From NCBI RefSeq assembly GCF_014857905.1, contig NZ_JACYXE010000007.1, forward strand, positions 186,001 to 250,000: 64,000 nt of DNA, read 5' to 3'. The notes beneath the pieces were generated by a model. The model searched no databases and was not told the origin of the DNA. It saw only the letters and a program-made list of their open reading frames with translations. This document shows, one piece after another, positions 1-64,000 of the stretch (its first letter is position 1; the number at the start of each line of letters is the position of its first letter). Position numbers and translations under genes: made by a program. Source of the DNA: Agilicoccus flavus (GTDB lineage: Bacteria; Actinomycetota; Actinomycetes; Actinomycetales; Dermatophilaceae).

Positions 1-107
1 AGGTCGTCGCGGCCGGTGCCTCTCGGATCGTCGTCGTCCGCGCGGTCGCCCACGCCGACGACCCGGCCGCCGCCGCTGCCGCCCTCCGCGCCGCCCTGGC
101 CGGCTGA
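1..107 (+). CDS. thiE: Thiamine-phosphate synthase, C-terminal end (partial)
   Basis: Frame 3 reads 34 codons from the window edge to a TGA at 105-107. The peptide contains GASRIVVVRAVAHADDP followed by an alanine-rich helix, which matches the end of ThiE: the last beta strand that carries the phosphate-binding GA(R)xI/V motif, then the closing helix. ThiE joins HMP pyrophosphate and thiazole phosphate to make thiamine phosphate in the cytoplasm. Only the tail is visible, so the assignment rests on one short motif; another TIM-barrel enzyme cannot be excluded. The gene converges on the acyl-CoA dehydrogenase gene, with a hairpin between them. Confidence 0.6.
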   Translation, partial: VVAAGASRIVVVRAVAHADDPAAAAAALRAALAG

Positions 108-166
108 ACCCGCCGACCGGCCGGGTCGACGCGGGGCCGTGACGGTGCCGTGACGGGGCCCCGGCA

Positions 167-210
167 CGACCGCGCCCGGCCACCTCGGGCGAGGCGACCG
201 GGCGCGGTCG
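167..210. terminator. Hairpin between convergent genes
   Basis: A perfect 13-bp inverted repeat, CGACCGCGCCCGG at 167-179 and its complement at 198-210, separated by 18 nt. It lies between the thiE stop and the stop of the opposing acyl-CoA dehydrogenase gene, so it can end both transcripts. There is no T tract, as is usual in high-GC actinobacteria. Confidence 0.6.
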
Positions 211-225
211 ATGCGGCGGGGCGGC

Positions 226-2103
226 TCAGAAGGCCGCCTCGGGGATGTCCATGAGGGCGTTGTCGGTGTGCACGGCGATGGAGCGCTCGCCGGCGATCTT
301 CGGCAGCACGTTGCGCGCGAAGAAGCGGGCGGCGGCCACCTTGCCGGTGTAGAAGTTCGTGTCCGCCTCGCTCACGCCGCCCCGCTCGAGGGCGGCGAGC
401 GCGACCTCCGCCTGGCGCAGCAGCAGCCAGCCGACGACGACGTCGCCCGCGCACAGCAGGAGGCGGGAGGTGTTCTGGCCGACCTTGTAGAGGTTCCTCG
501 GGTCGTTGTCCTCGCCCGTGCGGGGGTCGGACTTCATCAGGTCGCCGACCATGTGACCGAGGATGGCCTGGGTGTCCTCGCCGGCCTTGCCGAGCAGGCG
601 CCGCTCGACGGAGAGCGCCTCGGGCCCGTTCGTCACGAACTCCTGGATCTGCCCGGCCATGTGCCCGAGGGCGCCGCCCTTGTCGCGGATGATCTTGCGG
701 AAGAAGAAGTCCTGGCCCTGGATCGCGGTCGTGCCCTCGTAGAGGGTGTCGATCTTCGCGTCGCGCACGTACTGCTCGATCGGGTAGTCGTCGAGGAAGC
801 CCGAACCTCCGAGGGTCTGCAGCGACTCGGTGCCGAGCAGGACCCAGGCGCGCTCGGAGCCCACGCCCTTGACGAGCGGGAGCAGCAGGTCGTTGACGCG
901 CGCGGCCATGCCGATCTCGGAGTCGGGCTCGACCTCGCCGCCGCCGCCGAGCTCGTGGCGGTCGACGACGTCCTGCAGCGAGGCGGTGTAGAGCACGAGG
1001 GCGCGCAGGCCCTCGGCGTACGACTTCTGCAGCATGAGGCTGCGGCGCACGTCGGGGTGGTGCGTGATGGGCACGCGCGGGGCGGACTTGTCGGCCATCT
1101 GCGTGAGGTCGGCGCCCTGGAGGCGGCTCTTCGCGTACTCGAGGGCGTTGAGGTAACCGGTCGAGAGCGTGGCGATCGCCTTGGTGCCGACCATCATCCG
1201 GGCGTACTCGATGATGACGAACATCTGCGCGATGCCGTCGGTGGAGTCGCCCACGAGGGTGCCGACGGCGGGCTCGAACTCGCCGAAACGCAGCTCGCAC
1301 GTCGTGCTGACCTTGAGGCCCATCTTGTGCTCGACGTTGGTCACGTACGCGCCGTTGCGCTCGCCGAGCTCGCCGGTCTCGAGGTCGACGTGGTACTTCG
1401 GCACGGCGAAGAGGGAAAGGCCCTTCGTGCCGGGGCCGGCCCCCTCGGGGCGGGCGAGGACGAGGTGGACGATGTTGTCCGACAGGTCGTGCTCGGCCGA
1501 GGTGATGAAGCGCTTGACGCCCGTGATGTTCCACGTGCCGTCGTCGTTCTTCGTCGCCCGCGTGCGGCCGGCGCCGACGTCGGAGCCGGCCTCGGGCTCG
1601 GTGAGCACCATCGTCGAGCCCCACTGCTTCTCGACCATGTGGGCGGCGAGCTTCTTCTGGTCCTCGGTGCCGAGGTCGTAGAGCACCTTCGCGAAGCCGA
1701 AGCCGGCCGAGTACATGTGCACGGCCGGGTTGGCGCCGAGCACCAGCTCGGAGACCGCCCAGCGCAGCGACGGCGGGACGACCGTGCCGCCGAGCTCGGC
1801 CGGCGCGGTGAGCATGCCCCAACCGCCGTCGACGTAGCTCTTGTACGAGCGCTTGAACGCCTCGGGCAGCGTCACCGAGTGGGTCTGCGGGTCGAAGATC
1901 GGGGGGTTGCGGTCGGAGTCGATGAGGCTGTCCGCGAGCTCGTTCTCGGCGAGGCGGGCCACCTCCGCGAGGATCTCGCGTGCGACGTCCGCGTCGACCT
2001 CCTCGTACGGGCCGGAGCCCAGGATCTCGTCGCGCTGCAGGACCTCGAACAACATGAACTCGAGATCGCGGACGTTGCTCTTGTAGTGGCCCACGCTGGA
2101 CAC
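226..2103 (-). CDS. Acyl-CoA dehydrogenase (FadE family)
   Basis: A 625-residue flavoprotein of the long actinobacterial acyl-CoA dehydrogenase type (FadE5-like, about 600 residues). It performs the first, FAD-dependent alpha,beta-dehydrogenation of beta-oxidation in the cytoplasm. Visible features are the substrate/flavin motif [13 protein letters not shown] (about residues 165-177), the C-terminal helical motif [21 protein letters not shown], and the catalytic-base region [14 protein letters not shown] with the glutamate of the YEGT motif. The track start is a GTG at 2101-2103. A second in-frame GTG at 2092-2094 begins VGHYKSN, the usual N-terminus of the family, and has a GGGGG stretch upstream, so the protein may be three residues shorter. 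A small inverted repeat lies about 40 bp upstream. The gene is monocistronic and divergent from the CYTH-CHAD gene. Confidence 0.93.
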
Positions 2104-2140
2104 CCCCGGTGGTCGGCGTTCGTGGGGCCTGCGCGACCCC

Positions 2141-2152
2141 TACTTGTCAGTA
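2141..2152. promoter_or_regulatory. Possible operator upstream of acyl-CoA dehydrogenase
   Basis: TACTTGTCAGTA has 4-bp inverted arms TACT/AGTA around TGTC, in a locally AT-richer stretch about 40 bp before the acyl-CoA dehydrogenase start. TetR-type regulators of fatty-acid genes use short palindromes of this kind, but the arms are short and no regulator gene is adjacent. Confidence 0.25.
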
Positions 2153-2278
2153 ACTTGAGTGTGACTGCGTGCAGCTGCAAGCGCAAGCCGGTGGGGTCGC
2201 AGCCGGCGCGCCGGTAGGATGGGAGGCTTCCGACACGCGGCCGTGTCGGTGTCACAGGTCGACCGACGAGGGGTCCTC

Positions 2279-3784
2279 ATGAGCGAATCCGTGGAGACAG
2301 AGCGCACCTTCGAGGTCCCCAGGCGCTGGTCGATGCCGCGGCTCGCGGGGGTCGGGCGTGTGACCGAGGTCTCGCCGGCCAGGCGCATGACGCAGACCGC
2401 GACCTACCTCGACACCCTCGGCCTCGACCTCCTCGAGGCGAAGCACACGCTCCGCCGCCGCACGGGTGGGACGGACGCCGGCTGGCACCTGAAGAAGCCG
2501 CGGGGCGGGGACTCCCGCCTCGAGGTCGCGGCCCCGCTCGGCCGGGGCGCCGTGCGGATCCCGGCGGAACTCGTCGAGCAGGTCGCGGACCTCGCGGCCA
2601 CGCGCCCGCTCGTGCCCGTGTGCCGGCTGCGCACGCGCCGGGTCCGGCGCCGGTTGCTCGACGAGTCCGGCGCCACGATCGCGCTCGTCGAAGACGACAC
2701 CGTCGAGGCCACCGTGCTCGTCGACGGCGAGCGGGTGCACCGGTGGCGCGAGGTCGAGGTGGAGCTGGTGGACGGCGGCGACGACGACCTCGAGGCCGTG
2801 ACGAGGGCGCTGCTCGACTCCGGCCTGTCGGTGTCCGACGCCCCGAGCAAGCTCGCCCGGGCCCTGTCCGAGGTCCGGGGCCGACGGGTGCCCTCGAAGA
2901 AGGGCGACCCGGCGGGTGAGGTGGTGCTCGTGTACGTCGGCAAGCAGGTCGCGGTCCTCCAGCAGCTCGACCGGGCCGTGCGGGCGGACGCCGCGGACGC
3001 GGTCCACAAGTCCCGCGTGGCCACCCGCCGTCTGCGCAGCGCGCTCAAGGCGTTCGCGCCGCTGTTCGACACGTCCGTCACGGAGCCGCTGCGCGCCGAG
3101 ATCGCCTGGCTCACGGGAGCGCTCGGCGGGCCACGCGACGCCGAGGTCATGCGCGAGCGCCTCGTCGGGTTGCTCGAGTCGACCGACCCCGCCCTCGTGC
3201 GGGGCCCCGCCGCCTCCCGGCTGCGGGGGTTCCTCGACACCCGTCACCAGCGGGCGCACGCCGATCTGGTCAAGGCCCTCGACTCGCCGCGGTACGAGCG
3301 GCTCATGGCCGCCCTCACCGAGCTCGTCGTCGATCCGCCGTTGACGGACGCGGGTCGCGAGGCCGCGAAGACGGCGCTGCCTCCGCTGATCCACCAGGCA
3401 TCGACCAAGGTCGAGAAGGCGGCACGGGTCGCCCGGTCGAGCGAGGACGCCGCCGCGCGCGAGGAGGCGATCCACGACGTCCGCAAGCGCGCCAAGGCCG
3501 CGCGGTACACGGCCGAGGCCGGCGGCGGGGCCGTCAAGGGCGACCCCGGGGCGGTCGCCAAGGCGTGGACCGGACTGCAGGAGGCGCTCGGCGAGCACCA
3601 GGACAGCGTCGTCGCCCGCGGCGTCCTCGAGGAGGTCTGCGCGCAGGCGCGGAAGGCCGGCGAGGACACGTTCACCTACGGCGTCCTCATCGGCCGCGAG
3701 GCGCAACGGGCCGCCGACATCGAGGGCGAGTACGAGACGCTCCTGTCCGACGCCCGCGACGCCGCGCGGTCGCTGACGAGCTGA
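2279..3784 (+). CDS. CYTH and CHAD domain-containing protein
   Basis: A 501-residue protein with an N-terminal CYTH (triphosphate tunnel metalloenzyme) domain of about 200 residues and a C-terminal CHAD helical domain (about 230-490). CYTH domains bind triphosphates or polyphosphate with metal; CHAD domains bind polyphosphate through conserved histidines and basic residues, seen here in AVHKSRVATRRLRSALK and AIHDVRKRAKAARY. I chose the ATG at 2279 because it is preceded by GAGGGG at a sensible distance and starts MSESVETERTFEV, aligning with the CYTH start. The signature ExExK reads ETERT, so the final lysine is replaced. A possible -10 (TAGGAT, 2215-2220) lies upstream. A role in polyphosphate or inorganic triphosphate metabolism is inferred from the family. 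Confidence 0.9.
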   Translation: MSESVETERTFEVPRRWSMPRLAGVGRVTEVSPARRMTQTATYLDTLGLDLLEAKHTLRRRTGGTDAGWHLKKPRGGDSRLEVAAPLGRGAVRIPAELVEQVADLAATRPLVPVCRLRTRRVRRRLLDESGATIALVEDDTVEATVLVDGERVHRWREVEVELVDGGDDDLEAVTRALLDSGLSVSDAPSKLARALSEVRGRRVPSKKGDPAGEVVLVYVGKQVAVLQQLDRAVRADAADAVHKSRVATRRLRSALKAFAPLFDTSVTEPLRAEIAWLTGALGGPRDAEVMRERLVGLLESTDPALVRGPAASRLRGFLDTRHQRAHADLVKALDSPRYERLMAALTELVVDPPLTDAGREAAKTALPPLIHQASTKVEKAARVARSSEDAAAREEAIHDVRKRAKAARYTAEAGGGAVKGDPGAVAKAWTGLQEALGEHQDSVVARGVLEEVCAQARKAGEDTFTYGVLIGREAQRAADIEGEYETLLSDARDAARSLTS

Positions 3785-3991
3785 TCGCGCCGGCGCGGAT
3801 CCGCGGCGGGTGAGACGTCTGCGCCCGTCGGCGGGCACGGGTGAACCGGACCGCAGGGCGGTCCCCGGCAGGAGGTGATCGGCCGCGTCCGTGTCGGGTA
3901 GACTCTGGCGAGTTGCCGCCCACGGCCACCGCGGACACGCGGATCAAACTTCGATCGCATGATCGAATCAAAGATCGTGAGCAGCAGTTAC

Positions 3992-4065
3992 GCGAGTGTA
4001 GTTCAATGGTAGAACATCAGCTTCCCAAGCTGAATACGCGGGTTCGATTCCCGTCACTCGCTCCA
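3992..4065 (+). tRNA. tRNA-Gly (anticodon CCC)
   Basis: A cloverleaf with acceptor arms GCGAGTG (3992-3998) and CACTCGC (4055-4061), anticodon stem TCAGC/GCTGA, loop TTCCCAA giving anticodon CCC, T-loop TTCGATT, discriminator T and an encoded CCA at 4063-4065. It reads GGG glycine codons. A -10-like TAGACT lies at 3899-3904, implying a 5' leader that RNase P would remove. A strong hairpin follows at 4095-4137. Confidence 0.97.
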
Positions 4066-4094
4066 CGTGGTACCCGCTCGTCGTGGTGCCGGAC

Positions 4095-4137
4095 GCGACA
4101 GGCCCCGCCCGAGGACTCTTCGGGCGGGGCCTGTCGC
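4095..4137. terminator. Bidirectional terminator hairpin
   Basis: A perfect 18-bp stem (4095-4112 with 4120-4137, starting GCGACAGGCC) and a 7-nt loop. It sits between tRNA-Gly on the plus strand and the dacB stop on the minus strand and can end both. Confidence 0.85.
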
Positions 4138-4161
4138 ATGTGCGCTCGAGGGCCCGGCCGC

Positions 4162-5517
4162 CTACCGGCGGCAGCCCACGGTCACCGCGGCGAGGGCGTC
4201 GACGGCGTTGCGGGCCGCGACGGTCTCGCGCCGGCCGTTCTCGAGGAACGCGAAGATCCGGTCCCGTCCGTCGACCCCGCGCGCGACGCCGGCGAGCGCG
4301 ACGACGTCGTTGAGCGTGCCCGTCTTGGCGATGACCCGGCCCGCGGCGCAGCGGGTCGCGGCGATCCGGTAGCGGGTGCGCAGGGTCCCGGTCTGGCCGG
4401 CGCGGGGCATGGCGCCCGGCGCGAAGACGACCGCGCGGTCGCTCGGATCGGCGTGGAGCTTGCCGATCACCGACGTCAGCGTGCGCACGGGCATCCGGTT
4501 CGAGCGCGATAACCCCGAGCCGTCGTAGACGCGATAGCCCCCCGTCGGGACGCCGGCCTTCGCGAGCACCGAGCGCTGATGGGCGAGGGCCGCCGACCAC
4601 GTCGGGAAGCGCCCGTCCTGCAGGGCCGCGTAGCGCAGCAGGTACTCGGCCTGGTCGTTGTCGCTGACCCGCAGCATCGTCCCGACGATGCTGCCGATCC
4701 GCGGCGAGCGGGTCACGCCCACCTCGGTGCGGCCGGCGGGTGCGGCGCCGCGGGCGAGGGTCCGCACCGCGATGCCGTTGGCCTTGAGGTGGGCCCGGAA
4801 CGCCGAGCCCGCCGCCATCGTGCCGTCGGCGCCGCGGTAGCCGGCCAGGGTGAGGCCGCGGACCCACTGCACCTCGCGGCCGCTGATGTAGCTGCGCTTC
4901 CACCCGGTCGCGAGGCTCGGGCGGGGGAAGGCCGTGTCGTCGACGTAGAGGGCGACGTTCGTCCGCCCCTGCCCCTTGAGCCGCGCGGCGACCGAGCGGG
5001 CGAGGACGCCGAGGCGGGACGAGGTGAGGGTGGGGTCGCCGCCCCCGCGCAGGTAGAGGTTCCCCGGGTTGGCGCGACTGCTCAGGGCGCGGGTCTCGAT
5101 GCGGTCGGATCCGGGCACGGTCTGCAGCACGGTGAACGCGGTGAGGACCTTCTGCGTCGAGGCGGGCATCCGGGTCCGCGCGGCGCGGTGCGACCACAGG
5201 ACGCTCCCGCTCGCGCGGTCGACGACCATGCCGCTGAGGTAGGGACCGAGGTAGGCGCTGCGCGCGGCGGACGACAGGGACGTGGAGATCGTCACCGGCG
5301 AGAGCGTCGTCACGGCCGCCGCGAGGCGGAGACCGGCGAACGAGCCGGCCGAGCCGGGTACGACGGGTGCGGCGGGTGCAGCCGCGGGTCGGGACACGAC
5401 GGAGACCGCGGGTGTCGGCGCGGTGGCCGCGGCGGCGGGTGCGCCGCCGGTGACGGTGGACATGGAAGCGACGGCGACCACCGTGAGACCGGCGGCAGCG
5501 AGTGAGCGGGACGACAT
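4162..5517 (-). CDS. dacB: D-alanyl-D-alanine carboxypeptidase/endopeptidase (PBP4, S13 family)
   Basis: A 451-residue exported low-molecular-weight penicillin-binding protein that trims or cleaves peptidoglycan peptide stems. All three serine-enzyme motifs of family S13 are present: SxxK in MPASTQKVLTAF, SxN in VSDNDQAEYLL and KTG in IAKTGTLNDV. The long domain inserted between SxxK and SxN, typical of PBP4, is present. I chose the ATG at 5515-5517: it begins MSSRSLAAAGLTVVAVASM, a signal peptide, with AAGGG upstream; the longer reading adds 36 residues with no family similarity. The gene is monocistronic, ends at a strong hairpin and is divergent from dcd. Confidence 0.92.
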   Translation of the reverse strand: MSSRSLAAAGLTVVAVASMSTVTGGAPAAAATAPTPAVSVVSRPAAAPAAPVVPGSAGSFAGLRLAAAVTTLSPVTISTSLSSAARSAYLGPYLSGMVVDRASGSVLWSHRAARTRMPASTQKVLTAFTVLQTVPGSDRIETRALSSRANPGNLYLRGGGDPTLTSSRLGVLARSVAARLKGQGRTNVALYVDDTAFPRPSLATGWKRSYISGREVQWVRGLTLAGYRGADGTMAAGSAFRAHLKANGIAVRTLARGAAPAGRTEVGVTRSPRIGSIVGTMLRVSDNDQAEYLLRYAALQDGRFPTWSAALAHQRSVLAKAGVPTGGYRVYDGSGLSRSNRMPVRTLTSVIGKLHADPSDRAVVFAPGAMPRAGQTGTLRTRYRIAATRCAAGRVIAKTGTLNDVVALAGVARGVDGRDRIFAFLENGRRETVAARNAVDALAAVTVGCRR

Positions 5518-5798
5518 GTGGGCGAGACCCTTTCGGACGGACGGCACGGGTGTGCACCCCCCCGAGGCGATCCGCGCGGAATCGAGCCCAAGGCGACCGG
5601 CGCCCCCTCCGACGCCGGCCGCCATGAGCGGGCACGACCGAGCAGCTGCGCTCGCGACCTCCCTGTCGGCCGGGAGCAGCCCGGCCTGAGGTGGATCTCC
5701 GTCATATTCCGACGAATTCGCGAACCGGTCGCGTCAGGGCGCGCGGGCACGCGGCGCCCGAGGGGCGGAAGCGGGCGCGGGAGCGGGCGCGGTTCGCA

Positions 5799-5804
5799 TA
5801 GCCT
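5799..5804 (+). promoter_or_regulatory. -10 element of dcd (probably leaderless)
   Basis: TAGCCT ends six bases before the GTG start of dcd at 5811, so transcription would begin at or next to the start codon. No good -35 is visible. Confidence 0.5.
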
Positions 5805-5810
5805 GTGGCG

Positions 5811-6386
5811 GTGCTTCTCTCCGACCGCGATATCCGTGCCGAGCTGTCGCAAGGGCGCGTGCGGCTGGACCCCTCGGATCCGTCGATGATCCAGCCGTCG
5901 AGCATCGACGTGCGCCTGGACCGGTACTTCCGCCTGTTCGACAACCACAAGTACGCGGTCATCGACCCGTCGGAGGAACAACCGGACCTGACCCGTCTCG
6001 TCGAGGTCGAGACCGACGACTCGTTCATCCTGCATCCGGGCGAGTTCGTGCTCGGGTCGACCTTCGAGAACGTCACGCTGCCCGACGACGTCGCCGCCCG
6101 GGTCGAGGGCAAGTCGTCCCTCGGTCGCCTCGGCCTGCTCACGCACGCGACCGCGGGGTTCGTCGACCCGGGGTTCGACGGGCACGTGACGTTGGAGCTG
6201 AGCAACGTGGCGACCCTGCCGATCCGCCTGTGGCCGGGCATGAAGATCGGCCAGCTCTGCTTCTTCCGGCTCACCTCTGCCGCCGAGCACCCGTACGGCA
6301 GCGCCGAGCGCGGCTCGCACTACCAGGGTCAGCGCGGCCCGACCGCCTCCCGCTCGCACCAGAACTTCCACCGCACGCGCGTCTGA
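5811..6386 (+). CDS. dcd: dCTP deaminase
   Basis: A 191-residue enzyme that deaminates dCTP to dUTP for thymidylate synthesis; some actinobacterial forms also hydrolyse dUTP to dUMP. It aligns along its length with the mycobacterial protein as I recall it: [24 protein letters not shown], the nucleotide-binding [19 protein letters not shown] (with catalytic glutamate and lysine/serine/arginine residues), and [15 protein letters not shown] at the C-terminus. I prefer the GTG at 5811 (giving [12 protein letters not shown], the family N-terminus) over the GTG at 5805. A TAGCCT -10 immediately upstream suggests a leaderless transcript. Whether it is bifunctional cannot be told from sequence. Confidence 0.95.
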
Positions 6387-6565
6387 TCCCCCGGGGACGC
6401 GCCGGATCTCGCCGCGGCACACGGGATCCGTCGCGTCCCACGGCGCCGCCCGACCCGGCCGGCGGAATGCAGTGGCGACCCTGTCGGTGGCCTGGTCCAC
6501 AATCGAAGACGGCCCTACCTCGCGGCGGGACCGTCACCGTCCCCCGGAGGCCCCCTGGAGGTCCC

Positions 6566-8311
6566 GTGCTCCTTCGGCTCCTGCGCACCTACCTGCGGCC
6601 GTACGCCGGCATGCTCGCCGTCGTCCTCGTCCTGCAGCTCGTCTCGACCGTCGCGTCGCTCTTCCTGCCCACCCTGTCGGCCGACATCATCGACGACGGC
6701 GTCGCCCAGGGCGACCAGGGCGAGATCTGGCGGCTGTCCGTCGTCATGCTCGTCGCCAGCCTCGTGCAGGTCGTCGCGTCCATCGGGGCGGTGTGGGCCG
6801 GGGCGCGGGTCGCGATGGGGATGGGCCGCGACGTCCGGGCCGCCCTGTTCTCGCGGGTGCTCGGCTTCTCCTCGCGGGAGGTCGCCACGTTCGGGGCGCC
6901 CTCGCTCATCACCCGGAACACCAACGACGTGCAGCAGGTGCAGCAGCTCGTCGTCATGAGCTGTCTCATCCTCGCGTCGTCGCCGATCATGATGATCGGC
7001 GGGATCGTCATGGCGCTGCGCCAGGACGTCGGGCTGTCGTGGCTCGTCGCGGTGGCCGTGCCCGTCCTCGCGACCGCGATCCTGCTCATCATCGTGCGGA
7101 TGGTGCCGCTGTTCCGGCAGATGCAGGTGCGCATCGACGCCGTCAACCGCGTCATGCGCGAACAGATCACCGGGATCCGCGTCGTCCGCGCGTTCGTGCG
7201 CGAGGAGTGGGAGCGGGAGCGTTTCGCCCGCGCCAACGACGACCTCACCGAGACCGGGCTCGGGGTCGGCCGGCTCATGGTCGCGATGTTCCCCATCGTC
7301 ATGCTCGTCATGAACGTCTCCACGGTGGCCGTCATCTGGTTCGGCGGCATCCGCGTCGCGAACGGCGACATCGCCATCGGCACCCTCTTCGCCTACACGA
7401 GCTACCTCATCCAGATCCTCATGAGCGTGATGATGGCGACGATGGTCGCCACGATGGTGCCGCGGGCCGCCGTCTCCGCGGAGCGCATCGGCGAGGTGCT
7501 CGGCACCGACTCGACGGTCGTCGCACCGAGCGACCCCGTGGCCATCGACGCGACCGCCGGCCGGATCCACGGGGTGCTCGACCTCGACGGGGTCGGGTTC
7601 ACCTACCCGGGGGCCGAGGCCCCCGTGCTGTGCGACGTGACGTTCACCGCCCGCCCGGGCACGGTCACGGCGGTCATCGGCGGCACCGGGTCCGGCAAGA
7701 CGACGCTGGTCAACCTCTTGCCCCGGCTCGTCGACGCCACGGAGGGCACCGTCGCCATCGACGGCATCGACATCCGGCGCGTCGACCCCGACACGCTCTG
7801 GCAGCGGGTGGGGCTCGTGCCGCAGCGCCCTTACCTGTTCAGCGGCACCGTCGCCTCCAACCTGCGCTACGGCAACCCCGACGCGAGCGACGACGAGCTG
7901 TGGGAGGCCCTCGAGGTGGCCCAGGCCCGCGGGTTCGTGGAGCAGCTCGAGGGCGGCCTGGACGCCCCCGTCGCCCAGGGCGGCACCAACGTCTCGGGCG
8001 GCCAGCGCCAGCGCCTGTGCATCGCGCGGGCCCTCGTGTCGCGCCCGCAGGTGTACGTCTTCGACGACTCGTTCTCGGCGCTCGACCTCGCGACCGACGC
8101 GCGCCTGCGCGCCGCGCTGCGACCCCGCACCCTCGACGCGACGGTCGTCATCGTCGCCCAGCGCGTGTCGACGATCGTCGACGCCGACCAGATCGTCGTC
8201 CTCGACGCCGGCCGCGTCGTCGGGCTCGGGACGCACGACGAGCTCGTCGACTCGTGCCCCACGTACCAGGAGATCGTCACGTCCCAGCTCTCGGCGGAGG
8301 TGGTGGCATGA
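6566..8311 (+). CDS. ABC exporter half-transporter, subunit 1 (degenerate NBD)
   Basis: A 581-residue half-transporter: an N-terminal six-helix exporter domain (residues 1-310) and a C-terminal nucleotide-binding domain. The NBD has Walker A GGTGSGKTT and signature VSGGQRQR, but Walker B reads VYVFDDSFSALD, with aspartate where the catalytic glutamate belongs, and the H-loop reads VIVAQRVST, with glutamine for histidine. Its own ATP site is therefore probably catalytically weak. GTG at 6566 follows GGAGG; the longer frame upstream is not coding. The stop overlaps the next start (ATGA), so this is a translationally coupled pair like TmrAB, BmrCD or Rv1272c-Rv1273c. The substrate (drug, lipid or peptide) cannot be predicted. 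Confidence 0.93.
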   Translation: MLLRLLRTYLRPYAGMLAVVLVLQLVSTVASLFLPTLSADIIDDGVAQGDQGEIWRLSVVMLVASLVQVVASIGAVWAGARVAMGMGRDVRAALFSRVLGFSSREVATFGAPSLITRNTNDVQQVQQLVVMSCLILASSPIMMIGGIVMALRQDVGLSWLVAVAVPVLATAILLIIVRMVPLFRQMQVRIDAVNRVMREQITGIRVVRAFVREEWERERFARANDDLTETGLGVGRLMVAMFPIVMLVMNVSTVAVIWFGGIRVANGDIAIGTLFAYTSYLIQILMSVMMATMVATMVPRAAVSAERIGEVLGTDSTVVAPSDPVAIDATAGRIHGVLDLDGVGFTYPGAEAPVLCDVTFTARPGTVTAVIGGTGSGKTTLVNLLPRLVDATEGTVAIDGIDIRRVDPDTLWQRVGLVPQRPYLFSGTVASNLRYGNPDASDDELWEALEVAQARGFVEQLEGGLDAPVAQGGTNVSGGQRQRLCIARALVSRPQVYVFDDSFSALDLATDARLRAALRPRTLDATVVIVAQRVSTIVDADQIVVLDAGRVVGLGTHDELVDSCPTYQEIVTSQLSAEVVA

Positions 8312-10401
8312 GCACCTCGTCGTCGGCCCGGAGCGCGCCCGCGGGCCCGGCCGGCCGGCCGCAGCGGGGCCCGGGAGGCCCCCCGGGCATGGCGTTGCCC
8401 GCCCAGAAGTCGCTCGACTTCACCGGGTCGGGGCGCCGGGTCATCGGTCTCCTGCGTCCGTTCCGTCTCGCCGTCGTCGCCGGTCTCACCCTCACCGTCC
8501 TCTCCGTCGTCCTGGCCACGACGGGGCCGAAGATCATCGGGGCCGCCACCGACCGCATCTTCGCGGGGTTCGTCGGCGGGCACCTGCCCGCCGGCGCCTC
8601 GAAGGAACAGGTCGTCGCCGGGCTGCGCGCCGAGGGCCGGACCACGATGGCCGACATGCTCGCGTCGATGGACGTCGTGCCGGGGCGCGGGGTCCAGCTC
8701 GACGAGGTGGGGCGTCTCCTGCTCATCGCCCTCGGCCTGTACGTCGTCGCCGCGATCCTCATGTGGATCTCGGGTCGGCTCTTCAACCACATCGCGATGC
8801 GCACGATGCAGCGGCTGCGCGCCCAGCTCGAGGACAAGCTCCACCGCCTTCCGCTGAGCTACTTCGACTCGCGCCCCCGCGGTGAGCTGCTGTCGCGCGT
8901 GACCAACGACATCGACAACCTCGGGCAGACCCTGCAGCAGACGTTCGGGCAGTTGACCAACGCGCTCGTCACGGTCGTCGCGATCCTTGTGTTCATGCTG
9001 TTCACCTCGCCCCTGCTCACGCTGGTGGCGCTCGTGAGCATCCCGCTGTCGGTGGCGGCCACGGCCGCGATCGCCAAGCGGAGCCAGCGGTTGTTCGTCC
9101 GGCAGTGGGAGCGGACCGGGGCCTTCAACGGCCAGATCGAGGAGGCGTTCACGGGGCACGAGCTCGTGACGGTCTTCGGTCGCCGCCGCGAGGTCCTCGC
9201 CGAGGCGTCGCGGACGAACGACGAGCTGTACGAAGCGACCTTCGGCGCCCAGTTCGTCAGCGGGATGATCATGCCGGTGATGATGTTCGTCGGGAACGTC
9301 TCGTACGTCCTCGTCGCCGTCGTCGGCGGCCTGCGGGTCACGACGGGGTCGATGTCGATCGGCGACGTGCAGGCGTTCATCCAGTACTCGCGCCAGTTCA
9401 CGCAACCGCTCACGCAGGTCGCGTCGATGGCGAACCTGCTCCAGTCGGGCGTCGCGTCGGCCGAGCGGGTCTTCGACCTCCTCGACGCCCCCGAGGAGTC
9501 GCCCGAGCCGGAGGCCTCCCCGGTCGTCGACGGCTCCCGCGGGCGCATCGAGTTCGAGGACGTGTCGTTCTCCTACCGCCCCGACCGCCCCCTCATCGAG
9601 CACCTGTCGCTCGTGGCCGAGCCCGGCCAGACCGTGGCGATCGTCGGCCCCACCGGCGCGGGCAAGACGACGCTCGTCAACCTCGTCATGCGGTTCTACG
9701 AGCTCGACGGCGGCCGCATCACCCTCGACGGCGTCGACATCACCGACCTGTCGCGGCAGGAGCTCCGCGACGAGATCGGCATGGTGCTGCAGGACGCGTG
9801 GCTCTTCGAGGGCACGATCCGTGACAACATCGCCTACGGCCGGCCGGAGGCGAGCGAGGAGGAGATCCTCGACGCCGCTCGCGCGACGTACGTCGACCGG
9901 TTCGTCGCGCACCTGCCCGACGGGTACGACACGGTGCTCGACGACGCCGGGTCGAACGTGTCGGCGGGGGAGAAGCAGCTCATCACCATCGCGCGGGCGT
10001 TCCTCGCCCGGCCGAGCCTGCTCATCCTCGACGAGGCGACGAGCTCCGTCGACACGCGGACCGAGCTGCTGCTGCAGCACGCCATGGCGGCCCTGCGCAC
10101 CGACCGCACGAGCTTCGTCATCGCCCACCGGCTCTCGACGATCCGCGACGCCGACCTCATCCTCGTGATGGAGGCGGGCCGGATCGTCGAACAGGGCACC
10201 CACGCCGGTCTGCTGGCCGAGGGCGGCGCCTACGCCCGGCTGTACAACGCGCAGTTCCGGGGCGCGGCCGTCGAGGTGGACGGCCCGGAGGCGGAGCCGG
10301 ACGTGGCCCCCGACCCGGCCGAGCGCGACCCCCAGCCCCCGGTCACGCCGCCGGCCGTGGGCGAGCGCACCCCCGCCCCCGAGGTGGGCCGCGGCGCCTG
10401 A
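8308..10401 (+). CDS. ABC exporter half-transporter, subunit 2 (catalytic NBD)
   Basis: A 697-residue partner of the preceding gene, overlapping it by 4 bp. After a 40-residue Pro/Gly-rich cytoplasmic leader come the exporter membrane domain, with an enlarged first extracytoplasmic loop between TM1 and TM2 (about residues 85-130), the coupling region, and an NBD with Walker A GPTGAGKTT, canonical Walker B LLILDEATSSVD and H-loop VIAHRLSTI. Its signature is degenerate (VSAGEKQL instead of LSGGQ). Paired with subunit 1, the two defects fall in the same composite ATP site, the pattern of asymmetric heterodimeric exporters. The C-terminus has an acidic Pro-rich tail. A strong hairpin follows. Confidence 0.93.
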   Translation: MSTSSSARSAPAGPAGRPQRGPGGPPGMALPAQKSLDFTGSGRRVIGLLRPFRLAVVAGLTLTVLSVVLATTGPKIIGAATDRIFAGFVGGHLPAGASKEQVVAGLRAEGRTTMADMLASMDVVPGRGVQLDEVGRLLLIALGLYVVAAILMWISGRLFNHIAMRTMQRLRAQLEDKLHRLPLSYFDSRPRGELLSRVTNDIDNLGQTLQQTFGQLTNALVTVVAILVFMLFTSPLLTLVALVSIPLSVAATAAIAKRSQRLFVRQWERTGAFNGQIEEAFTGHELVTVFGRRREVLAEASRTNDELYEATFGAQFVSGMIMPVMMFVGNVSYVLVAVVGGLRVTTGSMSIGDVQAFIQYSRQFTQPLTQVASMANLLQSGVASAERVFDLLDAPEESPEPEASPVVDGSRGRIEFEDVSFSYRPDRPLIEHLSLVAEPGQTVAIVGPTGAGKTTLVNLVMRFYELDGGRITLDGVDITDLSRQELRDEIGMVLQDAWLFEGTIRDNIAYGRPEASEEEILDAARATYVDRFVAHLPDGYDTVLDDAGSNVSAGEKQLITIARAFLARPSLLILDEATSSVDTRTELLLQHAMAALRTDRTSFVIAHRLSTIRDADLILVMEAGRIVEQGTHAGLLAEGGAYARLYNAQFRGAAVEVDGPEAEPDVAPDPAERDPQPPVTPPAVGERTPAPEVGRGA

Positions 10402-10565
10402 GCTCCGTCGCCCTGGACTTGGACCTGGACCAAAACCAGGGCTGCGCGGCTGCCCGCGGCCGGCGGGGGTCGGCGGGTGCGGGCGCCGCCGTCGGCGAGC
10501 AGCGTGACCGCGGCGGCGTCGAGGCGGTGGCCGAGCCGGGCGGCCCAGGGGCGCCCTGCCCCGAC

Positions 10566-10608
10566 GGACGACGAGCCCCCGCACACGCAGTGCGGGGGTT
10601 CGTCGTCC
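10566..10608. terminator. Bidirectional terminator hairpin
   Basis: A 19-bp stem (10566-10584 with 10590-10608) with one mismatch or wobble and a 5-nt loop, between the ABC exporter operon (plus) and the Fe-S protein gene (minus). The remaining 160 bp of this gap shows only short GGAC-type repeats near 10413-10430 and no convincing gene. Confidence 0.85.
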
Positions 10609-10620
10609 GCGTCGGGGGCC

Positions 10621-13600
10621 TCAGCCGCCCTGCTGCAGGCGCCGGAGGGCCTCCGTGGCCGTGGGAAGACGACCGCCGGTCGCGGCCGGCGCGGGTCCGC
10701 TGGGGCCGGAGGAGGTCCCGCCGGTGGTGTCGGCGTCACCGGTGTCGGCGTGCCCGGCCGCCTCGACCGGAGCCGGCGGGGTCGTCGCCGGGGGCGCGTC
10801 CGTGGGCGGCTCGACGAGGTCGACCGGTCCGGTGCCCGCTCGGGCCGCGTCCTGCTCGGCGGCGTCCGTGCGGCTCGGTCCCGACTCGCTCGTGCTCGTG
10901 CCCGGGGCCGGGGCCGGGGCCTCCGACGCGGCCGGCGCGTCGGGGGCTGCCGGGGCGGCGCCGCCCAGGAGGGCGACGAGAGCGTCGGTCGCGCTCATCC
11001 GGCCGGTCGGCATGGTCCGGGCCGGGGCCGTCGGCGGTGTGGCCGCCGCCCGTCGGGGAGGCGCCGGTGCCGTGTCCTGGGCCTCGGCGGGCGCCCGCGT
11101 CGGGGTGGCCGGGGTCGGCGCATCGGGCGCCCCGGGGCGGCCCCTTTCGTCGGAGGGGCCGGCCGCGTGCGCTGACGCGGTGTCCTCGGCCGCAGTCTCG
11201 GACGGCGTCTCCGCCGTGGTCGGGGCCGCGGACGGCGGGTCCGCCACCGGCGTCGGTGCGGGCGCGGACGTCGCGGCCGCGTCGTCGGCGGGGGACGGCT
11301 CCGGACGGACCGGCTCGGACGCAGGCCCCGGAGAGGCCGGCTTCTCGGGTGCGCCGGCGGGTGCGGCCGCGCCGCCCATCATCGCGGCGAGCGCCTCGGA
11401 GGCCGACATGCGGCGGGACAGCGTCGGCGCCGCACCGGCCAAACCCGCGGAGGCCGGCCGGTCCTGCGCCGGTGCGGGGTCTGCGTCGCGCGTCGCCGGG
11501 GGCGCCACCGGGGTCGACGCGCTCGATCCCGCCGCCGGTGCGTCGCTCGGAGCGGGGGGTTGCGCCGCCGGGGCCGGACCGGAGGTCGGCTCCGACGCCG
11601 GCTGGGGCGTGGACGCGGCCGGCGACTCGGTGGTGCGCTCGGTGGTGGCCCCGGCACCGCCCATCATCGCGGCGAGCGCCTCGGACGCGCTGATGCGTCC
11701 GGTCGGGGTGGCGGGGCGATCCGCCGACGGGGCGGCCGGTGCGGCCGGTGCGGGGGCGGCATCGGTCCGGTCCGTGCCCTCGGCGGTGTCGGCCGCGGCG
11801 GGTGCGGTCGGCGCCTCCTCCTGGCTGCCGGCCGTCGCGCCCCGCATGGCCGCGAGGGCGTCGGAGGCGCTCATCCTGCCGGTGGGGGTGGCGGGCCGGT
11901 CGGTGGCCGACGTGGCCGGCGCGTCGGGTGCCGGTGCGGCCGGTGCCGGCGCGGGCGGTGTCTGCGCGTCGGATGCCTCGTCCGTCGTCGCGTCCTGGAT
12001 GGGTGCCGTGGCGGCGCCGCCCATCATGGCGGCGAGGGCGTCGGAGGCGCTCATCTTGCCGGTCGGGGTGGCGGGCCGGTCGTCGGCCGGTGCGGCCGCG
12101 GCGGGGGCGTCGTCGGTTGTCGCGTCCTGGGTGGGTGCCGGGGCGGAGCCGCCCGTCATGGCGGCGAGGGCGTCGGAGGCGCTCATCTTGCCGGTCGGGG
12201 TGGCGGGCCGGTCGTCGGCCGGTGCGGCCGCGGCGGGGGCCTCGTCGGTCGTCGCGTCCTGGGTGGGTGCCGGGGCGGAGCCGCCCATCATGGCGGCGAG
12301 GGCGTCGGACGCGCTCATCTTGCCCGTCGGTGCCGCGGGCCGGTCCGTGGCCTGCGTGCCGTTCTCGTCCGGCGGGGCCGTGGCGGAAGGCGTCGCCGAC
12401 GGTGTGTCGGATGCCTCGACCGGCGCGGTCTTCTCCTGCGCGGGGGCGGCAGCGGCGCCGCCCATCATCGCGGCGAGGGCGTCGGAGGCGCTCATGGTGC
12501 CGCCGGATGCCGCGGGCGCGGGGGGCGCGGCGGCCGCGGCGGGGGCCGGAGCCGACGCTGCGGCGGCGGGAGCGGAGTCCTCGGCCGATCCGCCGCGAGC
12601 GGCCTGGCTGTCCTGCGCGGGCGGGCCGGACGGGGCCTGCGTGTCCCCGGTCGCGCGAGCGGCCGCGACCTCGGCCGGCGACTCGCCCGCGGACGGGGGA
12701 GCGGCGGCCTCGGTGAGGTCGTTCGCGGGGCTCTCGCCCTGACGCACAGCGGCGAGGAGCATCTGCGCGATGTCGACGACCTCGACGTCGTCGCGCGCCT
12801 CGCCCTGCGCCTGCTGCGCGCCGAGCCCGTCGCTGAGCATGACGCGGCAGAACGGGCACCCGACGGCGATGCGGTCGGCGCCGGTGGCGACGGCCTCCGC
12901 CGTGCGGTTCATGTTGATGCGGGTCCCGAGCTTCTCCTCGGCCCACATGCGGGCGCCGCCGGCGCCGCAGCAGAACGACTTCTCGCCGTGGCGGGGCATC
13001 TCGGTGAGCGTCACGCCCGGCAGCGAACCGATGAGCTCGCGCGGCGGCGCGTAGACGTGGTTGTGCCGCCCGAGGTAGCAGGGGTCGTGGTACGTGACGG
13101 TCGCGGCGGTCGAGGCCGCGTCCTTCGCGGTCGACAGGCCGGGCCGCTGGTCGGGGCGGGCCACGGGGGTGAGGCGCTTCTCCCGCACGAGGCGGTTGAG
13201 CAGCTGGGTGTGGTGCAGGACCTCGTACTGACCGCCCACCTGGGGGTACTCGTTCTTCAGGGCGTTGAAGCAGTGGGCGCACGTGACGACGATCTTCGTG
13301 GCGCCGGCCTCGTTCAGCACCTCGACGTTCTGCGCGGCGAGCATCTGGAACAGGATCTCGTTACCGGCGCGGCGGGCGGAGTCGCCGGTGCAGGACTCGC
13401 CCTCGCCGAGCACCGCGAAGCTCACGCCGGCCATGTTCAACAGCTCGGCGACCGCGCGCGTGGTCTTCTTCGCGCGGTCCTCGAGGGCGCCCGCGCAGCC
13501 CACCCAGAACAGGTAGTCGACGTCGGAGAGGTCCTCCACGGCGGCGCTGCCCGCGCCGCCGACGACCGGGACCTCGAAGTCGAGGCCCTTCGCCCAGTCG

Positions 13601-15045
13601 AGGCGCAGCTTGGGCGCCATGCCCCACGGGTTGCCCTTGTTCTCCATGTTCTTGAAGAGGCCGCCGAACTCGGTCGGGAAGGCCGACTCGATGAGGACCT
13701 GGTGCCGGCGCATGTCGAGGATCTCGTCGACGTGCTCGATGTCGACCGGGCACTGCTCCACGCAGGCGCCGCACGTCGTGCAGGACCACAGGACGTCGGA
13801 GTCGATGACCGCGTCGGAGCCGTGGGGGTCGTATGCGGCGAGCGGCGACCCGTCGTAGCCGGTGGACCCGATGAGCGGCAGCGTGACGACGCCGCCGGCC
13901 ACCTCGGCGCGGCCCGTGCCGTCCGTGACCTCGGCGTCCCCGGCGCCGGACGTGCCGGCGCCCTGGGCCGCGAGCACGAACGGGGCCTTGGCGTGCGCGT
14001 GGTCGCGCAGGGCCATGACGAGCAGCTTGGGGGAGAGTGGCTTGTCGGTGTTCCACGCGGGGCACTGGCTCTGGCAGCGGCCGCACTCGGTGCACGTGGA
14101 GAAGTCGAGCAGGTTCTTCCACGTGAAGTCCTCGACGACGCCCGCGCCCATCCGGAGGTCGCCGGACTCGTCGTCCATGACCTCCTCGAGCGTCTCGGCC
14201 GTGACCGTGACGCCGTTGACCTGCATGGGCTTGAGGGCGCCGAGCGCGGTGCGGCCGTCGGCGTTGCGCTTGAACCAGATGTTGGGGAACGCGAGGAAGC
14301 GGTGCCAGGCCACGCCCATCGTCATCGTCAGCGAGATGGTGATCATCCAGGCGAACGAGATGAGGATCTTGATCGTCGCGACGAGGACGATGAGCCCGCC
14401 GAGGGTGCCCTCCGACAGGCCCGTCAGGCCGGCGCCCATCCACGCGGTGAGCGGGAAGTGCAGGAGGGAGCCGGTCGACTCGCCGGTCCGCACCGCGAGC
14501 GCGTACTCGAGGGCCCGCAGGGCGAGCACGCAGACCACGACGCCGAGGATCGTCGCCTCGACGTAGTACGCCTGCCACCAGGTGGAGCCGAAGAACCGGC
14601 TGCGACGGCCGCTCTCGCCGGCCGCACCGCGCGGGTGGGCCTTCTGGCGGACCCCGATGAGGTAGAGGATGCCGATCAGGCCGGCCCAGGCGAAGAGCTC
14701 GGTGAGCCACTCGTACGGCGGGAAGTGACCGATGAGCGGCAGCGCCGCCGACGGGTCGAAGAGCTGCAGGAACGCGTTGACCAGCGTGAAGAACAGCAGG
14801 AAGAACGACAGCGCGGTGAACCAGTGCGCCACCGCGACGCCCGGGATCCGGGCCATTCGCGTGTGGGCGAAGAATTCGCGCAGCAGCGTGCGGGTGCGCT
14901 CGGCGGGTCGATCCGTGCGCGACGCGTCGGCCGCGCCCATCCGGAACACCTTGACGAAGCGGTAGACGGACCGGAAGAGGAGGAGCCAGCCGACGGTGGA
15001 GACGGCCAGGCACACGACGATAGCCGTGATCTGCAACGCTGACAT
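10621..15045 (-). CDS. Membrane Fe-S (heterodisulfide reductase-like) oxidoreductase with repeat tail
   Basis: A 1474-residue protein. Residues 1-260 form a membrane domain resembling a NarI/HdrE-type cytochrome b anchor. Two 4Fe-4S motifs follow, CTECGRCQSQCP (about 318) and CTTCGACVEQCP (about 425), then two cysteine-rich CCG domains with CAHCFNALKNEYP (about 590), FCCGAGGARMW (about 693) and CPFCRVML (about 731). This core is like the mycobacterial Rv0338c protein of about 880 residues and should pass electrons between a membrane carrier and a cytoplasmic partner. From about residue 768 the protein carries an extra Pro/Ala/Thr-rich tail of roughly 700 residues with eight copies of a MSASDALAAMMGG peptide and a degenerate ninth at the very end. 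The ATG at 15043-15045 opens directly into the first membrane helix. The gene stands alone, divergent from cysK. Confidence 0.88.
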   Translation of the reverse strand: MSALQITAIVVCLAVSTVGWLLLFRSVYRFVKVFRMGAADASRTDRPAERTRTLLREFFAHTRMARIPGVAVAHWFTALSFFLLFFTLVNAFLQLFDPSAALPLIGHFPPYEWLTELFAWAGLIGILYLIGVRQKAHPRGAAGESGRRSRFFGSTWWQAYYVEATILGVVVCVLALRALEYALAVRTGESTGSLLHFPLTAWMGAGLTGLSEGTLGGLIVLVATIKILISFAWMITISLTMTMGVAWHRFLAFPNIWFKRNADGRTALGALKPMQVNGVTVTAETLEEVMDDESGDLRMGAGVVEDFTWKNLLDFSTCTECGRCQSQCPAWNTDKPLSPKLLVMALRDHAHAKAPFVLAAQGAGTSGAGDAEVTDGTGRAEVAGGVVTLPLIGSTGYDGSPLAAYDPHGSDAVIDSDVLWSCTTCGACVEQCPVDIEHVDEILDMRRHQVLIESAFPTEFGGLFKNMENKGNPWGMAPKLRLDWAKGLDFEVPVVGGAGSAAVEDLSDVDYLFWVGCAGALEDRAKKTTRAVAELLNMAGVSFAVLGEGESCTGDSARRAGNEILFQMLAAQNVEVLNEAGATKIVVTCAHCFNALKNEYPQVGGQYEVLHHTQLLNRLVREKRLTPVARPDQRPGLSTAKDAASTAATVTYHDPCYLGRHNHVYAPPRELIGSLPGVTLTEMPRHGEKSFCCGAGGARMWAEEKLGTRINMNRTAEAVATGADRIAVGCPFCRVMLSDGLGAQQAQGEARDDVEVVDIAQMLLAAVRQGESPANDLTEAAAPPSAGESPAEVAAARATGDTQAPSGPPAQDSQAARGGSAEDSAPAAAASAPAPAAAAAPPAPAASGGTMSASDALAAMMGGAAAAPAQEKTAPVEASDTPSATPSATAPPDENGTQATDRPAAPTGKMSASDALAAMMGGSAPAPTQDATTDEAPAAAAPADDRPATPTGKMSASDALAAMTGGSAPAPTQDATTDDAPAAAAPADDRPATPTGKMSASDALAAMMGGAATAPIQDATTDEASDAQTPPAPAPAAPAPDAPATSATDRPATPTGRMSASDALAAMRGATAGSQEEAPTAPAAADTAEGTDRTDAAPAPAAPAAPSADRPATPTGRISASEALAAMMGGAGATTERTTESPAASTPQPASEPTSGPAPAAQPPAPSDAPAAGSSASTPVAPPATRDADPAPAQDRPASAGLAGAAPTLSRRMSASEALAAMMGGAAAPAGAPEKPASPGPASEPVRPEPSPADDAAATSAPAPTPVADPPSAAPTTAETPSETAAEDTASAHAAGPSDERGRPGAPDAPTPATPTRAPAEAQDTAPAPPRRAAATPPTAPARTMPTGRMSATDALVALLGGAAPAAPDAPAASEAPAPAPGTSTSESGPSRTDAAEQDAARAGTGPVDLVEPPTDAPPATTPPAPVEAAGHADTGDADTTGGTSSGPSGPAPAATGGRLPTATEALRRLQQGG
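10996..12495 (-). repeat. Coding repeat array, (T)G(R/K)MSASDALAAMMGG x 8
   Basis: Eight copies of a 13-residue peptide are encoded here. The Met (or Ile) codons lie at 12493, 12316, 12184, 12052, 11872, 11692, 11407 and 10996. Spacing is 59, 44, 44, 60, 60, 95 and 137 codons. Copies 2-4 lie in near-identical 132-bp DNA units (about 12010-12320), pointing to recent duplication, while the other linkers differ. The peptide is conserved much better than the Pro/Ala linkers around it. A degenerate ninth copy (GRLPTATEALRRLQQGG) ends the protein. Confidence 0.9.
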
Positions 15046-15152
15046 TGCCCCAGCTTACGTACGCGTCCGTGGTATCGGCCCGACGCGAAGCCCGCAGGGT
15101 CCGTGAGGGTCGTCACGGGTGTCTCAGGATGCGGTGTGGGCAGGGCGAGGAC

Positions 15153-15200
15153 CGATCCGAAGCATAAGGTCGTCTTGGAATATCCATAACCATCGGATCG
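15153..15200. promoter_or_regulatory. Inverted repeats in the Fe-S protein/cysK divergent region
   Basis: CGATCCGA (15153-15160) and its exact complement TCGGATCG (15193-15200) flank a locally AT-rich segment that contains TGGAATATCCA (15176-15186), itself an imperfect palindrome. The 273-bp gap between the two divergent genes must hold both promoters. A GC-rich near-palindrome around 15260 lies in the probable cysK leader. I could not match these to a known cysteine regulator site. Confidence 0.35.
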
Positions 15201-15318
15201 TTGTCAGCGGGGAAGGGGCGCTCACGCGCTCCCGGAGGGACGCGTCCGCCACCGCGGCGGAGGAGGCTCCTCCCGCCCCAGCCCGACTCGTTCCCGCACC
15301 ACAACGGAAGGTGATCTC

Positions 15319-16245
15319 GTGCCCATCTACGACGACGTGACCGCTCTCGTCGGTCGCACCCCGCTCGTCCGGATCAACCGGATCATCGAGTCGGACGCCA
15401 CCGTCGCCGCCAAGCTGGAGTTCTACAACCCGGCCAACTCGGTGAAGGACCGCATCGGGGTCGCCATCGTCGACGCGGCCGAGGCCTCCGGCGAACTCAA
15501 GCCGGGCGGCACTATCGTCGAGGCGACCAGCGGCAACACCGGGATCGCCCTCGCCATGGTGGGCGCGGCCCGCGGCTACAGGGTCGTCCTGACGATGCCG
15601 GAGACGATGAGCAAGGAGCGCCGCGCGCTCCTGCGCGCCTACGGCGCCGAGCTCGTGCTCACCCCCGGGTCCGGCGGCATGAAGGGCGCCGTCGAGAAGG
15701 CGGAGGAGATCGTCGGCGACGGCAACTCCATCCTCGCCCGCCAGTTCGCCAACGCCGCCAACCCCGAGATCCACCGCCGCACCACGGCCGAGGAGATCTG
15801 GCACGACACCGACGGCCAGGTCGACATCGTCGTGGCCGGCATCGGCACCGGCGGCACGATCACCGGCGTCGGCCAGGTGCTCAAGGAGCGCAAGCCCGGC
15901 GTGCAGCTCGTCGCCGTCGAGCCGGCCGAGTCGCCGATCCTCAACGGTGGCCAGCCCGGCCCGCACAAGATCCAGGGCATCGGCGCGAACTTCGTGCCCG
16001 AGGTGCTCGACCGCGCGTCCTACGACGAGGTCATCGACATCGACATCGACGCCTCGGTCCAGTGGGCCCGCAAGGCCGCCACTCAGGAGGGTCTGCTCGT
16101 CGGCCTCTCCTCCGGCGCGGCCCTCGCCGCCGCCGACCAGGTCGCCCGGCGCCCCGAGAATGCGGGCAAGACGATCGTCGTCATCATCCCGTCGTTCGGC
16201 GAGCGCTACCTGTCCACGGTCCTCTTCGAGGGCCTCGTCGACTGA
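15319..16245 (+). CDS. cysK: Cysteine synthase A (O-acetylserine sulfhydrylase)
   Basis: A 308-residue PLP enzyme that makes cysteine from O-acetylserine and sulfide in the cytoplasm. The PLP lysine is K43 in [11 protein letters not shown], the substrate loop is [12 protein letters not shown], the phosphate-binding glycine loop is [10 protein letters not shown], and the C-terminal PLP contact is [10 protein letters not shown]. Length and order match CysK rather than CBS or CysM. GTG at 15319 follows GGAAGGTGA. cysE begins 44 bp downstream, so both steps of cysteine synthesis are likely one transcript. Confidence 0.96.
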
Positions 16246-16289
16246 ACGAGCCCCCGCCCGCCCGCACCGCCACCCGAGAGGCAGGAACG

Positions 16290-17078
16290 ATGAGCCAGTC
16301 GATCCACGTGTCCGACGTCCGCGACGAGCGATCGGAGGGCTCCGCCCCCGCGCTGGAGCGAGGCGGGGTGGCGCCGGTGCTGCGGCTCGTCCGCACCCTG
16401 CGTTCCTCGGGTGAGGTACGGGCCGACGGCCCCGCGCCGCGAGAGGTGTCCGCGGCCGCCGGATCGGCCGCGCCGCCCCGGCGGGGCCTGCTCGGCACGC
16501 TGCGCCGGGTCCGCGACGCCGTCGTCGAGGACCTCGACGCCGCCGTGGCCCGCGACCCCGCGGCCACGTCGCGGGCGCAGATGGCGATCGTGTCGCCCGG
16601 GCTGCACGCCATCTGGACCCATCGGGTCGCCCACCGCATGTGGGCGCAGGAGGAGCTCCGGCTCCCGGCGCGCGTGCTCTCCAACGTCGCGCGCGCCGCG
16701 ACGGGGGTCGAGATCCACCCCGGGGCGCAGATCGGGCGCCGGTTCTTCATCGATCACGGGATGGGCGTCGTCATCGGCGAGACCGCCGAGATCGGCGACG
16801 ACGTCATGCTCTACAACGGCATCAACCTCGGCGGCCGCACCCTCGCGAAGGGCAAGCGGCACCCCACCCTGGGCAACGGTGTGACCGTCGGGACGGGGGC
16901 GAAGATCCTCGGCCCGGTCGTCGTCGGTGACGGCGCCCAGGTCGGCGCGAACTCCGTCGTCGTCAAGGACGTGCCCGCCGGCCACGTCGCGACCGGCATC
17001 CCGGCGCGGCACCGGCCGGGCAGGGCGGACGCCGACCTGTACGACGTGCTCGTCGCCGAACCCGCCCTCTGGATCTGA
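16290..17078 (+). CDS. cysE: Serine O-acetyltransferase
   Basis: A 262-residue enzyme that acetylates serine with acetyl-CoA, supplying CysK. Residues 75-240 hold the catalytic helices (VEDLDAAVARDPAA, SPGLHAIWTHRVAHRMW) and the left-handed beta-helix of hexapeptide repeats, including the catalytic-site motif GVEIHPGAQIGRRFFIDHG and GVVIGETAEIGDDVMLYNG. The ATG at 16290 has AGGCAGGAA upstream. It gives about 70 poorly conserved residues before the SAT domain, longer than the usual short actinobacterial CysE, so an internal start is possible. It is the second gene after cysK and ends at a strong terminator. Confidence 0.95.
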   Translation: MSQSIHVSDVRDERSEGSAPALERGGVAPVLRLVRTLRSSGEVRADGPAPREVSAAAGSAAPPRRGLLGTLRRVRDAVVEDLDAAVARDPAATSRAQMAIVSPGLHAIWTHRVAHRMWAQEELRLPARVLSNVARAATGVEIHPGAQIGRRFFIDHGMGVVIGETAEIGDDVMLYNGINLGGRTLAKGKRHPTLGNGVTVGTGAKILGPVVVGDGAQVGANSVVVKDVPAGHVATGIPARHRPGRADADLYDVLVAEPALWI

Positions 17079-17116
17079 GGGTCCGGGCTTCGGGCGAACA
17101 CGGCACCGGGCGAACA

Positions 17117-17150
17117 CGAAGGGGCGGACCCACGCGGGTCCGCCCCTTCG
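17117..17150. terminator. Terminator of cysKE, shared with the opposing gene
   Basis: A perfect 15-bp stem (17117-17131 with 17136-17150, CGAAGGGGCGGACCC) with the 4-nt loop ACGC, between cysE and the convergent small-protein gene. Confidence 0.85.
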
Positions 17151-17168
17151 TCGTGCCGGGAACCGGTC

Positions 17169-17540
17169 TCAGCCGGCCGAGTTGAACTTCGTCTCGGCGG
17201 GCGTGTAATTGCTGCCCGGCTCCTGCCCGATGAGGTTGTCGTCGCTCTTGTCGCGGGAGAGCTTGGCCTTGGCCGCGCCGGTGGCCTGGCTCGTCGCGCC
17301 GGCGACCTTGGCCTTCGCGGCGTCCGACGCGTGGCTCGCGGCGTCGGCGACCTTGGCCTGCACCTCGGGGGCCCTGTCCTTGACGGTCTGGCCCGCCTGG
17401 TTGACCTTCTCCTGGACGCGGGGGTCGTTCCACAGCGAGTCGGCCTGCGACTTGATCTGCTCGTAGCGGCCGCGGCCGTCGCGGGCACCGAGGACGTAGC
17501 CGACGGCGGCGCCGGCCAGGAAGAGGATTCTGCGCTGCAT
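17169..17540 (-). CDS. YtxH/LEA-like small helical protein
   Basis: A 123-residue protein. It starts MQRRILFLAGAAVGYVLGARDGRGRYEQI, a short glycine-rich hydrophobic N-terminus typical of YtxH-type stress proteins, followed by a long Ala/Lys/Asp helix (AKVADAASHASDAAKAKVAG) resembling late-embryogenesis-abundant repeats, and a polar tail. The ATG at 17538-17540 has GGAAGGA upstream; the longer frame is not coding. It is probably membrane-associated and stress related, but no biochemical function is known. Confidence 0.8.
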   Translation of the reverse strand: MQRRILFLAGAAVGYVLGARDGRGRYEQIKSQADSLWNDPRVQEKVNQAGQTVKDRAPEVQAKVADAASHASDAAKAKVAGATSQATGAAKAKLSRDKSDDNLIGQEPGSNYTPAETKFNSAG

Positions 17541-17740
17541 GAGGTGTCCTTCCGACCCTGGGGTCTCGAGTCTCGTTGGGTGATCCGGTCTGTGCTGGTG
17601 CACAGGCGAGCTGGTTGCGGGCTGCGGTCCGGTGAGGACGTCGCCCGACTCTATCCAAGACTGCCCGGTCGGGTCCGCGGTCATGCGCGCTCGGCGGGTC
17701 GGATCTGTACGCTGGATCCGCCCCGCCCGCGCGGGGTCCG

Positions 17741-17827
17741 GGAGGGCTCGCATAGTGGCCGAGTGCGGCGGTCTTGAAAACCGCTATGGGTTCACACCCA
17801 TCGTGGGTTCGAATCCCACGCCCTCCG
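17741..17827 (+). tRNA. tRNA-Ser (anticodon UGA)
   Basis: A class II tRNA with acceptor GGAGGGC/GCCCTCC, anticodon loop CTTGAAA giving TGA, a long variable arm (ATGGGT/ACCCAT), T-loop TTCGAAT and discriminator G at 17827. CCA is not encoded (CTC follows). It reads UCA and UCG-type codons. The 200-bp gap before it holds no visible gene; TACGCT at about 17708 may be its -10. Confidence 0.97.
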
Positions 17828-17875
17828 CTCTGTGCTCGGCCGCGGCCGCACCCCCGCCCCGATAAAGTTGGACGG

Positions 17876-18796
17876 GTGACCGACTTCGCCCCTCCCTCGA
17901 GGTTCCCCTCCGACCGAGCCGCCGACCAGGTGGTGATCGACGCGGCGACCCTCGAGCGGCTCGCGGCGCCCGGGACCGTGTGGTCGGTGCGGATCGACGA
18001 GCTCGCTCCGCCCCGGCGGGCCCTCGGGGGGATCGGCACGGCCGCCACCCGGACGCTCCTCGCCCACGACGCGGACCGGATCATGTCCACGGCGAGCATC
18101 GGCAAGATCCTCCTGCTCGTCGCGGTGGCCGCCGACATCGAACGGGGCCGGCTCGACCCGGACGCGCCCGTCGACATCACCCCCGCGGACGCGGTGGCGG
18201 ACTCCGGGCTCCTGCGCTTCCTCTGTGGCCGCCACACGGTCGCCGACCTCGCCGTCCTCGTCGGCGCGGTCAGCGACAACCTCGCCACCAACGTCCTCCT
18301 GCGCCTCGTGGGCCTCGACCGCGTCGCGCGCCTCGCCGCCGCGTCCGGCGTGACCTGTGCCCACCTGCACGATCGCGTGCGCGACGAGCGCACCTCCGAG
18401 CACCCGTCGGCCCTCTCGACCGCGAGCGCCGACGGCCTCGTCGAGCTGCTCGTCGCCCTCTACCGCGGCACCCTCGTCTCGCCGGCGGTGTCCCGCCACG
18501 TCGTCGACTGGCTCTGCCTCGACACCGACACCTCGATGGTCGCGGGCGCCCTCGGGCTCGACCCCCTGTGTCACAGCGAGATCGACCGGGGACTCATCCT
18601 CTGGCACAAGACGGGGACGCAGACCGGGCTCCGCGCCGACACCGGGGTCGTCGTCGGCGGCCGGTGCGCCGTCGCCTACGCCGCCGTCGCCCGCTGGGAG
18701 GCGGACGACGCCGGCGACCCGCGCCGCGACGAGGTCCTCGCGACCATGCGGGCGCTGGGCGAGGTCGTCCGGGACGCGGCGTCCGGCGCGCGCTGA
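17876..18796 (+). CDS. Class A beta-lactamase-like serine hydrolase, no signal peptide
   Basis: A 306-residue protein with the serine beta-lactamase/PBP fold. SxxK is STASIGKILLLV, SDN is GAVSDNLATNVLL, and KTG is ILWHKTGTQTG. The class A glutamate motif (ExxLN) is not evident; the equivalent stretch reads RDERTSEHPSALST. There is no signal peptide or lipobox, so it appears cytoplasmic, unlike true beta-lactamases. It may be an esterase or peptidase of the same fold. The GTG at 17876 lies seven bases after TAAAGT (17863-17868), so the transcript is probably leaderless. A LacI-family regulator follows on the same strand after 117 bp. Confidence 0.8.
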   Translation: MTDFAPPSRFPSDRAADQVVIDAATLERLAAPGTVWSVRIDELAPPRRALGGIGTAATRTLLAHDADRIMSTASIGKILLLVAVAADIERGRLDPDAPVDITPADAVADSGLLRFLCGRHTVADLAVLVGAVSDNLATNVLLRLVGLDRVARLAAASGVTCAHLHDRVRDERTSEHPSALSTASADGLVELLVALYRGTLVSPAVSRHVVDWLCLDTDTSMVAGALGLDPLCHSEIDRGLILWHKTGTQTGLRADTGVVVGGRCAVAYAAVARWEADDAGDPRRDEVLATMRALGEVVRDAASGAR

Positions 18797-18876
18797 TCCG
18801 CGGGGCGCCGATCGTGGCTGCAGTGCCCGACGACGGGTCCGCCGACGGGTCCCCGGGAGTCCGAGGCGCGGAACGG

Positions 18877-18906
18877 TTGGCGTCCGGGGCCGTCCTTGCG
18901 CAAAAT
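18877..18906 (+). promoter_or_regulatory. lacI-family gene promoter with overlapping operator
   Basis: TTGGCG (18877-18882), an 18-bp spacer and CAAAAT (18901-18906) form a promoter whose start would fall on the ATG at 18914. The perfect 8-bp palindrome TTGCGCAA (18896-18903), with the central CG typical of LacI-family operators, overlaps the -10. This suggests autoregulation. Confidence 0.5.
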
Positions 18907-18913
18907 GGGCCGC

Positions 18914-19951
18914 ATGCCCGACGCCACCATGACCCAGGTCGCGAAGGTCGCCGGTGTCTCGGTGAGCACGGTCTCGCACGTCCTCAACGGCACCCGACCC
19001 GTCGCACCGCAGACCCGCGAACTCGTGATGGCCGCCATCGAGGAGCTCGGGTTCACGCACAAGCCCGTGTCCCGATCGCTGGCCGCGGGGTCCACCGTGA
19101 CCATCGGCGTCTCGATGTCCCTGGCCTCCAGCCTCTACGGACAGGAGCTCATCGCGGGCATCGAGGCCGAGTCCCTGCGGCAGGGCATGCAACTGCTCAT
19201 GTCCGACACCCGGGACGACCCGGTTCGGGAGGAGCGCGTCGTCGCGAACCTGCTCGCCCACCACGTGCGCGGCCTGATCCTGTCGCCCACCGAGGGCTGG
19301 GAGCGCGGCGCGCTCCGCCTGCTCAGCGAGCACTCGGTGCCGTTCGTCGTCGTCGACCGGGTGCAGGACCTGCGCATCGACCAGGTCGGCGTCGAGAACG
19401 AGTCGGGGGCCGCCTCGGTGGTCGAGCACCTGCTCGCCACCGGCCACGAGCGCGTGGGCATCATCGCCGGCCGCCCGGGGCTGTCGACGACGACCGAGCG
19501 CGTCGCCGGGTACCGCCTCGCGCACCGCCGGCGGGGCCTCGACGTCGACGAGCGCTACATCGTCGACGGCGACTCGACCGAGAACGGAGGGCGGCAGGCC
19601 ATGTCGACGCTCCTCCAGCTCGACCCACGCCCGACGGGCGTGTTCATCGGCAACGACACGATGACCATCGGCGCCCTGCGGGCCCTCCGGCAGGCGGGCC
19701 TGTCCATTCCGGGTGAGATGGCCCTCGTCTGCTTCGACGACTTCCCCTGGGCCGATGTCTTCGAGCCGCGGCTCACCACGGTGGCGCAGCCGTCGTTCGC
19801 GATCGGGGCCCGAGCCGTGCAACTCCTGACCCGGCGATTGCAGGACCCGAAGGCGCCCGCCCAGACGTTGCGATTGGGCGGCGAGATCACCCATCGCGAC
19901 TCGTGCGGGTGCCGTCGTCGCCGGCGCGAGTCGCTCGCCACCCCGCAGTAG
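18914..19951 (+). CDS. LacI-family transcriptional regulator
   Basis: A 345-residue repressor. The N-terminal helix-turn-helix reads MTQVAKVAGVSVSTVSHVLN, followed by the hinge helix (KPVSRSLAAGSTVTIGV). The periplasmic-binding-protein-like effector domain (62-335) contains SxSLYGQELIAGIE, GHERVGIIAGRP, PTGVFIGNDTMTIGA and FDDFPWADVFEPRLTTV. The tail is Arg/Cys-rich (DSCGCRRRRRES). I chose the ATG at 18914 over the upstream TTG and ATG because it gives the usual spacing to the HTH and fits the -10 element. Ligand and targets are unknown; the upstream serine hydrolase is the only near candidate. Confidence 0.92.
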   Translation: MPDATMTQVAKVAGVSVSTVSHVLNGTRPVAPQTRELVMAAIEELGFTHKPVSRSLAAGSTVTIGVSMSLASSLYGQELIAGIEAESLRQGMQLLMSDTRDDPVREERVVANLLAHHVRGLILSPTEGWERGALRLLSEHSVPFVVVDRVQDLRIDQVGVENESGAASVVEHLLATGHERVGIIAGRPGLSTTTERVAGYRLAHRRRGLDVDERYIVDGDSTENGGRQAMSTLLQLDPRPTGVFIGNDTMTIGALRALRQAGLSIPGEMALVCFDDFPWADVFEPRLTTVAQPSFAIGARAVQLLTRRLQDPKAPAQTLRLGGEITHRDSCGCRRRRRESLATPQ

Positions 19952-19974
19952 GCCCGCAGGAGGCCCGCAGGAGG
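19942..19974 (+). repeat. Three tandem 11-bp repeats over the lacI stop codon
   Basis: CCCGCAGTAGG, CCCGCAGGAGG and CCCGCAGGAGG lie head to tail. The first contains the stop codon of the LacI-family gene, so slippage here would only change the 3' untranslated region. Confidence 0.7.
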
Positions 19975-20143
19975 ACGGCGGCACCCGTCAGGCGGGTCCG
20001 AGAGCCCTTCGGCCGGCGCCTCGTGGCCCTCGCCGTTCGCGGGTTCGTCACCTCCGTCTCACCGGTCCGTCGCGTGCCGTTCGTCCTGGTGGGCGGCCGA
20101 TCGGCGGGGCGTGGCCACCCGAGCCGGACGCCGTGAGATGGTT

Positions 20144-20346
20144 GGGGATTTCCCCTCTGGCGAGCCGTGGGTGCGTGCTACGGTGAGCACGGTTGCATGT
20201 GCAGTTCCTCGCAGGTCGAAGAAGCGACTCAAGACGCAGTTTTTCGCATGACGGGCATGTCCCGCTCGTTGTGGGGTGAGTGCGGCAGCCGGGGCGTCGT
20301 AAATCGTGCGGCGTTCATGCCGATCTGATAGAGAGTGTTTTTCCCC
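20144..20346 (+). promoter_or_regulatory. Promoter and long 5' leader of the cold-shock gene
   Basis: TACGGT (20179-20184) is a plausible -10 with CTGGC-like sequence 17 bp upstream, giving a start near 20191 and a leader of about 155 nt, as is common for cold-shock mRNAs. Just upstream of the -35, GGGGATTTCCCC (20144-20155) is an inverted repeat with 5-bp arms. The leader is AT-richer than its surroundings near the ribosome site. The rest of the 395-bp gap back to the LacI gene shows no gene. Confidence 0.45.
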
Positions 20347-20550
20347 ATGGCACAGGGCACCGTTAAGTGGTTCAACGCCGAAAAGGGCTTCGGCTTCATT
20401 GCTCAGGACGGCGGCGGCCCCGACGTCTTCGTGCACTACTCGGCCATCCAGTCGAGCGGTTACCGGTCCCTCGACGAGGCGCAGCGCGTCGAGTTCGAGG
20501 TCACGCAGGGCCCCAAGGGCCCGCAGGCCGACGCCGTCCGCCCGCTCTGA
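20347..20550 (+). CDS. cspA: Cold-shock protein
   Basis: A 67-residue single CSD protein: [20 protein letters not shown] with RNP1 KGFGFI and RNP2 VFVHYS, ending [15 protein letters not shown]. It binds single-stranded RNA/DNA and melts mRNA structure. The ATG at 20347 is the family start; an upstream in-frame GTG adds four residues and is unlikely. Long structured leader upstream, strong hairpin downstream. Confidence 0.97.
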
Positions 20551-20569
20551 TCGCGGCACGCCCATCGGC

Positions 20570-21316
20570 GTGATCCCGCCGAGAAGCCCCCGAAGCGCTC
20601 TTCGGGGGCTTCTCGCTGTCGGCGGCGCCCGCCAGGCGGACCCGCCCCCGGCGTCGCGGCGCGCCCGGCTCTGGTGCGGGATCGCCCTGGCCGTGGTGAC
20701 CGCCTACGGCGTGGTCTCGCTGCCGGCTCGGCCGCTCCTGCTCGGCCTGTCGCCCGACCTGCTCGCGGTCGTCACCGGGTCCCGCATGGCCGTCGTCGCG
20801 ATGGGCGTCCTCGCCCGCGCCGAGGGCGGGTGGTACCTGTGGCCGCTCCTCGCCTCGATGGTGTCCATCGCCAAGTTCCACTGGGTGTTCTGGTGGGCGG
20901 GGAGGATCTGGGGCCACGACGTCCTCGTCCGCCTGGCGGGGGACGGGCCCGCCGCGCGACGCCGCATCGCCCGGGCCGAGGCCCTGGTCCGCCGCTTCTC
21001 GGTGTGGGCCCTCGTCCTCGCCTACGTGCCGCTGCCCCTCCCGCGCGAGATCCTGCACGCCGCCCTGGGCATCGCCGGGGTGCGCCTGCGGACGTTCCTG
21101 CTCGTCGACCTCGCCGCGGCCGTGGTGTCCCAGGCGCTGTTCTTCCTCGCCGGCTATCTGGTCGGGGAGCCGGTGGTGCCGCTGTTGCGCGAGTACGCGC
21201 GGTGGGCCGGGCTCGTGTCGCTCGCCGTGCTCGCCCTCATGGGGCTGCGCTGGTGGCGCGGCCGGGCCGCCGCCCGGTCGGCGTCCGAACGGGTCAGCAG
21301 GCCTCCGACACCTTGA
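20570..21316 (+). CDS. DedA/VTT-like membrane protein
   Basis: About 248 residues with several membrane helices, resembling the SNARE-associated/DedA (VTT) family: ALVLAYVPLPLPREILHAALGIAGVRLRTF corresponds to the family's P-x-R helix-turn segment, followed by LVDLAAAVVSQALFFLAGYLVG. DedA proteins act in lipid or undecaprenyl-phosphate flipping and proton-motive-force homeostasis. The start is uncertain. The GTG at 20570 keeps the first membrane helix and its basic leader intact but puts the cspA terminator inside the first codons; GTG 20693 avoids that but cuts the helix. The last 23 bp overlap the opposing LCP gene tail to tail. Confidence 0.7.
   Translation: MIPPRSPRSALRGLLAVGGARQADPPPASRRARLWCGIALAVVTAYGVVSLPARPLLLGLSPDLLAVVTGSRMAVVAMGVLARAEGGWYLWPLLASMVSIAKFHWVFWWAGRIWGHDVLVRLAGDGPAARRRIARAEALVRRFSVWALVLAYVPLPLPREILHAALGIAGVRLRTFLLVDLAAAVVSQALFFLAGYLVGEPVVPLLREYARWAGLVSLAVLALMGLRWWRGRAAARSASERVSRPPTP
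20581..20614 (+). terminator. cspA terminator hairpin
   Basis: A perfect 15-bp stem (GAGAAGCCCCCGAAG, 20581-20595, with 20600-20614) and the 4-nt loop CGCT, 30 bp after the cspA stop. It overlaps the likely 5' end of the next reading frame. Confidence 0.85.
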
Positions 21317-22886
21317 CGGCCCCCTCCGTCGGGGCCGAGGACGGCGTGCCCGATCCCGACGGCTCCGACGGCGCGGTGGTCTTGTCGCCCGACCCCGTCT
21401 CGTCGTCGCCCGACCCGGTCCGGCTCGGCGTCGAGGTGGGCTCGGACGGCGTGGACCCGGAGGACGGTGTGGCCGCACCGGCCGGCGCCGGCGTGAGCGC
21501 CTCCTGCACCATGGCCCGGATCTTGTCGAAGTCGGGGTTGCCGACGTGCACGTTCTTGTTGCTGAACGGCAGGCTGCGGATGGTGCCGCTCTTCATGCGC
21601 GTGACGAGCTGGGCGAACGCCCCGAGGTCCTTCTGCGGGATGTTCGTGTACAGGTTGTCCTGCGCGACCGCGGCGAGCGCCGGGTAGCGCTGGATCATCG
21701 TCGTCGGGTTGACCTGCTTGACGAGCGCACCCACCATGCAGCGCTGCCGCCGCATCCGGTCGAAGTCGTCGGTCGTCACGCGGCCGCGGGCGTACCACAT
21801 GGCGTGGTAGCCGTCGAGGCGCTGACGGCCGGGCTCGATCCAGCCCTTGATGCTGCCGGGGACGATGCGGCGGTTCGCGTCGAGCTTGCCGCCGATCGGC
21901 ACCCGCGCCTTGACGTCGATCTCGACGCCGCCCATCGCGTTGACCAGCGCGGAGAAGCTCTGCATGTTGACGACGGCCGCGTAGTCCGGGGCGAGGCCGG
22001 TGACCTCGGTGATCGCCTCCGACAGGGCGGTCAGGCCCGGCTGCGGGTCGCCCGGGTAGAGCGCGGCGTGCGTGACCCCCTGCTGCCACACGTCGTTGAG
22101 CAGGCAGTCCCGTTGGCACCGGAATCCCTCGGGCCAGATCTTCGCGAGGGGGCTCGTGGAGGGGAACGGCACGTTCTCGAGGTTGCGGGGGAGGCCGAAG
22201 AGGACCGTGTCCCCGGTCTGGGTGTCGATGCTCGCGAGCATCATCGAGTCGGTCCGGACGCCCTCGCGGTCGGCCTCGGAGTCGGCGCCGACGAGGAGGA
22301 TGTTGACGCGCGGGTACAGGGCCCAGGCGTCCTCGCCGCCCGAGCCGGGGTCCATCCCGGTGGGCGACTTGTCGTTGACGAAGACCTTGGCGATCGTCTC
22401 GCGCTGGATGAGCGCGTACCGGGCCGCCAGGGCGGAGGGGGCGACGAGCAGAGCCGTGAGGGCCGCGGCGACCACGGCGGCCGCGACGCGACGACCCGTC
22501 TGGGGGCGGGACGGCCACGTGAGGCGCGCGGTCCACAGCACCGACCACAACCACACGAGCCCGAGCGAGACGCCGACGATGCAGCCGACGAGCAGCACCG
22601 TGGGGTCCGAGGCCGCCGAGAGGGCCCGGACCATCGCCGCGTCGAGCGTCCCGTGCCAGGCGAAGTACGTGGTCAGGCCGACGACGAGGGCGACGAATCC
22701 GCCGAGGACGATCCCTCCGGCCCACCGACGCCCCAGCAGGAGGAGGCCCGACCCCGGCAGCACCGTCCCGAGCAACGTGTGACCGAGGAACGACCGCAGG
22801 CTGTGGCGGTGGGAGTCGTCGGCCTGGGCGCCGCCCGTGTCGCCGCGGGAGGACGCCGCGTACCGCTCGTCGGGCAGGTAGCTCAT
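21294..22886 (-). CDS. LytR-CpsA-Psr (LCP) family cell-wall glycopolymer ligase
   Basis: A 530-residue protein. Residues 1-165 hold an N-terminal cytoplasmic and multi-helix membrane region, including PGSGLLLLGRRWAGGIVLG, then an anchor helix (VAAAVVAAALTALLVAPSALAARYA), then the extracytoplasmic LCP domain with catalytic-core motifs NILLVGADSEADREGVRTDSMM, LPRNLENVPFP and FDRMRRQRCMV carrying the conserved Asp/Arg residues. The C-terminus is a Ser/Thr/Pro/Gly-rich tail. LCP enzymes attach glycopolymers such as teichoic acids or arabinogalactan to peptidoglycan. The ATG at 22884-22886 has GGAGAGGGG upstream; the longer frame is not coding. Confidence 0.92.
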   Translation of the reverse strand: MSYLPDERYAASSRGDTGGAQADDSHRHSLRSFLGHTLLGTVLPGSGLLLLGRRWAGGIVLGGFVALVVGLTTYFAWHGTLDAAMVRALSAASDPTVLLVGCIVGVSLGLVWLWSVLWTARLTWPSRPQTGRRVAAAVVAAALTALLVAPSALAARYALIQRETIAKVFVNDKSPTGMDPGSGGEDAWALYPRVNILLVGADSEADREGVRTDSMMLASIDTQTGDTVLFGLPRNLENVPFPSTSPLAKIWPEGFRCQRDCLLNDVWQQGVTHAALYPGDPQPGLTALSEAITEVTGLAPDYAAVVNMQSFSALVNAMGGVEIDVKARVPIGGKLDANRRIVPGSIKGWIEPGRQRLDGYHAMWYARGRVTTDDFDRMRRQRCMVGALVKQVNPTTMIQRYPALAAVAQDNLYTNIPQKDLGAFAQLVTRMKSGTIRSLPFSNKNVHVGNPDFDKIRAMVQEALTPAPAGAATPSSGSTPSEPTSTPSRTGSGDDETGSGDKTTAPSEPSGSGTPSSAPTEGAVKVSEAC

Positions 22887-23475
22887 GCGTCCCCTCTCCT
22901 TCGGTCGTGGCCGGGTCGTCCGGGCGTTCTCGCTGCGCGCCCGGCTCGCCGACCGGCGGGGCGCCGGGTGTCCTATCGTCACGGCGGCCGGGATTCCGAG
23001 CTGCCGGAACGACATTGACGCCCTGGCGGGGCTGCCGAGGGCGCCGGTCCCCGTGGCTCGGGCGACGCTCCGGTGAGCGCGGGGTCCCGACGAGCCGCAC
23101 CGGGCACGGGACCGCGGCTGACGTGCGCCGCGACCGGGCCCCGGACGCGACGAACGGGACGCTCCAGTATGGCGTCCGGGCCTGGGGGCCGCCTGACAAA
23201 CGTGGGTACGCGAGCGCCCTCCCTCCGGCGACGACGCCGGTCATCCGCCCCGCGGGAGGCCGGGGCCCGGCGACGCGGAACCCGGCCCCGACGCGTCCCC
23301 CGGTGCACGGCCGGTGACCGAGCCCCGCGGGAGGCAGCCCCCCGCCGACCCGGCGATCGTTTTGTGATCCCGGGCGCCCGCCGGGTAGCCTGATCCGAGC
23401 CGTTCCGCGCCCCGCGACGCGAGCAGCCCTGGCGGGCGCTCGAGTCGCAGACGGGTGGGCGTGCGGTCTGGCAAT
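22887..23475. other. Intergenic region without a recognisable gene
   Basis: This 589-bp gap separates the LCP gene (minus) from tRNA-Ser (plus). Open frames here are arginine/proline-rich shadows with no ribosome site or family similarity. TTGTGA (23362-23367), an 18-bp spacer and TAGCCT (23386-23391) form a plausible promoter for the tRNA, about 80 bp upstream of it. Confidence 0.6.
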
Positions 23476-23569
23476 GGAGGCGTCGCCTAGTCCGGTCTAT
23501 GGCGCCCGCCTGCTAAGCGGGTTTGGGGGTTAAACCCCATCGAGGGTTCAAATCCCTCCGCCTCCGCCA
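23476..23569 (+). tRNA. tRNA-Ser (anticodon GCU)
   Basis: A class II tRNA: acceptor GGAGGCG/CGCCTCC, anticodon stem CCCGC/GCGGG with loop CTGCTAA giving GCT, long variable arm (TGGGGGTT/AACCCCA), T-loop TTCAAAT, discriminator G and encoded CCA (23567-23569). It reads AGC and AGU. Confidence 0.97.
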
Positions 23570-23697
23570 CCCGACGGCGACGTCGGAGCGTCCACGTGAC
23601 GGCTCCGGCGTCGCCGCTCTCGTTCTCACGCCCCGCCCGTCCGGGGCCCACCGGCCGCCCCGCCGCCAGCGGTCGGACGTCCCAGGAGGTCGCGTTC

Positions 23698-24999
23698 GTG
23701 CTCGACATCGTCGACGGATGGGACCGCGCCCTGCTCGACGCGATCGTCGCGCACCGGGTCCCGTGGCTCGACGGGTTCACGTACTCCGTGGGGCGGGCGG
23801 GCATCTCGCCCACCGCCGCCGTCGTGGGGCTGGCCCTCGCCGTCGCGTTCGTCGTGCTCACCCGGGCGTGGCGGCCGGCTCTCGCCGTCGTCGGCGCGGT
23901 CGTCGTCGCGGAGGTCGGCGTCGGCGTCCTCAAGGAGGTCATCGCCCGGCCGCGCCCCGACGCCGCGTTGCAGCTGCTCGAGGGATCGGGCTACGCGTTC
24001 CCCTCGACGCACGCCGCCTTCACCTCGGCCGCGTCCGCGGCCCTCGTCGTCGTCCTCGCCGGGCGGTCGCGGCGCCTCGCGCGGTGGACGGCCGTCGTCC
24101 TGGCCCTCGCCTGCGTGACGGTCGCGGCGATGATGGTCTACCTCGGCTCCCACTGGGCCTCCGACGCGCTCGCCGGGTGGCTGATCGGGGTACCGATCGG
24201 GGTCGTCGCCGGGCGCCTGGGACGCCGCGGCGCCCGCCCGTCCGACCCCGTCGGGGCGGGCGGCGAGCCCCACGCGCACGGGCCCGGTGGGGACGAGCGC
24301 GCCCAGGTGACTGGTCCCGAGGGGGAGGACCCCTGCGGCCACGCCGGTCACCACGTCGATCCGGCCGCGGATCCCGTCGACTTCTGGGACGGCCTCTACG
24401 GCGCGGGCGAGCAGGTCTGGAGCGGCCGGGTCAACCCGATCCTCGCGACGGTCGCGGCGGGCCTGCCCCCGGGGCGCGCCCTCGACGTCGGGGCCGGTGA
24501 GGGTGCCGACTCGGTGTGGCTGGCCGGCCGCGGGTGGGACGTGACCGCCGTCGACATCTCGGCCACGGCGCTGGCACGGGCGGACCGCGCAGCGGCGGCC
24601 GCGGGGGTGGCGGATCGCGTCCACACCCGGCGCGTCGACCTCGCCCGCGAGCTGCCGAGGGGCCCGTTCGACCTCGTCAGCGCCCAGTTCTTCCAGTCGC
24701 CTCTCGACCTCCCGCGCGACCGGGTCCTGCGCGACCTCGCCGGCGAGCTCGCCCCGGGCGGCCGGCTGCTCGTCGTCGACCACGGCACGGTGCCGCCGTG
24801 GGGGCAGGGGCACCACGACCTGCCGACGGTCGAGCAGACCGTGGCCACCGTCGGCCTCGACCCCGACGCCTTCGACGTCGAACGTGCCGACACACGCGCC
24901 CGGCTCGTCACCGGTCCCGACGGGCAGGAGGCCGAGATCCTCGACAACGTCGTGCTCGCGCGCCGGCACGTCGCCGGGTCGTCCGGGCCACAGGCCTGA
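23698..24999 (+). CDS. PAP2-family phosphatase fused to a SAM-dependent methyltransferase
   Basis: A 433-residue single frame with two domains. Residues 1-190 are a polytopic PAP2 domain with KEVIARPRP (KxxxxxxRP), FPSTHAAF (PSGH-like) and VYLGSHWASD (third motif). The usual SR before the third motif reads MM. A His/Gly/Pro-rich linker (about 190-230, with HAHGP and CGHAGHH) leads to a class I methyltransferase (about 230-420) starting DFWDGLYGAGEQVWSGRVN, with motif I ALDVGAGEGADSVWLA and VTAVDISATALARA. I chose the GTG at 23698 because AGGAGG lies eight bases upstream; a GTG at 23596 is also in frame. Stand-alone versions of each half are common in actinobacteria; the fusion is unusual. The phosphatase end would face outward and the methyltransferase inward. 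Confidence 0.85.
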   Translation: MLDIVDGWDRALLDAIVAHRVPWLDGFTYSVGRAGISPTAAVVGLALAVAFVVLTRAWRPALAVVGAVVVAEVGVGVLKEVIARPRPDAALQLLEGSGYAFPSTHAAFTSAASAALVVVLAGRSRRLARWTAVVLALACVTVAAMMVYLGSHWASDALAGWLIGVPIGVVAGRLGRRGARPSDPVGAGGEPHAHGPGGDERAQVTGPEGEDPCGHAGHHVDPAADPVDFWDGLYGAGEQVWSGRVNPILATVAAGLPPGRALDVGAGEGADSVWLAGRGWDVTAVDISATALARADRAAAAAGVADRVHTRRVDLARELPRGPFDLVSAQFFQSPLDLPRDRVLRDLAGELAPGGRLLVVDHGTVPPWGQGHHDLPTVEQTVATVGLDPDAFDVERADTRARLVTGPDGQEAEILDNVVLARRHVAGSSGPQA

Positions 25000-25085
25000 G
25001 GCCGTCTGGGATCCTGGACCCTCAGCCGGTGACCGTGACCCGGGACCATGTCATCGGAACCGCACCGTCGAAGGAGCGAGCGAGC

Positions 25086-25517
25086 ATGGAGTGCAATCAC
25101 ACGTTCGAGGTGGCGGCGTCGCCGGTCGCCGTCTGGGAGCTCGTCGGCGACCCGACCCGCTGGCCCGAGTGGATGGAGAGCGTCAACTCGGTCACACCCA
25201 AGGGCGACACCACCGGGCCCGAGCACGGGGCGTTGTACAAGCTGCGCCGAGCCTGGGACTTCGCCGGCGACTGCCGCATCACGCTGTGGCGCCCCACGCA
25301 GGAGATCGCCTACGTCCTCTCGGGGTCGAGCGTCCCGGCGTCCGGGCGGTTCGTCCTGAGCAGCGACGCCGACGGCCGGTGCACGGTCGCGTCGTCCATC
25401 TCCCTCGACGCCGTCACCGGCGTGTGGATGGGGCTGTTCGGGGGCGGTGAGCAGAAGGTGACCGACCAGCTCGTCGCCGACGCCGTGGCCTTGCGCCGAC
25501 TCGTCGAACCGGCCTGA
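25086..25517 (+). CDS. SRPBCC (polyketide cyclase/dehydrase-like) family protein
   Basis: A 143-residue START/Bet v1-like protein: MECNHTFEVAASPVAVWELVGDPTRWPEWMESV is the family N-terminus, and the rest follows the beta-sheet and long C-terminal helix (QLVADAVALRRLVEP). It should bind a hydrophobic ligand; function unknown. The ATG at 25086 follows AAGGAG by nine bases. It is downstream of the PAP2-methyltransferase gene and converges on the histidine kinase gene. A small GC hairpin at 25555-25571 sits between the two stops. Confidence 0.85.
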   Translation: MECNHTFEVAASPVAVWELVGDPTRWPEWMESVNSVTPKGDTTGPEHGALYKLRRAWDFAGDCRITLWRPTQEIAYVLSGSSVPASGRFVLSSDADGRCTVASSISLDAVTGVWMGLFGGGEQKVTDQLVADAVALRRLVEPA

Positions 25518-25571
25518 GCGCGTCCGGCGCGCCTGGTGGGACCGGGTGCGTCGGCCCCGCCCCGGGCGGGG

Positions 25572-27152
25572 TCAGGACGCGTCGAGCGCCTCGGGGGTCC
25601 CGGCCGACGCTCCCGACGGCAGGCGCAGCCGGAACACCGTGCGGCCGGGCCGGCTCTCGACGTCGACGTGACCGCCGTGCGCGGCCGCGACGGCCGCGAC
25701 GATGGACAGTCCCAGGCCCGTCGACCCGCCGCCGCGGTGGCGGGCGCTGTCGCCCCGGGTGAACCGCGCGAAGATGCGGGGCCGCAGCTCCGGGTCGATC
25801 CCGGGGCCGTCGTCCTCGACCTCGATCGTCGCGCCCTGCGCGTCGGCGGCGACCCGACCGGTGACCGTCGTCCCGGCGGGCGTGTGGACACGGGCGTTGG
25901 CGAGGAGGTTGACGATCACCTGCGTGAGCCGGGCGGCGTCGCCGCGCACCTCGACCGCCGTCTCGGGAAGGTCGAGCCGCCACCGGTGGTCCGGGCCGGC
26001 CACCTGCGCGTCGCTCATCGCGTCGACGAGCAGCATCGTCAGGTCCACCGGTTCGCGGGCCAGCGGTCGGCCCGCGTCGAGGCGCGCGAGCAACAGCAGG
26101 TCCTCGACGAGGGCGCCCATCCGGTTCGCCTCCGACTCGATGCGCGTCAGCGCGTGCCGCACCCCGTTCGGGACGGGTTCGCGCTCGCGGCGGCTCAGTT
26201 CGGCGTAGCCGCGGATCGAGGCCAGCGGCGTGCGCAGCTCGTGGCTCGCGTCGGCGACGAACTGCCGCAGCCGCGTCTCGCTCTCGTGCCGGGCCGACAG
26301 GGAGACGTCGACGTGGTCGAGCAGCTCGTTGAGGGCGGCGCCGACCTGGCCGACCTCCGTGCGGGTGTCGGTGTCGCGCCATGGCACCCGCTCCGCGAGG
26401 CTCACCTCGCCGCTGCTCAGCGGCAGGGTGGCGACGCGGGTGGCCGTCTGCGCCACGCGCTCGAGCGGGCGCAGGCTCGACCGGACGAGCCACGTCGTCC
26501 CGAGTCCGAGCAGGACGAGACCACCGAGCCCGACCGCGAGCGTGAGTTGCCGCAGGCGGCGGATGCTCGCCTCGAGCGGCGCCATCGGCAGGCCGGTGAC
26601 GACCACCGCGCTGCCCCGGCGCACCGCGACGAGCCGGTAGCGGCCGAGGCCGTCGCCGAGGTCGACCGTCGCGGGCCGATCCCCCAGCGAGGCGCTCGCC
26701 AGGGCGGCCACCTGCTGGGTGGACAGGGCCGTCTCCGCGCCGGCCTGCGTGAACACGACGTTCGCGGTCACGGCCGCGTCGTCGGTGGCGAGGAGGAGGA
26801 AGTCGCCGCCGAGGCCCTGTCGGCGCCCCGGCCCGTCCACCGGCGAGTCCGGCCCCGGTCGCAGCGCCCGGACGGCGGTGTTGACGACGCGCGCATCGAG
26901 GTCCTCCTCGAGGGAACGCTCGAGCAGCAGGGCCGTCGCCGCGCTCGTGACGAGCGTGATGACGACGAAGAGCGCGAGGATGGACGCGACGAGCTTGCGG
27001 CGCAGCGTCCACCCGGTCAGGGGGCCGCCGCGCCGGCCGATCGCGTCGTCCCGGCGGCCGTCGACGACGGCGCCCGACACCGCCGTCCTCTCTCCTCGGG
27101 GCGGGAGCGGCGGCACGGGAGGTGCCCCGCCGGGCGGCACCGCGGTGCTCAC
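25572..27152 (-). CDS. Two-component sensor histidine kinase
   Basis: A 526-residue membrane sensor. It has a cytoplasmic N-terminus, TM1 (LVASILALFVVITLVTSAA), an extracytoplasmic sensor of about 110 residues, TM2 (LAVGLGGLVLLGLGTTWLV), HAMP, a HisKA domain with the phosphorylated histidine in ADASHELRTPLASIRGY, and a HATPase with N-box NLLANARVHTP, G1 EDDGPGIDP and G2 GSTGLGLSIV. The GTG at 27150-27152 overlaps the stop of the response regulator by 4 bp, so the two are translationally coupled. The signal is unknown. Confidence 0.95.
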   Translation of the reverse strand: MSTAVPPGGAPPVPPLPPRGERTAVSGAVVDGRRDDAIGRRGGPLTGWTLRRKLVASILALFVVITLVTSAATALLLERSLEEDLDARVVNTAVRALRPGPDSPVDGPGRRQGLGGDFLLLATDDAAVTANVVFTQAGAETALSTQQVAALASASLGDRPATVDLGDGLGRYRLVAVRRGSAVVVTGLPMAPLEASIRRLRQLTLAVGLGGLVLLGLGTTWLVRSSLRPLERVAQTATRVATLPLSSGEVSLAERVPWRDTDTRTEVGQVGAALNELLDHVDVSLSARHESETRLRQFVADASHELRTPLASIRGYAELSRREREPVPNGVRHALTRIESEANRMGALVEDLLLLARLDAGRPLAREPVDLTMLLVDAMSDAQVAGPDHRWRLDLPETAVEVRGDAARLTQVIVNLLANARVHTPAGTTVTGRVAADAQGATIEVEDDGPGIDPELRPRIFARFTRGDSARHRGGGSTGLGLSIVAAVAAAHGGHVDVESRPGRTVFRLRLPSGASAGTPEALDAS

Positions 27153-27886
27153 GACGCGGGCTTGAGGACGTACCCGGCGCCGCGCAAGGTGTGGATCATG
27201 GGCTCGCGGCCGTGGTCGATCTTCTTGCGCAGGTAGGAAATGTACAGCTCGACGACGTTGGCCTGCCCGCCGAAGTCGTAGTTCCAGACGCGGTCGAGGA
27301 TCTGGGCCTTGCTCAGCACGCGCTTCGGGTTGCGCATGAGGTAGCGCAGCAGCTCGAACTCGGTGGCGGTCAGCGAGATCTCGTCGCCGCCCCGGGTGAC
27401 CTCGTGGCTGTCCTCGTCGAGGGTGAGATCGCCGACGACGAGGCGGGCGTCGCCCTCACCGGCCACGACCGCGGTGCGCCGCATCAGGGCCCGCACCCGG
27501 GCGACGATCTCCTCGAGGCTGAACGGCTTGGTCACGTAGTCGTCGCCCCCGGCGGTCAGGCCCGCCACCCGGTCCTCGACGGCGTCCTTTGCGGTGAGGA
27601 ACAGCACGGGGATGTTCGGGTCCTGGGCGCGCATCCGACGCAGCACCTCGAGGCCGTCGAAGTCCGGGAGCATCCAGTCGAGGACGACCGCGTCGGGCCG
27701 GAACTCCGTCGCGGTGCGCACCGCGGCGAGCCCGGAGGCCGCGGACTTCACGTCCCAGCCCTCGTACCGCATGGCCATGCACAGCAGCTCCGTGAGGTTG
27801 GCCTCGTCGTCGACGACGAGGACGCGCACCGGGGAGCCGTCGGGGCGCTGCAGGACCGGGACGGACGTGGGTGAGGTCGGGGCCAT
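27149..27886 (-). CDS. OmpR-family response regulator
   Basis: A 245-residue protein: a receiver domain (VRVLVVDDEANLTELL, phosphoacceptor aspartate in AVVLDWMLPDFDG, KPFSLEE switch lysine) and a winged-helix DNA-binding domain (SLTATEFELLRYLMRNP, VVELYISYLRKKID, HTLRGAGYVL). It is similar to mycobacterial TcrX/TrcR-type regulators. The ATG at 27884-27886 gives the normal short leader; the longer reading is not conserved. First gene of the regulator-kinase operon. Confidence 0.94.
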   Translation of the reverse strand: MAPTSPTSVPVLQRPDGSPVRVLVVDDEANLTELLCMAMRYEGWDVKSAASGLAAVRTATEFRPDAVVLDWMLPDFDGLEVLRRMRAQDPNIPVLFLTAKDAVEDRVAGLTAGGDDYVTKPFSLEEIVARVRALMRRTAVVAGEGDARLVVGDLTLDEDSHEVTRGGDEISLTATEFELLRYLMRNPKRVLSKAQILDRVWNYDFGGQANVVELYISYLRKKIDHGREPMIHTLRGAGYVLKPAS

Positions 27887-28036
27887 GACCTCAGTGAACA
27901 CCAGCCGCGCCCGGGCGCCGCTGTGCCGTTCCTGTGTGTCGCCTGTGACCGCCCGCCGCGCCGGCGCCCCTGGAGCCGCGCCGCCCGGCGCCCGGGCCGG
28001 CCCCACCGACCTCCGGCCGGACGGCCACCGCGGGGG

Positions 28037-29038
28037 CTACCCGCTGACGAACCCCTCCTGGCGCAGCCAGTCCCAGGCGACGTCGACCGGCTCCTCGCCG
28101 TCGACGTCGACCCGCGCGTTGAGGTCGATGAGGGTCTGGTCGTCGAGCTTCGCCGCCACCGGCGCGATGAGCTGCGCCACCTGCGGCACCTCGTCGAGCT
28201 TCTCCTGGCGGACGACGACCGACGCGTTGTACTTGGGGAAGAAGTTCTTGTCGTCCTCGAGGACGGCGAGATCGAGGGCCTTGATGCGGCCGTCGGTGGT
28301 GAAGACCTCGCCGAACGTGCACTGGCCGGAGTCGACGGCGCCGTAGATGGCGCCCTCGGCCAGCCGCTTGACCGACGACGCCGGGACGTCCTGGCCGTAC
28401 GTGAGCCCGTACGTCTTGAGCATCGGCTGGAACCCGTCGCTGCGGGCGGCGAACTCGGAGTCGACGCAGAAGGTCCGCTGCGCCGGCGCGACCTTGCTCA
28501 GGTCCGAGAGGGTCTTCACCCCGAGCTTCGCGGCCGTGTCCTGCCGCGTCGCGAAGGCGTAGGTGTTGTTCATCGGCGCCGGCGGCAGCCACACGAGCCG
28601 GTTCCGCTGCAGGTCGAAGTCGCGGACCGCGTCGTACTGCTGCTTCTCGTCCGGGATCGGCTTCGTCTGCCCGAGGTAGGAGATCCAGCCCGTGCCCGTG
28701 TACTCCCAGGCCGCGTCGAGCTGCCCCTCGATCATCGCCTGGCGCGAGCTCGCGCTGCCGGGGATGTTCGTCAGGTCGTCGACGTCGGCGCCGGCCGACT
28801 GCAGGAGGATGACGAGCATCTTGCCGAGCACGATCTGCTCGGTGAAGTTCTTCGAGCCGACGGCGATGGGCGTGCCGTCGAGGGTCTTCACCCCGGCGAG
28901 CGGGCCGGCGAGGGTTCCGGTCGGCGAGAAGCCGCCGGCCGTCCCCAGCCCGCACGAGGTGGTGCCGGCCAGCAGCGCCGCGGCCAGGCCGGCGACGGTC
29001 ACGGCCCGCGAACGGCGGCGGTTCGGGCGTCGGATCAT
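28037..29038 (-). CDS. Osmoprotectant ABC transporter substrate-binding lipoprotein
   Basis: A 333-residue lipoprotein (signal peptide with lipobox LAGTTSC) of the OpuAC/OpuCC type: TPIAVGSKNFTEQIVLGKM, EGQLDAAWEYTGTGWISYLG and CTFGEVFTTDGRIKALDLAVL are family landmarks. It binds quaternary ammonium or related compatible solutes (glycine betaine, choline, carnitine, perhaps ectoine) outside the membrane. Last gene of a four-gene minus-strand operon; its ATG overlaps the stop of the upstream permease (TGATG). Confidence 0.93.
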   Translation of the reverse strand: MIRRPNRRRSRAVTVAGLAAALLAGTTSCGLGTAGGFSPTGTLAGPLAGVKTLDGTPIAVGSKNFTEQIVLGKMLVILLQSAGADVDDLTNIPGSASSRQAMIEGQLDAAWEYTGTGWISYLGQTKPIPDEKQQYDAVRDFDLQRNRLVWLPPAPMNNTYAFATRQDTAAKLGVKTLSDLSKVAPAQRTFCVDSEFAARSDGFQPMLKTYGLTYGQDVPASSVKRLAEGAIYGAVDSGQCTFGEVFTTDGRIKALDLAVLEDDKNFFPKYNASVVVRQEKLDEVPQVAQLIAPVAAKLDDQTLIDLNARVDVDGEEPVDVAWDWLRQEGFVSG

Positions 29039-29853
29039 CACAGTCCCTTCGGTCGCACGACCGCCTCGAGCACGCGCCCGACCCAGTCGATGAGCAGCGC
29101 CAGGAGCGCGACGAGCAGGGCGCCGCTGATGAGGATGGAGTAGCGGAAGAGCTTGATGCCCGTGTCGATGAGCTCGCCGAGCCCGCCCGCGTCGATGAAG
29201 GTCGCGAACGTCGCGGTCCCGACGAGCAGGATGAGCGCGGTGCGCACGCCGCTCATGATGACGGGGACGGCGAGCGGCAACTCGACGCGCAGGAGGATGT
29301 TGCCCTTCGACATCCCCATCCCGCGGGCCGCCTCGAGCAGCCCCCGGTCGACGCCGAGCAGGCCCGTGATCGTGTTCTGCAGAACCGGGAGGACGGCGTA
29401 CACGGTGAGCGCGACGACCATCGTCCGGAAGCCGAACCCGAGCCACATGGCGAGAAGGACGACGAGGCCGATCGAGGGCGCCGCCTGCCCGATGTTCGCG
29501 ACGCCGACGACGGGACCGGTCAGGCGGCGCACCCCGGGGCGGGTGAGCAGGACGCCGAGCGGCACGGCGACGAGCACGACGAGCAGCGCGGAGACGACGG
29601 TGAGCACGATGTGCTCCCAGGTCAGCTCGCGCACGGTCGCCCAGTCGAGGGCGCGGGTCTCGATCTCGTCGAGGCCGGCGGTCTGCCGCCAGATCGCCCA
29701 CCCGGCGAGGGTCGCGAGCACGAACAGCGGCAGCCCGACGAGCAGACCCCAGTCGCGCTTCGGGCGCACGCGCGCCGGCGTGGCCGTGCGGTCCACCCCC
29801 TCCTCGGGTGCCGGGCCGCCGGTCTCGCCCGCCCGGTCCGCCGACACGCTCAC
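29038..29853 (-). CDS. Osmoprotectant ABC transporter permease (OpuC/ProW type)
   Basis: A 271-residue permease with an acidic N-terminal leader and about six helices; the EAA-like loop is LLEAARGMGMSKGNILLRVELP. GTG 29851-29853 overlaps the stop of the ATPase gene by 4 bp (GTGA). It pairs with the second permease at 31093-31734 to form the heterodimeric channel, as in OpuCB/OpuCD. Confidence 0.92.
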   Translation of the reverse strand: MSVSADRAGETGGPAPEEGVDRTATPARVRPKRDWGLLVGLPLFVLATLAGWAIWRQTAGLDEIETRALDWATVRELTWEHIVLTVVSALLVVLVAVPLGVLLTRPGVRRLTGPVVGVANIGQAAPSIGLVVLLAMWLGFGFRTMVVALTVYAVLPVLQNTITGLLGVDRGLLEAARGMGMSKGNILLRVELPLAVPVIMSGVRTALILLVGTATFATFIDAGGLGELIDTGIKLFRYSILISGALLVALLALLIDWVGRVLEAVVRPKGL

Positions 29854-31100
29854 GACCCACCGTCCCGGGCGGCGGCCTCGGCCTGCGCCACCCCGGGCTC
29901 GCGGCCCGTGGCGTCGCGGGCGGTCGAGCGGATGTGCTCGGTCACGGCCTCGAACGTGACGACCCCGCGGAAGCGGTCGCGGCTGCCGGTGACGATCGCG
30001 CCGCCGTAGGCGGAGGCGAGCATCGTGTCGAGGGCGTCGTTGAGGGTGGCCTGCCGGTCGACGCGGAGCAGTTCGGCGCCGCGCGGCGCAGTGATGGGCC
30101 CGTCGGGCAGCGAGCGCCGGAACACCCAGCCGACGGGCCGCCGCCGGTCGTCGAGGAGCACGACGGCCGTCTCGCCCGCCGCGTCGAGGCGCGCCCGGAC
30201 GTCCGCCCCCGACTCGCCGAGCACCGCGGTCACCGGCTGCCGCAGCTCGATGTCGTCGACCCGGGCCAGGTTGAGCTGCTTGAGGGCCGAGCCGGCCCCG
30301 ACGAAGTCCTCGACGAACGCGTCGGCCGGGGCCGCGAGGATCGTCTCGGGGGTGTCGTACTGGGCGATCTGCGCGCCCTCGCGGAGGATGAGGATGCGGT
30401 CCCCGAGCTTGATCGCCTCGTCGATGTCGTGCGTGACGCAGATGATCGTCTTGCCGAGGCGCCGCTGGATGCTCAGCAGCTCGTCCTGCAGCCGCTGCCG
30501 CGTGATGGGGTCGACCGCGCCGAACGGCTCGTCCATGAGGACGACCGGCGGGTCGGCCGCGAGGCCCCGGGCCACGCCGACGCGTTGCTGCTGGCCGCCG
30601 GACAGCTCGCGGGGGAAGCGGTCGCGGTAGCGCGCCGGGTCGAGGCCGACGAGGTCGAGCAGCTCGTCGGCCCGCTCCGAGATGCGCTTCTTGTCCCACT
30701 TGAGCAGCCCGGGGACGAGCCCGATGTTGTCGGCGACGCTCATGTGCGGGAACAGGCTGCCGCCCTGGATGACGTAGCCGATCTTGCGCCGCAGCTCGTT
30801 GACGTCGTGGTTCTTGATGTCGTCACCGTCGATGGTGATGGTGCCCGACGTCGGCTCGATGAGCCGGTTGATCATCTTCAGCGACGTCGTCTTGCCGCAG
30901 CCGGACGGGCCGACGAACATGACGATCTCGCCCGCGGGGATGTCGAGGCTGAGCCGGTCGACGGCCGGGCGCTTCTGCGCCGCGTACGTCTTCGTCACGT
31001 CGGTGAGGGTGAGCGCGGCCCCGGAGACGACCCGCTGCAGGCCGGTGTCGGTGTCGTCGGGGCGGCGGTCGCCGGGGCGGCGGTCGGTGGACTCAGGCAC
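29850..31100 (-). CDS. opuCA: Osmoprotectant ABC transporter ATP-binding protein with CBS domains
   Basis: A 416-residue ATPase. Walker A is GPSGCGKTTSLKMI, the Q-loop is IGYVIQGGSLFPHM, the signature is ELSGGQQQRVGVARGL, Walker B is VVLMDEPFGAVDP and the H-loop is CVTHDIDEA. The C-terminal 130 residues form a tandem CBS-like pair (VDDIELRQPVTAVLGESG and LRVDRQATLNDALDTMLAS) that in OpuA senses ionic strength or cyclic di-AMP. GTG at 31098-31100 follows a GGGGG run and overlaps the upstream permease by 8 bp. Confidence 0.94.
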   Translation of the reverse strand: MPESTDRRPGDRRPDDTDTGLQRVVSGAALTLTDVTKTYAAQKRPAVDRLSLDIPAGEIVMFVGPSGCGKTTSLKMINRLIEPTSGTITIDGDDIKNHDVNELRRKIGYVIQGGSLFPHMSVADNIGLVPGLLKWDKKRISERADELLDLVGLDPARYRDRFPRELSGGQQQRVGVARGLAADPPVVLMDEPFGAVDPITRQRLQDELLSIQRRLGKTIICVTHDIDEAIKLGDRILILREGAQIAQYDTPETILAAPADAFVEDFVGAGSALKQLNLARVDDIELRQPVTAVLGESGADVRARLDAAGETAVVLLDDRRRPVGWVFRRSLPDGPITAPRGAELLRVDRQATLNDALDTMLASAYGGAIVTGSRDRFRGVVTFEAVTEHIRSTARDATGREPGVAQAEAAARDGGS

Positions 31101-31734
31101 GGATCCCCCTGGAGGTCGTGAGGCGGGCGAGGACGACGAGCAGGCCGTCGAGCACGAGGGCCAGGAGCACGACCCCCACGGTGCCGACGAGGGCGTAGTT
31201 GAGGGCGTTCGCCCCGCCGATCTGGCTGAGGCCGGTGTAGATGTAGCCGCCGAGGCCGGGGCCCAGGGCGTAGGCGGCGATGGCGGCCACGCCCATCGAC
31301 ATCTGCGTCGAGACGCGCAGTCCGGTGACGATGACCGGCCACGCGAGCGGGAGCCGGACCCGCAGGAGCGACGCGAGCGGGCTCATGCCCATGCCGCGGG
31401 CCGACTCGAGGAGGGCGTCGTCGACGCCGTCCAGCCCGACGACGGCGTTCCGCAGGATCGGCAGGGTCGCGTAGAAGGTGACGATGACGATCGACGGTGT
31501 GGTGCCGATCCCGACGAGGGGGATGACGAGCCCGAGCAGCGCGAACGAGGGGATCGTCAGGCCGATCGCGCTGACCGTGTTGGCGACCCCGCGCAGCCGC
31601 CCCACGCCGACGACGAGCACGGCGAGCAGCAGCGCGACGACGGTGGCCAGCGCCACCGACTGCACGACGAGGCTCGTGTGCTGGAACGCGCGGTAGGCGA
31701 CGTCCGCCCATCGCTGCGTGAGGAACTCCCACAC
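31093..31734 (-). CDS. Osmoprotectant ABC transporter permease, first gene of operon
   Basis: A 213-residue permease with TVVALLLAVLVVGVGRLRG, the EAA loop LLESARGMGMSPLASLLRVRLP and YIYTGLSQIGGANAL. I chose the GTG at 31732-31734 (MWEFLTQRWADV), which is the family N-terminus and has GAGG eight bases upstream; an in-frame GTG at 31803 would add 23 residues. This is the promoter-proximal gene of permease-ATPase-permease-binding protein. About 180 bp of non-coding DNA precede it. Confidence 0.88.
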   Translation of the reverse strand: MWEFLTQRWADVAYRAFQHTSLVVQSVALATVVALLLAVLVVGVGRLRGVANTVSAIGLTIPSFALLGLVIPLVGIGTTPSIVIVTFYATLPILRNAVVGLDGVDDALLESARGMGMSPLASLLRVRLPLAWPVIVTGLRVSTQMSMGVAAIAAYALGPGLGGYIYTGLSQIGGANALNYALVGTVGVVLLALVLDGLLVVLARLTTSRGIRA

Positions 31735-31910
31735 TCCGCGCCTCGCCTTCCGCGGCCGTGAAGGGCCGACCTCGTCGATTCCTCGGATGTCAACGGATTC
31801 CACGCAACCACGGATCGGCGCAGGTGGCGCCACGATCGGTGTCACGAACCGGTCACATCGAACCCGAGATCGACCCCACATCCACCCAGATCGCGAACCA
31901 CGCCGACAGG

Positions 31911-31946
31911 GCGAGGCCCCCGACGCGCGCGCGTCGGGGGCCTCGC
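31911..31946 (-). terminator. pckG terminator
   Basis: A perfect 16-bp stem (31911-31926 with 31931-31946, GCGAGGCCCCCGACGC) with the loop GCGC, 15 bp after the pckG stop and upstream of the osmoprotectant operon. Confidence 0.85.
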
Positions 31947-31960
31947 GTGGACGCGTCGCG

Positions 31961-33814
31961 TCAGGCGCCCAGGTCGGTGCGCAGCCGGTCGAGCTGGGCC
32001 CGTAGCTCCTGCGGGAGCCGCTCGCCGAAGGTGGCGAACCACTCTTCGATGAGGGGCAGCTCGGCCCGCCACTCCTGCGTGTCGACGCGGGTGGCCGCCT
32101 CGAGCTGTTCCGGGGTGACGTCGAGACCGTCGACGTCGAGGGCGCCCGGCGCGGGCACCGTCCCGATGGGGGTCCCGACGCCCTCGGCGGTGCCCTCGAG
32201 GCGCTCGACGACCCACTTGAGGACGCGGCTGTTCTCGCCGAACCCGGGCCAGGCGAAGCCGCCGTCCGCGTCGCGGCGGAACCAGTTGACGAGGAACACC
32301 GCGGGCATCGCGTCGCCGTGCCGCGCGCCGAGGTCGACCCAGTGCCGGAGGTAGTCGCCGGCGTTGTAGCCGATGAACGGGAGCATCGCCATCGGGTCCC
32401 GGCGCACGACGCCGACCGCGCCCTTGGCCGCCGCGGTCGTCTCGGACGAGACGGTGGCGCCGATGAAGGTCCCGTGGTTCCAGTCCCGCGCCTGCGTGAC
32501 CAGGGGCACCGTCGTCTTGCGGCGCCCGCCGAAGAGGATCGCGTCGATCGGCACCCCGTTCGGGTCGTCGAACTCCGGCGCCGCGCACGGCGTCTGCCGG
32601 ATCGGCGTGCAGAACCGGCTGTTGGGGTGCGCGGCCGGGGTCGACGAGTCCGGGGTCCAGTCGGCGCGGTGCCAGTCGGTCAGGTGCGCCGGCGGCTGCT
32701 CGGTCATGCCCTCCCACCACACGTCGCCGTCGTCGGTGAGGGCGACGTTCGTGAAGATCGAGTTGCCCGCCTCGACCGCCTTCATCGCGTTGAGGTTCGT
32801 GCCGTAGCCGGTGCCGGGCGCGACCCCGAACAGACCGTTCTCGGGGTTGACGGCGTAGAGGCGTCCGTTGCGGAACCGCATCCACGCGATGTCGTCGCCG
32901 ACCATCTCGGCCTTCCAGCCGGGGATCGTCGGCTCGATCATCGCGAGGTTGGTCTTGCCGCAGGCGCTCGGGAACGCCGCCGCGACGTAGTGGACTCGGC
33001 CCGCGGGGCCGGTGAGCTTGAGGATGAGCATGTGCTCGGCGAGCCAGCCCTCGTCGTGGGCGATCGCCGAGGCGATCCGCAGCGCGTAGCACTTCTTGCC
33101 GAGTAGCGCGTTGCCGCCGTAGCCGGAGCCGTAGCTCCAGATCGTGCGCTCCTCCGGGAAGTGGACGATGTACTTCGTCTCGCTGCACGGCCACGGCACG
33201 TCGGCCTCACCCTCGGCGAGCGGGGCGCCCACCGAGTGCAGCCCCTTGACGTAGGCGGCGTCGCTCTCCTCCATCTTCTCGAGGACCGGAGCGCCGACGC
33301 GCGCCATGATGTGCATCGAGCACACGACGTAGGCCGAGTCGGTGATCTCGACGCCGAACATCGGCACCTGGGCGTCGAGATGACCCATGACGAACGGGAT
33401 GACGTACATCGTGCGCCCCCGCATGCACCCCGCGTAGAGGTCGCGCATGAGGCCCTTCATCTCTTCCGGGGCCATCCAGTTGTTCGTCGGCCCCGCCCCC
33501 GACTCCTCGCGCGTGCAGATGTAGGTGCGGTCCTCGACGCGGGCGACGTCGTCGGGGTCGGAGGCCGCCCAGAAGGAGTTGGGCTTGGCGTCGAGGCGCA
33601 CGAACGTGCCCGCGTCGACGAGTTCGGAGGTGAGGCGGTCCCACTCCTGCTGCGAGCCGTCGCACCACACGACCCGGTCGGGCGTGGTCAGGGCCGCCGT
33701 CTCGGCCACCCACGCGTCGAGCTCGGCGTGGCTCGTGCCACCCGACCCGCTCGCGGCGCGATCGCCGGGCGCCGCCGGCATCGACGGGTTCGTGGTCGTC
33801 TCGGTCGCAGTCAT
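31961..33814 (-). CDS. pckG: Phosphoenolpyruvate carboxykinase (GTP)
   Basis: A 617-residue cytoplasmic enzyme converting oxaloacetate and GTP to PEP for gluconeogenesis. The GTP-type P-loop reads [13 protein letters not shown], the metal/substrate region is [11 protein letters not shown], and [12 protein letters not shown]-like [13 protein letters not shown] and [12 protein letters not shown] are the family's mobile loops. The length is normal for the GTP class. ATG 33812-33814 follows AAGGGA. Single-gene unit with a terminator; a consensus CRP/GlxR palindrome lies about 190 bp upstream, so carbon-source control by a cAMP-type regulator is likely. Confidence 0.97.
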
Positions 33815-33997
33815 CGGAGATGTCCCTTCGCGTGCTCGACAGTGAGTGACGTCGGGGTGGGCGCCGGGTCGTCCCGGGCGCCGACGCGCTCCACGGGGGG
33901 TCTCCTGCCGGAGCCGCGACCGGCGCGGCCCGACGCACTACCACTGTTTCCCACCGTACCCGTGCTTTCGCGCAAAAGTTGGGGCCACAGGAAGCGA

Positions 33998-34019
33998 GCT
34001 TGTGATCGCGATCACAAGC
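33998..34019 (-). promoter_or_regulatory. CRP/GlxR-like operator upstream of pckG
   Basis: A perfect 22-bp palindrome whose core TGTGATCGCGATCACA (34001-34016) is the exact CRP/GlxR consensus TGTGA-N6-TCACA. On the minus strand TACGGT at 33953-33958 is a reasonable -10 for pckG, placing the palindrome centre near -62, a classic activator position. It also lies just past the stop of the broken hydrolase gene. Confidence 0.75.
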
Positions 34020-34044
34020 GCCGGACACCTGTCCGGACGGCGGG

Positions 34045-34585
34045 TCAGGGCGCGGGGGTGGGGGCCGCGTCCGCCGCGAGCTCGAGCAGCGCACCGGCGA
34101 GCACCGCGGGCCACTGGAGCATGATCATGTGCCGGCCCCGGACGACCTGCACGGTCGGCGCGGGGCCGGGGCCCTCGGCCCAGGTACAGGCCTGGCGACG
34201 CTGGTCGCGCACCCACGACGAGACCGCCGCCGGGATCCACGGCAGCCGGGCGACGACGGCGCGGACGGGGATGGCGGGCAGGTCCGCGCGGGTCCGCGAT
34301 CTCGGTGAGGTCGGGCGTGACCGTCGGTCCGTCCAGGGGCGACCCGTAGCCGGGACGGTCGACGACGAGCACCCGGACCCGGTCGCGCACCGAGAGCGCG
34401 ACGGCCTCCCAGTCGAACCACGCGCCGCCGAGGCCCGAGACCACGAGGGCGACGGGCCGGTCGTCGGGCCCGTCGGGGCGCGAGCGCGGCACCTCCCACA
34501 CCGTCAGCGCCCGCTCGCCGCGGCGCACGATGCGCGGCGCGCCCCAGACGGGGTCCTGGTGAGGCACGGCCGGCACCGCCGTCAC
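34045..34585 (-). pseudogene. Alpha/beta hydrolase, internally deleted and frameshifted
   Basis: The N-terminal part in one frame reads to VALVVSGLGGAWFDWEAV (oxyanion-hole region) and VRVLVVDRPGYGSPLDG, then PDLTEIAD near 34300. The C-terminal part is in another frame, RADLPAIPVRAVVARLPW to GRHMIMLQWPAVLAG (the catalytic-histidine region), ending at 34045. The middle, including the nucleophile elbow GxSxG, is missing. The junction lies at a direct repeat GGTCCGCG (34281-34288 and 34291-34298), consistent with deletion between short repeats. The GTG start at 34583-34585 overlaps the upstream DUF998 stop. As written the gene cannot make an active hydrolase. Confidence 0.75.
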
Positions 34586-35418
34586 GACGTCCCCCCGGCG
34601 GCGTCCGTGGTGGTGGCGGTGGTGGCGGGGCCGGCGCGGTCCGGCGCGGCGGCGCGCGGTGGCCGGGCGGCGGCGAGCAGCAGCGTCGTCGCCACGAGCA
34701 GCGTCTGCAGCCGCTGGGCCCAGCCCAGGGCGTCGAGTCCGACCCGCCCGAGGAGCGGGGTGCCGGACGGGCCGGGCGTGATCGCTGCGACCTCCACGAG
34801 CACCCACGCGGTCGTGGCGAGCGAGGCCGCGGCGAGCGCGACGTAGGCCCACGCCACCCCGCGGCGGGGGCGGCGCGTCAGCGTCAGGGCGGCCGCCGCG
34901 ACGGTCGACGCGAGCGCGCCCGTGGAGGCGATGGACCTCGTCATCGCGTGGAGCGTGTGGTGCAGAGGAACCGCGCCCTGCGTCTCGGCGGCGCTGCACA
35001 CGGGATCGTGGGTCGGGGTGCAGCTCAGCGGCGCGGCGGCGTCGCCGAGGGTGGCGGCGCCGAAGACGGCGAGGCCGAGCACGGCGACCAGGGTGAGGAG
35101 GGTGGGCCGGGTGAGGCGCGTGAGCCGGGCGAGCCCGGCCGGTCGGGCAGGGTCCCGCCGCCCACGGGGAACGGTGGGGCGCAGCCACCACGCGGCGGCC
35201 AGGGCCGCGAGCCCGGCCACCGCGTCCGCGGCCCGGAAGGCGACGGCCCACGGCTCGCCGAGCGCGTAGACCTCGCTCACGTACGACGTGCGCGGGTCGA
35301 GGCGCGAGCCGGTGAAACCGGCCAGCGTCCACGAGCTGTACGTCACGGCGGCGACGGCGAGGGCGACCCGCGCGGCCACCGGCACCCGCGTGCCCATGCC
35401 GGGTGCGACCGTGCTCAT
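34582..35418 (-). CDS. DUF998 family membrane protein
   Basis: A 278-residue polytopic membrane protein. YSSWTLAGFTGSRLDPRTSYVSEVYALGEPW is the DUF998 N-terminus (first helix and conserved SxxS/E loop), followed by about six helices and an Ala/Thr-rich tail. No function is known. ATG 35416-35418 lies at the edge of a tandem repeat full of alternative ATG codons. Its stop overlaps the start of the broken hydrolase (GTGA). Confidence 0.8.
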   Translation of the reverse strand: MSTVAPGMGTRVPVAARVALAVAAVTYSSWTLAGFTGSRLDPRTSYVSEVYALGEPWAVAFRAADAVAGLAALAAAWWLRPTVPRGRRDPARPAGLARLTRLTRPTLLTLVAVLGLAVFGAATLGDAAAPLSCTPTHDPVCSAAETQGAVPLHHTLHAMTRSIASTGALASTVAAAALTLTRRPRRGVAWAYVALAAASLATTAWVLVEVAAITPGPSGTPLLGRVGLDALGWAQRLQTLLVATTLLLAAARPPRAAAPDRAGPATTATTTDAAGGTS

Positions 35419-35466
35419 CGGGGGCTCATCGAGGGGATCACCGAGGGGCTCATCGGGAGGCTCATC
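35414..35466 (-). repeat. Tandem 12-bp repeats containing start codons
   Basis: On the minus strand the unit CCTCCCGATGAG/CCCCTCGATGAG-like recurs four to five times (plus-strand units 35425-35436, 35437-35448, 35449-35460, with partial copies on both sides). Most units carry an ATGAGC start-like sequence. The array lies between the lysX stop and the DUF998 start, so copy number would change the choice and spacing of start codons. Confidence 0.7.
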
Positions 35467-38400
35467 GCGGCTTGACGAACGGGAAGGCGAGGGTGGCGCG
35501 GATGTTCTGGCCCGTGAACATCATGACGACCCGGTCGACGCCGATCCCCAGGCCGCCCGTGGGGGCCCCACTGCTCGGTGAGGCCGGGCACGCGCCGGTG
35601 GGGACGGGCCAGGGGCGAGACCTCGACGGGGAAGTCGCAGTAGAAGGTCGGCATGACGGTCTGCTTCTCGACGAGCGCCTCGTACAGCTCCTTGACCATG
35701 AGGCCGGCCGACGCGTCGAGCGGCACGGCGACGTCGTGCCGCGCACACAGGGCCGCGACCTCCGCCGCCGGCGTCTCCGGCGTGAGCGGTGCCCCGGTCG
35801 CCTCCGCGACGGCCTCGTGCAGGGTGCGCACCGGCCACTCGCCCGAGAGGTCCACCTCGGTGTAGCCGCCCTGGCCGTCGGGGCGCAGCGCGATCTCCCG
35901 ACCGTGCACCGCGCGGGCCATCGCGAGGATGACGCGCCTGGTCAGCTTCCGCATCTCGACGTAGTCGGCGTGCGCGGCGTACGCCTCGACGGACGTGAAC
36001 TCCGGGTTGTGGGTGGCGTCGGCGCCCTCGTTGCGGAAGTTGCGACCGACCTCGAAGATCCGGTCCATCCCGGCGACCATGAGCCGCTTGAGGAACAGTT
36101 CGGGGGCGATCCGCAGGTAGAGGCCCATGTCGTAGGCGTTGATGTGCGTCGTGAACGGGCGGGCCGACGCGCCGCCGTGCACGGACTGCAGCATCGGCGT
36201 CTCCACCTCGAGGTACCCCTCCGCGACGAACGCGTCGCGCAGCGCGCGCACGGCCAGGCCGCGGCCCCGCAGCAGGTACACCGCCTCGGGGTGGGTGAGC
36301 AGGTCGAGGGTGCGCTGGCGCGTGCGCGCCGACTCGGCGAGGGTCGCGTGCAGCGTCGGCAGCGGGTTGAGGCACGTGGCGGCCATGACCCAGCTCTGCA
36401 CCGCGACGCTGGGCTCGCCGCTGCGCGACCGGAGCAGCGGACCCGTCACCGACACCTGGTCGCCGAGGTGGACGAAGCGGCGCCACGCGGCGCGCTCGTC
36501 GGCCGGCGTGCCGTCGGCCCTGACGAGGGCCTGGATGCGGGCGCCGCCCTCCTCGATCACCGCGAACGAGACGCCGCCGAGGTCGCGCACCGCGCGGACA
36601 CGCCCGACGACCGAGACGACGTCCCCGACGGCCGGGGTGGACGAGCACCCCGTGCCCGACTGCGGGCCGCTTTCCGGACCGTTCTCCGTCCGGGCCGACG
36701 GCGAGGCGAACGCCGCGCGGGCGGCGGCGACGCTCGTGTCGCGGGGCACGGCCACGGGGTAGCCGGTCCGGCCGGTCGCCTCCAGGGCGCGCAGGGCCTC
36801 GTGGCGCACGCGCTGCTGTTCGTTGAGCCGGTGCACGGGCGAGGGCGGACGGCACAGCTCCCGCTCCTGCGCGACGACCCGATCGACGAAGTCCGACTCG
36901 TGGCGGGGCGGCTGGTTCGCGCCCGGCCGGTCGCCGGAGAGGATCCGCGGGGTGAGCGTCGGGACGAACCCCTCCGCGACCCCCATCGCGAGCCCGGCGC
37001 GCGCGATGGTCAGCCCCGGGTCGTAGCAGAGCATCCGGGGCGCCCAGTGCGGGTCGTACTTCGCGTTCGCCTGGTAGAGGCTGTCGAGCTGGTAGTACCG
37101 GGACGCGACCCCGAGGGCCCGGTCGAGGAGGCGGGTGACCGGGCCGGCGCCGACCTCGTCGGCCTGGCTGAACACGCGCCGGAAGACGGCGAATTCAGCG
37201 ACACGCGCCGCAGGCCGAGGCCCTCGGCCGCGTCCATGAGGGCGGCGACCATGAACTCCGTGACGCCGTTCTCGGCGTCGGGGGAGCGGCGCATGACGTC
37301 GAGGGAGGCGCCGCGCCGCCCCCAGGGCACGAAGGTGAGCAGCCCGCGGATCGAGCCGTCCGGGGCGACGGCCGTGACGATGAGGCAGCGTCCGTCGGCC
37401 GGGTCGCCCAGCCGCCCGAGCGCCATCGAGAAGCCGCGCTCGGTGTCGTTGCCGCGCCACGCGTCGGCGAGGCGGACGACCTCGTCGACCTCCTGCGGCG
37501 CCAGGTCGGCGCACCGGCGGACCTGGGCGGTGTACCCGGCGCGGCGCACGCGGGTGACGGCCTGGCGGATCGGCTTCATGTCCCGGCCGGAGAGCGAGAA
37601 CGAGTCGGCGTCGAGGATCGCCTCGTCGCCGAGGGCGAGGGCCCGCAGCCCGTGCGCGACGTACTCGGTCGACCCGGCGGCGGAGGCCGAGAGGACCGCC
37701 GGGTAGCGACCCCGGGTGCGCGCGTCCGCGATCCACGCGGCGACGGCGCCCGGCCACGACTCGCGGTCGCCGATGGGGTCGCCGCTCGCGACGGACACGC
37801 TGCCCTGCGTGCGATAGACGACGGCGGCGCGGCGGTCGGGGGAGAAGACGACGGCCCTGTCACGGCGGGTGGCGAAGTAGCCGAGGGAGTCGTCCTCGCC
37901 GTCGCGCAGCAGCAGCGCCCGCAGCTCCAGATCCTCGTCGGCGCTGAGGTGGGAGCTGTGGCGCTGGGCGCGCCAGAGGACCGCGAAGGCCCAGAGCAGG
38001 GCGGCGGCCGACATGAGGCCCGCGAGGGTGAAGATCCAGGCGTGCCCGAGGTGCCCGTTGAAACCGGAGTCGTCGTACCCCGCGAGGTCACCGAACGTCG
38101 CGAGCAGCGACCAGAGGGCCTTCTCCTGAAGACCAACGAGCGTGCGAGGGAACGCGAGCGCGAGCAGGAGGGTGATCACGTAGGAGGTGGCGAGCCCGCC
38201 CACGAGCACCGCGAGCGCCGCCGGATCGGCCCGGCGATGGCGAGCAGCAGGACCGCCGAGAAGAGGCTGGGCCCGACGGGCACGGCGAGCCCGTCGAAGA
38301 CGATCGTCACGAGGCGCCCGAACGCCGTGTCGAACAGCCACAGCGAGAGCAGCGACCAGATCGCGCCCGCCACGAGGACGTGCGCGATCCACGTCACGGC

Positions 38401-38562
38401 GGCCTCGCGACGCCGATCCGGCGCCGGCTGCGGGGCTCCCCGACGCTGAGGGTCCGCCTCGGGGGAGGGCGGCCCGTCCTGCCGGCCGTCCTCGGACACC
38501 GACCCGTGGCGAGGGCCGCGGCCGGGAGCCCGGCCGGGCACGGTCGCGATGCTCGATCCCAT
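35462..38562 (-). pseudogene. lysX: Bifunctional lysylphosphatidylglycerol synthetase/lysyl-tRNA synthetase, disrupted
   Basis: The remains of LysX: an N-terminal MprF-like membrane domain (AIWSLLSLWLFDTAFGRLV), a DUF2156 lysyltransferase domain (DDSLGYFATRRDRAVVFSPD, ERGFSMALGRLGDPADGRC), and a class II LysRS ([60 protein letters not shown]). It charges lysine and transfers it to phosphatidylglycerol, giving resistance to cationic peptides. Three breaks are visible: about 38220-38232 (frame change, about 75 residues of membrane domain missing against my memory of mycobacterial LysX), about 37189-37198 (one base missing: SLN then FAVFRRVF), and about 35559-35571 (about 55 residues missing between GLTEQW and PTGGLG). 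The ATG at 38560-38562 starts MGSSIATV. It may be real decay or assembly error. Confidence 0.8.
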
Positions 38563-38572
38563 TTCGTCCACG

Positions 38573-39760
38573 CTACTTCTGCTCGAGGCGGTCGGGGTGC
38601 GGGTCGGTGGCCGTGTCGTCGTCGGCGTCGGTGGCGCCGGTGGCGTGGTCGGGGACCGGGGCGAGGGGTGGGCCGGGGGGCTCGGCATCACGCTCGGTGA
38701 TCGGGCTCGGAGCCGCTGCGGCGCGGCCATCCCGCTCGAGGTAGGCGTCGCGCACCTGCAGGCCGTGGACGACCTCGTCGAGCAGCGGGTCGACGAAGTT
38801 CTGCCGGTGGCTGCGATCGCTGCTCGCCGACGCGACGAAGTTCAGGCCCGAGAACCCCGCGAGGATCATCGCCACCTGCACGAGCGTCAGGCTCACCGGG
38901 AGCTGCCCCAGCACGCCGTCGAACCGGTTGAGCGGGGCCTGCGTCCATGCCTTGGCGGTCGCCTCCGGGATGGAGAGCGAGCCGAAGGCGACGAGGAAGG
39001 CGAACACGAGGACCATGAACAGGCCCATCTGCATGAGCGTGACGAGCACCGGCACGAGCAGCAGGTTGACGCGTTCGGCCCGGCGCAGCGGCGGCACGGT
39101 CTGCTCCGAGCCGTCGCGGTCGTGCTCGGCGAGCACGTCGGTCAGCTCGTCGCGGGTGGTCACGGTGACGAGCGCGGCGGCGAGGACGACGAACACGGCG
39201 ACCGCCGCCCACGTGCGGCCGACGGACAGGGCGATGGCGATCTGCCAGATCTCGGCGTTGTAGAAGGTGAACAGCAGCGCGAGCATGACGACCGGCAACG
39301 CCCGGGAGGTCATGGGCGCCAGGGTCGACAGCTCCCGCAGCACCCGCCGCGACGACCACATCACGAGCGTGCCCACTCCGAGGTACGTCGCGCCGAGCAG
39401 ACCCGCGACGACGAGCGGGCCACCGACGAGCGCGAGGCCACGCATCTCCGGCGCGGCGGCCGCGGCCGGCGCCACGAGCAGCCCGACGCCGAGGAGCACA
39501 CCGATCCCCGTGCCGACCGGCCGGGGCAACCGCCGCACGACCGCGCCGACGAGCCACGCGGTGAGCGGCGCGAGCAGGGCGACGCCCAGCCAGACGAGGG
39601 CGGAGACGATGAGGGCCAGGTTCGTCTCGACCTGGTCGGAGCTCGTCTCGATCTGCTCGACCTGCCGGCTGAGGTGGTCGAAGGCAGCGAGGCCCACGGC
39701 CGCCTGGAGCGCTCCCGCCAACGGCGCGGCCGTGCGGCGCCAGAGGGACCGCCGGCGCAC
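38573..39760 (-). CDS. Polytopic membrane protein of unknown function (possibly frameshifted at its N-terminus)
   Basis: A 395-residue actinobacterial membrane protein with about ten helices (for example LAPLTAWLVGAVVRRLP, ALPVVMLALLFTFYNAEIWQIA, VPVLVTLMQMGLFMVLVFAFL) and a cytoplasmic acidic Pro-rich tail. No named family is recognised. The frame opens at GTG 39758-39760, but 24 codons upstream in a second frame (GTG 39831-39833, THDDARAFQDRLRGLGLPLMVEAR) look like its natural N-terminus, so one base may be missing near 39757. It ends 10 bp before lysX and probably shares its transcript. Confidence 0.7.
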   Translation of the reverse strand: MRRRSLWRRTAAPLAGALQAAVGLAAFDHLSRQVEQIETSSDQVETNLALIVSALVWLGVALLAPLTAWLVGAVVRRLPRPVGTGIGVLLGVGLLVAPAAAAAPEMRGLALVGGPLVVAGLLGATYLGVGTLVMWSSRRVLRELSTLAPMTSRALPVVMLALLFTFYNAEIWQIAIALSVGRTWAAVAVFVVLAAALVTVTTRDELTDVLAEHDRDGSEQTVPPLRRAERVNLLLVPVLVTLMQMGLFMVLVFAFLVAFGSLSIPEATAKAWTQAPLNRFDGVLGQLPVSLTLVQVAMILAGFSGLNFVASASSDRSHRQNFVDPLLDEVVHGLQVRDAYLERDGRAAAAPSPITERDAEPPGPPLAPVPDHATGATDADDDTATDPHPDRLEQK

Positions 39761-39851
39761 GCGCCTCGACCATGAGCGGCAACCCGAGGCCGCGGAGCCG
39801 GTCCTGGAAGGCGCGCGCGTCGTCGTGCGTCACACCGGCGTCCACGCGCAC

Positions 39852-39920
39852 GGTCCTCCGTCCTGCCGTCCTGCCGTCCTGCCGTCCTCGGCCTGGTCTC
39901 GGTCTCGGTCGGGCCGGGTC
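39852..39920. repeat. Short tandem repeats, GTCCTGCC and GGTCTC units
   Basis: Three perfect copies of the 8-bp unit GTCCTGCC (39860-39883) are flanked by variant copies (GTCCTCC, GTCCTCGG), followed by GGTCTC GGTCTC GGTCGG. This is simple-sequence DNA in the 286-bp gap between the membrane-protein gene and tRNA-Arg. Confidence 0.65.
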
Positions 39921-40063
39921 TCGATCGGCCTTCCCCATCGGCACGATCGACCGGATTCCTCACGTCCTGTGCACAACAGGCGCTCCGATTGGTCACAGCG
40001 GCGGAGAGATCCGTGCCCGCCGGGCCCCCCGATCCGGGGGCCCGGACGGGAGGCGCCCACCGA

Positions 40064-40093
40064 TTTCACCTTCGCCCCGGGGAGCTGTAAAGT
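40064..40093 (+). promoter_or_regulatory. tRNA-Arg promoter
   Basis: TTTCAC (40064-40069), an 18-bp spacer and TAAAGT (40088-40093) form a plausible housekeeping promoter, starting about 20 bp before the mature tRNA. Confidence 0.5.
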
Positions 40094-40119
40094 GAGCATC
40101 CGTCGCCGACGTGCGACAA

Positions 40120-40192
40120 GCACCCGTAGCTCAACGGATAGAGCATCTGACTACGGATCAGAAGGTTTGGGGTTCGAATCCCTACGGGTGCG
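40120..40192 (+). tRNA. tRNA-Arg (anticodon ACG)
   Basis: A cloverleaf with acceptor GCACCCG/CGGGTGC, anticodon stem TCTGA/TCAGA, loop CTACGGA giving ACG, T-loop TTCGAAT and discriminator G. CCA is not encoded. The A34 must be deaminated to inosine to read CGC, the main arginine codon in such genomes; tadA lies 4.5 kb away. Confidence 0.97.
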
Positions 40193-40201
40193 CTCGCGGT
40201 G

Positions 40202-40227
40202 AACGGCCGGTCCTCGGACCGGCCGTT
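40202..40227 (+). terminator. tRNA-Arg terminator
   Basis: An 11-bp stem AACGGCCGGTC/GACCGGCCGTT with the loop CTCG, followed by TTTCGC. Confidence 0.8.
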
Positions 40228-40348
40228 TCGCATGTGCGCCTTGATCATCCGTCCGGGCTCGCGGCCGGGCAACCCCCACGATGATCTCGCCGATCGGGCC
40301 CGCCCGCAGCGGTCCGGGCCGGCGGGACGCAGACCTTACCCTGGGGGC

Positions 40349-40903
40349 ATGGCGGAACTGAGCGGGTTGACGATCGCGATCAACGCCGGCGACAACACCG
40401 AGGTCCTCGACTTCTACACCCTCGTGTTCGACCGTGGCCCCGACACCGCACCCCTCGACGACTTCCTCGAGTGGGAGGTCTGCCGCGGCACCTGGCTCCA
40501 GATCTCGACGGGCCACGACCGGCCGGGGGCGAACAACGCCCGGGTGCGCTTCGAGTGCGACGACATCGACTCGGCCTCCGCGCGGCTGCACGAGGCCGGC
40601 GTCCCGCTGGGCGAGGTGGTCACCGTCCCCGATGTCGTCGCCTTCCTCAACTTCTCGGACAACTGGGGCAACGCGCTCGGCTTCTACCAGCTGCTCACGC
40701 CGCGCCGGACGCTCTCGGAGGAGGATCGCCGCGAGCAGGAGCGTGAGTTCGAGGCCCGCCGGCGCGAGGCCGAGGGGGAGCAGGCCGAGGCGGCCGGCCC
40801 CGAGGCCGCCGACGACGATCGCCTGCCGCCCGTCCCCGACGACGGCTCCGTGCCCGGGCAGACCGGCCCCACCGGGCCCGGCGGGTCGACGCCGTCGCAC
40901 TGA
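40349..40903 (+). CDS. VOC-superfamily (glyoxalase/bleomycin resistance-like) protein
   Basis: A 184-residue protein. Residues 1-120 form one VOC module (LSGLTIAINAGDNTEVLDFYT at the N-terminus, VRFECDDIDSASARLHEAGV, SDNWGNALGFYQLL), followed by a charged acidic tail (EEDRREQEREFEARRREAE) that is probably coiled or disordered. Substrate unknown. The ATG at 40349 lies six bases after TACCCT (40337-40342) and after a GGGGG run, so it is either leaderless or uses that run as ribosome site. Confidence 0.82.
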   Translation: MAELSGLTIAINAGDNTEVLDFYTLVFDRGPDTAPLDDFLEWEVCRGTWLQISTGHDRPGANNARVRFECDDIDSASARLHEAGVPLGEVVTVPDVVAFLNFSDNWGNALGFYQLLTPRRTLSEEDRREQEREFEARRREAEGEQAEAAGPEAADDDRLPPVPDDGSVPGQTGPTGPGGSTPSH

Positions 40904-40946
40904 CCCCCGACGCCCCGCCCCACGGCGGGCGAGGCGGGGTCGGCCC

Positions 40947-41921
40947 TCAGGGGCGGTTCCACCACCCGGTCGTGTCGTCGCGGAAGTCGGTGACGGGGGA
41001 GTCGGCCGTGCCGTCGCCGGGCTCCCGCGGCGCCGGGGTCCCCCCGCGGTAGAGGCTCTCGCCGGGGTGGGCCGCGAACAGCGACGTGCCCTCGTCCTCG
41101 TGCTCCCGGTGCTCGTTCCGGTCGCGGTGATCGCGGTCCCGCCACTCGTGCTGCTCCCGGTCGCGGGGGTCGTGGTCGTGCGGGTCATCGTGGTCTCGAC
41201 GGTCGTGTCGGCCGTGACGGTCGGGGTTCTCGTGCTCCTCCTCGGAGCGGCGGCGGGACTGCTCCGACACCTGCACGTCTCCCTCGTCGATCGCCTCGCC
41301 CGGCGCGAGACCCGTGAAGCGCATGAACCGTTGCCGCAGGCTCGCCCGGCGGGCGGGATCCGGCTCCTGCTCCACCTCGGCCTCGTACTCGGAGTACTCG
41401 GTGCCCTCGTCGACGTCGTCGTCGCCCTCGCGGTGGAAGATCTGCCCGATCATCGCCCGGTAGGTCTGGTCGGGGTGCGGGACGAACCCGATGCGCGAGA
41501 GGGCCTGGTCGGTGCCGGCGCTCTCGAGGACGAACGTGCCGTAACCGAGCAGGCGGCCGGGGATGCTGCGGTGATAGGTCATGTCGGTGACCTTGCCCAG
41601 GGGCATCATGTCGACCTTGCGCACGATGAACCCGTACACGAGCAGGAGCCGGCGGTCGGTGGCGATGAACCACTCCCGGCGCCACTCGATGAGCATCCAC
41701 AGCGCGCGGCCGAGCAGGACGACCCAGGCGCACCACGCGAACGTCGCGACCTCGGTCAGGGCCTCGTCGGCGCCGACGGCGAACCAGATGACCGCGACGA
41801 GCGCGAGCGACGTCGTGACCATGGGCTCCGCGACGGCGCCCCAGTGCCGGTGGACGGCGACGACGATCCGCTCGCCCTTGAGGAGGTAGCGCTCGAGCTG
41901 GTCGGTGTTCCGCTCCGGCAC
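40947..41921 (-). CDS. Bacterial PH-domain membrane protein with His/Asp-rich tail
   Basis: A 324-residue protein: two membrane helices (VTTSLALVAVIWFAVGADEA and WCAWVVLLGRALWMLIEW), then a bPH2 (YdbS-like) domain (REWFIATDRRLLLVYGFIVRK, MMPLGKVTDMTYHRS). From about residue 210 a very polar tail includes about 45 residues almost entirely of D, H, R, E (DRHGRHDRRDHDDPHDHDP). GTG 41919-41921 is the start. Thirteen bases downstream of a small membrane protein gene on the same strand. Function unknown; the tail could bind metal. Confidence 0.8.
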   Translation of the reverse strand: MPERNTDQLERYLLKGERIVVAVHRHWGAVAEPMVTTSLALVAVIWFAVGADEALTEVATFAWCAWVVLLGRALWMLIEWRREWFIATDRRLLLVYGFIVRKVDMMPLGKVTDMTYHRSIPGRLLGYGTFVLESAGTDQALSRIGFVPHPDQTYRAMIGQIFHREGDDDVDEGTEYSEYEAEVEQEPDPARRASLRQRFMRFTGLAPGEAIDEGDVQVSEQSRRRSEEEHENPDRHGRHDRRDHDDPHDHDPRDREQHEWRDRDHRDRNEHREHEDEGTSLFAAHPGESLYRGGTPAPREPGDGTADSPVTDFRDDTTGWWNRP

Positions 41922-41934
41922 GACGCGCCCGCGC

Positions 41935-42105
41935 TCAGCGCCCGAGGATGCGGTCGAAGAAGATGCCGATCGAGCTGAACCCGTTGACGATGATCTCCCA
42001 GACCGTGACGACGAGGTCGGCCGCCTGGTCCGGGTTCGTGAAGATCGCGTAGATCACGAAGATCCAGAAGATCCACGTGAGGATCTTCTTCACCGTGTGG
42101 GGCAT
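41935..42105 (-). CDS. Small single-span membrane protein
   Basis: A 56-residue protein, MPHTVKKILTWIFWIFVIYAI at the N-terminus, then an amphipathic second half ending FFDRILGR. The ATG at 42103-42105 has AAGGAG at good spacing. It is too short for family assignment but has a clear membrane helix and ribosome site. It precedes the PH-domain gene by 13 bp, so the two are likely co-transcribed and may interact. Confidence 0.75.
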   Translation of the reverse strand: MPHTVKKILTWIFWIFVIYAIFTNPDQAADLVVTVWEIIVNGFSSIGIFFDRILGR

Positions 42106-42270
42106 GGAACTCCTTGTGTGCGCGAGCAACCGGATCGGGACGACAGGTCGGAGCCATCGAACCACACGCCGGGCCGCGGGCCGGGACGCCGGGCCGGAAC
42201 GCGCCAGAGCGGCCCTCGCGCAACGCGGCGGCCGCGGCGCCCTTGCCCGGGCCCGCGGGCGCGTGATCGC

Positions 42271-43722
42271 ATGACCATGCCCCCGGACCGCCTCGGACCC
42301 GCCGACGAGCTCTCGATGCTGCGGACCACCGCCCGCGACCTGGTGCGCCGGGCCCCGGTCACGACGACCACGGCGGCCTCGATCCGCGACGCGGCCCGCG
42401 TCATGGCCGGGCGGGACGTGTCGTCGGTCGTCATCCTCAACGCCTCGCGCGTGGTCGGCATCGTCACCGACCGTGACCTGCGCCGGCACGTCGTCGCGAC
42501 GGGGTTGGACCCGGCCGACTCGGTCGTCTCGATCATGACCGCGGGTCCCCTCACCGTCGACGTCGACGCCCGCGCGTTCGAGGTCATGCTCGCCATGATG
42601 GACGCGCGGATCCACCACCTGCCGGTCGTCGACTCCGGCCGGCTCGTCGGCGTCGTCACGAGTTCCGATCTGGGCCGCTTCGAGGACGCCGATCCCGTGC
42701 ACCTCGTGCGCGACATCGGCTCCCGCGCCGACCCGGCCGGCGTCGCGTCGGCCTGCGCCCGGATGCCCTCGATCGTCGACCGGCTCGCCCGCCGCGGCGC
42801 GGGCGCCGACGACCTCGGGCGCGTCGTCACGGCCATCGCGGACGCCGCGACGACCCGCGCCGTCCAGCTCGCCGCCGCCGGGACGGGCCTGGCTCCCGAC
42901 GCCTTCTGCTGGGTCGCGCTCGGCGCCCACGGCCGCGGTGAGCTCACCCTCGACGGCCGGCAGGACAACGCGCTCGTCCTCGCCGACGGCCAGGACGAGC
43001 AGCGGGCCCGGGACGTCGCCGCGCAGGTCGTCGACACCCTGCTGGCGTGCGGGTTCCCGGCCGGCCTCGTCGCCACGACGGATCCGGGGCCCTCGACCGC
43101 CGCGGAGTGGCGCGGCCGGGTGCGCGCCGGCCTGGAGGGAGAGTCGGCGCGGGGCCTGCCGCCGGAGCTGTTCGACGCGCGTCGCGTCGTCGGCGACCCG
43201 GTGCTCTACGACGCGGTGTTCGGTTCGGCGCGCCGGGTCGCGGTCACCACCAACGGCTTCGCCCGGGAGCTCGTCGACGCCACCCTGCGGCGGGTCGACG
43301 AGCTCGCGGGCGCGATCGCGGCGGTCGACGATCGCGACGTCGACGGTCCTGCGCTGCGGACGGCCGGTGCGATCCGGGACGTCGCCCGGGCGTTCGCCCT
43401 CGAGGGTGGGTCGGCGCGGGTGCCCACCCCGGCGCGGCTCGCCGACGCGGTCGAGCTCGGGGCGATCGACGCCGGCTCCGCCGGGGCGTTGTCGTCCGCC
43501 TACTCGGTGCTCGCGCAGGCGGGGGTGCGGATGGACGTCATGCGCGTCCCCCCGACGCCGGCCGACGCGGCCGCCGTGCGCAGCGCCTGCTCCGCGGCCG
43601 GCCACGTGGCCCGCGACCTGCGGGCGTCCGTGGCCCAGCCGACCCCGCCGACTCATCCGCCCACGCCGCCGTCGCCCCCCACGGCCCCGTCTCCCGCGAG
43701 GGTCGCCGAGGCGCTGTCCTGA
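42271..43722 (+). CDS. CBS-domain and DUF294 nucleotidyltransferase-like protein
   Basis: A 483-residue cytoplasmic protein: a CBS pair (residues 25-150, [23 protein letters not shown] and [22 protein letters not shown]), a DUF294 nucleotidyltransferase-like core ([25 protein letters not shown]) and its helical C-terminal substrate domain, with a Pro-rich tail. The core motif GAHGRGE has the GS/GRxE loop, and the DxD-like pair reads DGRQDN. Related proteins sense adenine nucleotides; the activity is unknown. ATG 42271 (or 42277) is the start. The stop overlaps the next start (TGATG). Confidence 0.85.
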
Positions 43723-44051
43723 TGGTGCTGCGTTCCCTCGTGCTGTTCGCGCTGGCCGCCCTCGCCGAGATCGGGGGCGCCTGGCTCGTCTGGCAGGGCG
43801 TCCGCGAACACCGGGGTCTGCTCTGGGTGGGCGCGGGCGTCGTCGCGCTCGGCCTCTACGGGTTCGTCGCCACGCTGCAGCCCGACGCGAACTTCGGGCG
43901 CATCCTCGCCGCGTACGGCGGGGTGTTCGTCGCGGGATCGCTCCTGTGGGGCATGGTCGTCGACGGGTTCCGCCCCGACCGCTGGGACGTCACGGGCGCC
44001 CTCGTCTGCCTGGCGGGGGTCGCCGTCATCATGTACGCCCCGCGGACCTGA
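43722..44051 (+). CDS. YnfA family (UPF0060) membrane protein
   Basis: A 109-residue protein with four helices: [60 protein letters not shown] and [16 protein letters not shown]. YnfA proteins belong with small multidrug transporter-like membrane proteins. Coupled to the CBS/DUF294 gene and converging on upp with a 3-bp gap. Confidence 0.93.
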
Positions 44052-44054
44052 GGA

Positions 44055-44693
44055 TCAGACGACGCCGTACAGGCGGTCGCCCGCGTCGCCGAGCCCCGGC
44101 ACGATGTAGCCGTTCTCGTCGAGCTTCTCGTCGATGGCGCCGAGCACGAGGGTGACGGGCACGTCGACGTCCGCGAGGCGCTCCTCCAGGTGGGCGATGC
44201 CCTCCGGCGCACCGAGCAGACAGACGGCCGTGATGTCGTCCGCGCCCTTGCCCACGAGGTAGTCGATGGCCATGACGAGGGTGTGGCCCGTGGCGAGCAT
44301 CGGGTCGACGATGTAGCACTGGCGACCCGAGAGGTTGTCGGGGAGGCGGTTCGCGTACGCGCTGACCTCGAGCGTCGCCTCGTCGCGCACCATCCCGAGG
44401 AAGCCGACCTCGGCGGTGGGCAGGAGCCGCACCATCCCCTCGAGCATCCCGAGGCCCGCGCGCAGGATCGGCACGATGAGCGGCTTGGGCGTCGACAGCT
44501 TGATGCCCTGGGTGGGGGCGACGGGGGTACGGATGTCGAACGGCTCGACGCGCACCTCGCGGGTCGCCTCGTAGGCGAGCAGGGTCACGAGCTCCTCCGC
44601 GAGGCGGCGGAAGGTGGGGGAGTCCGTCCTCTCGTCGCGCAGGTAGGTGAGCTTGTGGTTGATGAGCGGGTGGTCGGCCACGAGGACGCGCAT
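44055..44693 (-). CDS. upp: Uracil phosphoribosyltransferase
   Basis: A 212-residue pyrimidine salvage enzyme making UMP from uracil and PRPP. The PRPP loop is [19 protein letters not shown], and the uracil-binding end is [28 protein letters not shown] is also conserved. The ATG at 44691-44693 lies six bases after TAAGTT (minus strand 44705-44700), so the transcript is probably leaderless. Divergent from tadA with only 16 bp between start codons. Confidence 0.97.
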
Positions 44694-44709
44694 GGGTGAA
44701 ACTTAGCCC
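44694..44709. promoter_or_regulatory. Overlapping divergent start region of upp and tadA
   Basis: The 16 bp between the two start codons hold a -10 for upp (TAAGTT, minus strand) and, on the other strand, a weak -10 for tadA (GAAACT, 44698-44703) at the right distance for a leaderless GTG start at 44710. The two elements overlap, so polymerases should compete. Confidence 0.5.
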
Positions 44710-45360
44710 GTGAGCGACGCGGACAAGCCCAGCGCCTCACCGGGGGCCCGGGAGGAGGCGCCGATCGGCCTGTCGGGCGAGGCGCCGGTCGAGGGTCCCG
44801 GCGGGCCGGAGCGGGGCGAGGCCGACGGGCCGGGCGCCCCCGGCGAGGCGACCGAGGCGCCCGTCGTCCACGGCTACCGCGGGTTGCCCGTCTCCGCTGC
44901 GGACGTCGCTCTCGTCGATCGCGCCCTCGCGCTCGCCGGCCGGTGCGCCGCCTCGGGGGACGTGCCCGTGGGCGCGGTCGTCGTCGGTCCCGACGGCGCG
45001 ACGTGGGGCGACGGGTACAACCGGCGGGAGGCCGACGGCGACCCGTGCGCGCACGCCGAGATCCTCGCGCTGCGTGAGGCCGCCGCGGCGCGCGGCGGGT
45101 GGCGCCTCGACGGCGCGACCCTGGCCGTCACCCTCGAGCCGTGCCCCATGTGCGCCGGCGCCCTGGTGCAGGCCCGCGTCGCCCGCGTCGTGTTCGGGGC
45201 GTGGGACGACAAGGCCGGGGCCTGCGGTTCCGTCTGGGATCTCGTGCGCGACCGCCGGGCCCTGCACCGCCTCGAGGTCGTCGGCGGGGTGCGCGAGGAC
45301 GAATGCGTCGCCGTGCTCCGCGACTTCTTCTCCGCCCGCCGCGCGCCCGGCCGCGGGTGA
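44710..45360 (+). CDS. tadA: tRNA adenosine(34) deaminase
   Basis: A 216-residue zinc deaminase that converts A34 to inosine in tRNA-Arg(ACG). The zinc site is CAHAEILAL and EPCPMCAGA; proton-shuttle glutamate in HAE; RVVFGAWDDKAGACGS is the TadA substrate loop. The catalytic domain starts at about residue 60; the first 55 residues are Pro/Gly/Glu-rich and unusual in length, so an internal start is possible. The target tRNA gene lies upstream at 40120-40192. Confidence 0.95.
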   Translation: MSDADKPSASPGAREEAPIGLSGEAPVEGPGGPERGEADGPGAPGEATEAPVVHGYRGLPVSAADVALVDRALALAGRCAASGDVPVGAVVVGPDGATWGDGYNRREADGDPCAHAEILALREAAAARGGWRLDGATLAVTLEPCPMCAGALVQARVARVVFGAWDDKAGACGSVWDLVRDRRALHRLEVVGGVREDECVAVLRDFFSARRAPGRG

Positions 45361-45409
45361 GCCGTCGCCGATTTCGCCCGGCCCCGGACGCGCCTGTACC
45401 CTGATCCGC

Positions 45410-45496
45410 GGTGGCGTGTCCGAGCGGCCGAAGGAGCACGCCTCGAAAGCGTGTGAGGGGGCAACTCCTCCGTGGGTTCAAATCCCACCGCCACCG
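45410..45496 (+). tRNA. tRNA-Ser (anticodon CGA)
   Basis: A class II tRNA: acceptor GGTGGCG/CGCCACC, anticodon stem CACGC/GCGTG with loop CTCGAAA giving CGA, long variable arm, T-loop TTCAAAT, discriminator G, CCA not encoded. TACCCT at 45397-45402 is a plausible -10. Confidence 0.97.
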
Positions 45497-45503
45497 CCGC
45501 ACA

Positions 45504-45540
45504 GGCCCCGTTCTCGCGTCTCGACCGTGAGGACGGGGCC
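45504..45540 (+). terminator. tRNA-Ser(CGA) terminator
   Basis: A 12-bp stem (GGCCCCGTTCTC with GAGGACGGGGCC, one wobble) followed by TTCTGCT. The next 284 bp up to the aldo/keto reductase gene show no gene. Confidence 0.75.
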
Positions 45541-45824
45541 TTCTGCTGTCCTGGGACGCGCCGTTCGTCGGCGGTGGCCCGACCCCGGCGACGATCGGCC
45601 GACCGGCGACGACCGCGGCGCGGACCCCGCTCCAGGACGCGCGGCGTCCGGCACGTGGGGCGCTCCTACGCTGGCGCACGGCAGGGCGTCCGGCGGGGGC
45701 TTGGAGGAGGGGCCCGTCGGCGAGGCGGGTGGTCGTGGGCGTCGAGGCGCCCCCGGGCGGAACACTGCAGGGGCGTGAGAGGTTGGGGCGGACGTAGGTC
45801 ACCCGCAACGGAAGGACTCCCCCC

Positions 45825-46661
45825 GTGACGACATCCCCCACGCTGACGTTCCACGACGGACACACGATCCCGCAGCTCGGGTACGGCGTCTGGCAGGTCG
45901 AGGACGACGTCGCCGAGAAGGTCGTCGGCCTCGCCCTCGACGCCGGCTACCGCCACATCGACACCGCCGCCGTGTACGGCAACGAGGCGGGCGTGGGCCG
46001 TGCGCTGAAGAACAACGACGTCGCCCGCGAGGACGTCTTCGTCACCACCAAGCTGTGGAACTCGGAGCAGGGCTACGACTCGACGCTCAAGGCGTTCGAC
46101 GCGTCGATGGCCAAGCTCGGGATCGACACGCTCGACATGTACCTCATCCACTGGGCCATGCCCCGGGAGAAGACGTACGTCGACACGTGGAAGGCGTTCG
46201 TCGAGCTGCAGAAGCAGGGGCGCGTCACGTCGATCGGCGTCTCGAACTTCCCCGAGGAGCAGCTCGAGCACCTCATCTCCGAGACGGGCGTCGTGCCCGT
46301 CATGCACCAGATCGAGCTGTCGCCCTATCTCACGCAGGAGCGCCTGCGCGAGGTCGACGCGAAGCACGACATCCTCACGCAGGCGTGGTCGCCGCTCGGG
46401 TCCGGAAAGGGCCTGCTCGACGACGCCACGCTCGCGAAGATCGCGCAGAAGCACGGCGCGACGCCGGCGCAGGTCGTCCTCGCGTGGCACCTCGCGATCG
46501 GCAACGTCGTCATTCCCAAGTCGGTCACGCCCGAGCGCATCGTCGAGAACTACGGCGCGCTCGACGTCACGCTCGACGACGAGGACGTCGCCGCGATCAG
46601 CGGCCTCGACCGCGGTGAGCGCACCGGCCCCGACCCGGCCGAGTTCCACCACAAGGGCTGA
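45825..46661 (+). CDS. Aldo/keto reductase
   Basis: A 278-residue NADPH-dependent reductase of the 2,5-diketo-D-gluconate reductase/AKR5 type. The catalytic tetrad is visible: Asp and Tyr in HIDTAAVYGNE, Lys in VTTKLWN, His in LIHWAMP; the cofactor loop reads VIPKSVTPERI. GTG 45825 follows GGAAGGA. Monocistronic, ending at a hairpin. Confidence 0.93.
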   Translation: MTTSPTLTFHDGHTIPQLGYGVWQVEDDVAEKVVGLALDAGYRHIDTAAVYGNEAGVGRALKNNDVAREDVFVTTKLWNSEQGYDSTLKAFDASMAKLGIDTLDMYLIHWAMPREKTYVDTWKAFVELQKQGRVTSIGVSNFPEEQLEHLISETGVVPVMHQIELSPYLTQERLREVDAKHDILTQAWSPLGSGKGLLDDATLAKIAQKHGATPAQVVLAWHLAIGNVVIPKSVTPERIVENYGALDVTLDDEDVAAISGLDRGERTGPDPAEFHHKG

Positions 46662-46676
46662 CCCGCCCGTCTCGTT

Positions 46677-46710
46677 CCGCCCGCGTCCCGGACCTCCGGG
46701 GCGCGGGCGG
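46677..46710 (+). terminator. Aldo/keto reductase terminator
   Basis: A 15-bp stem (46677-46691 with 46696-46710, one wobble), loop ACCT, shortly after the stop. Confidence 0.8.
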
Positions 46711-46769
46711 TCCGCGTTTCGGGCCCGTAAAACCTCCCGGAGTCAGTGGTGAGGCGGGTCGAACGTGTG

Positions 46770-46790
46770 TAGCCTCCGATTGTCGACAAT
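46770..46790 (+). promoter_or_regulatory. MFS promoter -10 and GntR-type operator 1
   Basis: TAGCCT (46770-46775) is followed after three bases by the perfect palindrome ATTGTCGACAAT (46779-46790), which would cover the transcription start. It contains TTGT-CG-ACAA, the FadR/GntR half-site rule (T-GT...AC-A). The same 12-mer occurs at 49619 and 52202, and with one change at 58452. Confidence 0.8.
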
Positions 46791-46885
46791 AGGACCAGCA
46801 GGCCCGCGACGGCATCGGGCCCACCGGAGCGCGGCCCGGCACCCGGGCCGCACGTCGCGTGACCGACTCCAGCGAGGAGACAGAC

Positions 46886-48256
46886 ATGGGCTCGACTTCC
46901 CCCACGGCCGACACGAAAGACGTAGACCCGGCCGTCCTCAAACGCGCCATCGGCGCCTCGGCGATGGGTAACGCCGTCGAGTGGTTCGACTACGGCATCT
47001 ACGCCTACGGCGCCACGGTCATCGCCCGGGTGCTGTTCCCGGACGACACCGAGGCCGTCATCTGGACCCTGCTCGCCTTCGCGGTCTCGTTCGTCATGCG
47101 GCCCCTCGGCGGAATCTTCTGGGGCCCGCTCGGCGACAAGATCGGCCGCAAGAAGGTCCTCGCCATGACGATCATCCTCATGGCCGGGGCCACCTTCTGC
47201 GTCGGACTGCTCCCCAGCTACTCCTCGGTCGGCATCCTCGCCCCGATCCTCCTGTACGCCCTGCGCATGATCCAGGGATTCTCGACGGGCGGCGAATACG
47301 GCGGCGCGGCGACCTTCATGGCCGAGTACGCGCCCGACAACCGGCGCGGGTTCTTCGGCAGCTTCCTCGAGTTCGGCACCCTCGCCGGCTTCAACCTCGG
47401 CGCCCTGCTCATGGTCGGCCTGACGACGTTCCTCAGTGACGACCAGCTCATCTCGTGGGGCTGGCGCGTGCCCTTCCTCATCGCCGGCCCGCTCGGCCTC
47501 GTCGGCATGTACCTGCGCAGCAAGATTGAGGACACCCCGGTCTTCCGCGAGATCGAGAAGCAGCAGGAGGCCGTCGACGAGAAGGTCACCGACAAGTTCA
47601 AGGACCTGCTGACCACGTACCTGCCGGTCATGCTGCGCCTGTCCGGTCTCGTCATCGCGCTCAACGTCGTCAACTACACGCTGCTCTCGTACATGCCGAC
47701 CTACCTCGAGGGCGCGATCGGCCTGAGCAAGACGGGTTCGCTGTGGGTGCCGATCATCGGCCAGTTCGCGATGATGGCGATCCTGCCGTTCGTCGGCGGG
47801 TTGTCCGACAAGGTCGGACGCAAGCCCATGTGGCTCGCCTCGCTCATCGCGCTCATCGTGTTGACGATCCCGATGTACCACTTCATGTCGCAGGGTTTCC
47901 CCCAGGCGATCATCGCCTTCGCCGTCCTGGGCCTGCTGTACACGCCCCAGCTCGCGACGATCTCGGCGACGTTCCCCGCGATGTTTCCGACCCACGTGCG
48001 TTACGCGGGCCTGGCGCTCGGGTACAACGTCGCGACGTCGCTGTTCGGTGGCACCGCGCCCGCGGCGAACGAGGCGCTCATCTCCGCGACCGGGGACAAT
48101 ATGTGGCCCGCCTACTACATGGTGGGGGCGTGCGTCGTCGGCCTCGTCGCGGCGTTCACGATGATCGAGACGAAGGGCGAGTCGCTGCGGGGAACCGAGC
48201 TGCCCGGCACCGACGAGGCCCACGCCGAGCAGGCCGCCCTGTCCCGCGCGACCTGA
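46886..48256 (+). CDS. MHS-family MFS transporter (ProP-like)
   Basis: A 456-residue, 12-helix symporter of the metabolite:H+ symporter family: GNAVEWFDYGIYAYGATVIA in TM1, GPLGDKIGRKKVL in loop 2-3, RMIQGFSTGGEYGGAATFMAE in TM4, and DKVGRKP in loop 8-9. MHS members carry proline, betaine, ectoine, alpha-ketoglutarate or similar small acids and zwitterions. The ATG at 46886 has GAGGAGA upstream; an in-frame GTG 27 bases earlier lacks one. The operator just upstream ties it to the catabolic genes that follow, making it the likely uptake system of the regulon. Confidence 0.92.
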   Translation: MGSTSPTADTKDVDPAVLKRAIGASAMGNAVEWFDYGIYAYGATVIARVLFPDDTEAVIWTLLAFAVSFVMRPLGGIFWGPLGDKIGRKKVLAMTIILMAGATFCVGLLPSYSSVGILAPILLYALRMIQGFSTGGEYGGAATFMAEYAPDNRRGFFGSFLEFGTLAGFNLGALLMVGLTTFLSDDQLISWGWRVPFLIAGPLGLVGMYLRSKIEDTPVFREIEKQQEAVDEKVTDKFKDLLTTYLPVMLRLSGLVIALNVVNYTLLSYMPTYLEGAIGLSKTGSLWVPIIGQFAMMAILPFVGGLSDKVGRKPMWLASLIALIVLTIPMYHFMSQGFPQAIIAFAVLGLLYTPQLATISATFPAMFPTHVRYAGLALGYNVATSLFGGTAPAANEALISATGDNMWPAYYMVGACVVGLVAAFTMIETKGESLRGTELPGTDEAHAEQAALSRAT

Positions 48257-48285
48257 TCGGACCGCGGCCGCCGGTGCGGTCACGA

Positions 48286-48321
48286 CGAGGCCCGCCACCC
48301 CCTCGGGGGCGGCGGGCCTCG
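48286..48321. terminator. Bidirectional terminator between MFS and aminotransferase genes
   Basis: An 11-bp stem CGAGGCCCGCC/GGCGGGCCTCG extended inward by a CCCC/GGGG pair after one mismatch, between two convergent stops. Confidence 0.8.
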
Positions 48322-48348
48322 ACGTGTGCGGGGACGCCTGCGGCCGCG

Positions 48349-49602
48349 TCAGCTCAGGACGGCGTCGACCGACTCGCGCCAGACGCCGGCCGCCTCGTCG
48401 ACGAGCGCCTCGTCGACGACGAGAGCCGGGATGAACCGGACGACCTGGCCCCACGGGCCGCATGTGAGCAGCAGCAGGCCCCGCTTCGCCGCCTCCTGCT
48501 GGACCGCCGTGGCCAGCGTGCCGTCGGGGTTGCCGTCGCCGTCACGGAACTCGTTGCCGATCATCAGCCCGAGCCCGCGGACGTCGGTGATGCGGGAGTG
48601 GTCGGTGGCGACCTTCTCGAGGGCGGCCTTGAGCTGGTCGCCGCGGGCGGCCGAGTTCTCGACGAGCTTCTCGTCCTTGATGACGTCGAGCGTCGCGATC
48701 GCGGCGGCGCAGGCCACCGCGTTGGCGCCGTAGGTGCCGCCCTGGCTGCCGGGCCACGCCTTGGCCATGATCTCGGGCTTGGCGGCGATCGCCGAGATGG
48801 GGAAGCCGGAGGCGATGCCCTTGGCCGTCATGATGACGTCGGGCTTCGCGTCGAAGTGGTCGCCGCCCCAGAACTTGCCGGTGCGGCCCCAGCCCGTCTG
48901 CACCTCGTCGAGGACGAAGACGATGCCGTGCTTGTCGGCGCGCTCGCGCAGGCCGTCGAAGAACCGCTTGTTGCCGGGGACGTACCCGCCCTCGCCGAGC
49001 ACGGGCTCGACGAGGAACGCCGCCGTGTCCTGCGGCGAGGAGATGGTCTGCAGCGTGTAGTCGAGCTGCTTGAGCGCGAAGTCGGTCGTCTCCTCCTCGC
49101 TCCAGCCGAAGTGGTTCGGGTCGGGGAACGGGGAGACGTACACGCCGGCCATGAGCGGGGAGAAGCCCGAGCGGTACTTGGTGCCGGACGTCGTCATCGA
49201 CGCGGCGGCCACGGTCCGGCCGTGGAACCCGCCGTGGAAGACGATGACGTTGGGGCGGCCCGTGGCCTGGCGGGCGAGGCGCAGCGCGGCCTCGGCGGCC
49301 TCGGAACCGGAGTTGGCGAAGAACACGCTCTCCAGGCCGCTCGGGAGCACCTCCGAGAGCCGCTCGGTGAGCGTGAGCAGCGGCTCGTGCTTGATCGTCG
49401 TGTACTGGCCGTGGATGAGCTTGCCGACCTGCTCCTGCGCCGCGGCGACGACCTTGGGGTGGCAGTGTCCCGTGCTCGTGACGCCGATCCCGGACGTGAA
49501 GTCGAGGTAGCGACGACCCTCCTTGTCGAACAGGAGCGCGCCTTCTCCGCGCTCCGCGACGACGCCGGTGGCCTGCTTGAGGGCGGGGGACAGTTCAGCC
49601 AT
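48349..49602 (-). CDS. Class III aminotransferase (4-aminobutyrate/diaminobutyrate type)
   Basis: A 417-residue PLP enzyme of the GabT/DoeD class: NSGSEAAEAALRLAR, FHGGFHGRTVAA, FVLDEVQTGWGRTGKFW (PLP-ring aspartate) and the Schiff-base lysine in MTAKGIASGFP. It would transfer the terminal amino group of an omega-amino acid (GABA, 2,4-diaminobutyrate) to 2-oxoglutarate, giving a semialdehyde. The ATG at 49600-49602 follows AGGAGG. It is divergent from the semialdehyde dehydrogenase gene across operator 2, so the two consecutive steps are controlled together. Confidence 0.92.
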   Translation of the reverse strand: MAELSPALKQATGVVAERGEGALLFDKEGRRYLDFTSGIGVTSTGHCHPKVVAAAQEQVGKLIHGQYTTIKHEPLLTLTERLSEVLPSGLESVFFANSGSEAAEAALRLARQATGRPNVIVFHGGFHGRTVAAASMTTSGTKYRSGFSPLMAGVYVSPFPDPNHFGWSEEETTDFALKQLDYTLQTISSPQDTAAFLVEPVLGEGGYVPGNKRFFDGLRERADKHGIVFVLDEVQTGWGRTGKFWGGDHFDAKPDVIMTAKGIASGFPISAIAAKPEIMAKAWPGSQGGTYGANAVACAAAIATLDVIKDEKLVENSAARGDQLKAALEKVATDHSRITDVRGLGLMIGNEFRDGDGNPDGTLATAVQQEAAKRGLLLLTCGPWGQVVRFIPALVVDEALVDEAAGVWRESVDAVLS

Positions 49603-49618
49603 GGATCCTCCTCGGTAG

Positions 49619-49637
49619 ATTGTCGACAATCAGCCTA
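49619..49637. promoter_or_regulatory. GntR-type operator 2 (aminotransferase/dehydrogenase divergent region)
   Basis: The perfect palindrome ATTGTCGACAAT (49619-49630). On the minus strand it directly follows TAGGCT (49637-49632), the same -10/operator layout as in front of the MFS gene. It is 17 bp from the aminotransferase start and can also serve the divergent dehydrogenase. Confidence 0.8.
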
Positions 49638-49786
49638 GGGCAGGACGTCGACCCGGGACAGGGGGGAGGTGGGGGACGTCCGCCGGCCGGTCCCGCGCCC
49701 CTGCCGGTCGTCGCATCGCGGTGGCAGGATCGGGTAGCAGGACGACAGACACGACGTACGACTTCCAGGAGAGGACTGATCCGCCC

Positions 49787-51238
49787 ATGAGCGACACCGT
49801 GGTCGAGAGCGTCAAGAAGCAGCTGTTCATCGGGGGTGAGTGGGTCGACGCCGCCGGCGGCGCGACGTTCGACGTGCTGGATCCGGCCACCGGGCAGGTC
49901 CTGTGCGCCGTCGCCGATGCCTCGCCGGAGGACGCCCGCGCCGCGCTCGACGCCGCCGTGGCCGCGCAGGCCGGGTTCGCGGCGACGTCGCCGCGGGAGC
50001 GCGCCGACATCCTCACCCGCGCCTTCGAGCTGCTGCACGAGCGGGCCGACGACCTCGCCCGCCTCATGACGCTCGAGATGGGCAAGCCGCTGGCCGAGGC
50101 CAGGGGCGAGATCATCTACGCCGCGGAGTTCTTCCGCCACTTCGCGGCCGAGGCGGTCCGCATCGACGGGGGATACGCCACGGCGCCCGCCGGCAACGCG
50201 CGCTTTCTCGTGACGAAGCAGCCCGTCGGCCCGTGCATCCTCATCACGCCGTGGAACTTCCCGATGGCGATGGGCACCCGCAAGCTCGGTCCCGCCATCG
50301 CCGCGGGCTGCGCGAGCGTCATCAAGCCGGCGCACCAGACGCCGCTGTCGATGCTCGCCCTCATGGAGATCCTCGCCGAGGCCGGGCTGCCGGCCGGCGT
50401 GGTCAACTGCGTGAGCGCCATGCGGTCCGGCGAGACGATGGAGCCGCTCATCCGCTCCGGGCTCGCGCGCAAGCTGTCGTTCACGGGCTCGACGAAGGTG
50501 GGCAAGATCCTCCTCGAGCAGTGCGCCGAGAAGGTCATGCGCACGTCGATGGAGCTGGGCGGCAACGCGCCGTTCGTCGTCTTCGAGGACGCCGACCTCG
50601 ACGAGGCCGTCGCCGGCGCGATGGCGGCCAAGATGCGGAACATGGGCGAGGCGTGCACCGCCGCCAACCGCATCTACGTGCACTCCTCCGTCATCGACGA
50701 GTTCGGGTCGAAGCTGTCGGCGAAGATGGCCGAGCTCACCGTGGGGCCCGGCCTCGAGCCCGACACGAAGGTCGGTCCGCTCATCGACGACGCCGCCCAG
50801 GCGAAGGTGCGCGAGCTCGTCGACGACGCCGTGGGCCAGGGCGCCACCGTCCTCACCGGCGGGTCGGCGCCGCAGGGCGAGGGCTTCTTCTTCACCCCGA
50901 CGGTGCTCACCGGCGTGCCTCAGAGCGCCCGGATGGCGCACGAGGAGATCTTCGGCCCCGTCGCGCCCCTCACCCCGTTCGAGACCGAGGACGAGGCGGT
51001 CCGCCTCGCCAACGACACCGAGTTCGGGCTCGTCGCCTACGTCTTCACCAACGACCTGCGGCGCGGGATCCGCGTCGCCGAGGCGATCGAGACCGGCATG
51101 GTCGGCCTCAACCAGGGCGTCGTGTCCAACCCGGCTGCCCCGTTCGGCGGGGTCAAGGAGTCGGGCCTCGGCCGCGAGGGCGGCAGCATCGGCATCGACG
51201 AGTTCCTCGAGGTGAAGTACGTCGGCATCCAGATGTGA
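49787..51238 (+). CDS. NAD(P)-dependent succinate-semialdehyde dehydrogenase-like aldehyde dehydrogenase
   Basis: A 483-residue aldehyde dehydrogenase of the GabD/DoeC group. PWNFPMAMGTRKLGPA is the NAD-binding motif, SFTGSTKVGK the Rossmann glycine loop, MELGGNAPFVVF the general-base glutamate, GEACTAANRIYV the catalytic cysteine, and EEIFGPVAPLTPF and GLNQGVVSNPAAPFGGVKESG the C-terminal motifs. It would oxidise the semialdehyde made by the neighbouring aminotransferase (succinate semialdehyde to succinate, or aspartate semialdehyde to aspartate). ATG 49787 lies downstream of AGGAGAGGAC. Ends at a strong terminator. Confidence 0.93.
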   Translation: MSDTVVESVKKQLFIGGEWVDAAGGATFDVLDPATGQVLCAVADASPEDARAALDAAVAAQAGFAATSPRERADILTRAFELLHERADDLARLMTLEMGKPLAEARGEIIYAAEFFRHFAAEAVRIDGGYATAPAGNARFLVTKQPVGPCILITPWNFPMAMGTRKLGPAIAAGCASVIKPAHQTPLSMLALMEILAEAGLPAGVVNCVSAMRSGETMEPLIRSGLARKLSFTGSTKVGKILLEQCAEKVMRTSMELGGNAPFVVFEDADLDEAVAGAMAAKMRNMGEACTAANRIYVHSSVIDEFGSKLSAKMAELTVGPGLEPDTKVGPLIDDAAQAKVRELVDDAVGQGATVLTGGSAPQGEGFFFTPTVLTGVPQSARMAHEEIFGPVAPLTPFETEDEAVRLANDTEFGLVAYVFTNDLRRGIRVAEAIETGMVGLNQGVVSNPAAPFGGVKESGLGREGGSIGIDEFLEVKYVGIQM

Positions 51239-51253
51239 GCCACGCCCGACGCA

Positions 51254-51290
51254 GGACCGGGCCGCCCCCGCATCGGGGGCGGCCCGGTCC
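51254..51290. terminator. Terminator after the dehydrogenase gene
   Basis: A perfect 17-bp stem (51254-51270 with 51274-51290) and the 3-nt loop CAT. Convergent with the small minus-strand gene that follows. Confidence 0.85.
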
Positions 51291-51314
51291 GCTCGGGCGG
51301 GCGCCTGAGTGTGA

Positions 51315-51536
51315 TCAGGCTCGACCGGCCCCCGATCGGCGCTCGGACACGGCGAACTGGGGAAACCTCATGGCCGTCGACAACAGGCCGGGTGTCACCC
51401 CCTCGCCCTCCCCGCGTTTGCGCATCGCGACGACCTTCACAGCCGCCTCGAAGGGCGTGTAGGCGGGGGTCGATCCGTTCCTGCCCTGCCGATCCGTCGA
51501 GTCGAACCCGGGCTGCGGGATCAGGTGTCCTGTCAT
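51315..51536 (-). CDS. Small hypothetical protein
   Basis: A 73-residue frame starting MTGHLIPQPGFDSTDRQGRN, with a basic middle (AAVKVVAMRKRGEGEG). Its ATG overlaps the stop of the gene before it (ATGA), which supports it as real and coupled. No family is recognised. Base composition is a little less GC-rich than the neighbours. Confidence 0.5.
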   Translation of the reverse strand: MTGHLIPQPGFDSTDRQGRNGSTPAYTPFEAAVKVVAMRKRGEGEGVTPGLLSTAMRFPQFAVSERRSGAGRA

Positions 51537-51937
51537 GGCAACCACCTCACTCTCCGGTGCCATTGTCGGACGCGGTCGGAGAGCGTGGCAACCGGCGGGT
51601 GGTCGCGGCTGCGTTCGATGATGGCCTCGATCATCGTGGCCTCCTCGGCGTCTGCGAAGCGACTGTTGATGAGCTCGAACAGGTATGCCTCGCCGATGTG
51701 ACGTTCGCGAGGATCCGAGCTCGCGTAGCGGTCCAGGGCCCACTGAAGTCGGGACCACCACTTCTCGTGGCGTGCGTCCTCAGCGTGGCGCCGGGACTCG
51801 TCGGATGCCGAGGTCGCCCGTTGACGGAGCCCGGCCCGGGCGGCGCTCCATGCGATGAGAGCGGCCAGAAGTGCGCCGAGTCCGCCTGCGCCGGACGAGT
51901 GCACGAATCCGTCGAGCCACGACAGGACAGAGGTCAC
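51533..51937 (-). CDS. Hypothetical single-span membrane protein
   Basis: A 134-residue protein with one N-terminal membrane segment (GLGALLAALIAWSAARAGL), then a charged helical cytoplasmic domain containing WWSRLQWALDRYASSDPRER, IGEAYLFELINSRFADAEE and a C-terminal RQWHRRVRWLP. GTG at 51935-51937 is my choice; the frame upstream is not coding. Coupled to the 73-residue gene. No family is recognised. The pair interrupts the catabolic cluster on the opposite strand, and nothing links it to the metabolism around it. Confidence 0.6.
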   Translation of the reverse strand: MTSVLSWLDGFVHSSGAGGLGALLAALIAWSAARAGLRQRATSASDESRRHAEDARHEKWWSRLQWALDRYASSDPRERHIGEAYLFELINSRFADAEEATMIEAIIERSRDHPPVATLSDRVRQWHRRVRWLP

Positions 51938-52197
51938 GACTCGAAGACGGGACGGGTGTGCGCCGTCGCGTAGGTCGGGGCGACCGGCGACCATGCCGGA
52001 AGTGCGCGGATCGGTCCGGATGACATGAACCGACGGTAGTGGGCCGCACCGACAGGATGGAGGTCGAGGCGAGCCCTGCCACACCGAGCGCTCGGGTGGC
52101 TCTGTCGTGAGCACACGCGGCATGCCTGCGGGGTGGTCGAGTCCGCCGGATCGCGCGGCGCGGCCGGACGACCCTCGGCGGGGAGGGCGGGGGGCCG

Positions 52198-52213
52198 TAA
52201 CATTGTCGACAAT
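52198..52213 (+). promoter_or_regulatory. GntR-type operator 3 (EutA-like/gntR operon)
   Basis: The perfect palindrome ATTGTCGACAAT (52202-52213), overlapping a possible -10 (TAACAT, 52198-52203), 19 bp before the start of the operon that encodes the GntR regulator, so autoregulation is expected. The 290 bp upstream show no gene. Confidence 0.8.
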
Positions 52214-52232
52214 CGCGCGAAAGGACGTGCCC

Positions 52233-52964
52233 ATGGCCACCGTCGGTCTGCTCTATCCGGGTCACAGCGCCGAGGACGACTTCGGCGTCCTGGAGTCCGA
52301 GGACACGCGCCTGCCGGTGGCCGTCACGTCGGTGGGCGAGGACGCGCACCGCGTCGATGCGCTGCTCGACCTCGGCGGGCCCGACCGGCTCGCCGAGGGC
52401 GCCCGCGAGCTGGCCGGGCATCGGCCCGACGCCGTCGTGTGGGCGTGCACGTCGGGCAGCTTCGTCTTCGGCTGGGACGGGGCGCACGAGCAGGTGGAAC
52501 GGCTCGCCGAGGCCACCGGGGTGCCCACGTCGTCGACCTCCCTCGCGTTCGTCGAGGCGGCCCGGGCCCTCGGGCTGAGCCGCGTCGCCGTGGCCGCGTC
52601 CTACCCGCGCGACGTCGCCGAGCGCTTCGTCGCGTTGCTCGAGCGCGGCGGGATCGAGGTCACGGCGATGGGCAGCCACGGCATCGTCACCGCCGCGGAG
52701 GTCGGGACCCTGGGCCGGGAACAGGTCGAGGCGATCGTCGCCGGGGCCGACGTGACGGGCGGCGCGCAGGCGGTCCTCGTCCCGGACACGGCCATGCACA
52801 CCCTGTCGTGGTTGCCGGAGCTCGAGGTGGCGGCCGGCCTGCCCGTCCTCACGGCCAACCAGGTCACCGCGTGGCACGGGCTGCGGCTCGCCGGCGACAC
52901 GACGCCCCGGCCCGGGTTCGGGGCCCTCTTCGCGGGCGCGGCCGTCCCGTCGGGGGCGGCCTGA
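52233..52964 (+). CDS. EutA/maleate isomerase-like (Asp/Glu racemase superfamily) protein 1
   Basis: A 243-residue protein of the maleate isomerase/arylmalonate decarboxylase group: MATVGLLYPGHSAEDDF, VVWACTSGSFVFG with the first catalytic cysteine C72, SSTSLAFVEAARALG, and LPVLTANQVTAWHGLRLAG. The position of the second catalytic cysteine reads VLVPDTAMHT (D185), so only one cysteine is present. EutA proteins occur in ectoine/hydroxyectoine gene clusters with undefined roles; a one-cysteine form could be a decarboxylase or lyase rather than an isomerase. The ATG at 52233 follows AAAGGA. First gene of the gntR operon; its stop overlaps the gntR start. Confidence 0.85.
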   Translation: MATVGLLYPGHSAEDDFGVLESEDTRLPVAVTSVGEDAHRVDALLDLGGPDRLAEGARELAGHRPDAVVWACTSGSFVFGWDGAHEQVERLAEATGVPTSSTSLAFVEAARALGLSRVAVAASYPRDVAERFVALLERGGIEVTAMGSHGIVTAAEVGTLGREQVEAIVAGADVTGGAQAVLVPDTAMHTLSWLPELEVAAGLPVLTANQVTAWHGLRLAGDTTPRPGFGALFAGAAVPSGAA

Positions 52965-53701
52965 TGGCCGGCCCCGGCGAGGCGGGCCGACTCGCCGCCG
53001 GCGGGGTCGCCGGGGCCGCGCGCCTCGCGGCGGCCGGCGCCGACGCGATGCGCACCGCCCTCACCCCCGTCGTCCAGGAGTCGACCCCGAGCATGATCGC
53101 CCGCCGCGTGCGGGAGGCCATCGGCGACGGCGAGTTCGCCCCCGGCGCCCAGCTCGGCGAGGCCGACCTCGCCAAGCGCCTCGGCGTGAGCCGCGGCCCC
53201 CTGCGCGAGGGCCTGCAGCGGCTCACGCAGGAGGGGCTGCTCATCTCCCTCCGCAACCGGGGGCTGTTCGTCGTCGAGATGAACCCCGCCAACGTCGCCG
53301 ACATGTACCTCGCCCGCGAGGCGGTGGAGCGCGCGGCGGCCGCTCAGGTGCACCGGCGCGGCCCGGAGGAGGCCGCCGCGGTGCTCCTCGAGGTCGTCGC
53401 GCGGATGCGGGCGGCCGCCGACGCCGGGCGGGCGGGCGAGGTGGGCGAGGTCGACATCGCGTTCCACGAGGCGCTCGTCGCGCTGGCCCGCAGCGCGCGC
53501 CTCAGCCGCACCCACGAGACCCTCATCACCGAGACCCGCATGTGCATCCACGCCCTCGAGCGGGCGTACGAGTCGCTCGACGAGCGCGTCGCCGAGCACG
53601 AGGCCATCGCGCGCTCGTTCCTCGCCGGCGACGCGCAGGCGACCGACCGCCTCGTCGTCGAGCACATGCGCGACGCCGTACGGCGCCTCACCGCCGCCTG
53701 A
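52964..53701 (+). CDS. GntR-family regulator, FadR subfamily (FCD domain)
   Basis: A 245-residue repressor. After about 40 Ala/Gly-rich residues comes the winged HTH (MIARRVREAIGDGEFAPGAQL, DLAKRLGVSRGPLREGLQRLTQEGLL), then an FCD effector domain with likely metal-binding histidines in DIAFHEALVALA, AEHEAIARSFLAGD and VEHMRDAVRRL. Such proteins bind organic acids or amino-acid derivatives. Its operon starts at an ATTGTCGACAAT palindrome that fits the subfamily's TNGT/ACNA rule, and the same site recurs at three other promoters in the cluster, so it is the likely local regulator. ATG 52964 overlaps the previous stop (TGATG). Confidence 0.93.
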   Translation: MAGPGEAGRLAAGGVAGAARLAAAGADAMRTALTPVVQESTPSMIARRVREAIGDGEFAPGAQLGEADLAKRLGVSRGPLREGLQRLTQEGLLISLRNRGLFVVEMNPANVADMYLAREAVERAAAAQVHRRGPEEAAAVLLEVVARMRAAADAGRAGEVGEVDIAFHEALVALARSARLSRTHETLITETRMCIHALERAYESLDERVAEHEAIARSFLAGDAQATDRLVVEHMRDAVRRLTAA

Positions 53702-53742
53702 ACCGTTCTCGGCCGGGGACGACGGGCCGTCGGACCGAACGG

Positions 53743-55032
53743 TCAGGTGAGCAGGCGCAGGGCCGCGAGGGTGTAGGCCCGCGCGGCGACGAGGAGCTCC
53801 TGCACGCCCACCGACTCGTCGGGCCGGTGGGCCTGGTCGTTGACCGAGCCCGGGCCGAGGACGACCACCGGGGCGCCGGTCTCGCGGGCGACGAACCCGC
53901 CGTCGCACGCGGCCGTCCAGCCCGACAGCGGCAGGCCGGGCCCGCCCGCGTCCGCGAGGGCCGCGTCGGTGACCACGACGAACGCCGAGTCGGGGGCGCT
54001 CGCGAAGCCCGGCATGTCCATCGTCATCTCGACGTGCACGTCGAGGCCGCGGGCGGCCAGGTCGAGGCCGTCGACGCGTTCGCGCACCCCCGCCAGCACC
54101 CGGTCCGGGTCCTCGCCGGGCATGAGGCGGCGGTCGAGGCCGATGCGGCACGACGCCGGGACCGTCGAGATGCCCTGCCCCCCGGCGATGAGGCCCGCGT
54201 TGAACGTCGGGACCCCGACGAGACCGCCGAGCTCGCGCGGTCCCTGCGCGAACTCGCGGTGCCAGCGGTCGATCTCGGCGACGACGAGCGCCGCGCCGGT
54301 GACGGCGTTCCGGCCGTCGTCGGGGTTGCCCGAGTGGGCCGCGACGCCGGTCACTGTGATCTCGAGATAGGAGTCGCCGCGGGCGGCGATGATCGTCTGC
54401 AGCTCGGTCGGCTCGGCGACGATGCATCCCGCGTACGCCGGCGCGGCGCCCCCCGCGTCCGGGTTCGCGTCGGCACCGCGTCGGGCGTGGTCGCCGATCC
54501 AGGCGCGGATGCCGAGGCCGGTCTCCTCCTCGTCGACGGCGGCGAGCAGCTCGACGGGGCCCGACAGGGGGACCCCGGCGCGGCGCAGCGCACTCATCGC
54601 GACGACGCACGCCGCGAGGCCGCCCTTCATGTCGGTCGCGCCGCGCCCGTGGACGCGGCCGTCGACCAGGTCGCCCCCGAAGGGGTCACGGGTCCACTCG
54701 TCGCCGACCGGGACCACGTCGGTGTGGCCCAGGAGCAGGAGGCCGGGCCCGTCGGCGCCGGGCAGCCTCGCGGTGACGTTGGCCCGCCCCGGCGCGACCT
54801 CGTCCTCGCGCACCTCGAGGCCGTGTTCGGCGCAGATCGCCGCGAGCTCCGCGACCGTCGCCGCCTCCTGCCCGGGCGGGTTCTCGCCGGGGCATCGCAC
54901 GAGGCGTCGGGTCAGCTCGACGACCTCGTCGACCGTGACGAGGTCGAGGACCGCCCGCTCCTCGGCGGTGATGCCGTGGCCGGGACCCGTGGCGGCGGAG
55001 CCGGGGCCGCGGGGCTCGCCCGCCGGCGTCAC
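53743..55032 (-). CDS. M20-family deacylase/deacetylase (ArgE/DapE type)
   Basis: A 429-residue dinuclear metal amidohydrolase. Ligands are visible: His in LLLGHTDVVP, Asp in GRGATDMKGGLAA, Glu pair in AAVDEEETGLG, and the C-terminal histidine in VNDQAHRPDES; the lid/dimerisation domain includes VTGVAAHSGNPDDGRNA. M20 enzymes remove acetyl, succinyl or carbamoyl groups from amino acids. In this cluster it could remove the acetyl group from an N-acetyl-diamino acid, the step done by the unrelated DoeB/EutE in known ectoine pathways. GTG 55030-55032 starts one base after the aminotransferase stop. Confidence 0.9.
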   Translation of the reverse strand: MTPAGEPRGPGSAATGPGHGITAEERAVLDLVTVDEVVELTRRLVRCPGENPPGQEAATVAELAAICAEHGLEVREDEVAPGRANVTARLPGADGPGLLLLGHTDVVPVGDEWTRDPFGGDLVDGRVHGRGATDMKGGLAACVVAMSALRRAGVPLSGPVELLAAVDEEETGLGIRAWIGDHARRGADANPDAGGAAPAYAGCIVAEPTELQTIIAARGDSYLEITVTGVAAHSGNPDDGRNAVTGAALVVAEIDRWHREFAQGPRELGGLVGVPTFNAGLIAGGQGISTVPASCRIGLDRRLMPGEDPDRVLAGVRERVDGLDLAARGLDVHVEMTMDMPGFASAPDSAFVVVTDAALADAGGPGLPLSGWTAACDGGFVARETGAPVVVLGPGSVNDQAHRPDESVGVQELLVAARAYTLAALRLLT

Positions 55033-55033
55033 C

Positions 55034-56242
55034 TCAGGCCCCCTCGAGGACGTCGACGGCGCGGCGCAGGCGGGCGACTCCCTCGCGGATCCGCTCCGGG
55101 GTGGAGGAGGCGAAGCACAGCCGCAGCGCGTTCGGGAACCGCCCCTCCGGCGAGAAGGCGTTCCCCGGGATGTAGGCGACGCCCTCGTCGAGCGCGATCT
55201 CGAACAGGGCCTGCGTGTCGACGGCCCGTTCGAAGGTCACCCAGAGGAAGAAGCCGCCCTGCGGGTCGGTCCAGTGGGCGAGCCCGTCGAAGTGCTCGGT
55301 GAGGGCCGCCTGCATCGCCTCCTTGCGCAGCCGGTACTGCTCACGCTGGGTGAGCAGGTGATCGTCGAGGTAGCCCTCGCGCAGGAACGCGGCGAGGAGG
55401 CGCTGCGCGGGCAGGTTCGTGCACGTGTCCATCGCCTGCTTGGCGGCGATGAGCAGCCGCTGCAGGCTCGGGTCGGCGTCGACCCAGCCCACGCGCAGGC
55501 CGGGCGCGACGATCTTGCTGAACGTGCGCACGGAGTACACGAGGGGGTCGCCGTCGGCGAGCTCGTGCAGCGTGGGGATGTCGTCGCCGGCGAAACGGAG
55601 CATCCCGTACGGGTCGTCGTCGATGAGGACGCTGCCCCACTCCCGGGCGAGCCCGAGCAGGTCGCGGCGCCGCGGCAACGACATCGTCACGCCCGAGGGG
55701 TTCTGGAACGTGGGGATCGTGTAGATGATCTTCGGGGCGCGCCCGGCCCGCTGGACCGCCTCGCGCAGGGCGTCGATGTCCATGCCGTCGTCGTCGACGG
55801 GCACCTCGAGCAGCTCCGCCTGGTAGGACAGGGCGGTCGCGGTGCCGTTCGTGTACGTGGGGGACTCGACGGCGACGAGGTCGCCCGGGTCGAGGAAGAT
55901 CTTGTACGCGAGGTCGAGGCCCTGCATGCCGCCCGAGGTGATCGTCAACCGCTCCGGCGTCGTCGCGTCGCTCGTCCCCTCCAGGGCGTGCAGGAGCGCC
56001 TGCCGCATGGCCGGGTCCCCCTCGGTGGCGGCGTAGTCGAACGCGTCGGGGGCCGCCTCGCCGATCGCCTCCACGCCCACGTGGGCGAGGATCTTCGTCG
56101 GGATCGCCTCGGGCGCGGGGCTGCCCATGGCGAAGCGGACGATGTCGTGCGTCTTGCTCGCGAGCAGCGCCGTGGAGGAGTCGATGACCGACCCCACGAG
56201 CGAGTCGGCGCGGCGGGCGAGGGGCAGGGGTCCGGCGGTCAT
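55034..56242 (-). CDS. Class I/II PLP-dependent aminotransferase (2-aminoadipate/LysN-like)
   Basis: A 402-residue fold-type I enzyme with no DNA-binding domain. ITSGGMQGLDLAYKIFLDPGD, TFQNPSGVTMSLPRR, DDPYGMLRF and SVRTFSKIVAPGLRVGW (Schiff-base lysine) are seen. It resembles LysN and the catalytic half of MocR regulators such as EnuR, which control ectoine genes in proteobacteria. ATG 56240-56242 follows AAAGGA. It lies between the M24 and M20 genes in one minus-strand operon. Confidence 0.92.
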   Translation of the reverse strand: MTAGPLPLARRADSLVGSVIDSSTALLASKTHDIVRFAMGSPAPEAIPTKILAHVGVEAIGEAAPDAFDYAATEGDPAMRQALLHALEGTSDATTPERLTITSGGMQGLDLAYKIFLDPGDLVAVESPTYTNGTATALSYQAELLEVPVDDDGMDIDALREAVQRAGRAPKIIYTIPTFQNPSGVTMSLPRRRDLLGLAREWGSVLIDDDPYGMLRFAGDDIPTLHELADGDPLVYSVRTFSKIVAPGLRVGWVDADPSLQRLLIAAKQAMDTCTNLPAQRLLAAFLREGYLDDHLLTQREQYRLRKEAMQAALTEHFDGLAHWTDPQGGFFLWVTFERAVDTQALFEIALDEGVAYIPGNAFSPEGRFPNALRLCFASSTPERIREGVARLRRAVDVLEGA

Positions 56243-56342
56243 CGACAGATCCTTTCGACGGTGGTTCTCGGTCGGTCGCCGAGGGCGGCGGGTGAGGTCG
56301 GGGAGACCGGGGGAGCCAGGGTGGCCGGCGAGGTCGGCGACG

Positions 56343-57554
56343 TCATGGCGTCACGGTGAGGGTCTGGGGGAGGTCGATGAGGCGCTCGGCGGCGCCGTCG
56401 CCGATGAGGACCGGCTCGGACAGCTCGTAGCCCCAGTCGTCCATCCACATGCCGAGGATGACGTGGAAGGCCATGCCGGTCCGCAGCACCGTCGTCTCCT
56501 CGGCGCGCAGGCTCACGGTGTGCTCGCCCCAGTCGGGCGGGAACCCGATGCCGATGGAGTAGCCGATGCGGGACTCCTTGCTCAGGCCGTGCCGCGCGAG
56601 CACCCGGGTGAACGCGGCGTGGACCTCGTCCACCGGCGTGCCGGGGCGCATCGCGTCGAGGGTGACGCCCACGGCCTCCTCGATGGCGTCGGCGCAGTGG
56701 GCCAGCGGCGCGGACGGCGGGCCGAGGCTCACGGTCCGGGCGATGGGGGCGTGGTAGCGCTGGTAGCAGCCGGCCAGCTCGAGGGTCGTCGCCTCGCCGC
56801 GGACGAACTCGACGTCGCTCCACGTCAGGTGGGGTGTCCCGGCGCGCTTGCCCGTGGGCAGCATCGGCACGATGGCCGGGTAGTCGCCCCCGGCCTCCGC
56901 GGTGCCCACGGCCTGCGCGTGCTGGATGTCGGCGACGACGTCGCACTGCCGGCGCCCCGGCCGGAGCGCCTCGATCGCGCGCGTCATCACCTGCGTGGCG
57001 ATGCGCCCGGCGACCCGCATCTTGTCGGCCTCGGCCGGGGACTTCACGAGGCGCACCCAGTTGACGAGCTCGTGGGCGTCGACGAGGGTCGCCCGCTGCA
57101 GGCGGCGGTGCAGGGCGAGGAACCCGCGCGGGGAGAAGTAGTGGGCGTCGGTCTCGGCGGCGACGATCGAGTCGTGCGTGTCGGGCAGCAGCCCGAGTTC
57201 CTGGGCGCGGTCGGCGATCCAGTCGTAGGGGTGGATGTCGGTGCGGTGGATGTAGCTCTCGGGGTAGAAGTGCGCCCGGTCGCTCGCGAGGTCGGTCGTG
57301 TGGATCGTGCCGTGCATGTCCATGGGTCGCCCGAACAGGTGCGGCAGCCCGCTCGCCGGGACGATGAGGCACTGCGGCACGTAGAACGACCACGCGTTGT
57401 ACCCGGTGAGGTAGTACAGGTTGGCCGGGTCGACGACGACGAGGGAGGCCAGGCCGCGGCGGGCCATCTCCTCCTGGACCCGCCGGAGGCGGTCGTCGAG
57501 CTCCGCCTGCGAGAACGGGCGCGGCAGGGCCGAGGCGGGGGTGGGGTCGGTCAT
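56343..57554 (-). CDS. M24-family hydrolase resembling ectoine hydrolase DoeA/EutD
   Basis: A 403-residue pita-bread protein, close to the length of DoeA. The N-terminal creatinase-like domain reads NLYYLTGYNAWSFYVPQC and GRPMDMHGTIHT, which resembles DoeA/EutD as I recall them. In the C-terminal domain, where M24 aminopeptidases have metal-binding aspartates, the sequence is ELAGCYQRYHAPIARTV, so the ligands are replaced as in the metal-independent creatinase/ectoine-hydrolase branch. EEAVGVTLDAMRPGTPVDEV and YSIGIGFPPDWGEH follow. DoeA opens the ectoine ring to N-acetyl-2,4-diaminobutyrate. The ATG at 57552-57554 overlaps the stop of the EutA-like gene. An Xaa-Pro peptidase or another cyclic-amidine hydrolase is the alternative. 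Confidence 0.82.
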   Translation of the reverse strand: MTDPTPASALPRPFSQAELDDRLRRVQEEMARRGLASLVVVDPANLYYLTGYNAWSFYVPQCLIVPASGLPHLFGRPMDMHGTIHTTDLASDRAHFYPESYIHRTDIHPYDWIADRAQELGLLPDTHDSIVAAETDAHYFSPRGFLALHRRLQRATLVDAHELVNWVRLVKSPAEADKMRVAGRIATQVMTRAIEALRPGRRQCDVVADIQHAQAVGTAEAGGDYPAIVPMLPTGKRAGTPHLTWSDVEFVRGEATTLELAGCYQRYHAPIARTVSLGPPSAPLAHCADAIEEAVGVTLDAMRPGTPVDEVHAAFTRVLARHGLSKESRIGYSIGIGFPPDWGEHTVSLRAEETTVLRTGMAFHVILGMWMDDWGYELSEPVLIGDGAAERLIDLPQTLTVTP

Positions 57555-58426
57555 CGCTGGTCTCCCGTCGTCGGCGGATGAGCACGGTCGGTCCCCTCGA
57601 GCCTCTCGCACGGCTCCTTCGACGCGGCGACAGGGGCGGCGACGGAGGTGGTCGTCGGGGCCGACGCCACCTCCCCCGCGTCGGCCTCGAGGAGCCGCTG
57701 GCCGGGGCCCACCGCGCGAAGGCCGATGCGGCGCACGGCCGCCCACATCGTCACCTGGTTCGCGGTGAGGACCGCGACGCCCGTCTCGGCCTCGAGGTCG
57801 ACGATCGCGTCGTACGTGAGCAGGTTGGTGCACGACACGACGACGGCGTCGACCGCGTCGGCGCCGTCCCTGCCCGCGGCGGCGAGGGTGGAGCGCACGA
57901 GCGCGCGCGTCGCCTCGAGCGGCAGGGCCCAGATGTGCCCGGCGAGGCCGAGGTGGGCCGACGCGACGACCTCGACGCCGGCCTCACGCAGGAAGTCGCC
58001 CAGGGCGCGGGTGACGGGTCGGTCGTACGGGGTGCACACGGCGACGCGGCGGGCCCCCAGGAGCGCGATCGCCTCGAGGAGGGCGCCGCTCGTCGTCACG
58101 GTCCGCGGGGCGCCGGCGGCGAGCAGGGCGGCGGCGAGCGCCCGCTCGCCCGCGACGCCCGCGACGAAGCTGCCCGAGGTGCAGGCGTAGCCGACGAGCA
58201 GGGGGTCGACGGCGAGGAGGTTGCGGACGCAGGCCGCGACGTCGGCGTGGTCGGCGACCGCCCGCGCCTGCTCGAGGGTGACGGGGACGGGCGTGAAGGG
58301 CGTGCGCGTGAGGTGCAGGGTGACCTCGGGGGGAGCCCAGCGCCACATCTCGCGATCGAGCGCGAAGTCGTACGGCACGACGAAGCCGACGCCTGCTGCG
58401 CCGTCGGCGCGGGTCGCGGTCTCCAC
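57551..58426 (-). CDS. EutA/maleate isomerase-like (Asp/Glu racemase superfamily) protein 2
   Basis: A 291-residue paralogue of the 52233 gene with both catalytic cysteines: C82 in GYACTSGSFVAG and C199 in VVSCTNLLTYD. VGFVVPYDFALDREMW and VAVLTANQVTMWAAVRRIG are family motifs. The last 45 residues are low complexity. Two-cysteine members include maleate cis-trans isomerase and EutA. The GTG at 58424-58426 has AGGA seven bases upstream; the longer frame starts inside the operator. First gene of the minus-strand operon EutA2-M24-aminotransferase-M20, read from the operator at 58452. Confidence 0.85.
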   Translation of the reverse strand: METATRADGAAGVGFVVPYDFALDREMWRWAPPEVTLHLTRTPFTPVPVTLEQARAVADHADVAACVRNLLAVDPLLVGYACTSGSFVAGVAGERALAAALLAAGAPRTVTTSGALLEAIALLGARRVAVCTPYDRPVTRALGDFLREAGVEVVASAHLGLAGHIWALPLEATRALVRSTLAAAGRDGADAVDAVVVSCTNLLTYDAIVDLEAETGVAVLTANQVTMWAAVRRIGLRAVGPGQRLLEADAGEVASAPTTTSVAAPVAASKEPCERLEGTDRAHPPTTGDQR

Positions 58427-58451
58427 CTGGTCATCCTGCCCCGGTCCCGGG

Positions 58452-58485
58452 ATTGTTGACAATCAGAACAGGCCGTTCCTAGGTT
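58452..58485. promoter_or_regulatory. GntR-type operator 4 over the -35 of a divergent promoter
   Basis: ATTGTTGACAAT (58452-58463) differs in one base from the other three operators. It contains TTGACA (58456-58461), a perfect -35, followed by 18 bp and TAGGTT (58480-58485), six bases before the GTG of the dehydrogenase at 58492. A bound repressor would cover the -35. It is 25 bp from the divergent EutA-like start, so it can control both operons. Confidence 0.8.
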
Positions 58486-58491
58486 GCAGAG

Positions 58492-59472
58492 GTGAACCCG
58501 CGCCCCGTCGTCACCGTCCTGTGCGAGCCCGCCGACGACCACCCGGCCCACCTGGAGGAGCTCGCGGGCCGCCTCGAGTTCCGGTTCGTCGACCGGGCCG
58601 GCCTGGGCGACGCGCTCCCCGGCGCCGACGCCCTGTTCCTGTGGGACTTCTTCTCCGACGCCCTCGCCGACCACTGGGACCGGTGCGACCGGCTCCGGTG
58701 GATCCACGTCGCCGCGGCCGGCGTCGACAAGCTGTACTTCGACGAGCTGCGCGCGAGCGACATCACGGTCACCAACGCGCACGGCATCTTCGACCGCCCC
58801 ATCGCCGAGTTCGTCCTCGCGTCGGTCTTCGCCCACGGCAAGCGGCTGCACGAGACGTGGGACCTGCAGACTCGCCGCGAGTGGGTCCACCGCGAGACCG
58901 GGACCCTGACGGGCCGGACGGCCCTGGTCGTCGGCACCGGCGGCATCGGCCGCGAGATCGCGCGGCTGCTGCGCGCGGCCGGGCTGCGCGTCCGGGGAGC
59001 GGGCCGGACCGCGCGGACCGGCGACCCGGACTTCGGCGACGTCGTGCCGAGCGCCGAGCTGGCCGCGCACGTCGGGGACGTCGACTACCTCGTCAACGCC
59101 GCCCCGCTCACCCCGGCCACGACGGGCCTCGTCGACGACGCGGTGCTGCGGGCGCTGCCGGCCCGTGCGCACCTCGTCAACATCGGGCGCGGCCCCACCG
59201 TCGTCGAGGCCGACCTGCTCGCCGCCCTCGACCGCGGCGGTCTCGACGGCGCGAGCCTCGACGTCGTCCAGACCGAGCCGCTGCCGGCGGACTCGCCGCT
59301 GTGGTCCGCGCCCGGCGTCGTCATCTCCCCCCACATGTCGGGTGACGTCGTGGGGTGGAAGGACGCGCTCGCCCGGCAGTTCGTCGCCAACGCCCGGGCG
59401 TGGCTCGCGGGGGAGCCGCTCGCGAACGTCGTCGACAACGCCCGGGGTTACGTGCCCTCGCGGGTCGGGTAG
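58492..59472 (+). CDS. D-2-hydroxyacid dehydrogenase family protein
   Basis: A 326-residue NAD(P)-dependent enzyme. The Rossmann loop is ALVVGTGGIGREIARLL; catalytic residues are Arg in VNIGRGPTVVEADLL, Glu in VVQTEPLP and His in ISPHMSGD. It interconverts a 2-keto acid and a D-2-hydroxy acid. The GTG at 58492 is placed six bases after the -10 TAGGTT, so the mRNA is probably leaderless. First of a plus-strand unit with amidase and DUF3830 genes. Confidence 0.92.
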   Translation: MNPRPVVTVLCEPADDHPAHLEELAGRLEFRFVDRAGLGDALPGADALFLWDFFSDALADHWDRCDRLRWIHVAAAGVDKLYFDELRASDITVTNAHGIFDRPIAEFVLASVFAHGKRLHETWDLQTRREWVHRETGTLTGRTALVVGTGGIGREIARLLRAAGLRVRGAGRTARTGDPDFGDVVPSAELAAHVGDVDYLVNAAPLTPATTGLVDDAVLRALPARAHLVNIGRGPTVVEADLLAALDRGGLDGASLDVVQTEPLPADSPLWSAPGVVISPHMSGDVVGWKDALARQFVANARAWLAGEPLANVVDNARGYVPSRVG

Positions 59473-59511
59473 TACGACCCCATCGTCACCCGCTCACCGG
59501 AGGTGCCCACC

Positions 59512-60936
59512 GTGTCCGACCACTCCCTTTCCCTCCTCGGCGCCGGCGAGCTCGTCGCCGGCTACGCCTCGGGCGAGTTCACGCCCGTCGACGCCACGCG
59601 CGCCGCCCTCGACGCGATCGAGGACCTGAACGGCACCGTCAATGCCGTGCTCTTCACCGACCCCGAGGGGGCGCTCGCCGCGGCGCACGAGTCGGCCCGG
59701 CGCTGGGCGAGCGGGCAGACCCTCGGCCCGGCCGACGGCGTCCCCGCGACGATCAAGGACATGCTCCTCACGACGGGGTGGCCCACGCTGCGCGGGTCGA
59801 GCCTCGTCGACGACGCCGGCCCGTGGGACGTCGACGCGCCCACCGTGGCGCGGCTGCGCGAGTCCGGGTCGATCTTCCTCGGCAAGACGACGACCCCGGA
59901 GTTCGCTTGGAAGGGCGTCACCGACTCGATCCGGCACGGCGTCACGGGCAACCCGTGGGGCGCCCACCTGACCGCCGGCGGGTCGAGCGGCGGGTCGGCG
60001 ACGGCGGTCGGGCTCGGCATGGGCGCGTGGTCGGTGGGCACCGACGGCGGCGGCTCGGTGCGCATCCCCGCGTCGTTCACCGGCACGGTCGCGCTGAAGC
60101 CGACGTACGGGCGCGTCCCGATCTTCCCGCCGAGCGCCTACGGGACCCTGTCGCACGCCGGCCCGATGACGCGCAACGTCACCGACGCGGCGCTGCTGCT
60201 CGACATCCTCTCGGGGCCCGACGCGCGCGACTGGTCGGCGCTGCCCGCGCCGACGGGCTCGTTCGTCGACGGCCTCGACGCGGGCGTCGCGGGCCTGCGC
60301 ATCGGCTTCTCGCCCGACCTCGGGTACGGCCGCAACGACCCCGAGGTCGACGCCGCCGTGCGCGCCGCCGCCGCCCGCCTCGCCGAGCTCGGCGCGCACG
60401 TCGAGGAGGTGGGCCCGGCGCAGCTCGGCGGCTGGGGCGACCCCCTCGACGCCTTCCACCGGCTGTGGTTCCCCGCCGCGCGGCTCGTCGTCGGCGCGTT
60501 CGGCTCGGACGCGCTCGAGCGCATCGACCCCGGTCTCGCCGAGGGGATCCGCACGTACGGCGAGTGCACCGCGGCCGAGTACCTCGAGGCGAACGCCGTG
60601 CGCATGGCGATGGGCTCGGCGATGGGCGTCTTCCACGAGACGTACGACGTCCTCATCACCCCGACGATGCCGATCCCGGCCTTCCCCGCCGGGCAGGCCG
60701 CCCCGGACGGGTGGCCGACGCCGCTGTGGTCGACGTGGACGCCGTACACGTACCCGTTCAACATGACCCAGCAGCCGGCGCTGTCGCTGCCGTGCGGCCT
60801 CACCGCCGACGAGCGGCCCATCGGGCTGCAGGTCGTCGGGCCGCGCCACGGCGACGCGCTCGTGCTGCGCGTCGGGCGCGCCTATGAGGCCGCCACCGAC
60901 TGGCACCGCCACCTGCCCGCGCTGCTCCGCCGCTGA
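59512..60936 (+). CDS. Amidase (amidase signature family)
   Basis: A 474-residue Ser-cisSer-Lys amidase. The catalytic lysine lies in PATIKDMLLT, the cis-serine in TAGGSSGGSATAV, and the nucleophilic serine in GTDGGGSVRIPA. The C-terminal part (PFNMTQQPALSLPCG) is typical. It hydrolyses an amide; substrates range widely. I chose GTG 59512 over GTG 59503 because GGAGG at 59499-59503 sits eight bases upstream of it. Begins 39 bp after the dehydrogenase. Confidence 0.93.
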   Translation: MSDHSLSLLGAGELVAGYASGEFTPVDATRAALDAIEDLNGTVNAVLFTDPEGALAAAHESARRWASGQTLGPADGVPATIKDMLLTTGWPTLRGSSLVDDAGPWDVDAPTVARLRESGSIFLGKTTTPEFAWKGVTDSIRHGVTGNPWGAHLTAGGSSGGSATAVGLGMGAWSVGTDGGGSVRIPASFTGTVALKPTYGRVPIFPPSAYGTLSHAGPMTRNVTDAALLLDILSGPDARDWSALPAPTGSFVDGLDAGVAGLRIGFSPDLGYGRNDPEVDAAVRAAAARLAELGAHVEEVGPAQLGGWGDPLDAFHRLWFPAARLVVGAFGSDALERIDPGLAEGIRTYGECTAAEYLEANAVRMAMGSAMGVFHETYDVLITPTMPIPAFPAGQAAPDGWPTPLWSTWTPYTYPFNMTQQPALSLPCGLTADERPIGLQVVGPRHGDALVLRVGRAYEAATDWHRHLPALLRR

Positions 60937-60983
60937 CCTGCGGGATCGAGACCCGCCTTCCCTGACCCCTGCGAGGAGCATCC

Positions 60984-61481
60984 GTGGCCCGCTACGTGCG
61001 CATCACCCTCACCACCCGCGGCGTGAGCTGCCGCGCCCGGCTCCTCGACGACGAGGCGCCGCGGACGGCCGCCGCCGTCTGGGACGCCCTCCCGCTCGCC
61101 GCGCAGGTCTACCACGGGAAGTACGCCCGCAACGAGATCTACACGCTCCTGCCGGCGTTCGCGCCGGCCGACCCCGGCCCCGAGAACACGACGGTGACGC
61201 CCATCCCCGGCGACGTCTGCTGGTTCACGTTCTCGGGCGACGACCTCGGCAACCCCGCCTACGGCTACGAGGCGGAGGGCGAGCATCGCGCGATGAGCAC
61301 CATCGTCGACCTCGCCGTCTTCTACGGCCGCAACAACCTCCTCATCAACGGCGACCAGGGCTGGGTGCCCGGCAACGTCTTCGCGACGATCGAGGACGGG
61401 CTGCCCGAGATGGCCGCCGCCTGCCAGGACCTGTGGATGGGCGGGGCCCGGGGGGAGACGCTGCGGTTCGAACGGGACTAG
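60984..61481 (+). CDS. DUF3830 family protein
   Basis: A 165-residue protein with a cyclophilin-like beta fold expected for DUF3830: YVRITLTTRGVSCRARLLDDEAPRTAAAVWDALP, ARNEIYTLLP, NTTVTPIPGDVCWFTF and YGRNNLLINGDQGWVPGNVFA. GTG 60984 follows GAGGAGC. DUF3830 proteins tend to lie next to amidases, racemase-family proteins and hydrolases in catabolic clusters, as here, but their reaction is not known to me. Confidence 0.85.
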   Translation: MARYVRITLTTRGVSCRARLLDDEAPRTAAAVWDALPLAAQVYHGKYARNEIYTLLPAFAPADPGPENTTVTPIPGDVCWFTFSGDDLGNPAYGYEAEGEHRAMSTIVDLAVFYGRNNLLINGDQGWVPGNVFATIEDGLPEMAAACQDLWMGGARGETLRFERD

Positions 61482-61631
61482 CAGGGTGCTGGGCGGCGGG
61501 CCGTCCCGAGACCGGGCCGACGGGCCGATCCGAAGGACGAAGGTCCCGGCTCTCGCGTCGTTGCGAAAAGCGCGAATCGTGATGGTGGTTGCGGCCGCCC
61601 GGGCGGGCGCGGGGGACTACCGTCGGCCCCC

Positions 61632-63026
61632 ATGAAGCCCCTCGTCATCCGCAGCGCCGTCGTGGCGTCCCTCGGCGGACTCATCTTCGGTTTCGACACC
61701 GCCGTCATCTCGGGCGCCGAGAAGCAGATCCAGGAGGTGTTCGATCTCAGCGCGGGCATGCTCGGGTTCACCGTCACCACCGCCCTGCTCGGCACCATCC
61801 TCGGCGCCCTCGTGGCGGGGCGTCCGGCCGACACCTACGGCCGCAAGAAGGTCCTGCTCGTCATCGGCATCCTCTACCTCGTCGGCGCGCTCGGGTCGGC
61901 CCTCGCGCCGAACGTGGCGCTGCTCATGATCTTCCGCTTCCTCGGCGGCATCGGCGTCGGCGCCTCGTCCGTCGTCGCGCCGATCTACACCGCCGAGGTC
62001 GCGCCGCCCGCCAACCGCGGCCGGCTCGTGGGCCTCGTGCAGTTCAACATCGTGCTCGGCATCCTGCTCGCCTACGCGTCGAACGCCATCATCCGCGCGA
62101 TCATGGACGGCCCCGACGCGTGGCGCTGGATGCTCGGCGTCATGGCCGTGCCCTCGGCGATCTTCCTGCTCCTGCTCGCCACGGTCCCCGAGACGCCGCG
62201 CTGGCTCATGTCGGTGGGTCGTAACGAGGAGGGCGAGATCACCTCCCGCCGCCTGTGCATGACCGAGGAAGAGGCGCGGAAGCAGATCGACGAGATCCAC
62301 GCCTCCCTCGACGCGGCGCGCAACTCGGCGTCGGTCCCCTTCTTCACGCGGGGTCACCGCAAGGTCATCATGCTCGCCGTCGCCATCGCGTTCTTCAACC
62401 AGATGTCCGGTATCAACGCGATCCTCTACTACGCCCCGCGCGTCATGGAGCAGGCCGGCGCGGCCGAGAACACGGCCTACCTCATGAGCGTCGGCGTCGG
62501 CGTCGTCAACCTCATCGCGACGATGACCGCGCTCACCGTCATCGACAAGCTCGGCCGCCGCCGGCTCATGCTCGTCGGCTCGATCGGTTACCTCATCAGC
62601 CTCGGCTTCCTCGCCGCCGTGATGTTCTACTTCGAGAGCGCGGGCTTCAACTCGCTCTCGAGCGTGCTCGTCCTCCTCGGCCTGGCCGTGTTCATCGCGG
62701 CGCACGCGTTCGGTCAGGGCGCGGTGATCTGGGTGTTCATCTCGGAGATCTTCCCCAACCGCATCCGCGGCCGCGGCCAGTCGCTCGGCTCGCTCACGCA
62801 TTGGGTGTTCGCGGCGATCACGTCGTGGGCGTTCCCGCCGATCGTCGAGCTGCTCGGCGGCGGCGTCGCCTTCTCGATCTTCTTCGTCTTCATGGTCGGC
62901 CAGCTCATCTGGGTGCTCAAGGTCATGCCCGAGACGAAGGGTGTGCCGCTGGAGGAGATGGAGGCCAAGCTGGGCCTCACGCACGACCCGAACGACCGCG
63001 GCGGCCCCGCCCCGGTCATGCACTGA
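61632..63026 (+). CDS. Sugar-porter-family MFS transporter
   Basis: A 464-residue, 12-helix transporter with sugar-porter signatures: GGLIFGFDTAVISGAE, GRPADTYGRKKVLL (loop 2-3), PIYTAEVAPPANRGRLV (PESPR-type motif 1), PETPRWL after TM6, NQMSGINAILYYAP (TM7), DKLGRRRLML and PETKGVPLEEME at the end. Substrates of the family include hexoses, inositol and related polyols. TACCGT (61618-61623) ends eight bases before the ATG, so it may be leaderless. No GntR-type operator is seen in front, so its link to the regulon is only positional. Confidence 0.93.
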   Translation: MKPLVIRSAVVASLGGLIFGFDTAVISGAEKQIQEVFDLSAGMLGFTVTTALLGTILGALVAGRPADTYGRKKVLLVIGILYLVGALGSALAPNVALLMIFRFLGGIGVGASSVVAPIYTAEVAPPANRGRLVGLVQFNIVLGILLAYASNAIIRAIMDGPDAWRWMLGVMAVPSAIFLLLLATVPETPRWLMSVGRNEEGEITSRRLCMTEEEARKQIDEIHASLDAARNSASVPFFTRGHRKVIMLAVAIAFFNQMSGINAILYYAPRVMEQAGAAENTAYLMSVGVGVVNLIATMTALTVIDKLGRRRLMLVGSIGYLISLGFLAAVMFYFESAGFNSLSSVLVLLGLAVFIAAHAFGQGAVIWVFISEIFPNRIRGRGQSLGSLTHWVFAAITSWAFPPIVELLGGGVAFSIFFVFMVGQLIWVLKVMPETKGVPLEEMEAKLGLTHDPNDRGGPAPVMH

Positions 63027-63037
63027 CCGCCTCGAAC

Positions 63038-63073
63038 CGACGCCGGCCACTCCCAGGGGGGTGGCCGGCGTCG
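63038..63073. terminator. Bidirectional terminator hairpin
   Basis: A perfect 13-bp stem CGACGCCGGCCAC/GTGGCCGGCGTCG with a 10-nt loop, between convergent genes. Confidence 0.8.
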
Positions 63074-63089
63074 TCGTGTGTCCGGGCGC

Positions 63090-64000
63090 TCAGGCCTGCG
63101 CGGTGAGGGCCTTGCGGCGGCGGGCGAGGTCGCGGGGCCGGTCCAGGGCGACGGCGGCGACGGGCACGCCGTCGCGCAGCAGGTCGACGAGGAGGCCCGC
63201 CCCGGGGTCGTCGAGGCTGCCGTCGGCGACCTCGAGGGCGTCGGCGAGGGCGGGCCGGCCGACGACCTGGATCGTCGAGCCGTACTGGTCGGACCACACG
63301 TAGGGCACGTAGGCCCGGCGGCGCGGGGCGTCGACCCCGAGGAGGGCGGCGACGGCGTCGGCCGGCCGGTCGAGCGCATCGTGCCAGTGCCGTCCGCGGT
63401 CGTGGCGGCCGAGCGCCGGCGAGAACCACGCCGCGCAGTCCCCGACCGCGACGATCCCGGGGGCGCTCGCGCGCCCGACCTCGTCGCAGACGACGCCGTC
63501 GGCGAGCACGAGCCCCGAACCCGCGAGCCACCCGCTGGCCGGGGCGTCGCCGACGGCGACCACGACGACGTCGACCCCCATGATCTCGCCGTCGTCGAGG
63601 TGGACGGCGGTGAGCGCGGCGGTCGGCGCCGACGGGGTGCGCGCGGGCTCGACGCCGGCGACACTCCGCCCGGTCAGCAGGCGCACCCCCGCGCGGGCGT
63701 GCCGGGCGAGCAGGGCGGGGGCGAGCAAGGGGCCCACGAGATGGGACAGGGGCGCCTCCGCCGGGTCGACGACCGTGACGTGGCCGCCGAGACCCACAGC
63801 CGTGGAAGCGATCTCGCTGCCGACGAGGCCGCCGCCGACGACGAGGACGCGGGCGCCGGGAACGAGCGCGGCGCGGAGGGCGTCGGCGTCCTCGCGCGTG
63901 CGCAGGGTGTGCACGTTCGGGGCCTGCGGGACCCCGGCCGCCTCCGGAGGGCGGGCGGTCGACCCCGTGGCGAGGACGACGCCGCCGGCGGCGAGGCGCG
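63090..64000 (-). CDS. FAD-dependent oxidoreductase (ferredoxin reductase-like), 5' end outside window
   Basis: The C-terminal 303 codons of a pyridine nucleotide-disulfide oxidoreductase-fold reductase. GVVLATGSTARPPEAAG is the end of the FAD domain, RVLVVGGGLVGSEIASTAVGLG the NAD(P)H-binding Rossmann motif, VDVVVVAVGDAPA and PGIVAVGDCAAWFS the second FAD motif (GD of the family), followed by the C-terminal sheet domain. This matches ferredoxin/rubredoxin reductases of the rhodocoxin-reductase type, which feed P450s or dioxygenases. The gene runs off the right edge, so start and neighbours are unknown. Confidence 0.88.
   Translation of the reverse strand, partial: RLAAGGVVLATGSTARPPEAAGVPQAPNVHTLRTREDADALRAALVPGARVLVVGGGLVGSEIASTAVGLGGHVTVVDPAEAPLSHLVGPLLAPALLARHARAGVRLLTGRSVAGVEPARTPSAPTAALTAVHLDDGEIMGVDVVVVAVGDAPASGWLAGSGLVLADGVVCDEVGRASAPGIVAVGDCAAWFSPALGRHDRGRHWHDALDRPADAVAALLGVDAPRRRAYVPYVWSDQYGSTIQVVGRPALADALEVADGSLDDPGAGLLVDLLRDGVPVAAVALDRPRDLARRRKALTAQA

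Follow-up and report, generated by a model that had tools for sequence, protein, structure and literature searches.

A repeated short motif in the disordered tail of an actinobacterial EtfD and its possible role in the capture of ETF

We analysed a window of 64,000 nucleotides from Agilicoccus flavus (NCBI RefSeq assembly GCF_014857905.1, contig NZ_JACYXE010000007.1, positions 186,001 to 250,000 of the forward strand). One gene in this window raises a question, as it encodes an Fe-S oxidoreductase with a tail of about 700 residues in which a short peptide recurs. Which enzyme is this, are the repeats conserved, and what might they bind? The gene and its two parts lie in the window as follows.

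10621..15045, minus strand: etfD-like gene, ETF:menaquinone oxidoreductase with repeat tail, 1474 aa (ORF with ATG start; phmmer)
12733..15045, minus strand: folded core, residues 1–771, with membrane helices, two [4Fe-4S] sites and two CCG domains (Pfam, AF2, phmmer)
10624..12732, minus strand: disordered tail, residues 772–1474, rich in Ala, Pro, Thr and Ser (AF2 pLDDT, composition)

The product of the 1474-residue ORF contains 4Fe-4S and CCG domains (Pfam), and its residues 4–766 match residues 5–744 of M. smegmatis EtfD (PDB 9ojn) with an E-value of 4.5e-194 (phmmer). By hand-counted alignment positions, T553, H591 and C592 line up with M. smegmatis Thr539, His583 and Cys584, which distinguish the linear [3Fe-4S] and noncubane clusters (D2, D1) of EtfD from heterodisulfide reductase (PMC13083937). 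H591 and C592 are invariant in alignment A2, where T553 is conserved at 90% at least. By homology, the window protein is EtfD, the ETF:menaquinone oxidoreductase of beta-oxidation. A reading made earlier from the sequence only was thus right about an Fe-S oxidoreductase core with a tail of about 700 residues. It had also matched the catalytic core to a family of about 880 residues, which is too long for this protein: in an AF2 model of residues 1–935 (27 aligned rows), the confident fold stops at about residue 771, and residues 772–935 have a pLDDT below 50. The length of 880 residues must therefore count the tail of the mycobacterial homologues.

In beta-oxidation, EtfD links ETF to menaquinone, and EtfD of M. 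tuberculosis pulls down EtfB (PMC8593149). The genome of A. flavus contains one EtfD match at an E-value of 1e-50 or better and four ETF-family matches that form two adjacent pairs. PF05187, the canonical ETF-QO iron-sulfur domain, has no match in this genome (0/1) and matches in 4/14 control genomes. These matches would be in keeping with an EtfD that accepts electrons from ETF in vivo. Beside the main EtfBA, the genome has a second, divergent ETF pair (L189, L190).

The tail is of simple composition. From residue 776 onward, aromatic residues and cysteine are absent, and A, P, T, S, G, D, E, Q, K and R make up 92.7% of the residues. The nine motif copies occupy only 117 of the 699 tail residues but hold 34 of the 48 L, M, I and V residues. 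All copies lie on the minus strand.

12457..12495, minus strand: motif copy 1 (aa 851), MSASDALAAMMGG; AF2 helix in both folded pieces
12280..12318, minus strand: motif copy 2 (aa 910), MSASDALAAMMGG; AF2 helix in both folded pieces
12148..12186, minus strand: motif copy 3 (aa 954), MSASDALAAMTGG; AF2 helix in the 840–1140 piece
12016..12054, minus strand: motif copy 4 (aa 998), MSASDALAAMMGG; AF2 helix in the 840–1140 piece
11836..11874, minus strand: motif copy 5 (aa 1058), MSASDALAAMRGA; AF2 helix in the 840–1140 piece
11656..11694, minus strand: motif copy 6 (aa 1118), ISASEALAAMMGG; AF2 helix in the 840–1140 piece
11371..11409, minus strand: motif copy 7 (aa 1213), MSASEALAAMMGG; from sequence, outside the folded pieces
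10960..10998, minus strand: motif copy 8 (aa 1350), MSATDALVALLGG; from sequence, outside the folded pieces
10624..10671, minus strand: terminal copy at the exact C-terminus, aa 1459–1474, RLPTATEALRRLQQGG (aa 1460–1474 are LPTATEALRRLQQGG); visual comparison with terminal copies in relatives, outside the folded pieces
11975..12345, minus strand: 132-bp tandem duplication with motif copies 2–4, 2.8 units (TRF, 93% matches)

The start-to-start spacings of the copies are 59, 44, 44, 60, 60, 95, 137 and 109 codons, in agreement with the range of 44–137 codons given before. The sequence-only reading had described the same 13-residue peptide eight times. The number of copies stands, as the core pattern [MI]SA[ST][DE]AL fits eight tail copies; the sameness does not, as the exact 13-mer is found in 3/8 copies and SAS[DE]ALAAM in 7/8. 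The loose core pattern occurs eight times, whereas 2000 composition-preserving shuffles gave 0.01 occurrences on average and never more than two. Three copies had been placed in fresh 132-bp duplications, which fits the TRF array that spans copies 2–4; two of its units were compared and are 97% identical. Outside the motif, identity among the copies drops. Among the six non-tandem copies, the 12 codons show a pS of 0.32 and a pN of 0.13, that is, the peptide is kept while the DNA drifts. The earlier description of the peptide as amphipathic-looking holds weakly, with a modest hydrophobic moment of 0.20. Opposite the tail, an open frame of 695 codons lies on the plus strand (window 10655–12742), which is probably a by-product of the GC-rich repeats.

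We folded pieces of the tail that cover residues 772–1140. Folded alone, residues 840–1140 form six AF2 helices of at least four residues, one on each motif copy (6/6) and none elsewhere. The tail portion of the 1–935 model has helices of at least four residues on 2/2 copies; there is also one helical turn of three residues at about 774–776. As the mean pLDDT of the 840–1140 piece is 47, the helices are suggestive only, and we cautiously propose that the motif copies may form short helices.

Next to the window protein stand the EtfD proteins of its family. EtfD was present in 115 of the 119 family genomes searched, and 100 were retrieved for comparison; this set includes Mobilicoccus, Kineosphaera, Arsenicicoccus, Dermacoccus, Intrasporangium and others (in the NCBI taxonomy, Mobilicoccus belongs to Dermatophilaceae and Arsenicicoccus to Intrasporangiaceae). 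With tails measured from the column that holds residue 766 of the window protein, 41 of the 100 are longer than 60 residues and 59 have 5–32 residues. The long tails carry different words, by which we grouped them into classes: A with SAxEAL (11 and the window protein), B with DPWD (19), C with PSWE (7), D with RFGWA (2) and E with MSWE (1); one tail is masked. Class F, with the word GSLFD[LI], belongs to another family of the same class and is carried by 6/6 named Nocardioides seen. Class G, with words like G[LF]G[IM]..G.KRPG, belongs to a third family and includes two named Rhodococcus. The tail of 9ojn carries GLG[ML]AG[AG]AKRPG words, which are of the class-G kind. Szekely 2020 is reportedly the source cited for the mycobacterial EtfD repeats. 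In the window tail, which was read as a whole, there is no such mycobacterial-type word; it has the SAxEAL word instead. The Streptomyces and Micromonospora seen have mostly short-tailed EtfD. In a sample of 216 relatives, which is uneven across taxa, 131 tails have 60 residues or fewer and 12 long tails have none of these words. In several draft genomes (L042, L052, L070, L105, L134, L135, L136, L137), the contig ends within the EtfD tail, thus tail lengths from draft genomes are lower bounds. Three genomes of the class-F family (L179–L181) have long tails that lack the GSLFD word and are rich in acidic repeats.

As in the window tail, the large hydrophobic residues of the other tails are found mostly in the words. 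The words hold 130/139 of the W and F residues in class B, 77/86 in class F, 41/42 in class C and 22/26 in class D; for L, M, I, F, W and Y, they hold 188/300 in class A and 109/174 in class G. Across these proteins, the repeat tails of actinobacterial EtfD are composed of lineage-specific words, namely SAxEAL, DPWD, PSWE, RFGWA, GSLFD[LI] and the mycobacterial repeat. The wide spread of such tails and the unrelated words in sister lineages go beyond what had been noticed in the window.

How are the words distributed on the tree? We inferred a tree of 147 EtfD cores with a quick method, on which long branches were flagged. The class labels need 12 changes on this tree compared to 65.7 in shuffles. 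Class A is one clade (SH-aLRT 97) whose sister is an Arsenicicoccus-type DPWD group (99), and both sit in a clade of 38 rows (100) that includes 19 class-B, six tail-less and one other row. The tail was thus either retained or built anew as the word changed.

Within class A, the word is well conserved. A loose pattern that fixes positions 0–5 finds 58 copies in the window protein and its 11 class-A relatives, with the terminal copy of the window protein not among them. Among the positions left free by the pattern, the preceding one holds M, I or V in 58/58 copies, and M or L is found at position 8 in 58/58; P-x-G-K/R precedes many of the copies. Copy number changes fast, as the close sister pair L065 and L069 has 13 and 7 copies, respectively. 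Absence of the motif from close relatives with the same tail had been named as an observation that would speak against docking motifs; the motif is conserved across the class-A clade. The suggestion that the disordered tail carries multivalent linear motifs has good support: the word is conserved, also across the clade, the spacers vary, helices are predicted on the motifs with low confidence, and most hydrophobic residues fall within the motifs. The repeats are unlikely to be an assembly artefact, because tandem copies of this kind also occur in a relative assembled as a single contig (G041, locus L039).

The word appears to be confined to EtfD. In the A. flavus genome, 8 of the 18 matches to the motif have an E-value of 0.18 or lower and all eight are in EtfD, with nothing convincing elsewhere in this genome (best match outside EtfD, E 0.23). 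In five class-A relatives, every match with an E-value below 0.1 falls in EtfD. We found no convincing word outside EtfD in nine relatives (five of class A, two of B and two of C; best E 0.32), nor a convincing class-F word outside EtfD in four Nocardioides-group genomes (best E 0.049).

The final copy of the window protein had been called degenerate. This view has to be given up, as the copy matches the conserved C-terminal copy of the class-A clade: all complete relatives that could be assessed (9/9; 8 by a stricter pattern) have such a copy 5–6 residues before the end, which argues against mere decay. In the nearest relatives, proximal copies have the form MSAADALAMM and distal copies MSASEALALL or a close variant, while the terminal copy is IAASEALKIL or a close variant. 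As the wording differs between proximal, distal and terminal copies, the terminal copy looks like a separate conserved position. A Trp-bearing stretch precedes the terminal copy in 9/9 complete class-A relatives and is absent from the window protein.

A copy at the end of the tail is not restricted to class A. Among the 73 motif tails, 18 could not be assessed, being masked or truncated by a contig end or locus flank. Of the remaining 55, 54 have a copy within the last 20 residues compared to 11.2 expected from other 20-residue windows of the same tails, with terminal patterns that were fixed per class after the tails were read; stricter patterns find the copy in 53/55. In the only miss (L169), inspection by eye shows a variant of the class-G word at the end. 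The protein stops exactly with the word in class F (11/11), class C (4/4) and most of class B (14/16), whereas 5–6 residues follow the pattern in class A; class D ends in a variant word, with RLGAW for RFGWA. The counts of 216 and 73 leave out eight loci from duplicate genomes, L141 and L142 (short tails) and the window protein itself. L164 and L208 are probably one genome, as they have the same EtfB coordinates, and only L208 was assessable.

We then looked for changes linked to the motif in the EtfD core and in the two ETF subunits, EtfB (ETF-beta) and EtfA, with EtfB and EtfA compared across 60 family genomes and A. flavus (61 in total). EtfB has seven columns that are diagnostic of class A, and five of these (240, 247, 251, 254 and 258) lie within residues 236–262, that is, in the last 27 residues. 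Position 240 is L in 12/12 class-A proteins and in 0/49 others, 251 is V in 12/12 and 0/49 (K in 42/49 others), 254 is Q in 11/12 and 0/49, and 258 is M, L, I or V in 12/12 and 0/49. Outside this stretch, position 169 is V, I, M or L in 12/12 and 0/49. At 169, 240, 251 and 258, class A has changed from polar, charged or small residues to hydrophobic ones. By contrast with this cluster, EtfA has three diagnostic columns, which are scattered. The stretch in EtfB is not hypervariable elsewhere (mean entropy 0.70 vs 0.62), and in each of the 25 clades that lack class-A members, residues 236–262 contain at most one EtfB diagnostic column. An equally dense window of 19 residues, a size picked after seeing the data, arose in 269/200000 uniform draws and in 109/50000 variability-weighted draws.

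By position, the last 27 residues of EtfB match the domain II arm of C. difficile EtfB (residues 235–265). The arm, made up of a strand and a helix, joins the mobile flavin domain II, and in one state of the C. difficile-type complex it makes a small contact to the partner dehydrogenase (PMC5691135). The class-A changes in the arm would fit a docking of the tail on the mobile flavin domain of ETF. They come from one clade and count as one event, thus they may also be a single unrelated burst of change. ETF, the first guess of the sequence-only reading for the partner, is plausible since ETF is the known donor of EtfD and the class-A changes cluster in the EtfB arm.

The other classes were searched for a similar signal. 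No matching change of the EtfB arm was found in classes B to E, with Q at 251 in 4/15 class-B genomes. EtfB has an insertion of one residue in 12/12 class-F genomes and in 0/3 genomes of another genus of the same family with long GSLFD-less tails. We considered the Nocardioides (class F) change in EtfB as a second case of co-change and dropped it; tail-less Kribbella shares the change (2/2 genomes), and it is thus not linked to the tail. The insertion and the altered arm (DEDGSGA-like) occur in EtfB of L368, L370 and L332–L349 (Kribbella and Nocardioides-group) whatever the EtfD tail; L334, L336, L337, L341, L343 and L344 are without them. When the columns diagnostic of class A and of class F were tested jointly across EtfB, EtfA and EtfD, their clustering was not significant (507/1309 circular shifts as high).

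To which known systems can the tail be compared? The closest is mycobacterial EtfD (Rv0338c / MSMEG_0690, 9ojn), which has a homologous core and a disordered C-terminus with conserved interspersed repeats, whose length varies by species and on which AlphaFold3 places ETF (PMC13083937). The mycobacterial tail has also been described as proline-alanine-rich and repetitive (PMC11567552). A disordered repeat tail is thus present here as in mycobacteria, and such a tail does not define EtfD. The two differ in that the mycobacterial word is basic and rich in Gly and Pro, whereas the window word is short, acidic-hydrophobic and predicted to be helical; furthermore, the tail has about 700 residues in the window protein and about 265 in M. 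smegmatis. With its repeated conserved word in variable disordered spacers, the window tail has the make-up of a multivalent short-linear-motif scaffold. Epsin and Eps15 similarly have long disordered regions in which a short word for one adaptor is repeated many times (8 DPW in Epsin, 15 DPF in Eps15; PMC7787433), and the class-B EtfD tails also use DPW; EtfD is in contrast a bacterial membrane oxidoreductase with a putative partner. In pyrenoids, poorly conserved disordered linkers condense one conserved partner, Rubisco, which sets a precedent for a linker that changes while its job stays (PMC11570498). That linker is a separate scaffold, whereas EtfD carries its tail on the electron acceptor itself. 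We do not claim homology to either system. For the SAxEAL word, the binding of a named partner is indicated only indirectly, by the EtfB arm changes in one clade.

We consider it the best explanation, at a probability of roughly one half, that the EtfD tail is a multivalent arm of short predicted helices that captures ETF. EtfD would take electrons from ETF (EtfBA) and hand them to menaquinone. The 700-residue tail would present nine short helices (S/P-A-S-E/D-A-L-x-x-M/L) on a flexible linker poor in sticky residues. Each helix would bind ETF weakly, most likely at the C-terminal EtfB arm of the mobile flavin domain, so that the tail would concentrate ETF beside the Fe-S clusters and might increase electron flux. 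The C-terminal helix may be the founding, conserved copy, with internal copies arising by duplication and turning over fast, and related lineages would use other sticky words to the same end. A wider proposal, which we put forward tentatively and with the odds somewhat against it, is that EtfD repeatedly evolved such ETF-capturing tails. The docking word would have been rewritten by lineage (SAxEAL, DPWD, PSWE, RFGWA, GSLFDL, GLGxxxGxKRPG), founded at the C-terminus and duplicated inward, with co-change of word and EtfB arm at least in the SAxEAL clade, and the tails would keep ETF locally pooled or condensed at the membrane; beta-oxidation would then have a diversifying docking code.

Other explanations have to be weighed against ETF capture. 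The repeats could be a neutral expansion of GC-rich tandem DNA without a binding role, as might be expected from the recent 132-bp duplication, the unstable copy number and the 59/100 family members that lack such a tail. We regard this as quite improbable, given that the word is retained while synonymous sites drift, persists across the clade and stands near the C-terminus in nearly all assessable tails (54/55, with 11.2 expected). Alternatively, the motif helices could associate with one another or with the membrane and thereby cluster EtfD, with no specific partner. A sticker-spacer make-up and the fast change in copy number (7 vs 13 in L069 vs L065) agree with this, but the conserved copy near the C-terminus and the EtfB arm cluster would be left unexplained; moreover, the hydrophobic moment of 0.20 is modest, and the DPWD and PSWE words are acidic and do not look membrane-seeking. 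Such self-association therefore seems improbable.

A tail that is always in cis might also regulate EtfD by docking of its motifs on the core. In the 935-residue model (27 rows), judged from confidence values alone, we see no sign of tail helices docking on the core, with the two motif blocks staying at a mean pLDDT of 37–38. The core has few class-A diagnostic columns (five of 752), and these are spread from 17 to 398. An intramolecular role is thus highly unlikely. Finally, the tail might bind acyl-CoA dehydrogenases (ACADs), or ACADs and ETF, to form a beta-oxidation assembly at the membrane. Multivalent stickers would suit a scaffold of this kind, and immunoprecipitation of M. tuberculosis EtfD gave 49 hits, yet among the eight cytoplasmic EtfD interactors quoted there, none (0/8) is named as an ACAD (PMC8593149); we consider this assembly unlikely.

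Disordered repeat tails and a predicted contact to ETF are already known for mycobacteria. In the description of the published EtfD structure, no ETF is captured and the tail is not resolved, and the tail contact comes only from an AlphaFold3 model (PMC13083937). Our literature searches (open-licence papers) found no description of tail words in non-mycobacterial EtfD. As far as we searched, the helical word, the diversity of motifs, the rule of the terminal copy and the signal in the EtfB arm are new. If ETF capture is right, EtfD would be a clear example from bacteria of a multivalent disordered scaffold whose architecture is kept while the binding word is rewritten. The natural word swaps and the tail-less relatives are ready chimaeras and controls for locating the docking site in bacteria that are harmless. 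Among the 59 short tails of the family, none was seen to end in a single word of the long tails. Many short-tailed EtfD (L210–L265, Streptomyces and others, as well as short-tailed family members) share a different sort of recurrent C-terminus, with ends like PEPEPVK or PEPxPAPxA.
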